From contig LSIB01000012.1 in assembly GCA_001556025.1 (NCBI GenBank), forward strand, positions 1 through 63,764: a stretch of DNA of 63,764 bases. The letters are read 5' to 3'. Shown in pieces: positions 1 to 63,764 of this stretch. Position numbers and translations under genes: made by a program. The first letter of the stretch is position 1. Each line of letters starts with the position of its first letter. The notes beneath the pieces were generated by a model that saw only the letters and a list, made by a program, of their open reading frames with translations, was not told the DNA's origin and ran no database searches. This DNA comes from Rhizobiales bacterium CCH3-A5 (GTDB lineage Bacteria; Pseudomonadota; Alphaproteobacteria; Rhizobiales; Beijerinckiaceae).

Positions 1-877
1 CGGCGGGCGCATAGCCCTTGCCCTTCTGCGTCACGACATGGACGAGGATCGGGCCGTTGCCGGCGTCGCGGACATTGCGCAGCACGGGCAGGAGATGGTC
101 GAGATTGTGTCCGTCGATCGGCCCGACATAATAGAAGCCGAGCTCCTCGAACAGCGTGCCGCCGGTCCAGAAGCCGCGCGCATATTCCTCCGTGCGCTTG
201 GCCTTGTCGTGGAAGAAGCGCGGCAGCCGCTCGGCCAGATGCTTGGCGATCTCGCGCAGCGACCGATACGTCCGCCCCGAGACGAGCCGCGCCAGATAGG
301 CCGACATCGCGCCCACGGGAGGCGCGATCGACATGTCGTTGTCGTTAAGGATGACGATCAGCCGCGAGCCGAGCGCACCGGCATTGTTCATCGCCTCGTA
401 GGCCATGCCGGCCGACATCGCCCCGTCGCCGATCACCGCCACGACATTGTTGGGCTTGGCCCCGAGATCGCGCGCCACCGCCATGCCGAGCCCCGCCGAG
501 ATCGACGTCGAGGAATGGGCCGCGCCGAACGGATCGTATTCGCTCTCCGAACGCCGGGTGAATCCGGAAAGTCCGCCGCCCTGGCGCAATGTCCGGATAC
601 GGTCGCGCCGGCCGGTCAGGATCTTGTGGGGATAGGCCTGGTGGCCGACATCCCAGATCAGCCGGTCGCTGGGCGTCTCAAACACGTGGTGAAGCGCGAC
701 CGTCAGCTCGACCACGCCCAGCCCCGCGCCGAGATGGCCGCCCGTCACGGAGACCGCGTCGATCGTCTCCAGTCGCAACTCGTCGGCGAGCTGGCGCAAA
801 TCGCCGTCCGGGAGCTTGCGCAGCTCGTCGGGCGTCCGGATGCGGTCGAGGAGGGGGGTCTGTGGGCGCTTCGTCAC
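1..877 (-). CDS. dxs: 1-deoxy-D-xylulose-5-phosphate synthase, partial (C-terminus beyond left edge)
   Basis: DXS condenses pyruvate and glyceraldehyde-3-phosphate with thiamine diphosphate, the first step of the MEP isoprenoid pathway in the cytoplasm. About 292 N-terminal residues of a roughly 640-residue family are present. The translation shows the family pattern [37 protein letters not shown], the [21 protein letters not shown] segment and, near the window edge, [12 protein letters not shown] chose GTG at 877 ([11 protein letters not shown]) because the only ATG just upstream, at 895, runs in frame into TAG. No strong ribosome binding site is visible. In related bacteria dxs is often near xseB; here xseB lies 5.4 kb upstream on the same strand, with unrelated genes between. 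The family assignment is secure; the exact start is less so. Confidence 0.93.
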
Positions 878-1038
878 AGTGCCGGTCTATCTCATCGGCA
901 AGGTCGCGCACAAGGTCGCGAGACTTACGCCTCTTGACGCAGCAGATAGGCTGGGCTCGCCTCGGGCCTCCAAGTCGAATCTGGCCCGGAACTTGCTGAG
1001 TTCGGCCCGAACCCAACACGGTTACGCAGGAGCATCCG

Positions 1039-2673
1039 ATGCCGAGCCCGTCCCGACGCCGTTCCTCGCTGCGCCGCCTCGTCAGGTCGCTCTCGCTTGC
1101 CGCCTTAGCGGGCGCGCTGCTCGCGCCGCTGCAGGCCGGCGCCCAGACCCTGCGCATAGGCATGACGGCGTCGGACATCCCGACCGCGACGGGGCTGCCC
1201 AACAACGGCTTCGAGGGCATGCGCTTCCTCGGTTATCCGATCTTCGAATCGCTGATGCTGTGGGATTTGACCCGCACCGACCAGCTCGCGACGCTGCGCC
1301 CGGGCCTCGCCGAGCGCTGGGAGCAGGCGGCCGACGACCCGAAGACCTGGATCTTCCATCTGCGCCGGGACGTGAAGTTCCACGACGGCGCGGACTTCAA
1401 CGCCGATGGGGTGATCTGGAATCTGGAGCGCTATTTCAACAAGGATTCGGCCCAGTTCGAGCCGCCCGCCGCCGGCATCACCCGCGCCCGCATTCCGGTG
1501 ATGGGCACCTATAAAAAGATCGACGACCACACCGTCTCCATGACGACGACGCAGGCCGCCTCCTATTTCCCCTATATGGCGGTCTACATCCTGTTCACCT
1601 CGCCGGCCTCCTTCGAGAAGGCCGGCAAGGACTGGGCCAAGGTCGCGACGCTGCCGGCCGCCGGCACCGGGCCGTTCCGCATCACCAGCATCGTGCCGCG
1701 CGAGCGCGTCGAACTCGCCCGCCATGACGGCTACTGGGACGCGGCCAAGAAGGCCAAGGTCGAGAAAATCGTGCTGCAGCCGATTCCGGAGGCGACGGCG
1801 CGGATGGCGGCGCTGCGCTCGGGCCAGGTCGACTGGATCGAAGTGCCGCCGGCCGACGGGCTGCCCTCGCTGAAGCAGGCCGGCTTCCAGATCGTCACCG
1901 GCTCCTATCCCCATCTCTGGCCGTGGTTCTTCAGCATTGGCGCGACCAACAGCCCGTTCAAGGATGTGCGCGTCCGTCAGGCGCTGAACTATTGCGTCGA
2001 CCGCGCCGGCCTCGTCGAACTGCTCAACGGCACGGCCGAGCCTTCCGTAGGCTGGCTCAAGGCGAGCGATCCGAACTTCGGCAAGCCGGTCAATCGCTAC
2101 ACATTCGATCCGGCCAAGGGCAAGGCGCTGCTGGCGCAGGCCGGCTTCGGCCCGCAGAAGCCGTTGTCGTTCAAGGTGATGATCTCGACCTCCGGCTCGG
2201 GCCAGATGTCGCCGCTGCCGATGAACGAATTCATGCAGGCGAGCTTGAAGGAGGCCTGTGGCGTCAATGTCGAGTTCAACGTCACGGAATGGCAGGTGCT
2301 GCTGAACAGCATGCGCGCGCTGCCCGATGCGCCAAGCCTCGGCGGCGCGCTGAGCCTGAATGTCAGCTCGCCCTCCTCGGATGTCGGCGTGATGGCGCGC
2401 TATTTCGCGGCCGCCGGCGCGCCGCCCAACGGCTTCAACTTCGCCAACTGGAAGGACGACATCTTCGAGGCGGCTTTCGCGAGGCTCGCCACCGCGACCG
2501 ACCCGAAGCTGATCGCCGAGCAGACCGCGATCGCCCATGAGCGCCTGGTCGACAATCCGCCCTGGCTCTATATCGTCCACGACCTGAACCCGCGCGCCAT
2601 GTCGCCCAAGGTCAAGGGCTTCGTCTCGCCGCAATCCTGGTTCGTCGATCTCACCTTGGTCAGCCTGCAGTGA
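1039..2673 (+). CDS. ABC transporter substrate-binding protein, family 5 (peptide/opine type), orphan
   Basis: Periplasmic solute-binding protein of the DppA/OppA family (SBP_bac_5), 544 residues. A signal peptide is visible: an Arg-rich n-region, a hydrophobic stretch near residues 15-30 and a cleavage-like AGAQ at about 33-36. Family landmarks include the WIFHLRRDVKFHDG block near residue 110 and AGTGPFRI near 210. There is no ABC permease or ATPase beside it; the amidase starts 4 bases after its stop, so the two are probably co-transcribed. It is clearly paralogous to the binding protein at 15290-16879, sharing blocks such as SGSGQM/GSGQMQ, LPMNEF and GTGPFR. Ligand unknown; the amidase neighbour suggests an amide or peptide-like compound. 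Confidence 0.9.
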   Translation: MPSPSRRRSSLRRLVRSLSLAALAGALLAPLQAGAQTLRIGMTASDIPTATGLPNNGFEGMRFLGYPIFESLMLWDLTRTDQLATLRPGLAERWEQAADDPKTWIFHLRRDVKFHDGADFNADGVIWNLERYFNKDSAQFEPPAAGITRARIPVMGTYKKIDDHTVSMTTTQAASYFPYMAVYILFTSPASFEKAGKDWAKVATLPAAGTGPFRITSIVPRERVELARHDGYWDAAKKAKVEKIVLQPIPEATARMAALRSGQVDWIEVPPADGLPSLKQAGFQIVTGSYPHLWPWFFSIGATNSPFKDVRVRQALNYCVDRAGLVELLNGTAEPSVGWLKASDPNFGKPVNRYTFDPAKGKALLAQAGFGPQKPLSFKVMISTSGSGQMSPLPMNEFMQASLKEACGVNVEFNVTEWQVLLNSMRALPDAPSLGGALSLNVSSPSSDVGVMARYFAAAGAPPNGFNFANWKDDIFEAAFARLATATDPKLIAEQTAIAHERLVDNPPWLYIVHDLNPRAMSPKVKGFVSPQSWFVDLTLVSLQ

Positions 2674-2677
2674 CGCC

Positions 2678-4090
2678 ATGAACGATGCCTCGCCGATGCC
2701 GACCGATCTCGCACTCGCGCCGGCGCATGTCCTGGCGCGGGAGATCGCCGCGAAACGCGTCTCGCCCGTCGATGTCGTCGATGCCCTGCTGAGCCGGATC
2801 AACCGGTTCGAGCCGAAGCTGCAGGCTTTCGTCGCCGTCTACGGCATGGACGCCAGGCTCGCGGCCGAGGGCGCCGACAAGGCGATCCGCTCCGGCCACG
2901 CGGTCGGGCCGCTCCATGGCGTGCCTGTGGCGCTGAAGGACCTGATCGAGCTGGAAGGCCGCATCACCACCGGCGGCTCGGCAATGTGGCGGCAGCGCCG
3001 CTCGACCGTGACGGCCACGATCGCGCGGCGGATGATTTCGCAGGGCATGATCGTGCTCGGCAAGACCCATACGGTCGAGTTCGCCTATGGCGGCTGGGGC
3101 ACCAACCAGCATATGGGCACGCCGTGGAACCCGTGGGACGGCGTCGATCCGCGCACGCCCGGCGGCTCCTCGAGCGGCTCGGGCGTCGCGGTCGCGGCCC
3201 GGCTTGCGCCCTGGGCGATCGGCACCGACACGGGCGGCTCGGTCAGGCTGCCGGCCTCCTATTGCGGGCTGACCGGGCTGAAGGCCACGATCGGCCGCAT
3301 CCCGACGTCGGGCATCCTGCCGCTTTCGACCACGCTCGACACGCCGGGCCCGATGGCGCGAGACGTCGAGGACGTGGCGCTGCTCTACAATGTGCTGCAG
3401 GGCCCCGACCCCCTCGATCCCAATACGCGCGGCGTCGCGCCCGAAGACCCGTTGCCCGTCATGCGACGCGGCGTGCGGGGTCTGCGCATCGCGCGCATGC
3501 CCGAGGCCGAACGCGCCGGCTGCGACGCCGATGTGCTCTCGGCCTATGACCGTTCGCTCGACCTGCTCGCCCAGCTCGGAGCGGAGATCGTCGAGATCAG
3601 GCTGCCTTTCCTGCTGGGCGATTTCGTCGGGGCGCAGGCGGTGACGGCGTCTGAGGCCTATTTCTTCGACCGCGAACTGGTCGATGATCCCGCTGCACAG
3701 CTCGACGAGGCCGTGCGGCCGCGCGTACTCGCCGGCAAGACTGTCTCGGCGCAGGACTATCTCGCGACCAAGCGGCGGCAACAACTGGACAAGCTGGTGA
3801 TGGCGAACGCCATGGACGGCATCGATGCGCTGCTGACGCCGACCACGCCGACGCCGGCAATCAGGCTGGCCGATGTCGACCAGATGGTCTTCCCCTCGCG
3901 CTTCACCCGCTTCGGCAACTTCCTCGAAATGTGCGCGCTCTCGCTGCCCAACGGCTTCACGGCCGGGGGACTGCCGCTGTCGCTGCAGATCTGCTGCGCG
4001 GGCTATCAGGAGGCGACCGCGCTGCGCATCGGCTGGGCGCTGCAGCAGGCGAGCGACCACCATCTGCGCCTGCCGCCGATGGTGGCTTAA
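2678..4090 (+). CDS. Amidase (amidase signature family)
   Basis: Hydrolyses a carboxylic amide to acid plus ammonia or amine, in the cytoplasm; 470 residues, normal for the family. The Ser-cisSer-Lys triad is readable: Lys87 in VALKDL, the Ser run 164-166 in PGGSSSGSG, and nucleophile Ser188 in GTDTGGSVRLPAS. It follows the binding-protein gene by 4 bases. The MFS transporter gene begins 77 bases later, so the three may form one uptake-and-hydrolysis unit. GatA is unlikely because there is no gatC or gatB nearby and the Asn/Gln-tRNA amidotransferase context is missing. Two more amidases of this superfamily lie at 45.7 and 49.4 kb. Substrate cannot be read from the sequence. Confidence 0.92.
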   Translation: MNDASPMPTDLALAPAHVLAREIAAKRVSPVDVVDALLSRINRFEPKLQAFVAVYGMDARLAAEGADKAIRSGHAVGPLHGVPVALKDLIELEGRITTGGSAMWRQRRSTVTATIARRMISQGMIVLGKTHTVEFAYGGWGTNQHMGTPWNPWDGVDPRTPGGSSSGSGVAVAARLAPWAIGTDTGGSVRLPASYCGLTGLKATIGRIPTSGILPLSTTLDTPGPMARDVEDVALLYNVLQGPDPLDPNTRGVAPEDPLPVMRRGVRGLRIARMPEAERAGCDADVLSAYDRSLDLLAQLGAEIVEIRLPFLLGDFVGAQAVTASEAYFFDRELVDDPAAQLDEAVRPRVLAGKTVSAQDYLATKRRQQLDKLVMANAMDGIDALLTPTTPTPAIRLADVDQMVFPSRFTRFGNFLEMCALSLPNGFTAGGLPLSLQICCAGYQEATALRIGWALQQASDHHLRLPPMVA

Positions 4091-4167
4091 ACCGGCACAG
4101 GAATCGGGTGGGTCAGGACGGATTGTGATGGGAGAGCTTGCGGATCACGCAAGCAGGAACCCCAGCC

Positions 4168-5391
4168 ATGTCCGCTCCGCTCCCCGCAGCCCTGCTGCTC
4201 ACCGGCGTTCTGGCGCAATTCGCCGACAAGCTGGCGCTCGATACCATCTCGCTGGCGGCGACCGAGGCCGGCGCAAGCCCGCGCCTCGTCGGCCTGCTGG
4301 TCGCGGCGCAATCGGCGGCATGGCTGCTGATCTCGCTGCCAGCGGGCGTCTTCGCCGATCGCATCGCGCCTCGTGCGCTGATCCGGCTTGGCGGCGGGTT
4401 GATGCTGGCGGGCTCCGCGCTCGGTGCAGCTCTGCTCGGCCTTGGCCAGATCGGTCTTGCGCTGGCGCTCTCGACCTTTCTTGCGGCGGCCGGCCCGGTC
4501 GTGATCGCGCTGTCGATCTTCGTGCTGCTGCCGCGCATGGTGGCCGTGCCGGAGCTGCCGCGCGCCAATGGCCGGCTCGAACTCGGCCGCGCGCTGCTGA
4601 GCTTCGCCTCGCCGCTGATCGCAGGCTGGGCGGTGGCGCGCGGCGCGGGCTCGCTCGGCCTCGGCATCTGCGCGGCCGTCGGCCTCGCCATCCTGCTCAC
4701 GGCGGGCCGCCTGCCGGGCGACGCGCCGCCGCCGCAGCCGCGCTTGCCCCTGCACCGCGCCGTCGCCGAGGGTGCAGCCTTCGTCGCGCGCCATCCCTAT
4801 CTCCGGCCGATCGCGCTCTGCGCTATCGCCTGGAACCTCGCCTTCTTCGCCTTTCTGGCGCTGTTCGCGCCCTATGCGGCGCGCGTATTGCTGCTGGAGC
4901 CGGCGATGATCGGCCTCGCCTCCTCGATCGCCGGCGTCGGCTCGATCCTCGCCGCGCTCCTTGGCCCGACGCTGATCGCGAAGTTGCCGACCGGGGCGCT
5001 GCTGGTCTTCGGCCCAGCCGTCTCGCTGCTTGGTGTCGGCGCGCTGGCGCTCGCCCCGCCCGCGCTCGGCGTGCCGGCGCTGGGCTTCGCCTTCCTGCTG
5101 CTCGGCTTCGGCCCGATCCTCTGGTTCATCACCCAGACCAGCCTGCGCCAGGCGGTGACGCCGCCCGACCTGCTTGGCCGAGTCAGCGCGACGCTGACGA
5201 CCGCGATGTACGGCATGCGGCCGCTCGGCGCGCTGGCCGGCGGCTTCGCCGGTGAATGGTTCGGACTGCAGGCGGCGATGTGGCTGCCGGTTGGCCTGTT
5301 CGCCCTCTCGACATTGGCGATCGTGGCATCAGTGATGCCCGGGTTGAGGACGATGCCGGAGAGAGTTCTCACCCCTCCGGCAGCGGGATGA
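4168..5391 (+). CDS. MFS transporter
   Basis: Inner-membrane major facilitator protein of 407 residues, almost wholly hydrophobic, with about 12 membrane segments. The short loop after the second segment carries [17 protein letters not shown], close to the MFS motif A (G-x-x-x-D-R). I start it at ATG 4168 because AGGA lies about 10 bases upstream; an in-frame TTG at 4138 would add ten residues but has no better binding site. The pattern resembles the MFS_3/enterobactin-exporter-like group, so efflux is as likely as uptake. Its 3' end overlaps the convergent pirin gene by 23 bp. Placement after a binding protein and an amidase is suggestive but does not prove a shared substrate. Confidence 0.85.
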
Positions 5392-6289
5392 ACTCCGCCT
5401 CGTCGCCGGGCACGGTGTCGAAGCGGCCGGCCTTCCATTCCGCCTTCGCTTGGTTGATGCGCTCCTTCGAGGAGGAGACGAAGTTCCACCAGATGTGGCG
5501 GGGGCCGTCCATCGGCTCGCCGCCGACCAGCATCAGCCGGCTCTGGTCGAGCGCCATGATCGAGATGCGGTCGCCTGGCTTGAAGATCAGCAACTGGCCT
5601 GCGGAGAATTCGTCGCCGGCGATGTCGATCTTGCCTGAGACGATGTAGACCGCGCGCTCCTCATGGTCGGCGTCGAGCGGCAGGATCGCGCCGGGCGAGA
5701 GCACGGCTTCGGCATAGAGCACGTCCCACGGGAATTTCACCGGCGAGGTCTGACCATAGGCCTGGCCCATGATCAGGCTGATGCGCTTGCCGCCTTCGAC
5801 GATGCGCGGCAGTTCGGGCGCAGCGTGGTGGACGAACTCCGGCGCATTTTCCTCATGCGTCTTCGGCAGCGCGAGCCACGCCTGGATGCCATAGAGTTTC
5901 GGGGCCTTCAGCCGCTCTTCGGCGCCGGTGCGCTCGGAATGGACGATGCCGCGCCCCGCCGTCATCAGATTGACCGCCCCCGGCCTGATCGCCAGCGCGG
6001 TGCCCAGCGAATCCCGGTGCATGATCTCGCCATCGAAGAGGTAGGTGACGGTCGAAAGGCCGATATGCGGGTGCGGGCGGACATCGATGCCTTCGCCGAG
6101 CAGAAACTCGGCCGGCCCCATCTGGTCGAAGAAGATGAACGGCCCGACCATTTTTCGCCCGATCGAGGGTAGGGCGCGGCGCACCGAGAAGCCGCCGAGA
6201 TCGCGGGCGCGCGGCACGATCACCTGCTCGATCGCCTGGCAGGAGCGGGCGTCGCCGAGGATCGGGTCGTCGGCCGGCATCTCTGACAT
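5369..6289 (-). CDS. Pirin family protein
   Basis: Bicupin protein of 306 residues. The N-terminal cupin carries the pirin metal-site pattern: [18 protein letters not shown] with His pairs, then HRDSLG and a GRGIVHSE motif whose last His and Glu complete the iron site. Bacterial pirins include quercetinase-type dioxygenases and redox-linked regulators, so the exact role is open. ATG 6289 follows a strong AGGAGG-type site. It lies 26 bases downstream of xseB on the same strand and is probably co-transcribed with it. The C-terminal cupin (about residues 180-300) looks intact, with [16 protein letters not shown] near the end. Confidence 0.93.
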
Positions 6290-6315
6290 GCGGAAGTCCT
6301 CCTCGGTCGAACAGC

Positions 6316-6585
6316 CTACCTGTCCACATCCAGCGCCGTCACCCCCGTCGGCTTCCCGTCCGCGCCGAGCGTGATCTTCTCGATCCGCGCTTCCGCCTGC
6401 TTCAGCAGGGCGTCGCAGCGGGCCTTCAGTGCCTCGCCGCGGGTGTAGATATCGATCGATTCCTCCAGCGCGACATCGCCGCGCTCGAGTTTGGCGACGA
6501 TCGTCTCGAGTTCCTTCAGCGCCGCCTCGAAGGGCAGGGCGGCGATATCGGCGTTGGCGGCAGAAGCGGTCTTGAGGTCTGGCAC
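6316..6585 (-). CDS. xseB: Exodeoxyribonuclease VII small subunit
   Basis: Small subunit of ExoVII, which with XseA degrades single-stranded DNA to oligonucleotides in the cytoplasm. At 89 residues it has the family length and signature: [41 protein letters not shown] and a C-terminal helix ending EARIEKI. The sequence is mostly one amphipathic helical hairpin. No xseA is in view, as is usual since the subunits are often unlinked. In many alphaproteobacteria xseB is close to dxs; here a 5.4 kb stretch lies between them. Confidence 0.95.
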
Positions 6586-6653
6586 GGCGTGATTCCTGTT
6601 TGGCGCAGTCTATCAGCCCGCGCGCCCTGCGTCGCAACCGCAAAGCGCCATCG

Positions 6654-7118
6654 TCACACCGGCAGCGCCGAGGTCTTCTTGATGGTGCGCAGCGTCAGCG
6701 TCGACTGCACGCGGGTGACGCCGGGCAACTGCGTCAGGATATCGGTGTGAATGCGCTCGAAATCGGCGCTGTCGCGATAGATCACCCGCATCAGATAGTC
6801 GTGCGCGCCGGCGAGCAGATGGCATTCCAGCACCTCGGGCAGCGTCTTCACCGCCTGCTCGAAGCCTTCCAGCGAGGCGCGGCCCTGCTGGTCGAGCGTG
6901 ACGAACACGAAGGCGGTGCCGGGAAAGCCCGCGATCTTGTCGTCGAGCATCATCGCATAGCCGCGGATCAGCCCGCTCTCCTCGAGTTGGCGCACGCGCC
7001 TGAGGCAGGCCGAGGGCGACAGATGCACCTTCTCGGCGAGGTCGGAATTGGTGATGCGCCCATCCGCCTGCAGGATGCGCAGGATCGAGCGGTCGCGGGA
7101 ATCGAGTTCGATCGTCAT
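6654..7118 (-). CDS. Lrp/AsnC family transcriptional regulator
   Basis: DNA-binding regulator of 154 residues. The N-terminal winged helix-turn-helix is [27 protein letters not shown] followed by [17 protein letters not shown]. The C-terminal RAM/ligand-binding domain has the [20 protein letters not shown] signature. ATG 7118 was chosen over a 37-residue upstream extension whose residues do not fit the family. It is transcribed toward xseB with a 68 bp gap. Members of this family usually sense amino acids and often control adjacent transport or amino acid genes; no obvious target is beside it here. Confidence 0.93.
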
Positions 7119-7274
7119 AGTGTCGGCAAATCCCTTTGCCGCGATGCTTCGTCGCAAAGAATGCGCGACGCAAGCAATTTTCTGCATCGATTTTTTGCTG
7201 CAGCGCGCAAATCGGCGACGTCTGCACAAAAGCCTGCATGATGCTGTCGCTCTGGTTTGCCGCCCACCTGTCTT

Positions 7275-7787
7275 TCAGCCCAGGTCGAGCCGGAATGGCT
7301 CCCCCTCAAACGCGTCGGCACCGCGCCCGATCCGGGCGATGGCGCGGCTCATCCGTCCATCGCGTCCGAGGTTCGCATCGGCCAGCGCGACCAACCGCGA
7401 ATTGGGCGTCGCCGAAGGCGAGGCGGCGCGCAGCGCCTCGGCGATCTCCTCCTCGTCGCGCATCGGCGCGAGCGCGCAGGCGGCGATGTAGGCGGCGGCC
7501 GTCGAGCGGCTGATCCCGGCCCAGCAATGGATCACCATCGGAGCGGCGCGGTCCCAGTCGCGCACGAAGCGCAGGAAGCGCTCGACATGCTCTTCCGCCG
7601 GGACGACATGCCCGTCCATCGGGGCGGCGATGTCGGACATGCCCAGGAAGAGATGGCGGTCTTCCGCGATGCTGGCAGGCCGCTCGACCCTGGTCGCGAC
7701 GTTGATCAGCGTGACGAGATGGCTCGCCTGCGCCGTCTCCACGGTGTCGTGGAGCCGCGCCAGCGACGAGACGTGGAGCGTGGGCAT
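7275..7787 (-). CDS. Dual-specificity/tyrosine phosphatase-like protein
   Basis: Protein of 170 residues with a cysteine-phosphatase P-loop, HCWAGISRS: Cys88 is the expected nucleophile and Arg94 the phosphate-binding residue (HCX5R). The helix after it (STAAAYIAA) is typical. The N-terminal LHVSSLARLHDTV matches a group of small alphaproteobacterial phosphatases annotated as tyrosine phosphatase family proteins. ATG 7787 has an AGGA site. It is divergent from the thioesterase gene 132 bp away. The physiological substrate is unknown; a phosphoprotein or a phosphoinositide-like molecule is possible. Confidence 0.82.
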   Translation of the reverse strand: MPTLHVSSLARLHDTVETAQASHLVTLINVATRVERPASIAEDRHLFLGMSDIAAPMDGHVVPAEEHVERFLRFVRDWDRAAPMVIHCWAGISRSTAAAYIAACALAPMRDEEEIAEALRAASPSATPNSRLVALADANLGRDGRMSRAIARIGRGADAFEGEPFRLDLG

Positions 7788-7919
7788 ATGGGCGTCCTGT
7801 CGAATCGATTCCGTCCGGACATGCAGCCAAGCATGCCGCGATGACAAGGATATCGACAGCGCCGCTCCCGGCGCTAGAACCCTCGCTCGACACGCCACGA
7901 CCCCGGACACGACACCGCG

Positions 7920-8480
7920 ATGAATCTCTGGCTCCGCCTGCTCTGGCTGCTGCTCACCACGGCCTTCCGGCCGCGCCTGTCTCTGCCGGGGGAAGCCTCC
8001 GTCCTGCCCTTCCGGGTCTGGCCGCACGACCTCGACACCAGCCTGCACATGAACAATGGCCGCTACTGGACGCTGATGGATCTCGGCCGCACCGATCTGA
8101 TGCTGCGCTCGGGGCTGTGGCGCGCGGTGCTGAAGCATCGCTGGGTGCCGGTCGTGAACGCCGGCACGATCCGCTTCCGCCGCGAGGTCAGGCTGTTCCG
8201 GCCGTTCCGCCTTGAGACGACTATCCTGTGCTGGAGCGAGAGCTGGCTGGTGATGCAGCACCGCATCCTGACGACCGGCCGCGACGGAGCCGAGATCGTG
8301 GCGGCGGTCGCCTTGGTGCGGGCCGCGCTCTACGACAAGGCGGTGAAAGCGTACGTCCCGGTCGCGCGGCTGCTGGCCGAGATCGGCGTCACGGCCGAAA
8401 GCCCCGAGCCCGCCCCCGAGGTCGCGGCCTTTCTCGCCGCCGAGGAGGCGATGCGGCAGGCCGGAGCTTCCGGAGGCTGA
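7920..8480 (+). CDS. Thioesterase family protein (hotdog fold, THEM6-like)
   Basis: Predicted acyl-CoA or acyl-ACP thioesterase of 186 residues. After a hydrophobic N-terminal segment (about residues 4-15, perhaps a membrane anchor) comes the hotdog signature VWPHDLDTSLHMNNGRYW, with the Asp and the HMNNGRYW helix start typical of 4HBT-like esterases. The C-terminal tail is Glu/Ala rich. Its stop lies 3 bp from the stop of the convergent sensor kinase gene. Substrate unknown. Confidence 0.82.
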   Translation: MNLWLRLLWLLLTTAFRPRLSLPGEASVLPFRVWPHDLDTSLHMNNGRYWTLMDLGRTDLMLRSGLWRAVLKHRWVPVVNAGTIRFRREVRLFRPFRLETTILCWSESWLVMQHRILTTGRDGAEIVAAVALVRAALYDKAVKAYVPVARLLAEIGVTAESPEPAPEVAAFLAAEEAMRQAGASGG

Positions 8481-8483
8481 GCG

Positions 8484-11400
8484 CTACTCCGCCGCCAGCC
8501 GTGTCGCGCGCCATTGCGCCAGCAGCGCCCGCAGCGCGCCGGGCTTCAGGGGCTTGTTCAGCAGATGCACGTCGAGCGCGATGGCGGCCTCGCGCACCTG
8601 GGGCGAGCGGTCGGCGGTGAGCAGGATCGCCGGCACGCGCATGCTCGTCCGCTCGCGCAATGTGCTGATCGCGGTCAGGCCGTTGCCATGGTCGAGATGG
8701 TAGTCGGCGATCACGACATCGGGCTCGCCCTTGCTGCGCAGCGACGCCAGCGCCTCGTCCAGCCCCGGAGCGGTGGTCACCACGCAGCCCCAGCCCGTAA
8801 GCAGCCCGCGCATCCCGTCGAGAATGGTCGGCTCGTTGTCGATGACGAGCAGGCGCAGGCCGGCGAGCTGGCCGGCGGGCGACTGACGCGGGGCCGCGCT
8901 CGTCGCCATCGCCGGCAACGGCGCTGCGCGCGGCGCGAGGATCGCGAAGCGCGTGCCGCGTCCCGGCGCTGAATCGAGCGTCAGCCTGTGGTCGAGCGCC
9001 TGCGCGATGCGCTGGACGATCGAGAGCCCGAGGCCTAAGCCCCGCGCCACCTTCGCGCCCTGGTCGAGCCGCTGGAACTCGCGAAACACCGTCTTCTGCT
9101 TGCTTGGAGGGATGCCGAGCCCGGTGTCGAGCACCTCGACCGAGACCTGCGCGCCGCGCCGCCGGCAGCCGACCAGCACCTTGCCGCTCGGGGTGTACTT
9201 GATCGCGTTCGAGATCAGGTTCTGCAGCAGCCGGCGGATCAGGCGGCGGTCGGAGCGCAAAGCGACGCTCGTGGGCAGGAAGACGAGTTTCAGTCCCTTC
9301 TCCTGCGCGCTCGGCTCGAACTCGCGCTGGAGCTGGCGCAACAATTCGTCGAGCCGGAAGGCCGTGATCTCGGGCTTGAGCGCCCCGCCGTCGAGCCGCG
9401 AGATCTCCAGCAGCGCTGTCAGGATCTCCTCGACCGCGTCGAGCGAGGCGTCGATGTTTTCGGCCAGTTCCGGCTGGCCGGTGGCGCGGTCGCGCTCGAC
9501 CAGCGAGGTGGCGTAGAGCCGCGCGGCATTGAGCGGCTGCAGGATGTCGTGGCTGGCGGCGGCGAGGAAGCGCGTCTTGGAGGCGTTGGCATCGTCGGCG
9601 GCGGCCTTGGCCCGCTGGAGTTCGGCGTTGACGCGCAGGATTTCCTCGGTGCGCTCGACGACGCGGCGCTCCAGCGTCTCGTTGGTGCGCTCCAGCTCTT
9701 CCTGCGCGGCGACTGCCTCGGTGATGTCGGTATAGGTCGTGACCAGGCCGCCGTCGGGCAGCGGGTTGGAGCGGATTTCGATGACCTTCTTCGACGGGTA
9801 GAGCTTGAGACGCACCGGCTCGCGGTCGCGCACGAAGCTCTCCAGTCGCGCCGCCATCAATTCGTCGAGCTGGCCGTCGCCATAGGCCCCGCGCGCCGCA
9901 TTGTAGCGCACCACCTCGTCGAGCCCGGTGCCGAAACGGACCAGCGAGGGCGGCAGGTCGTAAAGCTCGATGAAGGCCCGGTTCCAGGCGAGCAGGCGCA
10001 GGTCGCGGTCGAGCACGGTGATGCCCTGGCCGGCGTGATCAAGCCCGTGCTGGAGGATGTCGCGGTTGTATTGCAGGGCGGCCGAGGCGTCGTCGAGCAG
10101 CTTGAAGGCGGCCTCGGTGGAGAGGTTGCGCCGCCGCAGCAGCAGCGAGAGCACGAGCCGCGACGAGGCGGCGCCGATCGCCGAGGAGAGCAGGTGCTCG
10201 CCGAAGCGCAGCAGGTGGATGTCGGCCTCGCGGTTGACGTTGTGCGCCTCGCCGCGCCCGCTGGCGAAGCTCTCGAAGGCGCGCTGCGTCCGCTCCTGGC
10301 CGAGATAGCGCCCGATCGTCGCCTGCAGCTCGGCCTCGGTGACGCTGGAGCGCCAGAGCGAGAAGGACTGGGCCATGGTGGCGCGGTCGGATTCGACGAA
10401 GGCGTTGGCCTGCAGCCGCTCCATCGCATTGGCGGGGCGCAGCAGCGAGAAGCCGACATAGGCCAGCAGGTTGAGCCCGAGACTCCAGGCGACGCCATGG
10501 GGCAGCGGCGGCAAGGCCAGCCCGAGCAGCGCCTCGGGCTTGAGCGCGCTCATGCCGAGGGGGCCGAGCGAGACCAGGCTCGCCCACTCGCTGCCGGGAT
10601 GAACGAGGCTCGGCAGCAGCAGCGTGTAGGCCCAGGTCGCGATGCCGACGCAAAGGCCGACCGCCGCGCCCAAGGCCGTGCCGCGCCGCCAGAGCAGGCC
10701 GCCGAAGAAAGCCGGCGCGATCTGCGCGGTCGCCGCGAACGAGAGCAGGCCGATCGAGACCAGCGCCGCCTCGCCCGCCGCCCGGTAATAGGCATAGCCG
10801 AGCAGGATCACGATCAGGATCGCGATCCGCCGGATGATCACCACCTGCGAGCCGAGATCGCCGCCGCTGGCGCCATTGTCGGACTCAGGCTCGGTCACCC
10901 GGTTCGGGTCGGTCAGGCCGCGCCGGCCACGCAGCAGCAGCGGCATGACGAGATGGTTCGAGATCATGATGGCGAGTGCGACCGAAGCGACGATGACCAT
11001 CGCGGTCGCGGCCGACAATCCGCCGACGAAGACGAGCAGCGCCAGCAGGTTGGCCTGCTGCTGCAACGGCAGCAGCAGTACGGTCATGTCGCGATCGACG
11101 CCGGGGCCGGGCAGGAAAAGTTCGCCCGCCATCGCCAGGGGCAGCACGAACAGGTTGATCAGGATCAGATAGAGCGGGAACATCCAGGCCGCGCGGCGCA
11201 CGTCGCGCGGGTCGCGGTTCTCGACGATCGCCATGTGGAACTGGCGCGCCAGCAGAAGCGAGGCGCAGGCCGAGAGCAGCGTCAGCGTCAGGAAGGTCGG
11301 CCAGTTCGAGGTGCGTTCCCAGATCGGTGGCGCGCCGCCGGGCGGGTTGGCCGCCTTGGCCAGCAGATCGCCAAAACCATCGAACAGGCCGTAGACGACG

Positions 11401-12047
11401 AAGACGCCGAGCACGAGGAAGGCGACAAGCTTGATCAGCGATTCGACCGCGATCGCCAGCACGAGCCCGTCCTGATGCTCGGTCGCGTCAATATGGCGGG
11501 TGCCGAAGGCGCAGGCGAAGCCCGCCAGCACCATCGCGACGAGGAAGGCGAGGTCGCTGAGCACCGGCACGTCCGGCGTCAGCGCCTGTCCGCCGGTCGC
11601 GATCAGGAAGACTGAGAGGGAGTTCGCGACCGCTTTCAGTTGCAGCGCGATGTAGGGCAGGGCGCCGATGACCGCGACGAGGCAGACCAGCGCCGCGACG
11701 CGCTCGCTCTTGCCATAACGCGCGCCGACGAAATCGGCGATCGAGGTGATGTTCTGCGATTTGGCGATGGTGACGATGCGGGCGACGAAGCGGTGCCCGA
11801 AGCCGATCACCAGGATCGGCCCGACATAGATGCCGAGAAAGTCGAACCCGGCGCGGCTCGCGAAGCCGACCGAGCCGTAAAAGGTCCAGGAGGTGCAGTA
11901 GACCCCAAGCGCCAGCGCGTAGATCGTCGTGCGGGCCCGGCCCGCCATCATCATGCGGCGGCCCGAGGTGTCTGCCATATGCGCGACCGCGAACAGCCCG
12001 CATAGATAGGCCAGCGCCACCAGAATGACCGACCAGGCTGGGATCAT
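8484..12047 (-). CDS. Hybrid sensor histidine kinase with sodium/solute symporter-like sensor, PAS and receiver domains
   Basis: Very large membrane kinase of 1187 residues. Residues 1-540 hold about 13 membrane segments of the SSS (sodium:solute symporter) fold, for example YCTSWTFYGSVGFASRAG near 50-66. A PAS-like domain spans about 665-785 (GITVLDRDLRLLAWNRAF) and leads into a coiled coil at 783-825. The HisKA box is AAASHDILQPLNAARLYA with phospho-acceptor His833, the ATPase N-box is NLISNAIKYTP near 943-953, and G boxes are DTGLGIP and GLGLGLSI. The C-terminal receiver has acceptor Asp1115 (IADYHLD) and Lys1165. This matches the NahK/ErcS-type family. Membrane-coupled sensing of a transported solute is likely. 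No separate response regulator gene is adjacent. Confidence 0.93.
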   Translation of the reverse strand: MIPAWSVILVALAYLCGLFAVAHMADTSGRRMMMAGRARTTIYALALGVYCTSWTFYGSVGFASRAGFDFLGIYVGPILVIGFGHRFVARIVTIAKSQNITSIADFVGARYGKSERVAALVCLVAVIGALPYIALQLKAVANSLSVFLIATGGQALTPDVPVLSDLAFLVAMVLAGFACAFGTRHIDATEHQDGLVLAIAVESLIKLVAFLVLGVFVVYGLFDGFGDLLAKAANPPGGAPPIWERTSNWPTFLTLTLLSACASLLLARQFHMAIVENRDPRDVRRAAWMFPLYLILINLFVLPLAMAGELFLPGPGVDRDMTVLLLPLQQQANLLALLVFVGGLSAATAMVIVASVALAIMISNHLVMPLLLRGRRGLTDPNRVTEPESDNGASGGDLGSQVVIIRRIAILIVILLGYAYYRAAGEAALVSIGLLSFAATAQIAPAFFGGLLWRRGTALGAAVGLCVGIATWAYTLLLPSLVHPGSEWASLVSLGPLGMSALKPEALLGLALPPLPHGVAWSLGLNLLAYVGFSLLRPANAMERLQANAFVESDRATMAQSFSLWRSSVTEAELQATIGRYLGQERTQRAFESFASGRGEAHNVNREADIHLLRFGEHLLSSAIGAASSRLVLSLLLRRRNLSTEAAFKLLDDASAALQYNRDILQHGLDHAGQGITVLDRDLRLLAWNRAFIELYDLPPSLVRFGTGLDEVVRYNAARGAYGDGQLDELMAARLESFVRDREPVRLKLYPSKKVIEIRSNPLPDGGLVTTYTDITEAVAAQEELERTNETLERRVVERTEEILRVNAELQRAKAAADDANASKTRFLAAASHDILQPLNAARLYATSLVERDRATGQPELAENIDASLDAVEEILTALLEISRLDGGALKPEITAFRLDELLRQLQREFEPSAQEKGLKLVFLPTSVALRSDRRLIRRLLQNLISNAIKYTPSGKVLVGCRRRGAQVSVEVLDTGLGIPPSKQKTVFREFQRLDQGAKVARGLGLGLSIVQRIAQALDHRLTLDSAPGRGTRFAILAPRAAPLPAMATSAAPRQSPAGQLAGLRLLVIDNEPTILDGMRGLLTGWGCVVTTAPGLDEALASLRSKGEPDVVIADYHLDHGNGLTAISTLRERTSMRVPAILLTADRSPQVREAAIALDVHLLNKPLKPGALRALLAQWRATRLAAE

Positions 12048-12267
12048 CGTGCCTCCACCGCCGCGAGCCCGGCATGGTGCGATCGTAGCCGGCTGGCCAT
12101 GCCCTCGCCATAGCCCATTGGGCGTGAAAAGCGGCAGGACATCCGCGCGATAGACCGTTCGGCCGGCCCCTTGGCGGTTTCAAGCCGTCGCCATCTCGGC
12201 TAGCGTTTGCGGGTCAAACGGTGCGGCGCGCGGCCCGCCGGCGTTTCGGGACTGGAGAGGGGCAGCC

Positions 12268-12690
12268 ATGCTGAAGGAATTCAAGGAATTCGCGCTGAAG
12301 GGCAACGTCATCGACCTGGCCATCGGCGTGGTCATCGGCGCGGCCTTCGGCAAGATCGTCGATTCGCTCGTCGGCGACATCATCATGCCGATCATCGGCG
12401 CCATCCTGGGCGGCCTCGATTTCTCGAACTTCTTCATCCGCCTGAGCAGCGCCGTGACGGCGCCGGCGCTCGTCGACGCCAAGAAGCAGGGAGCGGTGCT
12501 GGCCTACGGATCCTTCCTGACCGTCGCGGTGAACTTCATCATCATCGCCGCCGTGCTGTTCATGGTCGTCAAGGCGATCAACACGTTCAAGCGCAAGGAA
12601 GCCGCCGCCGCGCCGCCGCCGGCCGCGCCCGCCGAGGATGTGGTGCTGCTTGGTGAAATTCGCGACCTGCTGAAACAAAAGACGGTCTGA
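12268..12690 (+). CDS. mscL: Large-conductance mechanosensitive channel
   Basis: Inner-membrane channel that opens under high membrane tension and releases solutes on osmotic downshock. At 140 residues it has the family length. Visible are the N-terminal amphipathic helix [18 protein letters not shown], first membrane helix [26 protein letters not shown], periplasmic loop, second membrane helix [19 protein letters not shown], then an Ala/Pro-rich linker and the C-terminal bundle helix [11 protein letters not shown]. It stands alone, divergent from the sensor kinase gene. A GGAGAGG ribosome site precedes ATG 12268. Confidence 0.97.
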
Positions 12691-12697
12691 ACCCACA

Positions 12698-12731
12698 GAT
12701 CGCTCGCGCTGATTCATCACCGCGAGCGATC
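12698..12731 (+). terminator. Inverted repeat after mscL, possible terminator
   Basis: Perfect 11 bp arms (GATCGCTCGCG at 12698-12708 and its complement at 12721-12731) around a 12-base loop, 8 bases after the mscL stop. No run of T follows, so an intrinsic terminator is uncertain; transcript 3' end protection is an alternative. Confidence 0.4.
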
Positions 12732-12808
12732 GTCCCGATCTCGCGATTTCATGCCTGCCGCCGCTTCGATCGGCTACAGCATGGCATGCGTTTCGCGAGG
12801 ACGACCCG

Positions 12809-13999
12809 ATGACCATGACGACCCTGCCCGGTGCGAACCTGATCGCCGAACTGCGCCCCGAGGCCCGCAATGCGCCCGAGAGCGGCATCGTCGAGGTCGT
12901 CAACCATGGCCGGCTCAAGCCCGGCCTGATCCCGCTCTGGGTCGGCGAGGGCGACTTGGCCACGCCCGATTTCATTATCCGCGCCGCCAACAGGTCGCTG
13001 GCCGACGGCGAGACCTTCTACACCTGGCAGCGCGGCATCCCCGAATTGCGCGAGGCGCTGGCGCGCTACCACACGACGCTCTACGGCCAGCCGCTCTCGT
13101 CCGACCGCTTCTTCGTCACCGGCTCGGGCATGCAGTCGGTCCAGATCGCGGTCCGGCTGATCGCGGGGCCGGGCGACGAACTCGTCATCCCGACGCCGGC
13201 CTGGCCGAATTTTGCCGCCGCGATCGGCGTGGCGGGCGCAAAGGCCGTTTGCGTGCCGATGGACCTGGCGCAGGGACGCTTCTCGCTCGATCTCGAAAAG
13301 CTCGAAGCCGCCATCACGCCCAAGACCCGCGCGATCGTCATCAATTCGCCGGCGAATCCTACGGGCTGGACAGCCACCCGGGCCGAACTGACCGCGCTTT
13401 TGGCGCTCGCCCGCAAGCACGGCATCTGGATCGTCGCCGACGAAATCTATGGCCGCTTCGTCTATGACGGGCAGCAGCGCGCCGCATCCTTCCACGACGT
13501 CATGGAAGCGGAGGACCGCATCCTCTTCGTCCAGACCTTCTCGAAGAACTGGGCCATGACCGGTTGGCGCATCGGCTGGATCGAGGCTCCGGCCGCCTTT
13601 GGCCAGATCATCGAAAACCTGATCCAGTACTCGACATCGGGCTCGCCGGTCTTCGTCCAGCGCGCGGCAATCGCCGCGCTGGAGGAGGGCGAGCCCTTCG
13701 TCGCCGACCAGATCGCGCGCGCCACGGAAGGCCGCCGGATCATTGCCGAAGGGCTCAAAGCCACCAATCGCGTGTCGCTGGCCGCGCCGGACGGGGCGTT
13801 CTACCAGTTCTTCACCGTCGATGGCCGGCAGGATTCGCGCGCGCTCGCCATCGAACTGGTGGACAGCGCCAATGTCGGCCTCGCGCCCGGCACGGCCTTC
13901 GGCCCCGGCGGCGAGACGGGCCTGCGCCTGTGCTTCGCGCGAAAAGCGTCCGACCTCGTCGAGGTGGTGGCGCGCATCCAGCGGGCGCTCTCGGCCTGA
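12809..13999 (+). CDS. Pyridoxal-phosphate aminotransferase, class I/II (aspartate aminotransferase-like)
   Basis: Fold-type I aminotransferase of 396 residues. Landmarks are NSPANPTGW (179-187), DEIY (211-214), the PLP Schiff-base Lys246 in TFSKNWAMTGWRIG, and the C-terminal GLRLCFAR, whose first Arg binds the substrate alpha-carboxylate. It transfers amino groups between amino acids and 2-oxo acids in the cytoplasm; the closest general match is the aspartate aminotransferase-like group, and the amino acid cannot be fixed from sequence. ATG 12809 follows an AGGA site. It is followed 119 bp later by the AbrB-family membrane gene on the same strand. Confidence 0.9.
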   Translation: MTMTTLPGANLIAELRPEARNAPESGIVEVVNHGRLKPGLIPLWVGEGDLATPDFIIRAANRSLADGETFYTWQRGIPELREALARYHTTLYGQPLSSDRFFVTGSGMQSVQIAVRLIAGPGDELVIPTPAWPNFAAAIGVAGAKAVCVPMDLAQGRFSLDLEKLEAAITPKTRAIVINSPANPTGWTATRAELTALLALARKHGIWIVADEIYGRFVYDGQQRAASFHDVMEAEDRILFVQTFSKNWAMTGWRIGWIEAPAAFGQIIENLIQYSTSGSPVFVQRAAIAALEEGEPFVADQIARATEGRRIIAEGLKATNRVSLAAPDGAFYQFFTVDGRQDSRALAIELVDSANVGLAPGTAFGPGGETGLRLCFARKASDLVEVVARIQRALSA

Positions 14000-14118
14000 G
14001 CCGCTCGCAGCGTCCCGGAAGCGGGGCTGACCTGCGCGCGGACCGTTTGCGCAAGCCGGCGCAGGCGGGCATTGAACAGGGCGGCGCGGGCTTGTCCGCG
14101 AGGACGACCCTGCGAGCG

Positions 14119-15183
14119 ATGAACCCGGCGCGATACCCTTCGAGGCGGCTGACGATCTGGACCGGAGAGGCGGCCGTGATCGCCATCGCCGCCATCGGCG
14201 GCGCGTTGTTCGCCCTGCTCGGCGTTCCCGCCGCCTGGCTCTCGGGCGCGATGCTGCTCGTCGCGGTCATCGGCGTGCTGCGGCCGCTGCCCGTCCTGCG
14301 AAAGCCCTGGTTCGATGCGACCATGCTCGTCTCCGGCGTGCTGATCGGCTCGGCCGCGACGCCCGAAGCGCTGGCAGCGGCGTCGCGCTATCCCGGTTCG
14401 ATCGCGATCATGTTCGTCGGGCTCGCCGCGATCATGCTCGCGACCGGGGCCTATCTCCACTATGTCGCGCGCTGGTCCTGGATAGACTCGCTGCTGGCGG
14501 CCGCACCCGGCGCGCTTTCGGCCGTCATCGCCGTCGCGCAGGACAAGGGCGCCGATATCGGCAAGATCGCCGTCGTCCAGTTGTTCCGCATTCTGGTGCT
14601 GGTCGCCCTGCTGCCAAGCGTCATGCAGGCGAGCGCGGCGGGGGGCTTAAGCCTGCCGCCGCCGGCCCATATCGTCGATCTCGGCGGGCTCGTCCTGCTG
14701 ATGACGTCTGGGCTCGTCTGCGGTCTCGTCTTCGAGCGGCTGGGCGTCACCGCCCCGCTGATCCTCGGCGCGACTCTCGCCAGCGCCGTGCTGCATGGCG
14801 GCGGCTGGGTCGAGGGGGTGCTGCCTCCAGGCATCCAGACGGTGGCGCTGGTCATGCTCGGTGCGGTGATGGGTGGGCGCGTCTCCAATGTGAAGCGCAG
14901 CGAGCTGATGATGCTGTTCCCGCTCGCGATCGGCGGCTTCTTCGTCTCGATGGCGGTGGCGCTCGCCTTCGCCTGGCCGGCCGCGCTGGTCGCCGGCGTG
15001 CCCTACGCCTCGGCGATGGCGGCGTTTGCGCCGGGCGGGCTGGAAGCGATGGCGATGCTCGCCTTCTCAATGGGGCTCGACCCGCTTTACGTGGGCGCGC
15101 ACCATCTGGCACGCTTCTTTGCACTGGGGCTGGCGATGCCGTTCATTGTTGCGCGGCTGAAGGCCGAGCCGCCGAAGGGGTGA
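14119..15183 (+). CDS. AbrB family membrane protein (DUF/ammonia monooxygenase-like)
   Basis: Integral membrane protein of 354 residues with about 10 membrane segments. It shows the duplicated PF05145 pattern: GVPAAWLSGAMLL in the first half and GVTAPLILGATLASAVLHGG in the second, plus AAFAPGGLEAMAMLAFSMGLDPLYVGAHH near the C-terminus. Despite the AbrB name it is not a DNA-binding AbrB protein; members are proposed transport or regulatory membrane proteins. I start it at ATG 14119, since the longer open frame upstream overlaps the aminotransferase gene out of frame. Confidence 0.85.
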   Translation: MNPARYPSRRLTIWTGEAAVIAIAAIGGALFALLGVPAAWLSGAMLLVAVIGVLRPLPVLRKPWFDATMLVSGVLIGSAATPEALAAASRYPGSIAIMFVGLAAIMLATGAYLHYVARWSWIDSLLAAAPGALSAVIAVAQDKGADIGKIAVVQLFRILVLVALLPSVMQASAAGGLSLPPPAHIVDLGGLVLLMTSGLVCGLVFERLGVTAPLILGATLASAVLHGGGWVEGVLPPGIQTVALVMLGAVMGGRVSNVKRSELMMLFPLAIGGFFVSMAVALAFAWPAALVAGVPYASAMAAFAPGGLEAMAMLAFSMGLDPLYVGAHHLARFFALGLAMPFIVARLKAEPPKG

Positions 15184-15218
15184 GCTTTGCTTTCCCGCTT
15201 CCGATTCAACTTCTCTCC

Positions 15219-15256
15219 GTCATCCCGGAGCTCCGCTTCGCTGCGTCCGGGATGAC
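15219..15256. repeat. Palindromic intergenic repeat (GTCATCCCGGA type)
   Basis: Perfect 11 bp inverted arms (15219-15229 and 15246-15256) around a 16-base centre, between convergent genes. The same arm sequence occurs in the element at 52651-52763. Confidence 0.75.
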
Positions 15257-15289
15257 TGGCGGAGGGGGGTGTTGGGGTGGTGGCGAACC

Positions 15290-16879
15290 TCAATCCAGCC
15301 CGATCGTCGTCAGATCCTGGAACCAGTGCTGCGCCAGCACGAACTTCTTGATCTTCGGCGAGAGCGCATGCGGGTTGGTGTCGTGGACGACCCAGCCCAG
15401 CACGGCGTCGTCGACGATCAGGCTGTGCGCCTTCGCGAGCAACTCGTCCTGCTTGGCGATGTCGAAGCTCTTCGTCGCCTCGTCGAGCAGGGCGTCCACC
15501 GCCGGGCTCGACCACGTTCCCCAGTTCACCCCCACGGGGGCGACTTGGTTGGAGTGGAAGAAGCGGATGATCGCATAGAGCGGGTCCGAGGTAACATAGG
15601 CGATGTTGTTCGACGAAACGTCGGCGTTCATCTCGTCCTTCGCGCCCTTGCGCCAGCGCGTATAAAGCACCTCGAGCTCGACGACCTTGAATTCGATTTC
15701 GATGCCGACATCCTTGAGGTTCTGCTGAATGAACTCGTTCATCGGAAGCGACTGCATCTGGCCCGAGCCACCCTGCGCGATGACGAAGGTGGTCTTGAGC
15801 GGCTTGGCCTTCGAGTAGCCGGCCTCGGCGAGCAGCTTCTTCGCCGCCTCGGGATCGTATTTGATCTGGAACGAGGGCTTGCCGAACCAGGGACTGGTCG
15901 GGTCGACCTGGCCGATGGCGGGTCGCGCCAGCCCGTTGAGCAGGGCGACGATGCCCTCGCGGTCGATCGCGAGATTCAGCGCCTTGCGCAGGCGGACATC
16001 GGCCCAGGGCGAGCCCGGCGCCACGCTGAGATGATAGTTCCAGACATGGGGCGTGACGTTCTCGACGATCGACATCTTCGCCGCCTTGAGCTGCGGCACG
16101 GTGTCGGGGGCCGGCGTCTCGATCATGTCGACCTGGCCGGTGATCAGCGCGTTGGTGCGCGCCAGCACTTCCGGCATCGGCAGCAGGATCAGCCGGTCGA
16201 CCTTTGGCAGCCGCCGCTTGTCCCAGTAATCGGCGTTCTTCACCAGTTCGGCGCGCTCGCGGGGCACGAGCTTGTCGAGCCTGAACGGCCCGGTGCCGGA
16301 CGGCGTCATCGCGAACTTGTCCCAGTCCTTGCCGACCTTCTCGTATTGCGCCGGCGAGGACACCAGGAACCAGAGCATCTGGTAGGGGAAGAACGAATCG
16401 ACCGCCTTGGTGGTGATCTCGACTGTCTTGGGGTCCACGACGCGATAGCTCGCGACGGATGGCAGGCGCGGCCTGACCTGAGCCGCCTGGCGGCGGTCGA
16501 AATGGGGGGCCTTGTCGTCCAGAACCTTGTCGAGGTTCCAGACCACGGCAGCCGCATCCAGCGCCGAGCCGTCATGGAATTTCACGCCGTCGCGCAGCGT
16601 GAAGAGCCATTTCTTCGGGTCGGCCGGATCGACCTTCCAGCTTGTCGCGAGTCCCGGAACCAGCTTGCCCGGCCGGTCGGCGACATCCATCTCCCAGGCG
16701 ACCAGCGGGTCGTAGATGGTGTAGCCAGTGAACTTGTAGGCGCCGGCGCCGCGGTCGGGCTGGCCCGAGGTCAGCGGAATGTCGGCGAGCGAGATGGCGT
16801 AGCGCACCACGCTTTCGGCCTTTGCGATGCTGGCGAGCGAAAGGGCAAGCGCGGCCGACAGTGCCAAACGTTTCAACAT
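15290..16879 (-). CDS. ABC transporter substrate-binding protein, family 5, orphan
   Basis: Periplasmic binding protein of the DppA/OppA family, 529 residues with a clear signal peptide (MLKRLALSAALALSLASIAKA then ESVV). Family blocks include WLFTLRDGVKFHDG near residue 93 and SGTGPFRLDKLVPRER near 190. No permease or ATPase gene adjoins it. It resembles the product at 1039-2673 along its length, so the two are paralogs; they could share a distant permease set. A 9 bp inverted repeat encloses its ribosome binding site (see 16879-16910). Confidence 0.9.
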   Translation of the reverse strand: MLKRLALSAALALSLASIAKAESVVRYAISLADIPLTSGQPDRGAGAYKFTGYTIYDPLVAWEMDVADRPGKLVPGLATSWKVDPADPKKWLFTLRDGVKFHDGSALDAAAVVWNLDKVLDDKAPHFDRRQAAQVRPRLPSVASYRVVDPKTVEITTKAVDSFFPYQMLWFLVSSPAQYEKVGKDWDKFAMTPSGTGPFRLDKLVPRERAELVKNADYWDKRRLPKVDRLILLPMPEVLARTNALITGQVDMIETPAPDTVPQLKAAKMSIVENVTPHVWNYHLSVAPGSPWADVRLRKALNLAIDREGIVALLNGLARPAIGQVDPTSPWFGKPSFQIKYDPEAAKKLLAEAGYSKAKPLKTTFVIAQGGSGQMQSLPMNEFIQQNLKDVGIEIEFKVVELEVLYTRWRKGAKDEMNADVSSNNIAYVTSDPLYAIIRFFHSNQVAPVGVNWGTWSSPAVDALLDEATKSFDIAKQDELLAKAHSLIVDDAVLGWVVHDTNPHALSPKIKKFVLAQHWFQDLTTIGLD

Positions 16880-16910
16880 GCATGCAGCTCCTGGAGGAAA
16901 TCTGCATGCA
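16879..16910 (-). promoter_or_regulatory. Hairpin enclosing the ribosome binding site of the binding-protein gene
   Basis: TGCATGCAG at 16879-16887 and its exact complement at 16902-16910 flank a 14-base loop that contains the AGGAG site read on the minus strand. The stem reaches the ATG (16877-16879). In mRNA this could modulate initiation; it could also be a DNA operator palindrome. Confidence 0.4.
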
Positions 16911-16973
16911 CTTCAGCAAGCCGCGTGCCATGGGCCGATGCCCGCGATCACCAAGCCGTGAGGTTGCGGCTCT

Positions 16974-18350
16974 TCAGGCGCTGAGCAGCGGCTTCGCGGC
17001 GACAAGCGCTCCTAACTCGGCGAAACCCGCCTCCGCCAACTTCGTCGGCAGCGGACCGCCGGTCGCCCAGTCGAGAAGTTCGACGGTATGGACCACGGGC
17101 ACAGTGGAGCCCTTGTCGGCAAAGCCCTTCGCGAGCTGTGTCATGCAGCCGATATTGCCGGTCGCGACCAGCCGGGGCTTCGTCCGCTCGATATGGCCGA
17201 CCTTGCGGGCGCGGAGCTGGCCCGCGATCTCGGGCTGAAGGATGTTGTAAACGCCGGCCGAGCCGCAGCAGATATGGCTTTCGGCTGCCTCCTTGACCCG
17301 AAAGCCCGCAGCGGAGAGCAGGCGCTTGGGCCCATCCTTCAACTGCTGGCCGTGCTGCATCGAACAGGCCGAATGGTAGGCGATCGGCATCGAGACATCG
17401 CGCACCGGCTGCAGCTCCAGCGTCTCCAGGAACTCGGTGACGTCCTTCGCGAGAGCGGACACTCGCGCCGCCTTCTCCGCATAGGCCGGCTCGTTGCGGA
17501 ACATGAAGCCGTAATCCTTGATCGTCGTGCCGCAGCCCGACGCGGTGATCACGATCGCGTCCAGCCCCTTGCCCTCGATCTCGGCCGTCCAGGCGTCGAT
17601 GTTTGTTCGGGCGAAGGCGAGCGCATCGTGCTCCTGGCCCATATGATGGACGAGCGCGCCGCAGCAGCCTTCGCCCTTCGGCAGCACGACCTCGACGCCG
17701 TGACGCGTCAAAAGCCTGATCGCCGCCTCGTTGATGCCGGGGTCGAGCACCGGCTGCGCACAGCCCGACAGCATCGCGACGCGTTTCGTACGCGGGCCGG
17801 CGGCGGCGAAATGTTGTGGGCCTTCCATGGCGGAGCGGGTCGGCAGGCTGCCGGGCGCAAGCTCCAGCATCGCCTTCAGCCGCGCCCCGACCAGCGGCAG
17901 GCCGCCGAGCAGACCAGCGAAGGGTTTTCCGAGCATCGCCGCCGCCATGGCGAGCCGGAAGCGCCCCGGATAGGGCAGCACGGCCGCGAGTACGCGCCGC
18001 AGCGCCCGGTCATGCCAGGAGCGCGTGTAGGTCTCCTCGATATGGGCACGCGCATGATCGACGAGATGCATGTAATGCACGCCCGATGGGCAGGTCGTCA
18101 TGCAGGACAGGCAGGACAGGCAGCGGTCGACATGCTTGACCACCTCGGCCGTGGCCGGCTTGCCGTTCTCCAGCATGTCCTTGATCAGGTAGATGCGCCC
18201 GCGCGGGCTATCGAGTTCGTCGCCGAGCAGCAGATAGGTCGGGCAGGTCGCGGTGCAGAAGCCGCAATGCACGCAGGTGCGGAGAATCTTCTCCGACGCC
18301 GGAAGGCGCGGATCGGAGGCGAGAAGAGCCGGGGTGAAGTTGGTCTGCAT
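16974..18350 (-). CDS. glcF: Glycolate oxidase iron-sulfur subunit
   Basis: Iron-sulfur subunit of glycolate oxidase, which passes electrons from glycolate oxidation to the respiratory chain; 458 residues. Two 4Fe-4S motifs are clear: Cys26, 29, 32 and 36 in CVHCGFCTATCP, and Cys77, 80, 83 and 87 in CLSCLSCMTTCP. Two CCG-type domains follow (GEGCCGALVHHMG and SHICCGSAGVYNIL). ATG 18350 was preferred to an 18-residue upstream extension. It is the last gene of glcDEF, separated from glcE by a palindromic repeat element of about 90 bp. Confidence 0.95.
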   Translation of the reverse strand: MQTNFTPALLASDPRLPASEKILRTCVHCGFCTATCPTYLLLGDELDSPRGRIYLIKDMLENGKPATAEVVKHVDRCLSCLSCMTTCPSGVHYMHLVDHARAHIEETYTRSWHDRALRRVLAAVLPYPGRFRLAMAAAMLGKPFAGLLGGLPLVGARLKAMLELAPGSLPTRSAMEGPQHFAAAGPRTKRVAMLSGCAQPVLDPGINEAAIRLLTRHGVEVVLPKGEGCCGALVHHMGQEHDALAFARTNIDAWTAEIEGKGLDAIVITASGCGTTIKDYGFMFRNEPAYAEKAARVSALAKDVTEFLETLELQPVRDVSMPIAYHSACSMQHGQQLKDGPKRLLSAAGFRVKEAAESHICCGSAGVYNILQPEIAGQLRARKVGHIERTKPRLVATGNIGCMTQLAKGFADKGSTVPVVHTVELLDWATGGPLPTKLAEAGFAELGALVAAKPLLSA

Positions 18351-18373
18351 GACACGGCATCCAATGCACCTCC

Positions 18374-18461
18374 CGTCATGCTCGGCCTTGTGCCGAGCAT
18401 CCACGTCTTGCGACGCGCGGGAAGGAAGACGTGGATGGTCGGGACAAGCCCGACCATGACG
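18374..18461. repeat. Palindromic intergenic repeat between glcE and glcF (CGTCATG type)
   Basis: Two diverging copies of a roughly 35-base unit beginning CGTCATGCTCGG and CGTCATGGTCGG, facing each other; each unit has its own short hairpin (GCTCGG/CCGAGC and GGTCGGG/CCCGACC). It lies inside the glc operon, where it could alter mRNA stability. A relative is at 61141-61217. Confidence 0.75.
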
Positions 18462-18476
18462 ACGAATAAGGGTCGC

Positions 18477-19661
18477 TCAAACCCCCGCATACATCCGGCC
18501 GGGCTCGAACACGCCCGCCGGATCGAAACTCGTCTTGATGCCGGCGGTGACCCGCATCAGCGGCTCGGCCAGCGGTTGGAACACCGGCACGCTCGCCCGG
18601 ATCGCGTCGGGCGCGCGCACCAGCGTCGCGTGGCCGCCGAGCGGCCGGATCGCCGCGCGGACCGCGTCTGCCCCCGCATCGCCCTGCGCCGGCACGCCGA
18701 GCCAGACCAGCCCGCCGCCCCAGTCATAGAACCAGCGCGCGCCTGGAAGCATCATGCCCAGCGCCGCCATCGCCTTCGGGCCGTTGCCCGGCGAAAGCGA
18801 CAACCGCCACACCGCCTCGTCCGTGCCCGCGAAGAAGCGGGCGTCTCGGACCTGCTGCCAGAGCACCGCCGACGCCTCGCCTTCGATCAGCTCCGGCTCG
18901 CCATGCCCGCCCAGCAGAGCCTGCAACTCGGCCTTCCGATAGTCGATCGAGTCGGAAAAATTCTCCAACCGCAGCAGCGTTTGCGCCTGTTCGGCGCCGA
19001 TGCCGGCCGGCAGATGCGCCGCCGCGAAAGGCTCGAAGGGCGAGCCGAGCGCGGCGCTCAGCAATGCCGCCCCGGCCTCGTCCGACAGGCCGCGCCAGAT
19101 CAGCGTAACGATCCGCTCCGGCGTCGGCAGCACGCGAAAGGTCACCTCGGTCAGGAAGCCGAGCGTGCCGAAACTGCCGGCGACGAGCTTGACGAGGTCC
19201 AGGCCCGTGACGTTCTTCATCACCCGCCCGCCGGACTTGATCGCTTCGCCGTTGCCGTTGACGAGGCGGATGCCGATCAGGGAATCCCGCGCCGCGCCCG
19301 CATTGATCCGGCGCGGGCCGGAGACGTTGCCGGCCGCGACCGCGCCGATCGTCGGCTCTCCGCCTGTGCCGAAAAGCGCGCGGTGGTCCATCGGCTCGAA
19401 GGGCAGCATCTGGCCGCGCTCGGCAAGCGTCTTCTGGACCTCCGCCAGCGGCGTGCCCGCGCGCGCGCCGATCACCATCTCGGCCGGCTCGTAGAGCGTG
19501 ATGCCGGTCAGGCCCGCGCTGGACAGCGTGGCCTGCGTTTGCGTCGGCCGCCCGAGCCCGGCACGCGTCCCGCCACCGACGATGGCGAGAGGCGTCCGGG
19601 CGGCGATGGCGGAGGACACGAAGGCGCAGGCGTCGGCCTCGGAGGGGGGTGTGTGCAGCAT
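18477..19661 (-). CDS. glcE: Glycolate oxidase FAD-binding subunit
   Basis: Second flavin-type subunit of glycolate oxidase, 394 residues. The FAD-binding PCMH fold is shown by AIVGGGTRAGLGRP near residue 28 and IGAVAAGNVSGPRR near 105, followed by RVMKNVTGLDLVKLVAGSFG. The C-terminus ends in FDPAGVFEPGRMYAGV, which is the usual end of GlcE (and of the related GlcD C-terminus). Its ATG at 19661 shares one base with the glcD stop (TGATG), which indicates translational coupling. Confidence 0.95.
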   Translation of the reverse strand: MLHTPPSEADACAFVSSAIAARTPLAIVGGGTRAGLGRPTQTQATLSSAGLTGITLYEPAEMVIGARAGTPLAEVQKTLAERGQMLPFEPMDHRALFGTGGEPTIGAVAAGNVSGPRRINAGAARDSLIGIRLVNGNGEAIKSGGRVMKNVTGLDLVKLVAGSFGTLGFLTEVTFRVLPTPERIVTLIWRGLSDEAGAALLSAALGSPFEPFAAAHLPAGIGAEQAQTLLRLENFSDSIDYRKAELQALLGGHGEPELIEGEASAVLWQQVRDARFFAGTDEAVWRLSLSPGNGPKAMAALGMMLPGARWFYDWGGGLVWLGVPAQGDAGADAVRAAIRPLGGHATLVRAPDAIRASVPVFQPLAEPLMRVTAGIKTSFDPAGVFEPGRMYAGV

Positions 19662-21097
19662 CACGCCGCCACCCGCCCTTCCAGCGGAAACACCTTGGCC
19701 GGGTTCATCAGCCACTTCCCGTCGAACACGGCCCGCACCCGCATCTGCTGCTGCAGATCGGCCTCGTTGAACTGGAAGATCATCAGGTCGCGCTTCTCGA
19801 TGCCGACGCCGTGCTCGCCGGTGAGGCAGCCGCCGACCTCGACGCAGAGTCTCAGGATGTCGTTGCCGGCGTCCTCGGCCTTCTGCGCCTCGACCGGGTC
19901 GTTGCAGTTGTAGAGGATCAGCGGATGGAGATTGCCGTCGCCGGCGTGGAAGACGTTGGCGACGCGCAGGCCATAGCCCTTCACGATCGCATCCATCCGC
20001 CGCAGCACATGCGGCAACTGCCCGGTCGGGATCGTACCGTCCATGCAGATATAGTCGGCAATGCGCCCGGTCGCGCCGAAGGCGGATTTCCGGCCCTTCC
20101 AGATCGCGGCCGATTCCATCGCCGACTGGCTTTCTTTCACCGTCTTGACGCCGTGCTCGCGGGCGATCGCGACGATGCGGGCAAGCTGCGCGTCCATTTC
20201 CGCGTCCGAACCCTCGACCTCGATGATCAGCAGCGCCTCGACATCCATCGGATAGCCGGCCTTGGCGAAGGCCTCGCAGATCTCGATCGCCGGCTTGTCC
20301 ATGAACTCCATCGCGACCGGGATGATGCCGGCTCCGATGATGGCCGCGACGGCCTCGCCCGCCTGCTCGCTGGTCGGGAAGCCGAACAGCACGGGCCGCG
20401 CGCCTTCCGCCGAGCGCAGGATGCGGACCGTCGCTTCCGTCACGATGCCGAGCTGCCCCTCCGAGCCGACGACGAGGCCGAGCAGGTCGTAGCCCGGCGC
20501 ATCGAGATGGCCGCCGCCGATCTCGCAGACCGAGCCGTCGAGCATGACCAGCGTGACGCCGAGCACGTTGTTGGTCGTGACGCCGTATTTCAGGCAATGC
20601 GCTCCGCCGGAGTTCATGCCGATATTGCCGCCGATCGAGCAGGCAAGCTGCGAGGACGGATCGGGAGCGTAGAAGAAGCCCTGTTCCGAGACTGCGCCGG
20701 TGACCGCGAGATTGGTGACGCCGGCCTGCACTTTCGCGATGCGATTGGCATAGTCGATGTCGAGGATGCGGTTCATCTTGGAGACGCCGATCACGACGGC
20801 GTCCTCCTGCGGGATCGCCCCGCCGCAGAGCGATGTGCCGGCCCCGCGAGGCACCACAGGAACGCCGTTCTCGCTGCAGTATTTCAGCACCGCCGCGACC
20901 TCCTGGGTCGTCGAGGGCAGCACGACGGCGAGCGGCAGGCGGCGATAGGCGGTCAGCGCATCGGTCTCGTAAGGGCGGCGCTCGTCGGCGCTGGTGATCA
21001 GCGCGTCCGGCGCGACGAGCTGTGCGAGCCCCGCGACGATGGCGTCTCGCCGGGCGAGGATGCTCTGGTCGGGCGCGGGGAATGCGATGGCGGACAT
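19661..21097 (-). CDS. glcD: Glycolate oxidase subunit GlcD (FAD-linked)
   Basis: Catalytic FAD subunit that oxidises glycolate to glyoxylate; 478 residues. PCMH-type FAD-binding blocks are PRGAGTSLCGGAIP (about 84-97) and CSIGGNIGMNSGGAHC (about 153-168). The C-terminal FAD-oxidase domain has NVFHAGDGNLHP and GEHGVGIEKRD. It is first in glcDEF and divergent from a LysR regulator 210 bp away, with a 76 bp palindromic repeat between them. This operon lets the cell use glycolate, for example from photosynthetic partners. Confidence 0.96.
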   Translation of the reverse strand: MSAIAFPAPDQSILARRDAIVAGLAQLVAPDALITSADERRPYETDALTAYRRLPLAVVLPSTTQEVAAVLKYCSENGVPVVPRGAGTSLCGGAIPQEDAVVIGVSKMNRILDIDYANRIAKVQAGVTNLAVTGAVSEQGFFYAPDPSSQLACSIGGNIGMNSGGAHCLKYGVTTNNVLGVTLVMLDGSVCEIGGGHLDAPGYDLLGLVVGSEGQLGIVTEATVRILRSAEGARPVLFGFPTSEQAGEAVAAIIGAGIIPVAMEFMDKPAIEICEAFAKAGYPMDVEALLIIEVEGSDAEMDAQLARIVAIAREHGVKTVKESQSAMESAAIWKGRKSAFGATGRIADYICMDGTIPTGQLPHVLRRMDAIVKGYGLRVANVFHAGDGNLHPLILYNCNDPVEAQKAEDAGNDILRLCVEVGGCLTGEHGVGIEKRDLMIFQFNEADLQQQMRVRAVFDGKWLMNPAKVFPLEGRVAA

Positions 21098-21131
21098 GGG
21101 CGACCTCGGATGCAGCGAGCAGCGTCCTTCC

Positions 21132-21207
21132 CGTCATTGCGAGCGCAGCGAAGCAATCCAGCGTCTCACGCAAACCTCTGGATTGCTTCGCTGCGCTCGC
21201 AATGACG
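21132..21207. repeat. Perfect 30 bp inverted repeat (CGTCATTGCGAG type)
   Basis: Arms at 21132-21161 and 21178-21207 are exact reverse complements around a 16-base centre. This palindrome family is common between genes in Bradyrhizobium and relatives. It stands upstream of glcD. Confidence 0.85.
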
Positions 21208-21267
21208 ACGGAGGTCAACCCTAGACCAATTCCAACTCGCTTGCAGTGCGACCATCGTCCATGATTA

Positions 21268-21282
21268 TTTCCATTTCCGAAA
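21268..21282. promoter_or_regulatory. Possible LysR operator in the glcD-lysR intergenic region
   Basis: TTTC and GAAA arms frame a 15-base AT-rich site with T-N11-A geometry, 26 bases before the LysR ATG. The position suits autoregulation and control of glcDEF, but the match is short. Confidence 0.25.
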
Positions 21283-21307
21283 AGATCGGACGGGGCTAGC
21301 GTGGCGC

Positions 21308-22209
21308 ATGGACAGGTTTGGCGATCTCGACGTCTTCGCCCATGTGGTGACGGCCAAAAGCATGTCGGCGGCGGGGCGGCAGCTCAAGCTGTCGCCGGCG
21401 GTCATCTCCAAGCGCATCAGGCGGCTGGAGGAGCGGCTCGGCGTGCGGCTGCTTCAGCGCACCACAAGGCAGCTTTCGCTGACCGAGGCCGGCCAGGGCT
21501 TCTATGAGCGCGTCGTCTCGATCCTGTCCTCGATCGAGGATGCCGAGGCCTGGGTCGCCAGCGGCACGGGCCAGGCGCGCGGCACGCTGCGCGTCTCCGC
21601 GCCGACCTCGTTCGGGCGCATGCATATCGCGCCGCATCTGAAACCCTTCCTCGACGCCAACCCGCTGGTCAGCGTCGACCTGATCCTTACCGACGCCTTC
21701 GTCGACATCATCGGCGAGGGCTTCGACCTCGCCGTGCGCATCGCCGATCTGCAGGATTCCTCGCTCGTCGCCAAGCGGCTGGCCCCCAACCACCGCGTGC
21801 TCTGCGCGTCGCCGGGCTATCTCGCAGCGCGCGGCGTGCCCGACTCGATCGAGGCGCTCGCCCGGCACACGCTGATCACCCACAATGCCGACCAGTGGCG
21901 GCTCGACGGGCCGAGCGGGCCGGTCAATGTCCGCGTCGGCGGGCCCTTGCGCACCAATTCCAGCGAGGTGGTCCGCGAGGCGCTGCTGGCCGGCGTCGGC
22001 ATCGCGCTGCGCTCGACCTGGGATGTCGGGCCGGAGCTGAAATCGGGCGCGCTGCTGCGTGTGCTGCCGGAATATTCGGTCGGCAAGCGCGTTGCCGTGC
22101 ATGCGGTCTATCCGAGCCGGCGGCATATGGAGCAGAAGGTCAGGGTCTTCGTGGATTATCTGGCGGAACTCTATGGCGCGACGCCGTATTGGGACGAGGG
22201 GTTGAGTTT

Positions 22210-22213
<4 letters not shown>
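21308..22213 (+). CDS. LysR family transcriptional regulator
   Basis: Regulator of 301 residues. The N-terminal helix-turn-helix is DLDVFAHVVTAKSMSAAGRQL followed by SPAVISKRIRRLEERLGVRLLQRTTR, standard for LysR proteins of the PcaQ/AaeR-like (LTTR CrgA/DmlR) group. The effector domain begins LRVSAPTSFGRMHIAP. It is divergent from glcD and overlaps the SMP-30 gene by 4 bp (ATGA), so it could govern either set; the tight coupling with SMP-30 is notable. Confidence 0.94.
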
Positions 22214-23159
<946 letters not shown>

Positions 23160-23163
<4 letters not shown>

Positions 23164-23861
23164 CTCCCGTAAAGCACCCGCCGCATCTTCTGCTGCGCCT
23201 CGGTCATCGCGCGCTGCTTGCTCGCCATCCCCTCCAGCGCGGCCTGCACCTTCGCGCGCAGCGCGGGGCTCGTCGCCTCGATCTGCGAACCGTTGAGCTT
23301 GATCGCCTGCCGGTTGCTATCGACAAGGTCCGCCATTGCCAGAATCGCGCCGAAGGCCTCGTCCGTCGGAGGAAATATCTCGCGGAAGGCCGTGACCGGC
23401 TGCGTCACCAGCTTGTCGTAGACCGACGCATAGACCGCGCGCAGGTCGTCCGGCTGCTTCAGCGCGGCGCGCTCGGCCTCGGTCGCAGCCACGGCCTCGT
23501 CTAGCGCGGTGCGCATCTTGCCGAAACCGGCCCGCACCGCCGCGAGATCGGCCTTGCGCGAGACGACCTCCGCGATCGAGCGCGGCACGCCATTGCTCAT
23601 CGCCTGCTGCATGGGCGTCGCGACCGAGGCGTTCATACGCTCATGGAAGCGGGTGATGACGGCGTAATGCCCGGCATAATCGCCAAAGGTTTTCTGCTTC
23701 TCCGCGTTCGGCTGCGGCACGCGCGCCCCGGGGCGCGGCAGCACCTCGGTCTGCAGGAAGGCGATGAATGCCTTGCGCTGGTCGGGCTCGCTCGGCCCGC
23801 AGGCGGCGAGTGCAAGGGCGACGATGAGGCTGGCGAGGATCGTCTTGAGCCGTGACGCCAT
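23160..23861 (-). CDS. DUF3053 family lipoprotein
   Basis: Predicted lipoprotein of 233 residues: a signal peptide with lipobox LALAAC, acylated Cys21, then PDQRKAFIAFLQTEVLPRPG, which is the DUF3053 (YiaF-like) signature. The rest is helical and Ala/Arg-rich (about residues 60-230). An alternative GTG one codon upstream (23864) is possible; a GGAGGGAG site serves both. Function is not established in the family. It is best known from enterobacteria, so its presence here is worth noting. It is divergent from hisS. Confidence 0.82.
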
Positions 23862-24009
23862 CACGCTCTCCCTCCGATGCGGGCGCGCGATGCTAGCCGA
23901 TGCGGGCCTTCGCGCCTAATGCGCCGCGCGCTTGCCCCGCTGGCGTCGGCGGGCTAACCCCTGCGCCCAGCATCTCGCCCTGGCGCGCCTGACAGGAAGC
24001 ACGAAATCC

Positions 24010-25617
24010 ATGTCGAAAACCGACAGACTGAAAGCCCGCCAGCCGCGCGGTTTTGTCGATCGCGGCCCGGCCGACGTCGCCGCGACCGAGCGCATGCTCG
24101 GCGTCATCCGCGAGAGCTTTTCGCGCTACGGATTCGAGCCGGTCGAGACGCCCTTCGTCGAATTCTCGGATGCGCTGGGCAAGTTTTTGCCCGATCAGGA
24201 CCGGCCCAATGAGGGCGTCTTTTCGTTCCAGGATGATGACGAGCAGTGGCTCTCGCTGCGCTACGACCTGACCGCGCCGCTCGCCCGCTACGTCGCCGAG
24301 AATTACGACGCGCTGCCAAAGCCCTATCGCAGCTATCGTGCCGGCTACGTCTTCCGCAACGAGAAGCCGGGGCCGGGGCGGTTCCGGCAGTTCATGCAGT
24401 TCGACGCGGATATCGTCGGGGCGGGTTCGGTCGCGGCCGATGCCGAGATCTGCATGCTGGCGGCCGACACGATGGAAGCGCTCGGCATCAAGCGCGGCGA
24501 TTACGTCGTCAAGGTCAACAACCGCAAGGTGCTGGACGGCGTGATGGAGGCGATCGGGCTCGGCGGGGAGGAGAATGCCGGGCGGCGGCTGACCGTGCTG
24601 CGGGCGATCGACAAGCTCGACAAGTTCGGGCCGGAGGGTGTGCGGCTGCTGCTTGGCGAGGGGCGCAAGGATGAGAGCGGTGATTTTACGAAGGGCGCGG
24701 GGCTCAGTTCCATTCAGATGGATCTAGTTCTAACTGCTGTAACATTGATTGACCCCAAATTCCTTCAAGTTAAGCCGCATTACCTCAAGTTAATCTCGTT
24801 TTTCAATCGTGGTTACCGCAAGGCGTTTTCAGTCAAAAAATATCGGGAATACCTCCGTGCAATATTGGGTCAGAAAGATCTCCCTACAATCGTCGAAGAG
24901 GGATTGGAAGAACTCGAATCAATTCGGAAAATGTTGCGCGAGGAAAAATATGACAAACTTCGCATCCGCATCGACCCCTCCGTAGTCCGCGGGCTCGAAT
25001 ACTACACCGGCCCGGTCTACGAGGTCGAACTCACCTTCCCGGTCACCAATGACGACGGTCAGATCGTTCGCTTCGGCTCTGTCGCTGGCGGCGGGCGTTA
25101 TGACGGGCTGGTCGGGCGCTTCCGGCCCGAGCCCGTGCCGGCGACCGGCTTCTCGATCGGCGTCTCGCGGCTTTACTCCGCGCTGAAGGCGGTGAAGTCG
25201 CCGATCGTCGATGCCAAGGCCGAGCTTCCGCTCGTCGTCGTCACCGCGATGGACAACAAGTCGCCGGAGCACATGCCCGTCTATCAGGCGATGGTCTCCG
25301 AACTCCGCAAGGCGACCGACGACTCCGGCAGGCCGCTGCTGCGCGCCGATCTCTATCTCGGCTCCTCGGGCTTCAACGCCCAGATGAAGTACGCCGACAA
25401 GCGCGGCGCGGTCTGCGCGGTGATCCAGGGTTCGTCGGAGCGGGAGGCGGGGACCGTGATCGTCAAGGACCTGATCCTCGGCGCGGAACTCGCCGCCGCC
25501 GGGCGCGAGGTCAAGGATTCCGCCGAGCACAAGGAGCGGCAGGCGCAGGCGCAGATCACGCGCCCCGCCGGGCAACTCGTCGAGGCCGTCAGGGAAGTGC
25601 TGGCGCGCTACAAGTGA
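24010..25617 (+). CDS. hisS: Histidyl-tRNA synthetase with an AT-rich internal block
   Basis: Class II synthetase that charges tRNA-His; 535 residues, long as in many alphaproteobacteria. Motif 2 is [20 protein letters not shown] (109-128) and the HisA-type motif is [10 protein letters not shown] (327-336). A class II motif 3-like GGGRYDGL and [13 protein letters not shown] follow. The C-terminal anticodon-binding domain is present, with a Lys/Gln-rich end. Residues 238-317 are encoded by an AT-rich block (see next entry) that uses codons rare in the rest of the window, such as TTA, CTA and ATA. The frame is intact. The gene heads hisS-hisZ-hisG, a typical alphaproteobacterial arrangement. 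Confidence 0.95.
24721..24960 (+). other. AT-rich mosaic block inside hisS (codons 238-317)
   Basis: By hand count 98 of 240 bases are G or C (41%). The 120 bases at 24481-24600 have 81 (67.5%) and those at 24961-25080 have 75 (62.5%). Both borders lie in conserved HisRS sequence (KGAGL before, [15 protein letters not shown] after). The block encodes the end of the insertion domain and the run up to the HisA motif. It adds many Lys, Ile, Phe and Tyr residues. Gene conversion with a low-G+C donor is the simplest reading. Confidence 0.85.
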
Positions 25618-25623
25618 GCCTCT

Positions 25624-25763
25624 TCCCCTCCCCCTGGTGGGGAGGGGATAGGGGTGGGGGGCGAATGACCGGGCGAGCCCTACCGACGTCGAGCCCGGTC
25701 GTTCGCCCCCCACCCCGGCCTCCGCTTCGCTCGGCCGACCCTCCCCACCAGGGGGAGGGGGAC
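25624..25763. repeat. Palindromic intergenic repeat (CCCCTCCCCCTGGTGGGG type)
   Basis: Large imperfect inverted repeat between hisS and hisZ. The outer arms carry CCCTCCCCCTGGTGGGGAGGG and its complement, the inner arms GGTGGGGGGCGAA and its complement. Shorter relatives occur at the right edge (63700-63764). Confidence 0.8.
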
Positions 25764-25843
25764 GATTCACCCATTTCCCTAAAAACCGTCGAAAATCCTC
25801 GGCGCCGCTGCTAGACCCGCAGCCTCAACAGGATGAACCGCCA

Positions 25844-26956
25844 GTGCCCGCATCGCGCGCCAGCATCGAGACCGTGACCGCGCTGCTGGAGCGCGAGGGC
25901 TACGCGTTGGCCGAGCCCGCGATCCTGCAGCCGGCCGACGTGTTTCTCGACCTGTCGGGCGAGGATATCCGCCGGCGCATCTTCATGACGCAGGATGCCG
26001 AGGGCAAGGACTGGTGCCTGCGGCCGGAATACACCATTCCCGTCGCGCTGGCCCACATCGCCTCGGGCGCAACCGAGCCGGCGGCCTATTGCTATTGCGG
26101 CCCGGTGTTTCGCATGCGCGCCGGCGAGCCCGGCGAATTCACGCAGGCGGGGCTCGAATCCTTCGGCCGCGACGATCTTTCCGCCAGCGACGCCGAAATC
26201 ATGGCGCTGACCATCGAGGCGGCGTCCGCGCTGGGCCTGCCCGCGCCCCGCATCGTGATGGGCGACGTCGCGATCCTGAATGCCGTGCTCGACGCATTGT
26301 CCGTGCCCCATGGCGCGCGCCGCCGGCTGATGCGCGCAGTGGTGCAGGGCAGGGGGGCGGAGAGCGTCGCGGCGCTGGCACCGGTCGCAGCGGAGGGCGA
26401 GGCGGCCCATGCCGGCCTTCTCAAGGCGCTGGAGGGGCAGGAGCCCGGGGCGGCAAAAGCCTTCGTCGAGGACGTACTGTCGATCGCCGGCATCGCGGCT
26501 GTGGGCGGGCGCAAGCCAAGCGACATCGCCGAGCGCTTCCTGGCGCGCGCCGCCGAGCGCGAGAATCCGGTCGGTGCCGAGACGCAGGCGCTACTGGCCG
26601 AGATTCTCGCCGTGTCCGGCGATCCCGATACGGCCTCCGCCGCATTGCGAGTTCTGGCCGACAAAGCCTCGCTCGATCTCGCCCGCGAACTCGATGCCTT
26701 CGACGAGCGCACCGGCTTCCTCGCCGTGCGCGGCGTCGATGTCGCTCAAATCGCGTTCTCGGCCGGCTTTGCCCGCAATCTCGACTACTACACCGGCTTC
26801 ATCTTCGAACTGCACGATCCTGCGCGGGCGGACGGCAAGCCCGTCGCCGGCGGCGGGCGCTATGACGGCGTGCTCGGCCGGCTTGGGGCAGGCCAGCCGA
26901 AACGCGCCGTCGGGGCCTCGCTCTGGCTCGACCGGCTGCCGGGAGCCGCCTCATGA
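25844..26956 (+). CDS. hisZ: ATP phosphoribosyltransferase regulatory subunit
   Basis: HisRS-like paralog without synthetase activity that binds short HisG and permits histidine feedback control; 370 residues. Class II synthetase remnants are readable: [53 protein letters not shown] and [14 protein letters not shown] use GTG 25844, which has AGGA ten bases upstream; the nearby ATG 25833 is in another frame. It overlaps hisG by 4 bp (ATGA), so the two subunits are translationally coupled. Confidence 0.95.
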
Positions 26957-27939
26957 GCAACGATGCAGCGCTCGTCATCGCCGTCCCCTCCAAGGGCCGG
27001 CTGCAGGAAAACGCCGCCGCCTTCTTCGGCCGCGCCGGGCTGAAATTCGTGCAGTCCCGCGGCGAGCGCGAGTATCGCGGCGCGATCGCGGGGCTGGAGG
27101 GGGTCGAGGTCGCCTTCCTCTCGGCCTCCGAGATCGTGGCGCAGCTCGCCTCCGGCAAGGCGCATCTCGGCGTCACCGGCGAGGATCTGGTCCGCGAGCA
27201 GGTCACGGATGCCGACAATGCGGTCGAGATGCTGACGCCGCTCGGCTTCGGCCACGCCAATGTCGTCGTCGCGGTGCCGCAGGCCTGGATCGACGTCAGG
27301 ACGATGGCCGATCTCGACGACGTCGCCTCGCTGATGCGCGCGAGGCAGGGCCGCAAGCTCCGCGTCGCGACGAAATACGTCAATCTGACGCGGCGCTTCT
27401 TCGCGCAGCACGGCCTCAACGACTACCGCATCGTCGAGAGCCTGGGCGCGACCGAGGGCGCGCCGGCCGCCGGCACGGCCGAGATCGTCGTGGACATCAC
27501 CACCACCGGCTCGACGCTGGCCGCCAACGCGCTGAAGGTGCTCGACGACGGCGTGATGCTGGCCTCGGAAGCCAATCTCGTCGCCTCGGTCAACGCGCAT
27601 TGGAGCGAAACGGCGCGCAGCGCCGCGAACGCCATCCTGTCGCGCATCGCCGCCGAGGAAGAGGCCCGTACCGTGCGCGAAGTGCGCGCCAATCTCTCTG
27701 ACGCGGGCGAGACTCTTGCGGAGATCGTCGCCAGTGTCGGTGCGCGCATGCCCTTCGGCCCGGCGATCGCGGGAGCGCCCGCGACGATCCATTGCCCGGA
27801 GAAGGCGGTCTTCGCGCTGGTCGCAAAGCTGGCGCAGGCTGGAGCCGACGACGTCACGGTCTCCGCCCCGGCCTATGTCTTCCGGCGCGAGAACCCGCTG
27901 TTGGCGAGGCTTCTGGCCCGGATCGGCGGCGCCGGCTGA
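26953..27939 (+). CDS. hisG: ATP phosphoribosyltransferase catalytic subunit
   Basis: First enzyme of histidine biosynthesis, joining ATP and PRPP in the cytoplasm; 328 residues. It begins [18 protein letters not shown], contains [12 protein letters not shown] and the PRPP-binding [16 protein letters not shown]. Its extended C-terminal part (about 215-328) is a feature of many alphaproteobacterial HisG proteins that still work with HisZ. Its stop is one base away from the T6 tract of a minus-strand terminator. Confidence 0.95.
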
Positions 27940-27940
27940 C

Positions 27941-27975
27941 AAAAAACGAGGCCGCTCCGGGGGGAAGCGGCCTCG
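27941..27975 (-). terminator. Strong intrinsic terminator on the minus strand, just after hisG
   Basis: Perfect 10 bp stem (27947-27956 with 27966-27975) and a 9-base loop, followed on the minus strand by six T (27946-27941). The orientation is opposite to hisG, so it would end transcripts coming from the right. The stem alone may also slow hisG transcription. Confidence 0.7.
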
Positions 27976-28012
27976 CATGATGCGGCCTGTCCAGGGGGGA
28001 ACGGCAGGCCGC
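27941..28012 (-). ncRNA. Candidate minus-strand small RNA 3' module: two hairpins with C-rich loops
   Basis: Read on the minus strand there is an 8 bp hairpin (arms 28005-28012 and 27982-27989) with a loop containing TTCCCCCC, then the 10 bp terminator hairpin with CCCCCC in its loop, then T6. C-rich loops are what anti-ribosome-site small RNAs of alphaproteobacteria use. The 5' end is not visible; the region to the right up to about 28250 could hold a promoter. This is inference from structure only. Confidence 0.35.
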
Positions 28013-28054
28013 CAAACTCGTCGTGTCCCCGACGTTTGGACGACTACACGCAAC

Positions 28055-28144
28055 TCAGGCGGGTGGATGCAGCGCCTGCGGATATTTTCGCCGGCGGCGA
28101 CGGGCCATCCGGTCGGACATCTGGTCGGCCATCAGCTTGGCCAT
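28055..28144 (-). CDS. Possible micro-ORF, 29 residues, Arg-rich
   Basis: An ATG at 28144 opens a 29-residue frame (MAKLMADQMSDRMARRRRRK then YPQALHPPA). It has evenly spaced Met and an Arg block. An AAGAG lies immediately upstream. It stops 43 bases before the double hairpin and would be on the same transcript. Not recognised; possibly translated leader of the small RNA candidate. Confidence 0.25.
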   Translation of the reverse strand: MAKLMADQMSDRMARRRRRKYPQALHPPA

Positions 28145-28263
28145 CTCTTGGGCATGATTCAGGGCGATGGCTTGCGTTCAGGGTTGATCCGTTAACGATA
28201 GCGCTCTACGCGCTGTCTCTCGGACAAGCCGCGCGACCGTTTTTGCTGATGAGTGCAGGTAGG

Positions 28264-28752
28264 ATGATGATGAACCGACGCTTTTGCCTCGCCGCCGCTT
28301 TCGCCACGCTCGCCGCTACGACGCTCGTCGCCAGCGATGCGTCGGCGCAGCGCCGCCAGCAGATGCCCTCTCGCGAGGAACTCGGCACGCCCGCGCCGGC
28401 GCCGATCCCGCAGCAGGAGAAGAATTTTCCGCTCGGAGCCGCCTGGAGCGCCTCGACGCTGAACGGCAAGTCGGTCGCCGGCATGCGCGCGACGCTGCTC
28501 GTCGACGCCAATCTGCGCGGCACGGGCTTTGGCGGCTGCAACACCTTCTCGGCCGCGGCCTATCCGCTGCGCCAGCAGGGTTTCGCCGTCGGCCCGCTCG
28601 CCTTGACCAAACGCACCTGCGACAAGGACATCTCAGGCTTCGAGCGCAGCTATCTCACCGCGCTGCGCGGTGCGCGCAAATGGGATCTGGTCCAGGGCCG
28701 GCTGGTGATCTCGACCGCGCTCGGCGATCTGGTCTTCGAGCGCGCGCTTTAA
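28264..28752 (+). CDS. META domain-containing exported protein
   Basis: Exported protein of 162 residues with a signal peptide (RRFCLAAAFATLAATTL, cleavage near ASAQ). The META fold is shown by AAWSASTLNGKSV, GTGFGGCNTFSAA with the GCN motif, and LALTKRTCDKDI. HslJ-type members are linked to novobiocin or heat resistance in E. coli, but function is generally open. Three in-frame ATGs at 28264, 28267 and 28270 follow an AGGTAGG site; which is used cannot be told. The 324 bp between hisG and this start hold the minus-strand hairpins and micro-ORF described above. Confidence 0.82.
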   Translation: MMMNRRFCLAAAFATLAATTLVASDASAQRRQQMPSREELGTPAPAPIPQQEKNFPLGAAWSASTLNGKSVAGMRATLLVDANLRGTGFGGCNTFSAAAYPLRQQGFAVGPLALTKRTCDKDISGFERSYLTALRGARKWDLVQGRLVISTALGDLVFERAL

Positions 28753-28764
28753 CGCGCCGCCCGG

Positions 28765-30846
28765 TCAGGCCGGAACGGTCGCGGCCCTGGGGCTGAAAGT
28801 CCCGTCCGCATTCGGCTCCATCGTGACAATGGCGTCGTGCATCTCGCGCAGCGTCGAGCGATGGCCGATCGAGACGACCTTCGTCTCGGGCAGCCCGGTG
28901 CGGATGGTTTCGTAGATCTCGCCCTCGAGCTTTTCGTCGAGCGAGGCGGTCGCCTCGTCGAGCAGCAGCCAGTTGGGTTTGGCCAGCAGGGCGCGCGCCA
29001 CCGCCAGCCGCTGCTGCTCGCCGCCCGAAAGCCGCTGCCCCCAGAGATCGACCTCGTCCAGCCGCTCGCTGAGATGGCCGAGCCTGACCTTGTCCATCGC
29101 GTCGCGCAGCGCCGCGTCGCTGAAAGCGTTCTCCTCCGCCGGATAGGCCAGCGCCGCGCGCAGGGAACCCTGCGGCAGATAGGGCCGCTGCGGCAGCAGC
29201 ATGACATCGGCGCGCTCGGGAATGCCGACCTTGCCCTCGCCGAAGGGCCAGATGCCGGCGATGGCCCGAAACAGCGTCGATTTGCCCGAGCCCGACGGCC
29301 CGACCAGCAGCGTCGCCCGCGCGCCGCCAAGCGCCAGCCCATCCGCCCGCACGATCGGCTTGCCATTGGGCAGCGTCAGGGTCGCGCCGTCGATGGTCAG
29401 GCTTTCGCCCGGCCGTCGGTCGCGGTCGACACCGCCCTCCTGCGATTCCTGCGCCTGCTGGATCGCCGCCTCGAAGGAGGTCAGGCGGTTGATCGAGGCG
29501 AGGTAGGAGGCGATCGACTGGTAGCTGTTGATGATGAAGGAGAGCGCCGTCTCGACGCGCCCGAAGGCCGACGAGGTCTGCGTCAGCGTGCCGAGCTGGA
29601 ACTCCTTGGCGAAATAGCCCGGCGCCAGAAGCAGGAACGGGATGACGACGTTGGCCTGGTTATAGGACAGGGTGAAGCTGGTGATCTTCAGCTTGCGCCA
29701 CATCAGGTCGTAGAAGTTGCGCACGATCGCGCGGAAGCGCTGGCCGAGATGGGCCAGTTCGGCCTTCTCGCCGCGCATCGAGGCGATCTGCTCGGAATAC
29801 TCGCGCAGACGCGCCATCGAAAAGCGGAAATCGGCCTCGCGCTTCTCCTGCTCGAATTCGAGCGGGATCAGCCAGCGGCCGATCAGATGGGTGATCCAGG
29901 TCGCCAGCGCCGCATAGAGGAAGGTCGCCCAGAAGATGAAGCCTGGGATGACGATATCGGTGCCGGGCACGCGGATCGTCACAGGCAGGTTCCACAGGAT
30001 GATCGCGAACGAGACCAGCGTGGAAATCTGCGTCAGCAGGGTCAGCGAGAAGGCGTAGGTCTGGTTCAGGAAAGCGCGCGTGTCCTCGGCGATGCGCTGG
30101 TCGGGGTTGTCGGCCGTGCCGGCGAGCGACATCCGGTAATGCGCGCCGGCCGAGAGCCAGCGCCGGTTGTAATCGGCCGCCATGTATTCGCGCCAGCGGA
30201 TAAGCAGCACGCTGTTGGCGACAATCTCGATCAGGTTCGTGACAACCGAGATCGTCGCCCAGACGCCGAACACCCAGATGAGCTGGTACCAGAACGCCGA
30301 GACGTCGTAGTTCTGCAGCGCGTTGTAGAAGTCGCGGTAGAAGAAGTTGAGTCTCAGCGCGATGCCGACCTGCGCCTGGTTGAGCACGATCAGGAAGACC
30401 AGCAGCGCCACCGCCGAATGGCCGAGGCTGACGCTGAACTTGCCCAGCGGCCAGAAATTCAGCGTCGAGCGTTCCTCCGCGAGGAAATAGGGCGAGGCGA
30501 TGCGGGCGATGCGCTGCACCACCGGCGCAAACGAGATCAGATAGATCAGCGTGCCGAAGACCGCGACCGTGGTCGGCAGGCTGGCTGGCGGGGCGACCGC
30601 GCTCCAGTTCGCCGGCCAGAAGCCGAGCTGCGCCAGCACCGCGCCCGCGCCAAAGACGACATATTCCGTGCCGAAGATCGCCGAGAAGATCTTCAGGAAA
30701 TAGGCGATGCCGGTGGAGCGGAACACGGCCGCCGCCAGCAGCAGGCCGACAACGCCCATGCCGATCATGCCGGCGCTGCCAGCCTGGGTTCCCACGCCGA
30801 GCGCGATCACGGCCAGCACGGCGACGGCAAAGCTCAACGGACGCAT
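28765..30846 (-). CDS. ABC transporter ATP-binding/permease protein, SbmA/BacA-like fusion
   Basis: Half-transporter of 693 residues. About eight membrane segments (two N-terminal plus a six-helix core) occupy residues 1-450 with the SbmA/BacA-type FFYRDFYNALQNYD and DNPDQRIAEDTRAF signatures. The ATPase has Walker A GPSGSGKST (516-524), signature LSGGEQQR (606-613) and Walker B LLLDEAT (627-633). This YddA-type family is linked to peptide, bleomycin or long-chain lipid transport. I start at ATG 30846 because AGGA is 8 bases upstream; a GTG two codons earlier would be too close. It is convergent with the META gene. Confidence 0.92.
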   Translation of the reverse strand: MRPLSFAVAVLAVIALGVGTQAGSAGMIGMGVVGLLLAAAVFRSTGIAYFLKIFSAIFGTEYVVFGAGAVLAQLGFWPANWSAVAPPASLPTTVAVFGTLIYLISFAPVVQRIARIASPYFLAEERSTLNFWPLGKFSVSLGHSAVALLVFLIVLNQAQVGIALRLNFFYRDFYNALQNYDVSAFWYQLIWVFGVWATISVVTNLIEIVANSVLLIRWREYMAADYNRRWLSAGAHYRMSLAGTADNPDQRIAEDTRAFLNQTYAFSLTLLTQISTLVSFAIILWNLPVTIRVPGTDIVIPGFIFWATFLYAALATWITHLIGRWLIPLEFEQEKREADFRFSMARLREYSEQIASMRGEKAELAHLGQRFRAIVRNFYDLMWRKLKITSFTLSYNQANVVIPFLLLAPGYFAKEFQLGTLTQTSSAFGRVETALSFIINSYQSIASYLASINRLTSFEAAIQQAQESQEGGVDRDRRPGESLTIDGATLTLPNGKPIVRADGLALGGARATLLVGPSGSGKSTLFRAIAGIWPFGEGKVGIPERADVMLLPQRPYLPQGSLRAALAYPAEENAFSDAALRDAMDKVRLGHLSERLDEVDLWGQRLSGGEQQRLAVARALLAKPNWLLLDEATASLDEKLEGEIYETIRTGLPETKVVSIGHRSTLREMHDAIVTMEPNADGTFSPRAATVPA

Positions 30847-30924
30847 CGGCACTATCCTGACAGGGGAAAGCTCGCGACGGACGCCGCGATTCGAACCATG
30901 ATCCAGTGCAGCGCAACAGACAAG

Positions 30925-30949
30925 AAAGCCCGGCTCAAGGCCGGGCTTT
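30925..30949. terminator. Bidirectional intrinsic terminator
   Basis: AAAGCCCGGC at 30925-30934 pairs with GCCGGGCTTT at 30940-30949 around TCAAG. It lies 27 bases after the DoxX stop in the minus direction, with a short T run on both sides. Confidence 0.75.
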
Positions 30950-30975
30950 CCACATCAGCGCATTGTGATCGCCGC

Positions 30976-31359
30976 TCAGGCGCGGTCGAGCGACCAGCGG
31001 CCGGGGCCGCTGGCGAAGAGCACGAGGAAGCCGCCGGCCACTGCCAGGTTCTTCATGAACAGGAGCTGCTGCATCCGGTCCGGGGCGGAATGGAACAGGA
31101 TGGTCGCGATGATGGTGAAGCCGAACAAGGCGAGCGCGACCAGCCGCGTCTTGAAGCCGACGACGATCATCAGGCCACCGACCAGCTCGAGCAGGATGAC
31201 GGCCGGGAGCAGGATGCCGGGAACGCCCTGCGCGGCCATATAGGCCTGGGTCCCGGCATAGCCGCCGATCTTGGAGTAGCCGCCTATGACGAACATCAGG
31301 GCGAGCAGGATGCGGCCGACGAGCTTGGCGGAATCGGTCAGGGCGGGCGAGGTCAGCAT
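30976..31359 (-). CDS. DoxX family protein
   Basis: Small membrane protein of 127 residues with four hydrophobic segments. The DoxX signature is ILLALMFVIGGYSKIGG followed by GVPGILLPAVILLELVGGLMIVVG. Bacterial DoxX proteins belong to a broad redox-related membrane family; this one has no partner that would specify a role. ATG 31359 is preceded by AAGGA and is preferred to a 26-residue extension. Confidence 0.88.
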   Translation of the reverse strand: MLTSPALTDSAKLVGRILLALMFVIGGYSKIGGYAGTQAYMAAQGVPGILLPAVILLELVGGLMIVVGFKTRLVALALFGFTIIATILFHSAPDRMQQLLFMKNLAVAGGFLVLFASGPGRWSLDRA

Positions 31360-31511
31360 GGGTGTCCTTTCGGCGGGGCCGGTTCTTGGCGCGAGGCGAT
31401 GCTCTACCGTCAGAACCGGCAAATTGAAAGGATTCAACCGGCAAATGCAATTTGCGGCACTGCAATATTCGTAGATTTCAAGCCATTTTGGGGCAACTCC
31501 AGAAATCGAGC

Positions 31512-32426
31512 TCAGCCGCCCGGCTTCTGCTTGCGCCGGGCCTCCAGTTCCTCCGTGACAGCGATCACGTCGAGATAGTCCTCGTGCTTCGCCGGCGCAT
31601 AGGCCGAGACCTGGCCATCGGTGAAGGTCCTGAACACCTCGGGAGCGTCGGTCTTCATCGCCATCATCGCCGCGACGAAATCGCGCTTGAGCCCCTCGGG
31701 CAGGTTGGCCCGGGTCGAGAACGGGCTCGCCGGGATCAGCGGCGAGGTCCAGATCACCCGCGTCGAGCCCTGCGGGATCATGCCCCGGCCGGCGAGCCGC
31801 TGCACAACGCCCGAATTCTCGTTGACCTGAAAGGTGGCGACCGCCTCGAACTGTCCGCGCACCAGCGCGATCACCGAATTGTCGTGGCTGCCCGAGAACA
31901 CCGTGCCGCTGAAATGGGCGGCCGGGTCGAAGCCCTGCTTGCGCAGGTAATAGGACGGGAAGGCGTAGCCGGAGGTGGAATTCGGATCGGCGAAGGCGAA
32001 AGCCCTGCCCTTCAGATCGGCAACCGTCTTGTAGGGGCTGTCAGCGCGTACGACGATGACGGAGAAGTAGCCTTCCTGGCCGTTATTGTCGACGTCGCGG
32101 AAGAGCGGCTGCAACTTGTCGCCGAGCACGCGCCGGCCGAGCGAATAGACCGCCGGCCCGAAGCGCGAGAATTCGAGCTGGTCGGCCCGCATCGCCTCGA
32201 CAAGGCCGGCATAGTCGCTGACCCGGTAGAGTTTCACCGGCACGCCGAGCGCCCTGGTCAGATAGTCGATCACCGGCTGGGTGCGGGCTAGCGCGGCCGC
32301 CTCGTTCTCGGCGGACGACACGCCGAAGCGGATTTCCTTGATCGTCTGCCGCCAGTCGGCTTGGGCGAGCGCGGGGAGGGCGGATATCGCAGGCAAGGCG
32401 GCGAGCAGCGAGCGGCGCGTGATCAT
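31512..32426 (-). CDS. Phosphate/phosphite/phosphonate-type substrate-binding protein (PhnD-like), orphan
   Basis: Periplasmic binding protein of 304 residues. It starts MITRRSLLAALPAISALPA, a signal peptide with an Arg pair, cleaved near ALAQ. The fold is that of PhnD-type proteins: EIRFGVSSAENE, VKLYRVSDYAGLVEAMRADQLEFSRFGPAVY and AFADPNSTSGYAFPSYYL. The last block is a PhnD hallmark, but no phn or other transporter genes are nearby. The ligand could be a phosphonate or another oxyanion. A short AGGGG site precedes ATG 32426. Confidence 0.85.
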   Translation of the reverse strand: MITRRSLLAALPAISALPALAQADWRQTIKEIRFGVSSAENEAAALARTQPVIDYLTRALGVPVKLYRVSDYAGLVEAMRADQLEFSRFGPAVYSLGRRVLGDKLQPLFRDVDNNGQEGYFSVIVVRADSPYKTVADLKGRAFAFADPNSTSGYAFPSYYLRKQGFDPAAHFSGTVFSGSHDNSVIALVRGQFEAVATFQVNENSGVVQRLAGRGMIPQGSTRVIWTSPLIPASPFSTRANLPEGLKRDFVAAMMAMKTDAPEVFRTFTDGQVSAYAPAKHEDYLDVIAVTEELEARRKQKPGG

Positions 32427-32520
32427 GTCGGACCCCTTGTCGGAAGCCGACACAATGCGCTCGCGCATTGGTCAAACGCGCAACGATCGGATGTCGAAGC
32501 GATGACGGCCGGCGCCGACG

Positions 32521-32607
32521 TCAGGCCGCCTGACGTCCCTGGGCTGCGCCGTCACGGGCCTCGTCTGCCCCGTCGAGCCTCGCCAGCGATTCCGCCAGCG
32601 TCGCCAT
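32521..32607 (-). CDS. Possible small ORF, 28 residues, unrecognised
   Basis: ATG 32607 with GGGAG a few bases upstream opens a frame MATLAESLARLDGADEARDG then AAQGRQAA. It sits in the 304 bp between the groEL terminator and the PhnD-like gene. No family match is apparent and it may be chance. Nothing else was seen in this interval apart from the terminator. Confidence 0.2.
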   Translation of the reverse strand: MATLAESLARLDGADEARDGAAQGRQAA

Positions 32608-32677
32608 TCGCTCCCGGATCGGCGCGGTCCGGCAGGTGTGGTCGTCGTGGAAACCACGACCTCGGGTTGCGGTTATG

Positions 32678-32705
32678 AAAAAAGGCCCGGCTCACGCCGG
32701 GCCTT
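32678..32705 (-). terminator. groESL intrinsic terminator
   Basis: GGCCCGGC and GCCGGGCC arms (32684-32691 and 32696-32703) around a four-base loop, followed on the minus strand by six T. It lies 26 bases after the groEL stop. Confidence 0.88.
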
Positions 32706-32730
32706 CGTTCCGTCGATCTGGACGCCTGGA

Positions 32731-34383
<1,653 letters not shown>

Positions 34384-34421
34384 TTACGAAATATCGGGGG
34401 GAAAAAGCGGTCTCAGGCTGA

Positions 34422-34709
34422 TCAGCCGATCACGCCCATGATGTCGGATTCCTTCATGATCAGGAGATCCTGGCCATCGATCTTGACCTCGGTGCCCGAC
34501 CACTTGCCGAAGAGGACGCGGTCGCCCTTCTTGACGTCGAGCGCGACGAGCTTGCCGGCGTCGTCACGGGCGCCGGGGCCGACGGAGACGACTTCGCCTT
34601 CCTGCGGCTTCTCCTTGGCGGTGTCGGGGATGATGATGCCACCCTTGGTCTTCTCCTCGCCATCAAGGCGGCGGACCACGACGCGGTCATGCAAAGGACG
34701 GAACTTCAT
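34422..34709 (-). CDS. groES: Co-chaperonin GroES (Hsp10)
   Basis: Heptameric lid of the GroEL chamber; 95 residues. The sequence starts [20 protein letters not shown], contains the mobile loop [15 protein letters not shown], and has [20 protein letters not shown] near the end. The start is ATG 34709, after a GAGGAAG site; the longer open frame upstream is not family-like. First gene of groESL. Confidence 0.98.
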
Positions 34710-34777
34710 GGTTCTGTCTTCCTCTTGGATCGAATTCTGGTGCGGACTGCGCCGACGGCGCCCGCGATGGGCATCTG

Positions 34778-34804
34778 TTAGCAGTCGCTTGAAGAGAGTG
34801 CCAA
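34778..34804 (-). promoter_or_regulatory. CIRCE operator of groESL
   Basis: Read on the minus strand: TTGGCACTC, nine bases, GACTGCTAA. Each arm differs from the CIRCE consensus (TTAGCACTC-N9-GAGTGCTAA) at one base. It lies 69 bases upstream of groES, the normal place for HrcA binding. Confidence 0.85.
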
Positions 34805-34936
34805 CGGATGGTGCGGAGATAGGCGCGGCGCTTGCGCAAGTCAAGGAAACATCGCGGATGAAGGTGAATTCCGGCGCGACGTCGGGGCCTGGCCGACCGG
34901 CTGCCAAATCCGACACGAACACGCTAGCATGGCAGG

Positions 34937-35392
34937 ATGACGACGCCCGCTCCCGATCCCCGTCTCGACGACATCGCCCGTTCCTGCGTCGCCCTGCATG
35001 TTCGCATGACCGCGCGCGCCGTGACGCGGGCCTATGACGAGGCGATGCGCCCGAGCGGGCTCAAGATCACGCAGTTCGTCCTGCTCTCGGCGCTCAGCAC
35101 GGGCGCCTGGCGCTCGGTCACCGAACTCGCCGAACGCTTTGCGCTGGAACGCACCTCGCTGACGCGCAACCTTCAGCTGCTGGCGGCCGAAGGGTTGGTG
35201 GAGCCGGTGGTCTGCAAGGGCCGCGCCTCGATCTACGCCGTCACCGACAAGGGCAGGGCGGCGATCGAGGCCGCGATCCCCTATTGGCGCGCCGCGCAGC
35301 AGCGCATCGAAAGCGGGCTCGGCGAAGCGCGCTGGGGCGAGACGCGCGAGGGCCTGAAGGCGCTGCGCCGGATCGCGCGGCAGCCAGGTTGA
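34937..35392 (+). CDS. MarR family transcriptional regulator
   Basis: Winged-helix regulator of 151 residues. The core is [29 protein letters not shown] with the recognition helix [22 protein letters not shown] and the wing [14 protein letters not shown]. It is divergent from groESL and is followed 69 bases later by the PaaI-type thioesterase gene on the same strand. It may regulate that gene or the divergent region; no clear operator palindrome was seen. Confidence 0.93.
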
Positions 35393-35461
35393 AGCGCGAG
35401 GCGGCTTGACGACAACGCGGCGCGAGCTATCGTGCATCTACACGAAAGCGACGAGGCGGCG

Positions 35462-35941
35462 ATGTCGGGCGAAGGCGGAGTGGTGACGCGCGAGGTTCTC
35501 CTCGCCCAGGATGGCCTGAGTTTCCTGCGCGGGCTTCTCGATGGTTCGCATCCGCCCGCGCCGTTCGCGCTCTCGACGGATATGCGGCTGGTCGAAGCCG
35601 ACGAGGGCCGCGTCGTCTTCACCGGCGTGCCCTCGGCCCGTTTCCTGAACCCGCTCGGCACGGTCCATGGCGGCTGGACCGCGACGATCCTCGATTCCGC
35701 CATGGCCTGCGCCGCGCATTCGACGCTCAAGGCCGGCGAGGGCTACACCACGCTGGAGATGAAATTAAACTACGTCCGGCCGGTGCTGCCCGACAGCGGC
35801 ACGGTGCGCTGCGAAGGCAAGCTGATCCATCGCGGTGGGACAGTCATCACGACGGAAGGGCGGCTGGTGGACGAGCGCGGCAGGTTGCTGGCGCATGGGA
35901 CGGAGACGTGTCTGGTGCTGGCCGCCAAGGCGAGGCCCTGA
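35462..35941 (+). CDS. PaaI family thioesterase
   Basis: Hotdog-fold thioesterase of 159 residues, probably hydrolysing aryl- or acyl-CoA in the cytoplasm. The signature is NPLGTVHGGWTATILDSAMACAAHS, with the HGG and catalytic Asp positions of the 4HBT family; TTLEMKLNYVRPV follows. ATG 35462 was preferred to a GTG ten codons upstream. It ends 5 bp before the stop of the convergent EamA gene. Confidence 0.9.
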   Translation: MSGEGGVVTREVLLAQDGLSFLRGLLDGSHPPAPFALSTDMRLVEADEGRVVFTGVPSARFLNPLGTVHGGWTATILDSAMACAAHSTLKAGEGYTTLEMKLNYVRPVLPDSGTVRCEGKLIHRGGTVITTEGRLVDERGRLLAHGTETCLVLAAKARP

Positions 35942-35946
35942 GTTCT

Positions 35947-36789
35947 CTACCTCCGGCTCACCGCCACCGCCCCTGCCACGATCAGCAGCGCGCCCGCATA
36001 GGTCGTGATCAGCGGCACCTCGCCGAACATCGCGTAGCCGAGCAGGCTCGCCCAGATCAGCGCGGTGTATTCGATCGGCGCCAGCCGCGAGGCTTCGGCG
36101 CGGGCGAAGGCCGAGGTCAGCATTAGGTGCCCGCCGACGGCGAGCAGGCCCGCCAGCCCGTAGGCGGCGAGATCGGCCGCAGTCATCGGTACGAAGGCCA
36201 GCATGGCGGGAACGGCGAGGCACAAGGCCGGCCCGCAGTTCTGGAACACGACGATGATCGCGGGATGCTCCTTCAGCGCGATGCGCCGCAGCAGGATCAG
36301 GTTGAAGGCGTAGGCCACCGCCGAGAACAGGGCGGCGGCGACGCCGAGCTCGGCGCTGGGCAGATGTCCTTGCAGCCGCGGCCAGACCATTACCAGCATA
36401 CCGGCGACGCCGAAGCCGAGCGCGGTGAAGATGCGGCTGTCGAGCTTCTCCTTCAGCAACAGGCCGCCCAGCAGCGCCACGAAGACTGGTGCGAGGAAGG
36501 ACAATGTCAGCGCCTCCGCCAGCGGCAGCACCGAGATCGAGTAGAAGAAGCTGCCGGCCGTCACCACGACGACAGGCACACGGATGGCGTTGCCGATCAG
36601 GCTCGCGCGCGTCGGAAAGGCGGGTCGCGCGATCGCCAGCACAACGAGCGAGACCAGCCCGCCCATGGCGAAGCGCATGAACAGCGCCACGATGAAGGGG
36701 TGCTCGCGCATCTGACCCTTGATCACGGCGTCCATCGCGGTCAGCAGCGCGATGCCGAGCGCGGCGCGCAGCGCGGTGGTCAGGCTCAT
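35947..36789 (-). CDS. EamA/DMT family transporter
   Basis: Membrane transporter of 280 residues with ten hydrophobic segments in two EamA repeats. The first repeat carries PLAEALTLSFLAPVFVALLGGLLLKEKLD and the second RLAPIEYTALIWASLLGYAMFGE, both containing the conserved Pro and Glu region of RhaT/EamA proteins. Its ATG overlaps the stop of the upstream GNAT gene by 4 bp (ATGA), so they are coupled. Such proteins commonly export amino acids or metabolites. Confidence 0.9.
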   Translation of the reverse strand: MSLTTALRAALGIALLTAMDAVIKGQMREHPFIVALFMRFAMGGLVSLVVLAIARPAFPTRASLIGNAIRVPVVVVTAGSFFYSISVLPLAEALTLSFLAPVFVALLGGLLLKEKLDSRIFTALGFGVAGMLVMVWPRLQGHLPSAELGVAAALFSAVAYAFNLILLRRIALKEHPAIIVVFQNCGPALCLAVPAMLAFVPMTAADLAAYGLAGLLAVGGHLMLTSAFARAEASRLAPIEYTALIWASLLGYAMFGEVPLITTYAGALLIVAGAVAVSRR

Positions 36790-37304
36790 AGCGTGAGGCC
36801 GTCGAGAGGCCTGTCGATCAGCGCTTTGCGGAAATGGTACTCCCATGTCGCCGAGACGTCGGCGAGGTAGCGCTCGCCAGGCCAGCGCTTGAAGCCGAGT
36901 TTCTCATAGAAGCGATGACCGCGCGCAAAACGGCTGTCCGACCACAGCATCATGTCGGCGAAGCGGCCAGCCTCCGCGAAGGCGAGCGCGCGGGCAAACA
37001 GCGCCTGCGCCAGTCCGGAGCCGCGAAAGGCCGGGTCGGCATAGACCTTGAAGATCTCGACCGCGTTCTGCTCGGGCACGGGCAGAACGCCGAGCGAGCC
37101 GGCGATGCCGCCACCGGGCGCATCAGCCACCCAGAGCCGGCCACCCTTTGCGGCAAAGTGGCTCGCCGGCACGCGCAGTTCGGGAAACTCCGACCACTCG
37201 AACAGGCAGTTGGGATATTCTGCGAAGCTCGCCGCGATCAGCGTGGCCAAGGCTTGCGAATCGCTGTCGCGGGCGTCGCGGATGGGGAGCAGGGCGGCGG
37301 TCAT
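36786..37304 (-). CDS. GNAT family N-acetyltransferase
   Basis: Acetyl-CoA-dependent transferase of 172 residues. The acetyl-CoA loop is VYADPAFRGSGLAQALFARAL, with R-G-S-G-L-A matching motif A; motif B has HRFYEKLGFKRWPGERYL. ATG 37304 was chosen over a 24-residue upstream stretch of low-complexity Ala/Arg. It is coupled to the EamA transporter, which suggests acetylation and export of an amine or amino acid, but that is inference. Confidence 0.9.
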   Translation of the reverse strand: MTAALLPIRDARDSDSQALATLIAASFAEYPNCLFEWSEFPELRVPASHFAAKGGRLWVADAPGGGIAGSLGVLPVPEQNAVEIFKVYADPAFRGSGLAQALFARALAFAEAGRFADMMLWSDSRFARGHRFYEKLGFKRWPGERYLADVSATWEYHFRKALIDRPLDGLTL

Positions 37305-37394
37305 GCACTCGGCAATAGCGGCAGCGCGTCGCGCGCGACAGGGGGCGGGCAGGGCAGTCCCATTCGGTTGGCGCATGCCGGGCCGTCAAAGAGT

Positions 37395-37561
37395 GGCCTG
37401 CGTTTTCAGCGATGGCGCTTGATAGCTTGGCCAAAAGTCCGTGCGGTCGGCGACGTCCTGCGGCACGAGTACCAAAGCATTTCCGACGACATCATCTGGA
37501 GCGTCGTCAAGGACGAGCTCCACGCTTGAAAGCCGTGATGGCTCATCCGTTCCGAGCTTGA
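37395..37561 (+). pseudogene. Remnant of a HepT-like (DUF86) toxin gene, 3' part only
   Basis: The frame reading RLIAWPKVRAVGDVLRHEYQ then SISDDIIWSVVKDELHA, from 37416, matches the C-terminal third of HepT/DUF86 ribonuclease-type toxins, including the R-x4-6-H-Y-like element RHEYQ. It is cut at TGA 37527-37529; a one-base shift continues LKAVMAHPF to a stop at 37561, as expected for the family end. No start, N-terminal part or MntA antitoxin gene is present. The remnant sits between the divergent GNAT start and TauE stop. Confidence 0.7.
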
Positions 37562-37580
37562 AGCTCGATCAGGCTAACGC

Positions 37581-38345
37581 TCACCTCCACAACGCCAGCC
37601 CCGCATCCGCCGTCAGCTTCAGCGCCGCGACGAAGAGCAGCCCGTAGCACCAGACAAACAGCGTCTTCTGGTCGAGCCGGTCGTGCACGATCCGGCCGAG
37701 CCAGATGCCGAGCGGTACCGCCGGGGCCAGCGCCAGCGCGCCCCATAGCGCCTGCGGGTTCTGCAGCCCGAGCAGGAGATAAGGCGGCAGCTTCAGCCAG
37801 TTGGCCAGCGTGAACAGCGCGATCGTGGTCCCGACGAGCAGGCTCTTGGGCAGGCCTCGGCCGAGCAGATACATCGCCACCGGCGGCCCGCCGGCATGGG
37901 CGACGAAAGTGGTGAAGCCAGACGCCGTGCCCGCCAGCAGCGCGAGCGGAGGGGAGACCGGCCGCGAGCCCGGCGCGGCGAGCCGGCCCTTCAAAAACCA
38001 TTGCAGCGTGAAGACGAGCGTGGTCACACCGATGACCAGCGTGACGAGGCGCGGATCGACGCGCACGAAAACGAGCCAGCCGATGCCGATGCCGGCGACG
38101 AGGCCGGGCAGGAGCCAGACGAGGTCGGGCTTCGAGCGGGTTTCGGAGCCGAAGCGCCGCAGCGCCATGATGTCCATCGCCGAGACCAGCATGGCGACGA
38201 TGATCGCGGCGTCGAGCGGCTTGACTACGAAGGCGAGCAACGGAATGCCGAGAATGGCGAGCCCGCCGCCAAAAGCGCTCTTGCCGATGGCGATGACGAG
38301 GATCGTTGCCCAGCCGACGAGGTAGAACAGCGGATCGATTGGCAT
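37581..38345 (-). CDS. Sulfite exporter TauE/SafE family protein
   Basis: Membrane protein of 254 residues with about eight segments in two repeats. The family pattern is GKSAFGGGLAILGIPLLAF near residue 21 and GTASGFTTFVAHAGGPPVAMYLL near 140. TauE/SafE proteins export sulfite or sulfonate-related anions, though many members have other roles. It is isolated here, with no sulfur genes around it. A CAT at 38343 gives the start. Confidence 0.92.
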   Translation of the reverse strand: MPIDPLFYLVGWATILVIAIGKSAFGGGLAILGIPLLAFVVKPLDAAIIVAMLVSAMDIMALRRFGSETRSKPDLVWLLPGLVAGIGIGWLVFVRVDPRLVTLVIGVTTLVFTLQWFLKGRLAAPGSRPVSPPLALLAGTASGFTTFVAHAGGPPVAMYLLGRGLPKSLLVGTTIALFTLANWLKLPPYLLLGLQNPQALWGALALAPAVPLGIWLGRIVHDRLDQKTLFVWCYGLLFVAALKLTADAGLALWR

Positions 38346-38477
38346 CAGGAGATCGTGTCGGCCTCTCTGTGGCGGCGCGCTTGGAAAATCGACGCCCTGC
38401 CGCTACGCCAATGGTCGGCCCTGTCTCCGGCGTCTGCCTGAGTCGCGAGGCTTCCAGACCGCCGCGACCGAGCCGAC

Positions 38478-39923
38478 ATGACCGTCCTTGTGCCCTTCGT
38501 CATAAATGCCGGGCTGAACTTCGTCCTCGGGCTGCTCATCGCGTTCTTTCTGGGTCCGGCCGAGTTCGGCCGCTACGCCATAGGCGCGGCGATCATCGTG
38601 CTGGTCAATACGGCGCTGCTCGACTGGGTCAGGCTGTCGGCGGTGCGGTTCTATTCGCTGACGACGCGCGATACGCAGCCCGAAATCCGCGCCACGCTCG
38701 ATCTGCTGGTCGCCGGCATCAGCATCTCGCTGGCGGCGCTGCTGGTCGCGGCGGTCGTGGTCGGCGTCGATGTCAGGCTGCCGGCGATGCTGCTTTCGGC
38801 CGCGGTGCTGGCGGGCATCGGGGCCGGGCTGTTCGACTATCACGGCGCCATCGCCCGCGCCCGCTTTCTGGACGCGGCCTATGCGCGCCTGATCATCGTA
38901 AAGAACCTGATGGCGCTGGTGCTGATGGTCGGCGGGGCCTGGCTGACGCGCGACCCGACCGTGGTGCTGTTTGGCGGGCTCGTCAGCGTCGCGGTCGCGC
39001 TGCTGGCGGTGCGCCGGGCGCTGGCCGATGCGCCGTTGTCGATCAAGGCCGCGCGCAAGGACGTGGCATGGATGTTCTTCGTCTACGCGCTGCCGCTTGT
39101 CGCCGGCAATGCGATCTATTCGCTGATCCCACTGATGAACCGCTCGCTGCTCGCCAGCGCCCATGGCTATGCCGAGGCCGGCTATTTCTCGCTGGCGTCG
39201 GATATGGGCCTGCGGCTGTTCGGCGCGCTTGGCGCGACGCTCGAGATCGTGCTGCTGCGCGAGATCATCCGCCTCGACGAGACGAAGGGCCGCCTCGCCG
39301 CCGAGAAGAAGATCGCCAGGAACGTCGTCATCGTGCTGGCGGTGGCGCTGCCCGTCGCCGTCGGCCTGTGGCTGGCGCTGCCGGCCTTTGACCGGCTGAT
39401 CGTGCCGGCGAGCTTCCAGGGCCGCTTCGCCGCCTATATGGCGATCCTGCTGCCCGGCTTCGCCGCGATCACGATTTTCCAGGCAGCGCTCTATCCCGTC
39501 TTCCTGATCGGCAAGCGCACCGGCATCGCGACGCTGGTCGCGCTGCTCGGGCTCGCCGTCAATGTCGCCGTCGTCGCCTCGCTGGCGAGAGGCGGCGAGC
39601 CGCGCGCTTACGCGCTCGCGCAGAGCGCCGGCTTCCTGACCGTGCTGGCGGTAACCGGCATCGCCGCATTGCGAGCGCTCCCGCAATGGCCGCCCTTGCG
39701 CGATTGCGGGCTCGTCCTGCTCGCCTGCGCCGTCATGGCGGCGGCGATCTGGCCGCTGCGGGATACGCTGGCCGCTCCGATCGAACTGGCTTTGCAGGTC
39801 GCGGTCGGCGGGTTGATCTATCTGGCGGTCGTCTGGTTCGGCGACGTCGCCCGGATCCGCACCGGCCTGATGCTATGGTGGGCGATGCGCAAGAGCACAA
39901 AGGCCGGAGCGAAACCGACATGA
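38478..39923 (+). CDS. Polysaccharide/oligosaccharide flippase-like membrane protein
   Basis: Membrane protein of 481 residues with about 14 hydrophobic segments. It starts VPFVINAGLNFVLGLLIAFFLGPAEFGRYA, the N-terminal pattern of Wzx/polysaccharide synthase-type flippases of the MATE-like superfamily. These move lipid-linked saccharide units across the inner membrane. No glycosyltransferase or polymerase genes flank it. Its stop overlaps the start of a small exported protein by 4 bp (ATGA). Confidence 0.87.
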   Translation: MTVLVPFVINAGLNFVLGLLIAFFLGPAEFGRYAIGAAIIVLVNTALLDWVRLSAVRFYSLTTRDTQPEIRATLDLLVAGISISLAALLVAAVVVGVDVRLPAMLLSAAVLAGIGAGLFDYHGAIARARFLDAAYARLIIVKNLMALVLMVGGAWLTRDPTVVLFGGLVSVAVALLAVRRALADAPLSIKAARKDVAWMFFVYALPLVAGNAIYSLIPLMNRSLLASAHGYAEAGYFSLASDMGLRLFGALGATLEIVLLREIIRLDETKGRLAAEKKIARNVVIVLAVALPVAVGLWLALPAFDRLIVPASFQGRFAAYMAILLPGFAAITIFQAALYPVFLIGKRTGIATLVALLGLAVNVAVVASLARGGEPRAYALAQSAGFLTVLAVTGIAALRALPQWPPLRDCGLVLLACAVMAAAIWPLRDTLAAPIELALQVAVGGLIYLAVVWFGDVARIRTGLMLWWAMRKSTKAGAKPT

Positions 39924-40357
39924 AAACGACCCCGATCAGACTTGTGACGCCGATCAGATTTGCCCTCGCGGCGCTTGCGGTCTGCGCCGCCGGCCCCGCA
40001 CTGGCGCAGACAGCCGACCAGCTTGTCGGCCGCTGGGGGCTCGCAGCCTATTTCCGAGAGGCGGATGCGCCGCGTGTCAGGGCCGCCGCCGCGGCCCAGT
40101 GCGGCGCGCCCTACATCATCGGCAAGGGCCCGGCGGGCGGCGTCATGCTGCACCGGCCGGACGAGAGCCGCACTAGCGAGCATGTCGTGAAATCGTCCCT
40201 GCTGGGCAAGAGCTATATCGGGCCCGCCGGCGAGGGCGGGGGAGCGAAGGACCGCGAGATCGTCTCCTTCGACGGCGCGACGCTCGTGTTGCGCTGGGTC
40301 GATGAAAGCGTCGACAGCCGCTACGGCACGATGGTCTTCGTCAAGTGCCGGCGCTGA
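39920..40357 (+). CDS. Small exported protein of unknown function
   Basis: Protein of 145 residues with a signal peptide (RFALAALAVCAAGPALAQ). The mature part has TADQLVGRWGLAAYF near its start and paired Cys (Cys near residues 57 and 142) that may form a disulfide. I do not recognise a family with certainty; lipocalin-like small proteins of Hyphomicrobiales look similar. It is translationally coupled to the flippase, which suggests a shared job at the envelope. Confidence 0.75.
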   Translation: MKTTPIRLVTPIRFALAALAVCAAGPALAQTADQLVGRWGLAAYFREADAPRVRAAAAAQCGAPYIIGKGPAGGVMLHRPDESRTSEHVVKSSLLGKSYIGPAGEGGGAKDREIVSFDGATLVLRWVDESVDSRYGTMVFVKCRR

Positions 40358-40525
40358 CAGGCGACAACCTTTCGTTCACCCTGTCCGTTGCCGATCCGCT
40401 AAGGTTAATTCGCTGAATTCGCGGGATTAATCGTCCTGCGCCCGGATCACGGCTAACGATTCACCATTCCTTTTAAGGACGACGCCCAGGCTCTCTCTCA
40501 GGTTGATGTCGAGAGAGTTTGCGTC

Positions 40526-41347
40526 ATGCGTCCAGTCCGCTTCCTGACCTTCACCGCGCTTGCGGGCGCGCTTGCGGTCTCCGGTTCCGCCATGGCGCAG
40601 AGTTTCGGCCAACCCATGCGCCACGACCCCTTCACCACCGGCTCGACGCTGGCGCGCGGCCCCAATTATGGCGGCGGGTTTATCGAGATGCTGATGACGG
40701 GCCGCGATCCCGGACAGCAGGCGCGCGGCGCTGCGGTCTACAACCGCCCCGGCGGGCAGAGCGCCTATGGTCAGCGCAGCCATGCTCCGGCCAGCTATGG
40801 CGCCGACCCCTTCGCTCCGCCTCTCGAGCAGCGTGTTCCGGGCCGCCGCATGGCGGCGCTCGGCGAGCCGGTCGAGGCGCAGCGACCGATCGAACGCGTC
40901 ATCGACCCCCGCTTCCAGAAGCAGGAGGTCGCCTATGATGGCAAGCACGCGCCGGGCACGATCGTCATCGACACGCCGCGCAGGTTCCTGTTCCTGGTCC
41001 AGCCTGGCGGACGGGCGCTGCGCTACGGCATCGGCGTCGGCCGTCCAGGCTTCGAATGGGCGGGCATGAAATCGGTCACCCGCAAGGCGGAATGGCCGAA
41101 CTGGACGCCGCCTCCCGAAATGTTGAAGCGCCGGCCGGACCTACCGCGCTTCATGACCGGCGGGCCTGACAATCCGATGGGTGCGCGCGCCTTGTATCTC
41201 GGCTCCTCGCTTTATCGCATTCACGGCACCAACGAGCCGCACACGATCGGGCAGGCGGTGTCCTCGGGCTGCATCCGCATGACTAATGACGACGTCACCG
41301 ACCTTTATGAACGCGTGCGCGTCGGCGCGAAGGTGCTGGTGATCTGA
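40526..41347 (+). CDS. L,D-transpeptidase (YkuD domain)
   Basis: Peptidoglycan 3-3 cross-linking enzyme or carboxypeptidase of the YkuD fold; 273 residues. A signal peptide ends near AMAQ. Residues 26-125 are a low-complexity Gly/Pro/Arg region. The catalytic part begins GTIVIDTPRRFLFLVQPGG and carries [20 protein letters not shown], with His233 and nucleophile Cys249. A weak hairpin (CTCTCTC/GAGAGAG, 40491-40517) overlaps its binding-site region. A second enzyme of this type lies at 42477-43238. Confidence 0.93.
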   Translation: MRPVRFLTFTALAGALAVSGSAMAQSFGQPMRHDPFTTGSTLARGPNYGGGFIEMLMTGRDPGQQARGAAVYNRPGGQSAYGQRSHAPASYGADPFAPPLEQRVPGRRMAALGEPVEAQRPIERVIDPRFQKQEVAYDGKHAPGTIVIDTPRRFLFLVQPGGRALRYGIGVGRPGFEWAGMKSVTRKAEWPNWTPPPEMLKRRPDLPRFMTGGPDNPMGARALYLGSSLYRIHGTNEPHTIGQAVSSGCIRMTNDDVTDLYERVRVGAKVLVI

Positions 41348-41383
41348 CGTCGAGCCTGAGGTCGAAATCAGGCTGCGGCCAGC

Positions 41384-41415
41384 AAAAAGCCCGCCCGGCG
41401 CGAGCCGGGCGGGCT
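41384..41415 (-). terminator. Intrinsic terminator after the DUF2076 gene
   Basis: A 12 bp stem (41388-41399 with 41404-41415) with loop GCGA, followed on the minus strand by five T. It may also stop readthrough from the + strand transpeptidase gene. Confidence 0.88.
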
Positions 41416-41438
41416 GTCGTCATTCTCGGGGATTGTTG

Positions 41439-42254
41439 TCAGGCCCAGCTGTCGTCGTCGCCGCCGCTGAAGCTGGAGCCGTCGTCGTAGCCTGCATCCT
41501 GCGGCGCATCATAGCCGGCGTTCTGGTAGTTGGCGGCGTTGGACGAGCCATCGTCATAGCTGGTGTTGTCGCTCGCGGTCTGCGTGTTGCCCGCCCCGTC
41601 CGCCGGGGCCGAGCCGCTGCTCGCCGCTTCCGCCGGCTTGGCCTCGCCAGCCTTGCCGCCGCCGCTGAAGGCGTTGGTCAGGACGCTGCCGAGCATCATG
41701 CCGCCGGCGACGCCCGCCGCCGTCGTCAGCGCGCTCGCCATGAAGCCGCCGCGCGCGGGCGGCTGCTGTTGCGGCTGCCCGCCCCAGGGCCCGGGCTGCT
41801 GCGGGGCTGCGCCCATGCCCTGCGGAGGCATACCCCCACCCTGCATCGGAGCCGCCTGCATCGCGCCGTTCTGCGGCGTGTTCCAGGCCGATGACGGCTG
41901 ACCCGCACGCTGCGGCATCGACGGCACCGACCTCGGGCGCGGCGCGGCCTCGTCCTGCCTGCCGCCGCCGAAAATGCCCGAGAGGAAGCCGCCCGACTGG
42001 GCCGGCGCGCTCTGCTGGCGGCTCTGGAGGTCCTGCAGCTGCGCCTGCAGGTCCTCGACCTGGGCCTGCAGGTTGGTCAGCGCGGTCTCCTGGACATAGA
42101 CGGCCTGCGCCATGGCGTAGGGCGCATAGGGCTGCTCGCGCAGGCGATCCGCGATGTAACGTTCAGCCTCGGGGTCGCGGGGCTGGTTGGCCGCCTGACG
42201 CAGGCGGTCGAAAATCCCGGCGATCACGTCGCGTTCTTGCGGCGTCATCGTCAT
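41439..42254 (-). CDS. DUF2076 domain-containing protein
   Basis: Protein of 271 residues. The DUF2076 part is MTMTPQERDVIAGIFDRLR followed by DPEAERYIADRLREQPYAPYAMAQAVYVQE and a coiled coil (about residues 57-85, QAQVEDLQAQLQDLQSRQ). A Gln/Pro/Gly-rich linker follows, then a hydrophobic glycine-rich segment (FMASALTTAAGVAGGMMLGS near 175), then an acidic Ser/Asp/Gly tail ending DDDSWA. It is probably a membrane-associated protein of unknown function; DUF2076 proteins are widespread in proteobacteria, often envelope related. It lies between two L,D-transpeptidase genes. Confidence 0.9.
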   Translation of the reverse strand: MTMTPQERDVIAGIFDRLRQAANQPRDPEAERYIADRLREQPYAPYAMAQAVYVQETALTNLQAQVEDLQAQLQDLQSRQQSAPAQSGGFLSGIFGGGRQDEAAPRPRSVPSMPQRAGQPSSAWNTPQNGAMQAAPMQGGGMPPQGMGAAPQQPGPWGGQPQQQPPARGGFMASALTTAAGVAGGMMLGSVLTNAFSGGGKAGEAKPAEAASSGSAPADGAGNTQTASDNTSYDDGSSNAANYQNAGYDAPQDAGYDDGSSFSGGDDDSWA

Positions 42255-42384
42255 CTCCTCTCATCGTTGGGCAGCGCGGCTGCGCGGCCGGATGGAAGGT
42301 GGTGTGGTGCTGTGACGGTATCAAGGCGTTTCCGCAGGCCCCGAAAGAACTAATCCGCCCGGAGGGAACCCGTGGCGTCAAACG

Positions 42385-42423
42385 CGAAGCCCGCCACCAC
42401 GGCTTCCGTGATGGCGGGCTTCG
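42385..42423 (-). terminator. Intrinsic terminator after the second L,D-transpeptidase gene
   Basis: An 18 bp stem with one mismatch (42385-42402 with 42406-42423) and a three-base loop. Only a short T run follows on the minus strand. It is 54 bases beyond the transpeptidase stop. Confidence 0.7.
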
Positions 42424-42476
42424 ATACGATTGCCGCGGGGAAACGTCGAGGTCGGACGCGATCCGTCCTGATCACG

Positions 42477-43238
42477 TCAGATGCTGTCGTCGGGCAGCGG
42501 GATCGAGCCGTCCTCCGCCGGGTCCGGCGTCAGCAGGGTGCGGCGGTTCAGCACCACGACGGTCGTCCCCGTCGGCACGCGGCTGTACAGGTCGATGATG
42601 TCCTGGTTGAACATCCGGATGCAGCCGCTGGAGACCGACTTGCCGATCGACCACGGCTCCGAGGTGCCATGGATGCGGTAGAGCGTGTCGCGGTTACCCT
42701 GATAGAGGTAGAGCGCGCGCGCGCCGAGCGGGTTGTCGAGCCCTGCAGCCATGCCACCGGCCCAGGGGCCGTTCTTCTCGGGATCGCGCGCGATCATTGC
42801 CGCCGTAGGCGTCCAGCGCGGCCATTCGGCCTTGCGCGCCACGGTGGCGCGGCCGCGCCAGGACATGCCCTGCTTGCCGACGCCGATGCCGTAGCGGATC
42901 GCTCGGCCGCCCTCGCGGACGAGGTAGAGGAAGCGGTTGTCGGTATCGACCACGATCGTGCCCGGCGCCTCGCGCGTCGGATAGGAGACCTCCTGCCGCA
43001 GAAAGCGCTCGTCGACCTCCGAGAGATCGGTCGCCGGCAGCGGGAAGGTTTCCTCCGGCTGCTCGCCATACATGGCCAGATAATGCGCGCTTATGCCCGG
43101 CGGTGTCGCCACCTCGAAGGGCTGCGGCTGCGCGCTGACGCAGGCCGCAAGCCACAGCGGTATCAGCATGACGGCGAACCGCCGCAGGAGACGCGGGAGC
43201 AGGGATGGGGCCGGAGCGGCGGTGGTCGCGGGGGACAT
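42477..43238 (-). CDS. L,D-transpeptidase, predicted lipoprotein (YkuD domain)
   Basis: YkuD enzyme of 253 residues. From ATG 43238 the N-terminus has an Arg pair, a hydrophobic segment ([12 protein letters not shown]) and a lipobox-like LAAC with Cys33, so it may be a lipoprotein. The catalytic motif is [19 protein letters not shown] with His190 and Cys206. The domain is closely similar to that at 40526 (GTIVxDTxxRFLxLV, RYGIGVG, RKAEWPxWTP). Its role is 3-3 peptidoglycan links or anchoring of envelope proteins. Confidence 0.92.
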
Positions 43239-43457
43239 GAAGTTTGGCTCTGCTGATTTTGGTCTTGCGGACGGGCGGATAACGAAAAGGCGCGCTTCAG
43301 GTTCCCTGGAGACCAGATTTCTTAGAAGCACTGCACCATGACGTTCAAGGCGCGTCGCATGGCGACGGGGTGAACAGGTCGTGGCGAAATAAAGGCGGAC
43401 ACAATCTGTGGCCGATTGGCAACAAATCCTGCGCAGCCGCGCCTTCCTCAGCAGCGG

Positions 43458-43868
43458 TCAGGCTGCCTTGGCCGCTCCGATCATCGTCGCGGCGATGTCG
43501 GCATAGAGCGATGTCCAGGCGCGCTCGACCGCAGGCGTGAAACCGTCCCCCAAAGACGTCTGCAGCGTCCAGATCAGCGCCGCGCCGACATTGTCGTAAT
43601 GGCGAGGCTCGACATGGTAGTCGCGGTGTCCGCGGCCGAGCTTTTCGAGCAGGATCGTGAGCCCTGGGCGATCGTTCAGCGTGGCGATGGCGACCAGTAG
43701 CGTCTCCATCAGCTTGGCGCCCTGGGCCTTGATGTCGCCCTTGAACAGTGGCCGCACCTCCGGCGCGATCTCGAAAAGCCGGTCGTAGAAAATCCGCGCC
43801 GTCTCGGTTTTGCGGCGGTGCAGATGGGCAAATGTTTCGCGGATCAGCGCGATGTCGTTTTCCGTCAT
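43458..43868 (-). CDS. Single-domain globin (bacterial hemoglobin-like)
   Basis: Haem protein of 136 residues of the Vgb/flavohaemoglobin globin class. Aligning by eye, LGRGHRDYHVEPRHY matches the F-helix block with proximal His81 and the later His90; EVRPLFKGDIKAQG matches the B-C region. It lacks the reductase domain, so it acts as an oxygen or nitric oxide binding protein needing a separate reductase. A GGGGAG site precedes ATG 43868. No co-transcribed neighbour. Confidence 0.9.
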   Translation of the reverse strand: MTENDIALIRETFAHLHRRKTETARIFYDRLFEIAPEVRPLFKGDIKAQGAKLMETLLVAIATLNDRPGLTILLEKLGRGHRDYHVEPRHYDNVGAALIWTLQTSLGDGFTPAVERAWTSLYADIAATMIGAAKAA

Positions 43869-44087
43869 TGATCGCTCCCCATATGCCGTCGCTGGCCGGG
43901 GTTCGTCACGTTACGATCTGGCGTCGATTGCGTGCTCGATCCATTCCGCCCACGACGTCACGAGACTATATCATCTGATCTGGTGACAGAAGCGAAATTG
44001 CAGAACGCCCTATGGTATCTGGCTGAATCGTAAATGGTTTCGGTCACGCTGCGCGGTCTGGACGCGCGCGCCGCGACCCCGTCACGC

Positions 44088-45500
44088 TCAACTCCGACGC
44101 AAGACCAGCCCGAGCCGCTCGCGCCGATGCCAGCGCCACAACATCAGCACGGCGACGATGGCGAGCGACGCCGCAAGTCCGATCCAGATGCCGACGCCGG
44201 CGAGCGGGCTCGCAAAGCCCAGGCCGGCTGCGAGCGGAAGTCCGATGACCCAGTAGCCGAGCAGCGCAAACAGCATCGGCACGCGGGTGTCGCCGAGGCC
44301 CCGCAGAACGAGCGAGCCGACGATCTGCGCACCGTCGAAGATCTGGAAGATCGCCGCCCAGAGCAGGAAGGCGATCGCCAGCTCCGCCACCGCGCTCGCG
44401 CCGGGTTGCGCGCGGTCGAGAAAGGGCGCGATCAGCCAATGCGGCGCAAACAGCATCATCAGCGCCATCAGCGCCATAAAGCCGATCGCCAGCGCGATCG
44501 CCGTCGTGCCGGCCCGGGTCACTCCATCGGGATCGCCGGCTCCGAAGGCGCGGCCGACGCGCACGGTGCCGGCCTGGCCGATGCCGACCGGGACCATGAA
44601 TGTCAGCGAGGCGATCTGGATCGCGATCGCGTGCGCGGCCAGCGAGGACGGGCCGATCAGCCCCATCATGAAGGCGGCCCCGCTGAAGATCAGCACCTCG
44701 AAGGCCGCCGTCGCGCCGATCGGCAGGCCGAGCCGCCAGAGGCCGCGATAGCGCGGCCAGTCCGGTACCCAGAACCGGCCGAACAGCCGGTAGCGCCGGA
44801 AACGCCTGTCCCGCGTGACGACGATGGCGAGGCCGAGCAGCATCAGAAGCGAGGACAGCGAGGTCGCCAGACCCGAGCCCGGCAGGCCGAGCGCCGGAAA
44901 GCCGAGCCGGCCGAACATCAGGCACCAGTTCGCCAGCGCGTTGAAGGCGACGGCGACCAACATCACCACCATCGCCCAGAACGGCCGTTGCAGCGCCGCC
45001 AGAAAACCGCGCAGCACGAGGTACAGAAAAAACGGCAGCAGCCCCCATTGCAGGGTGCGCACATAGGATGCCGCGGCCTGCGACAGGGCCGGATCCTGCC
45101 CGAGCAGCAGCAGAACGGCCTCCGCCTGCCACAGGAAGAGCCACATCGGCCCGACCAGCGTCAGCGCCGCCCAAAAGCCCTGCCGTACGGTGCGGCGGAG
45201 CTCGCGCACGGCATGGCGATTTCGGCCGAGTTCGATCGCCAGCATCGGCGGGACCGCGCCCATCACGCCGATGCCGAAGATCAGCACGCCGAGATAGAGA
45301 TTGGCGCCGAGCGCGCCCGCCGCCAGCGCCTGCGGGCCGAGATGCCCCATCATCGCGACATCCGTCGTCGTCATCGCCGTTTGCGCCACATTGGTCAGGA
45401 CGATCGGCCAGCTCAGCGCGAGCATCGCCCCGGCCTCGGTCAGCCAGGGATTGCGCTTGCGCGCGGGCGGCGCGATTTCGGACAAGACGATGTCGGACAT
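44088..45500 (-). CDS. MATE family efflux transporter
   Basis: Multidrug and toxin extrusion pump of 470 residues with about 12 membrane segments in two MatE repeats. The first repeat begins AMLALSWPIVLTNVAQTAMTTTDVAMMG, the second RLGLPIGATAAFEVLIFSGAAF, followed by GQAGTVRVGRAFGAGD, all typical of NorM-like proteins. It exports cations in exchange for Na+ or H+. ATG 45500 (MSDIVLSEIAPP) is chosen because upstream codons are low-complexity. Divergent from the amidase gene. Confidence 0.92.
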   Translation of the reverse strand: MSDIVLSEIAPPARKRNPWLTEAGAMLALSWPIVLTNVAQTAMTTTDVAMMGHLGPQALAAGALGANLYLGVLIFGIGVMGAVPPMLAIELGRNRHAVRELRRTVRQGFWAALTLVGPMWLFLWQAEAVLLLLGQDPALSQAAASYVRTLQWGLLPFFLYLVLRGFLAALQRPFWAMVVMLVAVAFNALANWCLMFGRLGFPALGLPGSGLATSLSSLLMLLGLAIVVTRDRRFRRYRLFGRFWVPDWPRYRGLWRLGLPIGATAAFEVLIFSGAAFMMGLIGPSSLAAHAIAIQIASLTFMVPVGIGQAGTVRVGRAFGAGDPDGVTRAGTTAIALAIGFMALMALMMLFAPHWLIAPFLDRAQPGASAVAELAIAFLLWAAIFQIFDGAQIVGSLVLRGLGDTRVPMLFALLGYWVIGLPLAAGLGFASPLAGVGIWIGLAASLAIVAVLMLWRWHRRERLGLVLRRS

Positions 45501-45703
45501 GGCGAGTTCTTGGAGAACAGGGCCGTCGCTTCTACCCGTGTCTCGCCGCGCGCAAAAGCCGCGCCCGTGCAAGGCGCGGTTGTCTCTCCGGTCTGGGCCG
45601 GCCGCGCGTGCGCCGCAGACCGGCCTGCCTAAACGTGGCTGGCGGCCAGGCCCGCGCCCGGCCATCATCGCATCATCAAAGCCCGCACAGAAAGACGCCC
45701 GCC

Positions 45704-47155
45704 TTGGCCCCTTCACCCGATCCCGCGATCGTCTCGCTCGACGCCACGGCCCTGTCCGCCGCTATCCACGCCCGGACCATCTCCTGCGTCGCCGTGATGG
45801 AGGCCTATCTCCACCAGATCGAGCGCTTCAACCCGGCCGTCAACGCCATCGTCTCGATGCGCCCGCGCGCCGATCTCCTCGCTGAAGCCGCCGCCTGCGA
45901 CGCCGAACTCGCGGCCGGCCGCTCTCGCGGCTGGATGCACGGCTTCCCGCAGGCGATCAAGGATCTGGCCGATTGCGCGGGCTTTGCCACCACCAAGGGT
46001 TCGCCGGTGTTCAAGGACACGGTGGCGCAGAGCGACGCCATCTTCGTCGCACGCATGCGGGCGGCGGGTTCGATCTTCATCGGCAAGACCAACACGCCCG
46101 AATTCGGGCTCGGCTCGCACAGCTTCAATCCCGTTTTCGGCGCGACCCGCAACCCCTACGATCCTTCGAAAGCCGCTGGCGGCTCCAGCGGCGGGGCCGC
46201 GACCGCGCTGGCGCTCCGGATGCTCCCCGTCGCCGACGGCTCCGACCATGGCGGCTCGCTGCGCAACCCCGCCGCCTTCAACAATGTGCTGGGCCTGCGC
46301 CCGGCCTATGGCCGCGTGCCGGTGGCGACCGACGAGGTCTTCCTGCCAGGCATGAGCGTGGCCGGCCCGATGGCCCGCAAGACCAGGGATCTCGCAGCCC
46401 TGCTTGCCGTGCAGGCCGGCTATGATCCGCGCGTGCCGATGTCGATCCGGCAGGACCCCGCCGGTTTCCTCGGCCCGCTCGACCGCGACGTGAAGGGTCT
46501 CAGGATCGGCTGGCTCGGCGATCTCGATGGTCATCTGCCGATGGAGGACGGCGTCAAGGCGCTCTGTCGCGAGGCGCTGAAAGCCTTCGAGCGTCTCGGC
46601 GCAACGGTCGAGGATGCGAGCCTCGGCTTCGATCCCGAGGCGATCTGGCAGGCCTGGAAGACGCTGCGCTCCTGGCAGATCGGCCATACGCTGCTGCCGA
46701 TCCATGCCGATCCGGCCAGGCGCGCCCTGCTCAAGCCCGAGGCCGCCTGGGAGGTCGAGCGGGGCCTCGAACTCACCGCCGCCGACATCATCAAGGCGTC
46801 GGCCCTGCGCTCGGCCTGGTATCAGCAGGTCGTGGCGCTGTTCCAGCGCTATGACGTCATGGTGCTGCCGAGCGCGCAGGTCTTCCCCTTCCCGGTCGAG
46901 CTGCGCTGGCCGGCCGAGATCGCCGGCCGGACAATGGATTCCTACCATCGCTGGATGGAGGTAATCGCGGCGGTGACGATGTCGGGCTGCCCGGCCATCA
47001 GCGTGCCGGCGGGCTTCAATGCGGCGGGCCTGCCGATGGGCATGCAGCTTTGGGGGCCGAACCAGTCCGAGCGCTTCCTGCTCGAACTCTCGCAGGCCTA
47101 TGAGGACGCGACGGGCTGGGTCGAGGCGCGCAAGCCCGGCCCGCTCGCCGTTTGA
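45704..47155 (+). CDS. Amidase (amidase signature family)
   Basis: Cytoplasmic amidase of 483 residues. The triad is visible: Lys86 in FPQAIKDLA, Ser161/162 in AGGSSGGAA and nucleophile Ser185 in DHGGSLRNPAA. I use TTG 45704 as start because no ATG or GTG lies in a sensible place and the protein then begins at the usual distance before the first family block. It is followed 8 bases later by an M20-type carbamoylase, so the two probably act together on amide and ureido substrates. First gene of the catabolic region that fills the right-hand part of the window. Confidence 0.9.
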   Translation: MAPSPDPAIVSLDATALSAAIHARTISCVAVMEAYLHQIERFNPAVNAIVSMRPRADLLAEAAACDAELAAGRSRGWMHGFPQAIKDLADCAGFATTKGSPVFKDTVAQSDAIFVARMRAAGSIFIGKTNTPEFGLGSHSFNPVFGATRNPYDPSKAAGGSSGGAATALALRMLPVADGSDHGGSLRNPAAFNNVLGLRPAYGRVPVATDEVFLPGMSVAGPMARKTRDLAALLAVQAGYDPRVPMSIRQDPAGFLGPLDRDVKGLRIGWLGDLDGHLPMEDGVKALCREALKAFERLGATVEDASLGFDPEAIWQAWKTLRSWQIGHTLLPIHADPARRALLKPEAAWEVERGLELTAADIIKASALRSAWYQQVVALFQRYDVMVLPSAQVFPFPVELRWPAEIAGRTMDSYHRWMEVIAAVTMSGCPAISVPAGFNAAGLPMGMQLWGPNQSERFLLELSQAYEDATGWVEARKPGPLAV

Positions 47156-47163
47156 GCCGCCCG

Positions 47164-48393
47164 ATGAGCACCAATCTGCGGATCGACGGCGAGCGGCTGG
47201 TCTCGCGGCTGGCGGCGCTGGCGCGGATCGGCGCGACGCCGGAGGGCGGCTGCCGCCGGCTGGCGCTCTCGGACGAGGACGGGCAGGGCCGCGACTGGCT
47301 GGTCGCCGAGATGCGGGCGCTCGGGCTCGACGTCCGCATCGACGCCATTGGCAACATCGTCGGCATCCTGAAAGGGCAGCAGGAGGGGCCAGCCGTCATT
47401 CTCGGTTCCCACATCGACACGGTCGGCACAGGCGGGCGCTTCGACGGGGCGCTCGGCGTCGTCGCCGGCGTCGAGGCGCTGGCGGCGCTGAGGGACGCCG
47501 GCCTGACGCCGAAGCGCGACATGGCGGTCATCGCCTTCACCAATGAGGAGGGCGCGCGCTTTCATCCCGACATGCTGGGCTCCTATGTCTGGGCCGGCGG
47601 CATGAGCGTGACGGACGCTCACGCGGAGAAAGATGCGGATGGCGCGGTGCTCGGCGAGGAGCTGCGCCGTATCGGTTACGAGGGAGCCGAGCAGCCGGGC
47701 TTCCTCAAGGCGCATGCCTATCTCGAACTCCATATCGAGCAGGGGCCGGTGCTGGAGAGCGAGGGTGGCATTCTGGGCGCCGTCACGGGCGTGCAGGCGA
47801 TCTGCTGGCTGGAGCTGACGCTGAGGGGCCGCCCGAGCCATGCCGGCACGACGCCGATGGCCTATCGCAAGGATCCCGGACTGGCTGCGGCCCGCATCAA
47901 CATCTTCGCCCATGAACTGACCAAGCGCATCCCCGGCCAGCTCGCCAATTGCGGCGTCATCCGCGTCCAGCCCGGCAACGTCAACGTCGTGCCCGAGACG
48001 GTGGTGATGACGCTCGATCTGCGCAATCCGCTCGATGCGCCCATGGCCGAAGCCGAAGCCGCTATTCGCCAATTCTGCGCCGAGATTTCGGCTGCCGACG
48101 ATGTTGCGATCACCGTCCGCGACCTCGCGCGCTTCCCGGCGACGCCGTTCACCGAGGCGCTCATCGCGACAGTGGAGCAGAGCGCGGCTGAACTCGGGCT
48201 GCCGATCCGGCGGATGATCTCGGGCGCGGGGCATGACGCGCAAATGATGGCGCGGCTCTGCCCGACCGCGATGGTCTTCATCCCCTCGATCGGGGGGCTC
48301 TCGCACAACCCGGCCGAGTTCTCGAGCGAAGAGGACATGGTGAAGGGAGCAAACGTCCTGCTGAGCGCTGCATGGCGGGCGGCGAATGCGTGA
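47164..48393 (+). CDS. M20 family Zn-dependent hydrolase (N-carbamoyl-L-amino acid hydrolase/allantoate amidohydrolase type)
   Basis: Dinuclear metallohydrolase of 409 residues. Metal ligands by family position are His83 and Asp94 (LGSHIDTVGTGGRFDGALG), Glu128/129 (FTNEEGARF), His190 (ELHIEQGP) and a late His in GGLSHNPAE. It removes the carbamoyl (ureido) group from N-carbamoyl amino acids, or acts on allantoate or ureidoglycolate; sequence alone does not separate these. ATG 47164 was used, 8 bases after the amidase stop. The D-specific counterpart is at 58254. Confidence 0.92.
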   Translation: MSTNLRIDGERLVSRLAALARIGATPEGGCRRLALSDEDGQGRDWLVAEMRALGLDVRIDAIGNIVGILKGQQEGPAVILGSHIDTVGTGGRFDGALGVVAGVEALAALRDAGLTPKRDMAVIAFTNEEGARFHPDMLGSYVWAGGMSVTDAHAEKDADGAVLGEELRRIGYEGAEQPGFLKAHAYLELHIEQGPVLESEGGILGAVTGVQAICWLELTLRGRPSHAGTTPMAYRKDPGLAAARINIFAHELTKRIPGQLANCGVIRVQPGNVNVVPETVVMTLDLRNPLDAPMAEAEAAIRQFCAEISAADDVAITVRDLARFPATPFTEALIATVEQSAAELGLPIRRMISGAGHDAQMMARLCPTAMVFIPSIGGLSHNPAEFSSEEDMVKGANVLLSAAWRAANA

Positions 48394-48411
48394 GATGCAG
48401 CCGCGCTTGGC

Positions 48412-49263
48412 TCAGTCGCCCTGCCGGAGATCTTGCCTCAGCGCGGTCGAAACCACGTCGTAGCAGCGCAATCGCGGCGTCGTTCCGATCGGTCGACCGC
48501 GCCAACTCCAACTCCGGCCGAAGATGACGGCCGGTTCCGTGACGTCCTGGAACAGGATCGATCCGAACCGGCGTGCCGTCTCGGCGTGGAAATACATAGC
48601 CCTGATCTGCGCTACGCTTCGGTATTGTCCGTAATTGGCTAGCTTGTATCCGTCGAGGCTGAGATGCAGCGCAGTCCGCAGATAGCCGGGATGGCGTGTC
48701 GCGACCGGCATGATGGCGCTGGTGGCCTCAAGCAGTCTCGCCTGGCGGTCCGGCGTCGTCCTGAAAATGTTGATGAACTGCGCTTGGCCGCCGCCCGGCT
48801 CGATGACCGGGCCTGGCCAATGCAGCGATGCGTCGTCGCCGGACACGTCGAGCAGCGCCGGACGATAGAGGCTGGCGGCAGGATCGGCGAGGACGGCCGC
48901 GGCCTCAGGGCTGTCCGGCGCTAGCGCGCGCAGCAGAGCCCGGCCAGCCGCGCTGCCGGCCAGCCCGGCCCTATGGCCGCCCGCGCGCCAGCGGCCATAG
49001 ACCGCGACGAAACGGCGGCGCAGGGGAACGGCCCCGGGCAGCCAAAACAGGGGTTGCTGCAGGGCGGGAAGCGAAGCGTGTGTCGCGCCGGCGATGAAAT
49101 CCCGGTCCTCGATTGCGATTTCGGCCAACGTCTCGGCCGCCCTGCCAGCCAGTTCCGCCAGATCGGGCCCAGGCACGCTGAACACGTCGATGCTGACGAC
49201 CTCGTCGCGATCCGAGATTATCGGCACGGAAGGCCGCTTCAGATGATCGTTTCCCAACAGCAT
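48412..49263 (-). CDS. Protein with two antibiotic biosynthesis monooxygenase-like halves, unrecognised role
   Basis: Protein of 283 residues that reads as two ferredoxin-like ABM units. The second is clear: FINIFRTTPDRQARLLEATS then HPGYLRTALHLSLDGYKLAN and YGQYRSVAQIRAMY. The first is degenerate (VVSIDVFSVPGPDLAELAGRAAETLAEI then RFVAVYGRWRAGG). ABM domains usually work as dimers, so a fused pair is sensible. ABM members oxidise or decarboxylate small aromatic or acyl compounds without cofactors. It is encoded opposite to its neighbours in the catabolic region. Confidence 0.7.
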   Translation of the reverse strand: MLLGNDHLKRPSVPIISDRDEVVSIDVFSVPGPDLAELAGRAAETLAEIAIEDRDFIAGATHASLPALQQPLFWLPGAVPLRRRFVAVYGRWRAGGHRAGLAGSAAGRALLRALAPDSPEAAAVLADPAASLYRPALLDVSGDDASLHWPGPVIEPGGGQAQFINIFRTTPDRQARLLEATSAIMPVATRHPGYLRTALHLSLDGYKLANYGQYRSVAQIRAMYFHAETARRFGSILFQDVTEPAVIFGRSWSWRGRPIGTTPRLRCYDVVSTALRQDLRQGD

Positions 49264-49378
49264 GCCTCCGACCTGGTAAGTCCACGCATGACCCCATCCG
49301 CATAATCAGCTGTTTTCAGGGCCGGAACTTTTCGCGATGGTGTCCAGAACTCGATGCCGATGCCGCCGGGATGCTTTC

Positions 49379-50791
49379 ATGACGACAATCGCCAGCCTTT
49401 CCGCCGCCGAGCTCGGCCCGCTGTTCGCCTCCCGAAAACTCTCGCCGGTCGAGGTCGCGAAGGATGCGCTCGGCCGGGTCGAGCGCTTCGAGCCGCAGAT
49501 CAACGCGTTCGTGGTGCGTGAGGCGCAGTTCACGCTGGCAATGGCCGAGGCCGCCGAGACGCGTCACCTCAGGGGGCAGGCGCTGGGACCGCTCGACGGC
49601 GTTCCGGTGACCATCAAGGACAATATCGGTGTCGCCGGCTGGCCGATGCGGCGCGGTTCGGCGGTCGGCAGCGATGCACCCTTCGCCCATGACGCGCCCG
49701 CGACGGCGCGGCTGCGCGAGGCCGGCTGTGTCTTTCTCGGCAAGACGACGATGCCCGAATATGGCTGGAAGGGCGTCGGCGATTCTCCGCTTTCGGGCAT
49801 CACCCGCAATCCCTGGGACACGAATACGGGGCCGGGCGGCTCCTCGGCCGGCGCGGCCTCCTGCGCGGCGCTCAACCTCGGCTGCATCCATATCGGCACG
49901 GATGGAGCGGGTTCGGTCCGCATCCCCGCCGCCTTCACCGGCGTCGTGGGGCTTAAGCCCACCTATGGCCGCGTGCCGGCCTGGCCGGTCTCGACCATGG
50001 GCTTCCTCGCCCATCTCGGGCCGTTGACGCGCACCGTCACCGACACGGCGCTGGCGATGAATGCGATCGGCCGGCCCGACAACCGTGACATGACCGCGAT
50101 GATCGACGAACCGCCCGATTTCGTCGTCGCGCTGAAGGGCGGCGTCAAGGGTCTGCGGCTCGCATGGTCGCCGAAACTTGGCGGTGACGTCCCGGTCGAT
50201 CCCGAGATCGCGGCGCTGACCCGCGAGGCGGCCTTCGCCTTCCGCGATCTGGGCGCGACTGTCGAGGAGGTCGATCCCGGCTTCGCCGATCCGATCGAGA
50301 CCCTGATGACGATCTGGTCTGCAGGCGCGGCGCTCGCCTTGCGCAGCATGGGCGAGGCAGAGCGGGCGCGCATGGATCCCGGCCTCGTCGCCGTGGCCGA
50401 GGCCGGCGAGCGCGTGCCGGGCGCGGCTTATGTCGATGCGCTCCTGAACCAGCGCAATGCGCTTGCGCATCTCATGGCGCAATTTCATGCACGCTTCGAT
50501 CTGCTGCTAACGCCGACCCTGCCGCTGCCGGCCTTCGCGGTCGGCGCGAATACGCCAGCCCATGGCGGCTATGGCGACGACTGGACGCGCTGGACGCCCT
50601 TCACCTACCCCTTCAACATCACGCAGGCGCCTGCGATCTCGCTGCCCTGCGGGCTGACCAAGGCAGGTCTGCCGGCTGGCCTGCAGCTTGTGGGTCCATT
50701 TGGACAGGATGCGCTCGTCCTGCGTGCGGCGGCAGCTTTTGAATCGGCGCGGCCCTTCGCCCGCGTCGATGTGCCGATCAAATCGATTTAG
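49379..50791 (+). CDS. Amidase (amidase signature family)
   Basis: Third amidase of the window, 470 residues. The triad is Lys80 in VPVTIKDNIG, Ser155/156 in PGGSSAGAA and nucleophile Ser179 in GTDGAGSVRIPAA. The C-terminal half has the normal TPTLPLPAFAVG block. ATG 49379 is preferred to a 14-codon extension. It precedes the transporter operon by 220 bp, with a sigma-54-like site in between. Substrate unknown; the neighbouring oligopeptide-type transporter suggests peptide-like or capped amino acid amides. Confidence 0.92.
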   Translation: MTTIASLSAAELGPLFASRKLSPVEVAKDALGRVERFEPQINAFVVREAQFTLAMAEAAETRHLRGQALGPLDGVPVTIKDNIGVAGWPMRRGSAVGSDAPFAHDAPATARLREAGCVFLGKTTMPEYGWKGVGDSPLSGITRNPWDTNTGPGGSSAGAASCAALNLGCIHIGTDGAGSVRIPAAFTGVVGLKPTYGRVPAWPVSTMGFLAHLGPLTRTVTDTALAMNAIGRPDNRDMTAMIDEPPDFVVALKGGVKGLRLAWSPKLGGDVPVDPEIAALTREAAFAFRDLGATVEEVDPGFADPIETLMTIWSAGAALALRSMGEAERARMDPGLVAVAEAGERVPGAAYVDALLNQRNALAHLMAQFHARFDLLLTPTLPLPAFAVGANTPAHGGYGDDWTRWTPFTYPFNITQAPAISLPCGLTKAGLPAGLQLVGPFGQDALVLRAAAAFESARPFARVDVPIKSI

Positions 50792-50878
50792 GCGCTATCG
50801 TCGCAATTTTCTGCGTCCTGCGGGCCAATGCGGACAGGGATTGCCGTTTTCCCCGCTGAAAGTCGGATCGGTTCCGTT

Positions 50879-50894
50879 TGGCACGAAGCGTGCA
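50879..50894 (+). promoter_or_regulatory. Sigma-54-like (-24/-12) promoter of the transporter operon
   Basis: TGGCACGAAGCGTGCA differs from the RpoN consensus TGGCACG-N4-TTGCA at one position only, with the GG and GC doublets correctly spaced. It lies 117 bases before the ATG of the binding-protein gene. RpoN control would fit nitrogen scavenging. The site also contains a GCACG/CGTGC palindrome, so it could be a repressor operator instead. Confidence 0.55.
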
Positions 50895-51010
50895 AGCCCG
50901 AGCCGCGCCGCCGGTCGTCCGTTTCGCGTGTTGTCAGGGCCGATTTTTCTGCCCAAACTCGCGCCAAGGTCGCCCGCACAGAGGTTGCCGCGTTCAGGGG
51001 AGAGCATGTG

Positions 51011-52609
51011 ATGGACCGCAGAACATTTCTGAAGACCGCTACTGGCGCAGGCGCACTCGCCGCCACTGGCGGACTGGCCATGCCAGCGCTGTCGCAAGGC
51101 GCGGCGGCGAAGACCTTGCGTTTCGTGCCGCAGGCCAACCTCGCCAATTTCGATCCGATCTGGGGCACGCAATATGTCGTGCGCAACGCGGCCCTGCTGG
51201 TCTGGGACACGCTTTACGGCATCGACTCCAAGTTCCAGCCGCAGCGCCAGATGGTCGAGAGCGAGACGGTCTCGGCCGACGGACTGGTCTGGACCTTCAA
51301 GCTGCGTCCGGGCCTCAAGTTCCATGACGGCGCGCCCGTGACCTCCAAGGACGTCGTCGCGAGCCTCGTGCGCTGGTCGGCGCGCGACCCGATGGGCCTG
51401 ATGCTGCGCGCCATCCAGAACGAACTCGTCGCCGTCGATGACAGCACGTTCAAGTGGTCGCTGAAGCAGCCCTATCCGAAGATGCTGCTGGCGCTGGGCA
51501 AGAACAATTCGCCCTGCTCGTTCATCATGCCCGAGCGCATCGCCAAGACCGATCCGTTCCAGCAGATCACCGAATACATCGGCTCCGGCCCGATGAAGTT
51601 CGTCCGCGCCGACTGGGTTCCCGGCGCGAAGGCCGTCTTCGAGAAGTTCGCCGACTACGTGCCGCGCTCGGAGCCTGCCGACTGGCTGGCCGGCGGCAAG
51701 AAGATGCTGGTCGATCGCGTCGAGTGGGTGATCATGCCCGACGCGGCAACGGCTGCGGCAGCTCTGCAGAACGGCGAGGTCGACTGGGTCGAGACGCCGC
51801 TGTCGGACCTCGTGCCCGTGCTCAAGAGGAACGCCAACATCAACGTCGATATCGGAGATCCGCTCGGCAATATCGGCGCCTTCCGCATGAACCATCTCCA
51901 CCCGCCCTTCAACAATGTGAAGGTGCGTCAGGCGGTGATGACGGCGCTGAACCAGGAAGACTACATGCGCGCCGTGGTCGGCGACGACAACGCGCTGTGG
52001 AAGCCGCTGCCGGGCTACTTCACCCCGGGCACGCCGCTCTACACCGAGAATGGCGGCGACGCCCTGAAGAAGCGCAACATCGCTGAGGCCAAGAAGCTGC
52101 TCGCCGAGGGCGGCTACAAGGGCGAGCCGGTCACCTGCGTGGTGGCGCAGGACCTCGCCGTGCTCAAGGCGATGGGCGACGTCACCGCCGAACTGCTCAA
52201 GAGCATCGGCATGACGGTCGATTTCGTCGCCACCGACTGGGGCACGGTCGGTGCAAGGCGCGCCCAGAAGACGCCCCCCGGCCAGGGCGGCTGGAACATG
52301 TTCCACACCTGGCATGCCGGCGCCGACTGCGTGAATCCGGCGTCCTACACCGCGATCCGCGGCAATGGTGACAAGGCCTGGTTCGGCTGGCCAGACAGCC
52401 CCGCCGTCGAAGCCGAGGTGACGAACTGGTTCAACGCCAAGAGCCTCGACGAAGAAAAGGCGATCATCGCCAAGCTGAACAAGGCTGCCGCCGACGACGT
52501 CATCTATGCGCCGACGGGCTTCTTCCTGGCTTATCAGGCGTGGCGCAAAAACGTATCGGGCGTCTCCAGCGGTCCGTTCCCGGTGTTCTGGGGCGTTAAC
52601 AAGGCGTGA
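51011..52609 (+). CDS. ABC transporter substrate-binding protein, family 5, Tat-exported
   Basis: Periplasmic component of the Dpp-type transporter, 532 residues. The N-terminus MDRRTFLKTATGAGALAA is a twin-arginine signal (RRTFLK), cleaved near ALSQ. Family blocks are VWTFKLRPGLKFHDGAPV and SGPMKFVRADWVPG. Unlike the two orphan binding proteins in the left part, it has cognate permeases and ATPases just after it. A longer in-frame start at 50828 would precede the signal peptide and is rejected. The gene is separated from the permease by a palindromic repeat of about 110 bp. Confidence 0.93.
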   Translation: MDRRTFLKTATGAGALAATGGLAMPALSQGAAAKTLRFVPQANLANFDPIWGTQYVVRNAALLVWDTLYGIDSKFQPQRQMVESETVSADGLVWTFKLRPGLKFHDGAPVTSKDVVASLVRWSARDPMGLMLRAIQNELVAVDDSTFKWSLKQPYPKMLLALGKNNSPCSFIMPERIAKTDPFQQITEYIGSGPMKFVRADWVPGAKAVFEKFADYVPRSEPADWLAGGKKMLVDRVEWVIMPDAATAAAALQNGEVDWVETPLSDLVPVLKRNANINVDIGDPLGNIGAFRMNHLHPPFNNVKVRQAVMTALNQEDYMRAVVGDDNALWKPLPGYFTPGTPLYTENGGDALKKRNIAEAKKLLAEGGYKGEPVTCVVAQDLAVLKAMGDVTAELLKSIGMTVDFVATDWGTVGARRAQKTPPGQGGWNMFHTWHAGADCVNPASYTAIRGNGDKAWFGWPDSPAVEAEVTNWFNAKSLDEEKAIIAKLNKAAADDVIYAPTGFFLAYQAWRKNVSGVSSGPFPVFWGVNKA

Positions 52610-52650
52610 ACGGCGGCGCTGGGCAGGACTTTTTGGCCCAGCCCTCTCCA

Positions 52651-52763
52651 CCGTCATCCCGGACAAGCGGCGCAGCCGCGCCGCTCCGGGATCCATCATA
52701 GAGCACCGACTGAGCTCTAGGATGGATCCCGGATCTCCACTTCGCTGCTTCCGGGATGACGGC
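52651..52763. repeat. Palindromic intergenic repeat (CCGTCATCCCGGA type)
   Basis: Outer arms CCGTCATCCCGGA (52651-52663) and its exact complement (52751-52763), with a second inner pair around CCGGGATCCAT/ATGGATCCCGG. It lies between the binding-protein and permease genes, where it could reduce downstream expression relative to the binding protein. Confidence 0.82.
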
Positions 52764-52810
52764 GGTTCTTGACGACACCGTATCCGGTCAAGCCAGGTTT
52801 CTCCGATCCT

Positions 52811-53752
52811 ATGTTCGCATTCATCGTCAGACGCATCATCACGACGATCCCCGTCATGGGGTTCGTCGCGTTGTTCGTCTTCTCCCTGCTCTACATCGCG
52901 CCCGGCGATCCGGCGGCCGTCATCGCCGGCGACCAGGCTTCGCCCGCCGATGTCGAGAAGATCAGGCTGAGCCTAGGGCTCGACCGGCCCTATCTCGTGC
53001 GCTTCGGCGAATGGTTCTTCCGCGTGCTGCAGGGCGATCTCGGCACCTCGATCTTCACCTCGCTGCCGGTGACGCAGCTCATTGCCCAGCGTATCGAGCC
53101 GACAGTCTCGCTGATGGTGCTAACGCTGATTCTGGCGGTCTCTATCGCCGTGCCGCTTGGCGTGCTCGCCGCCTGGAAGGCCGGCACCTGGATTGACCGC
53201 GCGGTCGTCGCCTTTGCGGTCTTCGGCTTCTCAGTGCCGGTCTTCGTGGTCGGCTACCTGCTTGCCTACACCTTCGCGCTGCAGCTCGACTGGGTGCCGG
53301 TGCAGGGCTACACGCCGCTGTCGCAGGGCGTCTGGCCCTGGTTCAAGAACCTGATCCTGCCGGCGATCACGCTCGGCTTCGTCTATATCGCGCTGATCGC
53401 CCGCATCACCCGGGCCTCGATGCTCGACGTCCTGCAGCAGGACTACATCCGCACCGCCCGCTCGAAGGGCGTCGCGCAGAACTCGATCCTGTTCGTGCAT
53501 GCGCTGAAGAACGCCGCGGTGCCGATCATCACCATCATCGGCATCGGCGTGGCGCTGCTGATCGGCGGGGCGGTGGTCACCGAGAGCGTCTTCGCCATTC
53601 CCGGCCTCGGCCGCCTGACGCTGGATGCGATCCTGCGGCGCGACTATCCCGTGATCCAGGGCGTCGTGCTGATCTTCTCCTTCGTCTACGTGCTGGTGAA
53701 CCTGATCATCGACCTGATCTACACCCTCGTCGATCCGAGGATACGCTATTGA
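52811..53752 (+). CDS. ABC transporter permease, DppB-type
   Basis: Inner-membrane permease of 313 residues with six segments. It begins MFAFIVRRIITTIPVMGFVA, standard for DppB/OppB, and has the EAA loop ARITRASMLDVLQQDYIRTARSKG. The C-terminus is [13 protein letters not shown], as in the family. I start at ATG 52811; an upstream ATG in frame would add 14 odd residues. Overlaps the next permease by 4 bp. Confidence 0.94.
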   Translation: MFAFIVRRIITTIPVMGFVALFVFSLLYIAPGDPAAVIAGDQASPADVEKIRLSLGLDRPYLVRFGEWFFRVLQGDLGTSIFTSLPVTQLIAQRIEPTVSLMVLTLILAVSIAVPLGVLAAWKAGTWIDRAVVAFAVFGFSVPVFVVGYLLAYTFALQLDWVPVQGYTPLSQGVWPWFKNLILPAITLGFVYIALIARITRASMLDVLQQDYIRTARSKGVAQNSILFVHALKNAAVPIITIIGIGVALLIGGAVVTESVFAIPGLGRLTLDAILRRDYPVIQGVVLIFSFVYVLVNLIIDLIYTLVDPRIRY

Positions 53753-54666
53753 ACGCTCAAGCCCCAGCACCCGTGCCCGCCGAACTCGCGGTCGCGCCCG
53801 CGCTTCCGGATGTGTTGAAGGCCCGCAAGCCGCTGACCGGCTTCACCGGCTTCCTGCGCAAAAACCCCTCGATCGCGATCGGCGGCGCGCTGCTCGGCGT
53901 GATGTTCTTCATCGCCGTGTTCGCGCCGCTGCTCTGGACGGTCGATCCGACCTCGATCTCGCCGGCGCGGCGCACCCGCGTGCCCTCCGAGCTCTACTGG
54001 TTCGGCACCGATATGCTCGGCCGCGACATCTATTCCCGCGTCATCTACGGCGCGCGCGTCTCGCTGCTGGTCGGCTTCAGCGTGGCGATCCTGGCCTCGA
54101 TCGCAGGGCTGACCATCGGCCTGTTCTCGGGCTTCGTGCGCGTCGCAGACGGTATCATCATGCGGGTCATCGACGGCATGATGTCGATCCCGCCGATCCT
54201 GCTCGCCATCGCGCTGATGGCGCTGACGCGCGGCTCGGTCCAGAACGTCATCATCGCCATCACCATCGCCGAAATCCCGCGCGTGGCGCGCCTCGTGCGC
54301 GGCGTGGTTCTGTCGCTGCGCGAACAACCCTATGTCGATGCTGCGGTCGCGGCCGGCACGCGCACGCCAATGATCATCTTCCGCCACATCCTGCCCAACA
54401 CCATGGCGCCGATGAGCGTGCAGGCGACCTATATCTGCGCCAGCGCCATGATCGTCGAGGCGATCCTGTCCTTCATCGGGGCGGGCATCCCCCCGGCGAC
54501 GCCGTCCTGGGGCAACATCATGGCCGAGGGGCGCGCGCTCTGGCAGGTCCGCCCGCACATCATCCTGTTCCCGGCGATCTTCTTGTCGCTGACCGTGCTG
54601 GCGGTGAACCTGCTCGGCGACGGCCTGCGCGACGCGCTCGACCCCCGCATGGCGAAGAACCTCTGA
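53749..54666 (+). CDS. ABC transporter permease, DppC-type
   Basis: Second permease, 305 residues. The N-terminal cytoplasmic segment (about 40 residues) leads to a first membrane helix near 43-62, then [23 protein letters not shown], a DppC/OppC hallmark, and the EAA loop [26 protein letters not shown]. The start is TTG 53749 inside TTGA, overlapping the previous stop, so it is translationally coupled. Ends [11 protein letters not shown]. Confidence 0.94.
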
Positions 54667-54667
54667 C

Positions 54668-55657
54668 ATGGCCCTGCTCGAGATCGACCAACTCCAGACC
54701 CATTTCCGCACGCCCGACGGCATCAACCGTGCGGTCGATGGCGTGTCGTTCAGCATCGAGGCCGGGCAGACGCTGGCCGTCGTCGGCGAGTCCGGTTGCG
54801 GCAAATCCGTTACAGCCATGTCGATCCTGCGGCTGATCCCGGAGCCGCCCGGCAAGATGGCCGGCGAAATCCGGTTTCAAGGGCGGAACCTGCTTGAGTG
54901 CAGCGACGCCGAGATGCGCGCCATCCGCGGCAACGAGATCTCGATGATCTTCCAGGAACCGATGACGAGCCTCAACCCGGTGCTCACCGTCGGCCGCCAG
55001 ATCGGCGAGACGCTGCGCCTGCACCAGAACATGTCGTCCAGCGAGGCGACCGAGCGCGCCGTCGAGATGCTGACGCTGGTCGGCATCCCCGAGCCACGCC
55101 GCCGTGTCGCGGAGTATCCGCACCAGCTCTCGGGCGGAATGCGCCAGCGCGTGATGATCGCCATCGCGCTCGCCTGCTCGCCCAAACTCCTGATCGCCGA
55201 CGAGCCGACCACGGCGCTCGACGTGACGATCCAGGCCCAGATTCTCGACCTGATGCGCGACCTCAAGGCCCGCGTCGGCGCGGCGATCATGCTGATCACC
55301 CATGATCTCGGCGTCGTGGCGGAAGTCGCAGACCAGGTCGTGGTGATGTATGCCGGCCGCAAGGTCGAGGAGGCGTCCGTCGGCGATCTCTTCGCCAATC
55401 CGCGCCATCCCTACACACAGGGGCTGCTGGGCGCCGTGCCCAAGCTCGGCTCCTCGCTGACGGGGACGACCGAGCGTCTCGCCGAAATCCCCGGCCTCGT
55501 GCCGAGCCTCAAGCGAAAGATCGACGGCTGCGTCTTCGCCGGCCGCTGCCCCAAGGCGCAGGACGTCTGCCGGCAACTCGCGCCGGGGCTTGAGCTCAAG
55601 GCGCCGGGGCATGTCGCGGCCTGCCATTTCGCGCCGAAGGAGGCGGTGGCGGCATGA
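54668..55657 (+). CDS. ABC transporter ATP-binding protein, DppD-type
   Basis: First of two ATPases energising the transporter, 329 residues. Walker A is GESGCGKSV (40-48), signature LSGGMRQRV, Walker [13 protein letters not shown]. The C-terminal oligopeptide-transport extension has [14 protein letters not shown], a Cys cluster found in DppD/OppD. It begins 1 base after the dppC-like stop and overlaps the next ATPase by 4 bp (ATGA). Confidence 0.95.
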
Positions 55658-56685
55658 GCGCTGAACCGATCCTCCAGGTCAACGACCTCAAGAAGCACTA
55701 TCCGATCCGCGGCGGCTTCTTCTCCGGCGTCACGGCGAACGTCTACGCCGTCGACGGCGTCTCCTTCCACATCGACAAAGGCGAGACCCTGTCGCTCGTC
55801 GGCGAGTCCGGCTGCGGCAAATCGACGGTCGGCAAGGCGATCCTGCGGCTATTCCCGATCACGGCGGGCCAAGTCGTGCTCGGCGGACAGCGCATCGACC
55901 AGCTGTCGGCGGGCAAGCTGAGGCCGCTGCGCCAGCGCGTGCAGGTCGTCTTCCAGGACCCGTACTCGAGCCTGAACCCGCGCATGCGCGTCCGCGACAT
56001 TCTGGCCGAGCCAATGACCAATTTCGGCCTCGCGACCGGCAAGGACGAGATCACCGAGCGCGCCATGAGGCTGATGGACAAGGTCGGCCTGCCGCGCGAC
56101 GCCGTGCATCGCTGGCCGCATGAGTTCTCCGGCGGCCAGCGCCAGCGCATCGGCATCGCGCGCGCGCTCGCAGCCGAGCCGGAGATCATCATCTGCGACG
56201 AGGCGGTTTCGGCGCTCGACGTTTCGGTCAAGGCGCAGATCGTCAACCTGCTCGGAGACCTCCAGAAGGAGCTTGGCCTGGCGCTGCTCTTCATCAGCCA
56301 CGACCTCGCCATCGTCGAGCACATGACGCATCGCGTCGCGGTGATGTATCTCGGCAAGATCGTCGAAATGGGCACGAAGCAGCAGATTTTCGCAGCCCCG
56401 CGCCATCCCTACACCAAGGCGCTGCTCTCGGCCGTGCCGGTGCCGGACCCGAAGGTGAAGCGCGAGCGCATCCTGCTCAAGGGCGACGTACCGAGCCCGA
56501 TCAACCCGCCAAAGGGCTGTCGCTTCAACACGCGCTGCCCCTATGTCTTCGACCGCTGCCGCTCGGAGGAGCCGCCTTTGCGCGCAATGACAGAGGGCCA
56601 TGTCGCGGCCTGCCATCTCCACGACCTGCCCGCCGCCGACAACCCGCTTCTGACGCAAGGCGAACCTGTGCCCGCCCACGCTTGA
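55654..56685 (+). CDS. ABC transporter ATP-binding protein, DppF-type
   Basis: Second ATPase, 343 residues. Walker A is GESGCGKST (50-58), Q-loop [14 protein letters not shown], signature [15 protein letters not shown], Walker [13 protein letters not shown]. The C-terminal extension carries [14 protein letters not shown]. Completes a full five-gene peptide/amino acid derivative importer. Its stop is followed within 33 bases by the diaminopropionate ammonia-lyase gene, so transport and breakdown are probably in one transcript. Confidence 0.95.
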
Positions 56686-56717
56686 CCAGAGAGCGGCGCG
56701 AGGCCGACGATCCCGCC

Positions 56718-57836
56718 ATGCCTGATTTCGTACTGAACCCGCATCTCGACCGCTCGGCCGCCTATGGCGACGAGCGGCGCGGGATTTTGTCACTCGATGC
56801 CGCCCGTACGGCCCATTCCGCGATCACCGGCTGGTCAGGCTATGCGCCGACGCCGCTGCGCGATCTGCCGGCCATCGCCGACCAGCTCGACCTGGCGCAA
56901 GTGCTCTACAAGGACGAGGGCGAGCGCTTCGGGCTGAAAAGCTTCAAGGCGCTGGGCGGGGCCTATGCGGTCGACCGGCTGGTGGCGGCCAAAGGCGCGG
57001 CAGGCCTGACCGTGACTTGCGCCACCGACGGCAACCATGGCCGCTCTGTCGCCTGGGGCGCGCGTCGCGCCGGCGTGAAGGCCGTGATCTATGTCCACGA
57101 GACCGTCAGCGAGGGCAGGGCCGACGCCATACGCTCATATGGCGCGACGGTGGTGCGCGAGGGCCGCACCTATGACGACAGCGTGCGCGCCTGCGCGGAA
57201 GCGGCCGCCCGCAACGGCTGGGAGATCGTCTCCGACACCTCATGGCCGGGCTACGAAGACGTGCCGAAGGACGTGATGCAGGGCTATGCCGTGCTCGCCA
57301 TGGAGGCGGAGGCGCAAGGCGCGAAGCCGACCCATGTCTTCGTGCAGGGCGGCGTGGGAGGTCTGGCGGCGGGCGTGCTGTCCTATCGCTGGGAAAAACT
57401 GGGGAAGGAGCGGCCGATTCTCGTCGTGGTCGAGCCCGAAAAGGCCGCCTGCCTATTCGAATCCGCCAAGGCCGGCGCTGTCATCGCGGTCGGCGGCGAT
57501 CTCGACACCATCATGGCGGGGCTTGCCTGCGGCGAGCCCTCGATCCTGGCCTGGCGCATCCTGAAACCCGGCGCGGACGCCTTCATGACCATCCCCGATG
57601 CCGACGCCGCCGATGCGATGAAGCTGCTGGCGAGCCTCGGCGTCGTCGGCGGTGAATCCGGCGTGGCGGGTCTCGCCGGGCTCATCAAGGCGGCCGGCGA
57701 TCCGCATCTGCGCGCGCAACTTAAGCTCGACGAAACGTCGCGCGTTCTCTGTTACGGCACCGAGGGCGCGACCGATGCCGAAGTCTATCGCAGCATCGTC
57801 GGGCGCAGCGCCGAGGAAGTTCGCGGCGATGCGTGA
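56718..57836 (+). CDS. Diaminopropionate ammonia-lyase
   Basis: Fold-type II PLP enzyme converting 2,3-diaminopropionate to pyruvate and two ammonia, in the cytoplasm; 372 residues. PLP Lys77 lies in GLKSFKALGGAYA, phosphate loop GGVGGLAAG at 211-219, and the family-specific blocks are CATDGNHGRSVAWGAR and SWPGYEDVPKDVMQGY, which distinguish it from threonine deaminase. E. coli YgeX is the same type. ATG 56718 is used; a TTG at 56682 overlapping the dppF stop (TTGA) is possible. Context of carbamoylases suggests that diaminopropionate may arise from a capped derivative. Confidence 0.88.
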   Translation: MPDFVLNPHLDRSAAYGDERRGILSLDAARTAHSAITGWSGYAPTPLRDLPAIADQLDLAQVLYKDEGERFGLKSFKALGGAYAVDRLVAAKGAAGLTVTCATDGNHGRSVAWGARRAGVKAVIYVHETVSEGRADAIRSYGATVVREGRTYDDSVRACAEAAARNGWEIVSDTSWPGYEDVPKDVMQGYAVLAMEAEAQGAKPTHVFVQGGVGGLAAGVLSYRWEKLGKERPILVVVEPEKAACLFESAKAGAVIAVGGDLDTIMAGLACGEPSILAWRILKPGADAFMTIPDADAADAMKLLASLGVVGGESGVAGLAGLIKAAGDPHLRAQLKLDETSRVLCYGTEGATDAEVYRSIVGRSAEEVRGDA

Positions 57837-57852
57837 CGGTCCCGAAGTCCGC

Positions 57853-58149
57853 TCAGGCAGTGAGATCGACCACCGCCTCGCCCGACACTGCGTCGGTGAC
57901 GTTGCCGCCGCCGAGATCGTCCAGCGTGTCGCGAAAGCTGTTCAGCGTCGCAATCATCTGCGGCCGTGCGGTCTTGATCGCCTCGGCATCAGCCCATTCG
58001 CCGATCAGGCAATAGCTCCGCTCGCCGGTCTTGATGATGTGCCCCGCGACCAGTCCGGGCCAACGCGCCTTGCCGTCACGATGGGCCGCGAGAAAATCCT
58101 CGTCCCGGCCTTCCTTGACGCGGAAACGCACGACATTGAACGTGGTCAT
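57853..58149 (-). CDS. Antibiotic biosynthesis monooxygenase-like small protein
   Basis: Single ferredoxin-like ABM domain of 98 residues (MTTFNVVRFRVKEGRDEDFLAAH, then LIGEWADAEAI). Members act as small cofactor-free oxygenases or as dimeric proteins of unknown role (YgiN-like). It lies on the opposite strand between the lyase and the carbamoylase, with only 16 bases to the lyase stop. Confidence 0.75.
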   Translation of the reverse strand: MTTFNVVRFRVKEGRDEDFLAAHRDGKARWPGLVAGHIIKTGERSYCLIGEWADAEAIKTARPQMIATLNSFRDTLDDLGGGNVTDAVSGEAVVDLTA

Positions 58150-58253
58150 GGCTTTGGTCCCCCCGCCGCGCGAACGCCCGGCGGCGGTTCGAAGCCGCGC
58201 AGGCGGGCAGCCTATGCAGGCTACCGCTACGTCAAAGGCAGGGCAATGGCATC

Positions 58254-59189
58254 ATGACCCGGATCCTCACCATCGCCGCCGCCCAGATGGGACCGATCCA
58301 GCGCGACGAGCCGCGCTCCTCGGCCGTGGCGCGCATGGTCGCGCTGATGCGGCAGGCGAAGGAGAACGGCTGCGACCTCGTCGTCTATCCCGAAGCGGCG
58401 CTGACCGCCTTCTTCCCCCATTGGTGGATGGAGGACGAGGCCGAGATCGACGGCTATTTCGAGAGCGCCATGCCCTCCAACGAGACCGCGTCGCTGTTCG
58501 AGGAGGCGAGGCGGCTCGGCGTCGGCTTTCATCTCGGCTACTGCGAACTGGCGCAAGAGGAAGGCCGGAAGCGCCGCTTCAACACGGCGATCCTCGTCGA
58601 CAAGTTGGGCGCGATCGTCGGCAAATACCGTAAGATCCATCTGCCGGGCCACCCCGAGCATCGACCCGACGCGCCGTTCCAGAACCTGGAGAAGCGCTAT
58701 TTCGAGACCGGAAATCTCGGCTGGCCGGTCTGGCGGGCGATGGACGCCAATATCGGCATGATGATCTGCAACGACCGGCGCTGGCCCGAGAGCTATCGCA
58801 GCATGGGTCTGCAGGATGTCGAGCTGATCCTGCTCGGCTACAACACGCCCAAGCACAATCCGCCTGCGCCGGACCACGACCGGCTCGGCAATTTCCACAA
58901 CCAGCTCGTGATGCAGGCCGGCGCCTACCAGAACGCCTGCTGGGTCGTCGGCGTCGCCAAGGCGGGGCTCGAGGCCGGCGTCGACCAGATCGGCGGCTCC
59001 TGCATCATCGCACCGACCGGCGAAGTGGTAGCGCAGGCCGTCACCGAGGGAGACGAGCTGGTGATCGCCCGCTGCGACATGGACCTCGGCAGAAGCTACA
59101 AGGCCTCGACCTTCAATTTCGCGAAGCACCGCGAGCCGCAGGCCTATGGGCTGATCGTCGAGCGCAAGGGCGCGGTGGGGCCGGCGTGA
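58254..59189 (+). CDS. N-carbamoyl-D-amino acid hydrolase (nitrilase superfamily)
   Basis: Carbon-nitrogen hydrolase of 311 residues. The catalytic triad Glu47 (VVYPEAAL), Lys127 (KYRKIHLPG) and Cys172 (MMICNDRRWPE) falls at exactly the numbers known for Agrobacterium D-carbamoylase, and DVELILLGYNTP and HNQLVMQAGAYQN also match. It cleaves N-carbamoyl-D-amino acids to D-amino acid, CO2 and ammonia. No hydantoinase gene is adjacent, so the ureido substrate may come from another source. ATG 58254 lies 104 bp after the divergent ABM gene. Confidence 0.92.
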   Translation: MTRILTIAAAQMGPIQRDEPRSSAVARMVALMRQAKENGCDLVVYPEAALTAFFPHWWMEDEAEIDGYFESAMPSNETASLFEEARRLGVGFHLGYCELAQEEGRKRRFNTAILVDKLGAIVGKYRKIHLPGHPEHRPDAPFQNLEKRYFETGNLGWPVWRAMDANIGMMICNDRRWPESYRSMGLQDVELILLGYNTPKHNPPAPDHDRLGNFHNQLVMQAGAYQNACWVVGVAKAGLEAGVDQIGGSCIIAPTGEVVAQAVTEGDELVIARCDMDLGRSYKASTFNFAKHREPQAYGLIVERKGAVGPA

Positions 59190-59225
59190 TGGGGGCGGGC
59201 TTGCTGGGTCGAGCACGCAAGCGTA

Positions 59226-59246
59226 GTATATCCGTGGTGGATATAC
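59226..59246. promoter_or_regulatory. Palindromic operator upstream of vapBC
   Basis: GTATATCC (59226-59233) and GGATATAC (59239-59246) are perfect 8 bp arms around GTGGT, ending one base before the vapB binding site. This is the usual place for VapB autorepression. Confidence 0.72.
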
Positions 59247-59256
59247 GGAGGTGGCG

Positions 59257-59508
59257 ATGCTGACGAAAACTCCCAAAACGACCAAGCTCTTCATAACCAA
59301 CCGCAGCCAGGCCGTGCGTCTGCCGAAGGAACTCGCTTTCCCGCCGGAGGTGACCGAGGTCGACATCATCAAGCAGGGTCGTGGTGTGCTGATCGTGCCG
59401 AAGGGCAAAGGCTGGGATGATTTTTTCGACAACGGCCCGTTCGCCAGCGAAGACTTCATGGTGACACGGGACCAGCCCTTAGCCGCTGAGGAGCGCGAAG
59501 AGTTCTGA
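59257..59508 (+). CDS. vapB: VapB-type antitoxin (AbrB/MazE fold)
   Basis: Antitoxin of 83 residues. The N-terminal swapped-hairpin DNA-binding part is TKLFITNRSQAVRLPKELAF then TEVDIIKQGRGVLIVPKG, a standard VapB pattern; the C-terminal WDDFFDNGPFASEDFM binds and neutralises the toxin. ATG 59257 with GGAGG five bases upstream is better than GTG 59251. Its stop overlaps the vapC start (TGATG). Confidence 0.93.
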   Translation: MLTKTPKTTKLFITNRSQAVRLPKELAFPPEVTEVDIIKQGRGVLIVPKGKGWDDFFDNGPFASEDFMVTRDQPLAAEEREEF

Positions 59509-59906
59509 TGCTGACCTATATGCTGGATACGAATATTTGCATTTATCTCATCAAGGACAAACTGCCCGGCCTCAGACAGCAGTTCAGGCAGGCGGACGGA
59601 CGTGTTTGCCTATCCACGATCACGCTGGGTGAGCTCATATTCGGGGCCGAGAAGTCTGAGTGGCGGATACAAAACCTCGAAGCGCTGGAACGCTTTGCCG
59701 ACAGGATGCCGGTCTTGCCGTTCGACGCCGAGGCTGCCGCTCATTACGGCGAGTTGCGCGCGGGGTTGAGCCGCGCCGGCACTCCCTGCGGTCCGCTCGA
59801 CACCCAAATCGGCGCTCACGCCCGCAGCCGAAGCCTGATCGTCGTCACCAACAACCGCCGCGAGTTCGACCGCATGCCAGGCCTGCGCGTCGAGAATTGG
59901 GTCTGA
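59508..59906 (+). CDS. vapC: VapC-type toxin (PIN domain ribonuclease)
   Basis: PIN-domain RNase of 132 residues. Acidic site residues are Asp7 (YMLDTNICIYLI), Glu42 (STITLGELIFGAEKS) and Asp98 (CGPLDTQIGAHA), with TNNRREFDRMPGLRVENW at the end, a hallmark of the VapC/FitB group. VapC toxins cleave tRNA or rRNA and stop translation when the labile antitoxin is lost. It sits between two catabolic genes with an intact operator, so it appears functional. Confidence 0.93.
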   Translation: MLTYMLDTNICIYLIKDKLPGLRQQFRQADGRVCLSTITLGELIFGAEKSEWRIQNLEALERFADRMPVLPFDAEAAAHYGELRAGLSRAGTPCGPLDTQIGAHARSRSLIVVTNNRREFDRMPGLRVENWV

Positions 59907-59961
59907 CGGACCCGCCCGATATGCTTCCTTCCATTCCCGCACCCACCCTTCAGGACAAGCC

Positions 59962-61122
59962 ATGACCCACGATCTCATCCTCAAGGGCGGCCGGGTCATC
60001 GACCCGTCGCAGACACATGACGGCGTCCTCGATGTCGCCTTCACCGACGGCAAGGTTTCAGGCTTCGGCAAGGACCTGAAGGGCGCGAAGGAGATCCGCG
60101 ACGTCTCCGGCTACATCGTCACGCCCGGCCTGATCGACCTGCACACACATGTTTACTGGGGCGGCACCTCGCTCGGCATCGACGCCGACGAATTCTGCCG
60201 GGCCTCGGGCGTCACCACTTCGGTCGACACCGGCTCGGCCGGACCGGGCAACTGGCCTGGCTTCCGCAAGCACGTCATCGAGCGCTCGCAGGCGCGCATC
60301 CTCGCCTATCTCCACGTCTCGCATGCCGGCATCTACGGCTTCGACCACCGCGTCATGGTCGGCGAGAGCCGCGACATGGCGATGATGAACCCGATCGACT
60401 GCGCCGAGGTCGCCGACAAGAACCGCGACCTGATCGTCGGCATCAAGGTCCGTGTCGGCCTGCACGCCTCGGGAGACCAGGGCACGGCCCCTCTCAACGT
60501 TGCGCTGCAGGTCGCAAACGAGGTCGGCATGCCGCTGATGTGCCATATCGACCACCCGCCGCCATCCTATGAGGAGGTGGTCAACATGCTCCGCCCCGGT
60601 GACGTGCTGACCCACGCCTTCCGCCCTTTCCCGAACGCGCCGTCGACCGCGCAGGGCACGGTCAAGCCCGAGGTGCTGGCGGCCCGCAAGCGCGGCGTCA
60701 TCTTCGACATCGGCCATGGCAAGGGCTCGTTTTCGTTCAAGACGACGCGGGCGATGCTCGCCAACGGTTTTGAGCCCGATGTGATCTCGTCGGACGTCCA
60801 CAAGCTCTGCATCGACGGCCCGGCCTATGACCAGGTCACGACCATGTCCAAGTTCCTGCTGATGGGCATGAGCCTGAACAACGTCATCGCCGCCTCGACG
60901 GTGAACGCCGCCATGGCGCTGAAGCGGCCGGAATACGGCTCGCTGCGGGTCGGCTCGCTCGGCGACGCGACGATCCTGACGGTGAAGGAAGGCAAGTTCG
61001 ACTATGCCGACGTCACCGGTGAGCACATGACCGGCGATCGCAAGATCGTCTCCGAGGGCGTCGTGCTGAAGGGCGCGTGGTGGCACCCGAAACGCTCGAA
61101 CAAGTTCAGGAAGGTGGCCTGA
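59962..61122 (+). CDS. Amidohydrolase/deacetylase family metallohydrolase (Atu3266/EF_0837 type)
   Basis: TIM-barrel amidohydrolase of 386 residues. The HxH motif is GLIDLHTHVYWGG; later metal ligands are in VGIKVRVGLH (Lys that is carboxylated), PLMCHIDHPP, THAFRPFP and the final Asp in DVISSDVHKL. The family resembles D-aminoacylases and dihydroorotases; a close relative (Atu3266) hydrolyses acetyl-(R)-mandelate and N-acetyl-D-amino acid-like esters. It starts 55 bases after vapC. Confidence 0.88.
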   Translation: MTHDLILKGGRVIDPSQTHDGVLDVAFTDGKVSGFGKDLKGAKEIRDVSGYIVTPGLIDLHTHVYWGGTSLGIDADEFCRASGVTTSVDTGSAGPGNWPGFRKHVIERSQARILAYLHVSHAGIYGFDHRVMVGESRDMAMMNPIDCAEVADKNRDLIVGIKVRVGLHASGDQGTAPLNVALQVANEVGMPLMCHIDHPPPSYEEVVNMLRPGDVLTHAFRPFPNAPSTAQGTVKPEVLAARKRGVIFDIGHGKGSFSFKTTRAMLANGFEPDVISSDVHKLCIDGPAYDQVTTMSKFLLMGMSLNNVIAASTVNAAMALKRPEYGSLRVGSLGDATILTVKEGKFDYADVTGEHMTGDRKIVSEGVVLKGAWWHPKRSNKFRKVA

Positions 61123-61140
61123 CGGGCCTCCTGAGTGCGC

Positions 61141-61217
61141 CGTCATGCTCGGGCTTGCCCCGAGCATCTCTGGCCGGAGATTCTCGGGTCTCCGTTTTGC
61201 TCCGCCCGAGGATGACG
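61141..61217. repeat. Palindromic intergenic repeat (CGTCATGCTCGGG type)
   Basis: The left unit has CGTCATGCTCGGGCTTGC with an inner hairpin (GCTCGGG/CCCGAGC); the right end is the complement CCCGAGGATGACG. A run of six T follows at 61221-61226. Related to the element inside glcEF. Confidence 0.75.
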
Positions 61218-61241
61218 CTCTTTTTTAGAAAGGAACCGCCC

Positions 61242-61700
61242 ATGTCCGCCGAAGCCAAACTCGCCGAACTCGGCCTCACGTTGCCCAATGTCGTCCCGCC
61301 CATGGCGAACTATGTCCGCTTCAAGCGCGCCGGCGATCTGATCTTCCTGTCGGGGCAGGGGCCGCGCAATCCGGACGGCTCGATCCCCAACGGCAAGGTC
61401 GGCAAGGAATTCACCGTCGAACAGGCCTATGAGTTCGCGAAGAACACCGGTCTCGGCCTGCTTGCCGCGATGAAGGAGGCCGCCGGCTCGCTCGACAGGA
61501 TCGAGGTCATCAAGCTGCTCGGCATGGTCAACGGCGTGCCCGAGTTCGGCGACCAGCCAAAAGTCATCAACGGCTGCTCGGACCTGTTCGTCGCCGTGCT
61601 CGGCGAAAATGGCCGCCATGCCCGCTCCGCCGTCGGCATGGGCTCGCTGCCCGGAAACATGCCCGTCGAGATCGAGGTCATCGTCAAGGTGCTGCCGTGA
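61242..61700 (+). CDS. RidA family protein
   Basis: Imine/enamine deaminase of the YjgF/RidA superfamily, 152 residues, long form. The fold is seen in PPMANYVRFKRAGDLIFLSGQGP and ARSAVGMGSLPGNMPVEIEVIVKV; the latter Arg is typical of the active-site cleft in active RidA proteins. It removes reactive 2-aminoacrylate-type intermediates made by PLP enzymes such as its neighbours. Preceded by an AAAGGAA site; its stop overlaps the next start by 4 bp (GTGA). Confidence 0.9.
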   Translation: MSAEAKLAELGLTLPNVVPPMANYVRFKRAGDLIFLSGQGPRNPDGSIPNGKVGKEFTVEQAYEFAKNTGLGLLAAMKEAAGSLDRIEVIKLLGMVNGVPEFGDQPKVINGCSDLFVAVLGENGRHARSAVGMGSLPGNMPVEIEVIVKVLP

Positions 61701-62773
61701 GCGCCCTGAAGGAGGACATCGCGAGGGCCTACGGCACACCCGCCGTCGTCATCGATCTCGATGTCGTCGAGGCCAACATCGCCCGGCTGCAGGCGGCCTG
61801 CGACGCCAAGGGTGTCGCCAACCGCCCCCATATCAAGACGCATAAATCGCCCGAACTCGCGCGCCTCCAGATCGAGGCCGGCGCGCGCGGCATCACCTGC
61901 CAGAAGCTCGGTGAAGCCGAGGTCATGGCCGATGGCGGCATCGATGACATCCTGATCAGCTACAACATCCTGGGCGAGCAGAAACTCGGCCGGTTAGGGG
62001 CGCTTCAGCGCCGCGTCCGCATGATCGTCGCAGCCGACAATCCTGTCACGATCGCGGGCCTGCCGCAGGCGGCGGCCATCGCGGGGCGCGATCTGGAGGT
62101 CGTCGTCGAATGCGACACCGGCCGCAAGCGTGCCGGCGTCGAGACGCCGGGCGAGGCGGTCGAACTGGCGAAGCTGATTGCGGGCTCTAAGGGTCTCACA
62201 TTCGCGGGCTTCCTGATGTATCCGCCCGAGGATGGCTGGGAGCGCACGCAGACCTTCCTCGACACGGCCAATGCCGGCCTGCGCGATGTGGGGCTGGAAG
62301 CTGGCATCATCTCGACCGGCGGGTCGCCGAACATCCCCAATATCGGCAAGCTGAAGGGCGCGACCGAGCACCGCGCCGGCACCTCGATCTTCAACGACCG
62401 CATGCAGGTTGCTGCCGGGGTCGCCACGATCGAGGACTGCGCGCTGAGCGTCTACGCCACGGTGGTGAGCCGCGCCGGGCCGGAGCGCGGCATCCTCGAT
62501 TCAGGCTCCAAGACCTTGACCAGCGACACCGGCGGTCTCGATGGCCACGGGCTGATCCTGGAATACCCGGCGGCGAAGATCGCGAAATTCGCCGAGGAGC
62601 ACGGCTTCCTCGATCTCGCGGCGAGCAATGAGCGGCCGGTCGTGGGCGAGGTCGTGCGCGTGGTGCCAAACCATGTCTGCGTCGTCGTCAACATGGTCGA
62701 CCGGCTGGTGACGGTGCGCGGCGACAGGCTGGTCGGCGAACTGCCGGTGGCGGCGCGGGGGAAACTGAGCTGA
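61697..62773 (+). CDS. D-serine dehydratase/D-threonine aldolase-like PLP enzyme
   Basis: Fold-type III PLP enzyme of 358 residues. PLP Lys47 is in RPHIKTHKSPELA, the alanine racemase-like barrel runs to about 240, and the C-terminal metal site reads PNHVCVVVN. The His-x-Cys pair fits D-serine dehydratase and hydroxyaspartate-type enzymes better than D-threonine aldolase, which has His-x-Asp. Probable role is cleavage or dehydration of a beta-hydroxy D-amino acid in the cytoplasm. GTG start coupled to ridA. Confidence 0.87.
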   Translation: MSALKEDIARAYGTPAVVIDLDVVEANIARLQAACDAKGVANRPHIKTHKSPELARLQIEAGARGITCQKLGEAEVMADGGIDDILISYNILGEQKLGRLGALQRRVRMIVAADNPVTIAGLPQAAAIAGRDLEVVVECDTGRKRAGVETPGEAVELAKLIAGSKGLTFAGFLMYPPEDGWERTQTFLDTANAGLRDVGLEAGIISTGGSPNIPNIGKLKGATEHRAGTSIFNDRMQVAAGVATIEDCALSVYATVVSRAGPERGILDSGSKTLTSDTGGLDGHGLILEYPAAKIAKFAEEHGFLDLAASNERPVVGEVVRVVPNHVCVVVNMVDRLVTVRGDRLVGELPVAARGKLS

Positions 62774-62795
62774 CCGGATAAGGCACGGGGAACCC

Positions 62796-62931
62796 TCTGC
62801 CGGATGGGAGAGGGGCAGGGCTGAGGGGTCGGCCCTTCAACCAGCGAAGCGAAACCTATCCGCGCTTCCGTTCAGGCCAATCTCGAAACGTCCGTCACCT
62901 CACCCCTGCCCCTCTCCTTACAGGAGAGGGG
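62796..62931. repeat. Palindromic intergenic repeat with terminal hairpin (GAGAGGGGCAGGG type)
   Basis: Arms GAGAGGGGCAGGG near 62808 and CCCTGCCCCTCTC near 62904 are inverted. The right end also forms a perfect 10 bp hairpin, CCCCTCTCCT (62909-62918) with AGGAGAGGGG (62922-62931), loop TAC, lying between convergent genes, where it could act as a terminator. Confidence 0.75.
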
Positions 62932-62948
62932 TTCTTCCAGCGCTTCAC

Positions 62949-63677
62949 CTAGCCCTCCGGATGTCGCGCATTCCACGCCGCCGCATATTCCGCGCAGAGC
63001 CTATCCAGTTCCGTCCGGTCCGTGACGCCAGCCGGACGCGCCCGCGAGGGCGACGCCATCTGGAAGGGCACATAGCGCTGATGCGCCAGCCGCCAGAGCC
63101 GGCGCAGTTCGGCCAGCGGATCGGCGTGGTCGTCGACGCGGATATCGAAGCTCGGCGCGGGGTCGCCGTTCCAGATTCGGATGGCGCAGGATTGCCGGCC
63201 GCGCTTGTCGCCGCCGGCCTTCTCGCCGGCTTCGAGCGCCACCAGCAGCCGCTCGTCGAAGTCCAGCGCCGAGCCCGCGACATAAGCCTTGAGCGTCTGA
63301 TCGATCACCTCGGGCCCGGCCAGCATGTTGCCGGCGACCGAAACCTGCGGCCCGTCGACCGCGCCGCACCAGTCGATGCAGGCCGCCCCCGTATGCGAGG
63401 CGGTCCTGCCGTCGCGGTCGATCAGATGGAGCTGGCGATGCGCCCGGCCCTCGTCTGCCGCCGTCAACGTGGCGACGATCTCGACGGCCGAGCGGCCCTC
63501 CTGGAGCAGGCGCAGGCCGTCGATGCCGTAGAGCGGATTGACGAAGGCCTGGCTCGCGATCGCGCCGACGCGACCGCAGCCCGCGGGTACGCGCGCGCCC
63601 ACCGCGAAGGCGCAGGTCGATACTGCGACGCCATAGGCGCCGGTGGCGGCGTCGCGGGCGACGATGGACCATGTCAT
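62949..63677 (-). CDS. DUF1028 domain-containing protein
   Basis: Protein of 242 residues with the DUF1028 (Ntn-hydrolase-like) signature: MTWSIVARDAATGAYGVAVS then CAFAVGARVPAG, GAIASQAFVNPLYG and SVAGNMLAGPEV. Members are often encoded beside amidases, peptide transporters and amino acid catabolic genes, as here, and may hydrolyse amides or peptides, but activity is not well established. The ATG is at 63677. A perfect palindrome begins 22 bases upstream of it. Confidence 0.92.
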   Translation of the reverse strand: MTWSIVARDAATGAYGVAVSTCAFAVGARVPAGCGRVGAIASQAFVNPLYGIDGLRLLQEGRSAVEIVATLTAADEGRAHRQLHLIDRDGRTASHTGAACIDWCGAVDGPQVSVAGNMLAGPEVIDQTLKAYVAGSALDFDERLLVALEAGEKAGGDKRGRQSCAIRIWNGDPAPSFDIRVDDHADPLAELRRLWRLAHQRYVPFQMASPSRARPAGVTDRTELDRLCAEYAAAWNARHPEG

Positions 63678-63699
63678 GGCAAGGTTCCTCAGTGTCAGT

Positions 63700-63764
63700 G
63701 TCGCTGGTGAGTGCGCTCTTCCCCTCCCCCTCGTGGGGAGGGGAAGAGCGCACTCACCAGCGAC
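63700..63764. repeat. Perfect 30 bp inverted repeat at the right window edge
   Basis: Arms 63700-63729 and 63735-63764 are exact complements around CTCGT. The inner part (CCCCTCCCC/GGGGAGGGG) is like the element at 25624-25763, but the outer 16 bases are new. The right arm ends on the last base given. Confidence 0.9.

Follow-up and report, generated by a model that had tools for sequence, protein, structure and literature searches.

Several kinds of locus are relevant as background. The gene penA of Neisseria is a mosaic essential gene formed through interspecies recombination, and serotype-like or specificity-domain variation is found at O-antigen genes and in the target recognition domains of HsdS. 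Aminoacyl-tRNA synthetases are antibiotic targets in related bacteria, as illustrated by LeuRS, the target of agrocin 84. The insertion domain of histidyl-tRNA synthetase (HisRS) is located close to the acceptor stem of the tRNA. In Alphaproteobacteria, the RRCH clade is characterized by a eukaryote-derived HisRS paired with a tRNA-His that carries A73, and the co-divergence of both partners is reported in the motif 2 loop of the enzyme (PMC3937112).

An AT-rich block within hisS

The window, i.e., the whole stretch of 63,764 nt that was analyzed, contains a hisS gene whose main features are collected in Table 1. The product was recognized as a class II HisRS by its tRNA-synt_His and anticodon-binding domains, the HisA motif and the HisRS fold. 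Its 120 best homologues were 76–84% identical to it, and those with a genus name were mostly from Bosea, which assigns the window to this genus or to a near relative of it.

Table 1. Features of the hisS locus (window positions).
Feature	Positions	Strand	Remarks
hisS, histidyl-tRNA synthetase	24010..25617	+	535 aa, ATG at 24010; same-strand hisZ, then hisG, downstream
Motif 2 loop region	24349..24396	+	contains a 14-residue loop string; reported site of clade-specific tRNA-His recognition
Conserved N-side flank	24655..24705	+	residues 216–232; two short strands in the model
Exchangeable block	24706..24972	+	residues 233–321, second half of the insertion domain; GC of variable part 0.42
Most hypervariable part	24730..24909	+	residues 241–300, from the residue frequencies of 62 sequences
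Conserved C-side flank, HisA motif	24973..25014	+	residues 322–335
Block borders			conserved 15-residue string on the N side, 13-residue string (HisA) on the C side
hisZ, HisRS paralogue	25844..26956	+	control gene
hisG	26953..27939	+	control gene

A first-pass annotation of the window had pointed to an in-frame AT-rich block in hisS, with 98 G+C in 240 nt (41%) at 24721–24960 and richer flanks. The recount gave the same figure (GC 0.408, versus a mean of 0.673 for the 63.8-kb window), which is also the lowest value of any 240-nt segment of the window, reached at 24712. When the whole window was scanned, 24665–24989 was the only region containing any 240-nt segment with GC of 0.45 or less. The first-pass counts were right. 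A 120-nt profile yielded 0.68–0.70 upstream, 0.41–0.43 in the block and 0.65–0.71 downstream. The reading frame runs uninterrupted through the AT-rich block. GC3 dropped along with GC, from 0.9–1.0 per ten codons at 181–220 to 0.3–0.6 at 221–320, and was back up at about residue 321 (0.7–0.9 at 321–360). The switch in codon usage that had been noticed was also found: TTA, CTA and ATA occur four times in the 89 block codons versus none in the remaining 446, and AAA occurs seven times in the block versus twice elsewhere. The assignment of the block to residues 238–317 agrees with the ATG at 24010, except that the unit defined by comparison with relatives is slightly wider, residues 233–321. Its placement in the insertion domain between conserved motifs is supported.

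A high-confidence structural model (pLDDT 92) shows the HisRS fold with four helices inside the block, so the allele of the window is predicted to be helical; an earlier model, built on a shallow alignment, was of low quality (pLDDT 55) and was set aside.

Just 3′ of hisS, at 25625–25760, there is a palindromic element made of nested inverted repeats with 22-nt arms (100% identity) and 24-nt arms (96%). The core of its outer arm has a third copy, with one mismatch, at 63722–63739.

Replacement of block alleles within and between genera

The set used to study the variability of the block comprised 62 genes, namely that of the window and 61 from the Bosea genus. They came from 66 sequences, one of which lacked an ORF while three were missed; among the 67 Bosea-genus genomes, two had no real hisS match and two had hisS broken by contig ends. 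The mean frequency of the majority residue, taken per 15 residues, was 0.76–1.00 outside the block, 0.18–0.39 at residues 241–300 and 0.65–0.72 at the two block edges (n = 62). From the GEGRKDESG motif to the HisA motif, counting the motif ends, this stretch measured 80–128 residues in the window and its 120 best homologues, and in 70 of these it fell into many unlike sequences.

A pairwise comparison was run with 193 of 199 proteins, six being missed by the motif expression, and the core was taken as everything after the block together with a maximum of 190 residues preceding it. In the 703 pairs with 95–100% core identity, the median block identity was 0.18, with 87% of the pairs below 0.30 and 11% above 0.60; this set mixes database proteins and loci, such that in some pairs both members represent the same, or almost the same, gene. 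Proteins 99% identical elsewhere may have just 10–26% identity in the block. For instance, P0013 (Bosea sp. LjRoot9) and P0016 (Bosea vaviloviae) share 99.3% of the core and 11% of the block, and P0044 (Bosea lupini) and P0097 share 99.75% and 17%, respectively. It had been proposed that the block would be ancestral if all close relatives shared it; the alignment with close relatives indicates that it is not common to them, so that this objection does not apply.

When clustered at 40% identity, the blocks of the 62 genes fell into 30 families, and Chao1 estimated 65 families for the 62 genes, i.e., the sampling is unsaturated. On the core tree, many of whose forks are weakly supported, the raw count is at least 40 block changes for the 30 families. 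Family F01 occurs in five separate places of this tree and F02 in four. F00, which accounts for 17 of the 62 genes and is found chiefly in two clades, is not AT-rich. The tree is that of the core, blocks of different families being unalignable. In a second genus, that of L066 (titled Afipia), where 28 of 29 loci were used, there were 21 block families in 28 genes, and the closest unlike pair shared 98.3% of the core and 9% of the block.

Concerning alleles common to different genera, seven of the 28 Afipia blocks had a best match to a Bosea-type block at 0.42–0.62, while the other 21 gave 0.22–0.36, near background (shuffled blocks reached at most 0.33). L331 and P0074 (Bosea robiniae) share a block at 0.62 though their cores are only 0.70 identical. 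Compared with 2000 shuffles, the allele of the window gave z scores of 18, 10, 10 and 12 against P0025, P0011, P0060 and L332, respectively, versus about zero, the same as shuffles, against two unrelated blocks. By eye, a motif of the KPFSxxxYxxYL type is common to these five alleles, with small changes in some of them, including that of the window.

Taken together, these data show repeated replacement of one allele by another within a genus, and some alleles are common to distant genera. The block and the remainder of the gene thus have different histories, as in a mosaic gene (40 changes for 30 families, and cross-genus alleles). With high confidence, this block can be described as an allele of a hypervariable module that is exchanged horizontally and lies in the insertion domain of HisRS enzymes of this type. 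The foreign mosaic block initially proposed is therefore retained as an in-frame, compositionally foreign part of an essential gene; the one-off swap is replaced by recurrent exchange. A single foreign insertion was rejected, as the slot varies across the order sample, whose 101 genomes all have a match to hisS (weak in one, G230), and in two genera.

The abrupt borders and the odd composition could also be produced by an artefact in a broad sense, i.e., an assembly chimera, an intron, an intein or an insertion element. The probability of this is practically negligible, as many genomes carry differing open-frame blocks at this position, in some cases on multi-megabase contigs, and the high-confidence HisRS model takes in the block. 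Open frames in many genomes led to the rejection of intein, intron and assembly error, and a chimeric join in the window itself is very unlikely because block variation recurs in other genomes.

The composition of the blocks was also compared. The standard short form, which is about 61 aa long and occurs, e.g., in Microvirga, is close in GC to the gene that carries it, and divergent forms are for the most part richer in AT. For the order sample (55 of 69 loci), the block minus core GC was –0.10 for divergent forms (29 of 31 negative) versus +0.03 for the standard form (8 of 24 negative). In the 62 genes of Bosea and the window, block GC was below core GC in 47, and the difference was –0.121 for singletons, –0.074 for other shared families and +0.017 for F00 (n = 17). 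That divergent alleles are AT-richer, singletons most of all, is consistent with their import from a pool richer in AT and with subsequent amelioration.

Concerning the DNA beside the block, identity 15–30 codons upstream was 0.67 in unlike-block pairs versus 0.84 in like-block pairs. This dip corresponds to a second, milder variable patch at about residues 203–217 of hisS (24616–24660). Elsewhere the identity was near normal, with smaller dips nearby, and imported flanks were not clearly seen, which indicates that the exchanged tracts are short or were re-homogenised.

A source pool was not found in the databases searched. The search with the block of the window alone, which the first-pass annotation had recommended, was unproductive: not one of its 65 candidates had an E value as low as 10. 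Among viral contigs there was one relative, irrelevant (31 residues at 50%). Among phages there were 22 records, none with at least 80% query coverage, and the best 20 of the 22 were distant HisRS at 23–34% identity. Plasmids gave 100 matching records, 37 with at least 80% coverage; the best 18 of these 37 were all from Alphaproteobacteria and measured 0.59–4.6 Mb, with one exception of 21.9 kb, and the block was read in only one of the 18 (L380). On the 21.9-kb record, which is entered as a plasmid of Cereibacter sphaeroides, hisS lies at NZ_CP015293.1 14008–15462.

Possible drivers of the exchange

The first-pass annotation had considered that a swapped domain could change the recognition of tRNA-His, i.e., that the blocks could fit HisRS to differing tRNA-His identities or acceptor stems. 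The location of the insertion domain near the acceptor stem speaks for it, and one point in the window could favour RNA contact, since its own variable part is basic (+6 in 59 residues). There is no tRNA gene in the 63,764-nt window, and the evidence on tRNA-His comes from relatives. In Bosea the tRNA-His carries A73. Of 67 Bosea-genus genomes, 66 contained a 40-nt core of it, which was exact in 63 and had one T-loop base changed in three, and the full gene was identical in 29 of the 30 read. So, the block changes repeatedly while tRNA-His is nearly invariant; within the Bosea genus no covariation of tRNA-His with the block was found, and co-evolution of both was rejected. The variable part of 121 divergent alleles was acidic, with a mean charge of –0.068 per residue, and net positive in only two. 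The motif 2 loop was the same in 149 of 179 genes (the window plus 148), differed in four and was not parsed in 26. On this evidence, adaptation of the blocks to tRNA-His is very improbable, and the changed recognition suggested for this gene is not supported. It is worth noting that the A73 of the relatives and the letters of the loop place this enzyme in an RRCH-type pair, at the level of the loop and not of the single residue Gly123. The variation lies outside the catalytic core and the tRNA partner.

The strongest rival explanation is neutral shuffling at a permissive site, in which the middle of the insertion domain would accept nearly any foldable sequence and recombination would shuffle an old pool of alleles. 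The conserved flanks would be natural recombination anchors, and no antagonist is known. The dN/dS values can be read on either side. Of 22 hand-chosen within-family pairs, 16 were computable, and the block gave 0.02–0.20 in 15 of the 16; this is purifying selection on the alleles, against a site free to vary, and it also shows constraint only. Such low values within families suggest that diversification proceeds via replacement rather than point change. Synonymous divergence of the blocks was doubled (0.59 versus 0.31 and 0.29), in part because of weaker codon bias.

Three further observations argue against a neutral site. A block segment of at least 45 aa was present in all 179 distinct genes parsed, where parsing needs both flanking motifs and where 46 loci without an ORF by the motif rule and 12 missed ones are left out. 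The other genes of the same loci have nothing comparable, as the lowest identity in any 50-residue segment was 0.15 in hisS (n = 29) versus 0.55 in hisZ (n = 24) and 0.60 in hisG (n = 12). Finally, in the alphaproteobacterial family of genome G078, taken from the class sample as a control with the same type of enzyme, 30 genes from 31 genomes had a single block family. In the 30 pairs of this family with core identity of at least 0.95, the median block identity was 0.86 and none was below 0.30; it fell gradually, to 0.33 at core identities of 0.7–0.8. This quiet family indicates that the hypervariability is neither inherent to the HisRS type nor an effect of alignment. All things considered, neutral shuffling seems unlikely.

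Two separate observations can be added. The C-terminal end of HisZ (residues 321–370) was rather variable too among the compared loci (0.55 over that segment). In the class sample, genome G160 gave two hisS-like matches, both within long open frames (509 and 525 aa; contigs C24 and C51), and one possibility for the second is a spare or resistant allele.

It could also be thought that each block is a local physiological adaptation, e.g., to temperature, histidine sensing or a regulatory partner protein, and not to an enemy. The distribution of F00, in 17 of 62 genes and mostly two clades, would agree with this. Nevertheless, many unrelated alleles among tree neighbours, together with cross-genus alleles, are unlike the few optima to be expected, and this explanation appears improbable.

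Many divergent alleles at a fixed place with conserved surroundings, and a control family that is negative for them, are what diversifying selection would leave at the allele level. The most likely driver is diversifying selection by an antagonist of this HisRS surface; the description given above and this driver, taken together, form an account that we regard as somewhat probable. According to it, the antagonist (a phage protein, an injected or imported protein toxin, or another inhibitor) would bind the HisRS surface, and rare alleles would then be favoured, as in serotype-like loci, by frequency-dependent selection. The slot is delimited by the conserved N-side flank on one side and by a conserved last helix plus the HisA motif on the other; alleles would move via homologous recombination in these flanks, and newly arrived alleles would be AT-rich and ameliorate over time. 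More tentatively, HisRS may be contested in Hyphomicrobiales, with phage proteins or interbacterial toxins recognising the insertion domain and bacteria trading an open-ended repertoire of domains. This would possibly amount to an antigenic-variation-like system within the translation machinery.

Meaning and comparison with known systems

The usual view of aminoacyl-tRNA synthetases is that of conserved housekeeping enzymes that change slowly, and here one domain is replaced outright between close relatives. If the exchange is driven by an antagonist, the alleles point to a new weapon against translation and to a bacterial escape without loss of the enzyme; if it is not, this is a striking case of sequence exchange tolerated by an essential enzyme. 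Whole hisS should also be avoided as a marker for this order. The catalogue of alleles makes the question of the driver directly testable through block swaps.

In the open-access literature, no paper on such a region in an aminoacyl-tRNA synthetase was found by title or abstract, most subscription papers lying outside that scope. The HisRS of the RRCH clade is the same type of enzyme with the same type of tRNA (A73 in Bosea); co-divergence is described there for the tRNA and for the motif 2 loop, and a hypervariable, exchangeable insertion domain is not mentioned in the part of that source considered here (PMC3937112).

The systems mentioned at the outset share other features with the hisS block. 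The attack of agrocin 84 on LeuRS resembles the antagonist interpretation in that a synthetase is under attack in Hyphomicrobiales, with a putative agent in the case of HisRS. The penA mosaics resemble it in being cross-species exchanges of blocks in an essential gene, under selection by an antagonist that would be its counterpart in hisS; however, penA blocks are alignable homologues, while hisS has many mutually unalignable families at one fixed place. O-antigen and HsdS loci have the same fixed flanks and many unrelated, often AT-rich alleles exchanged across species, but they are surface or defence genes, while hisS encodes an essential cytosolic enzyme of translation. So, it can be said that this is a known kind of evolution, that of mosaic essential genes and serotype-like loci, and that its place and extent are unexpected.
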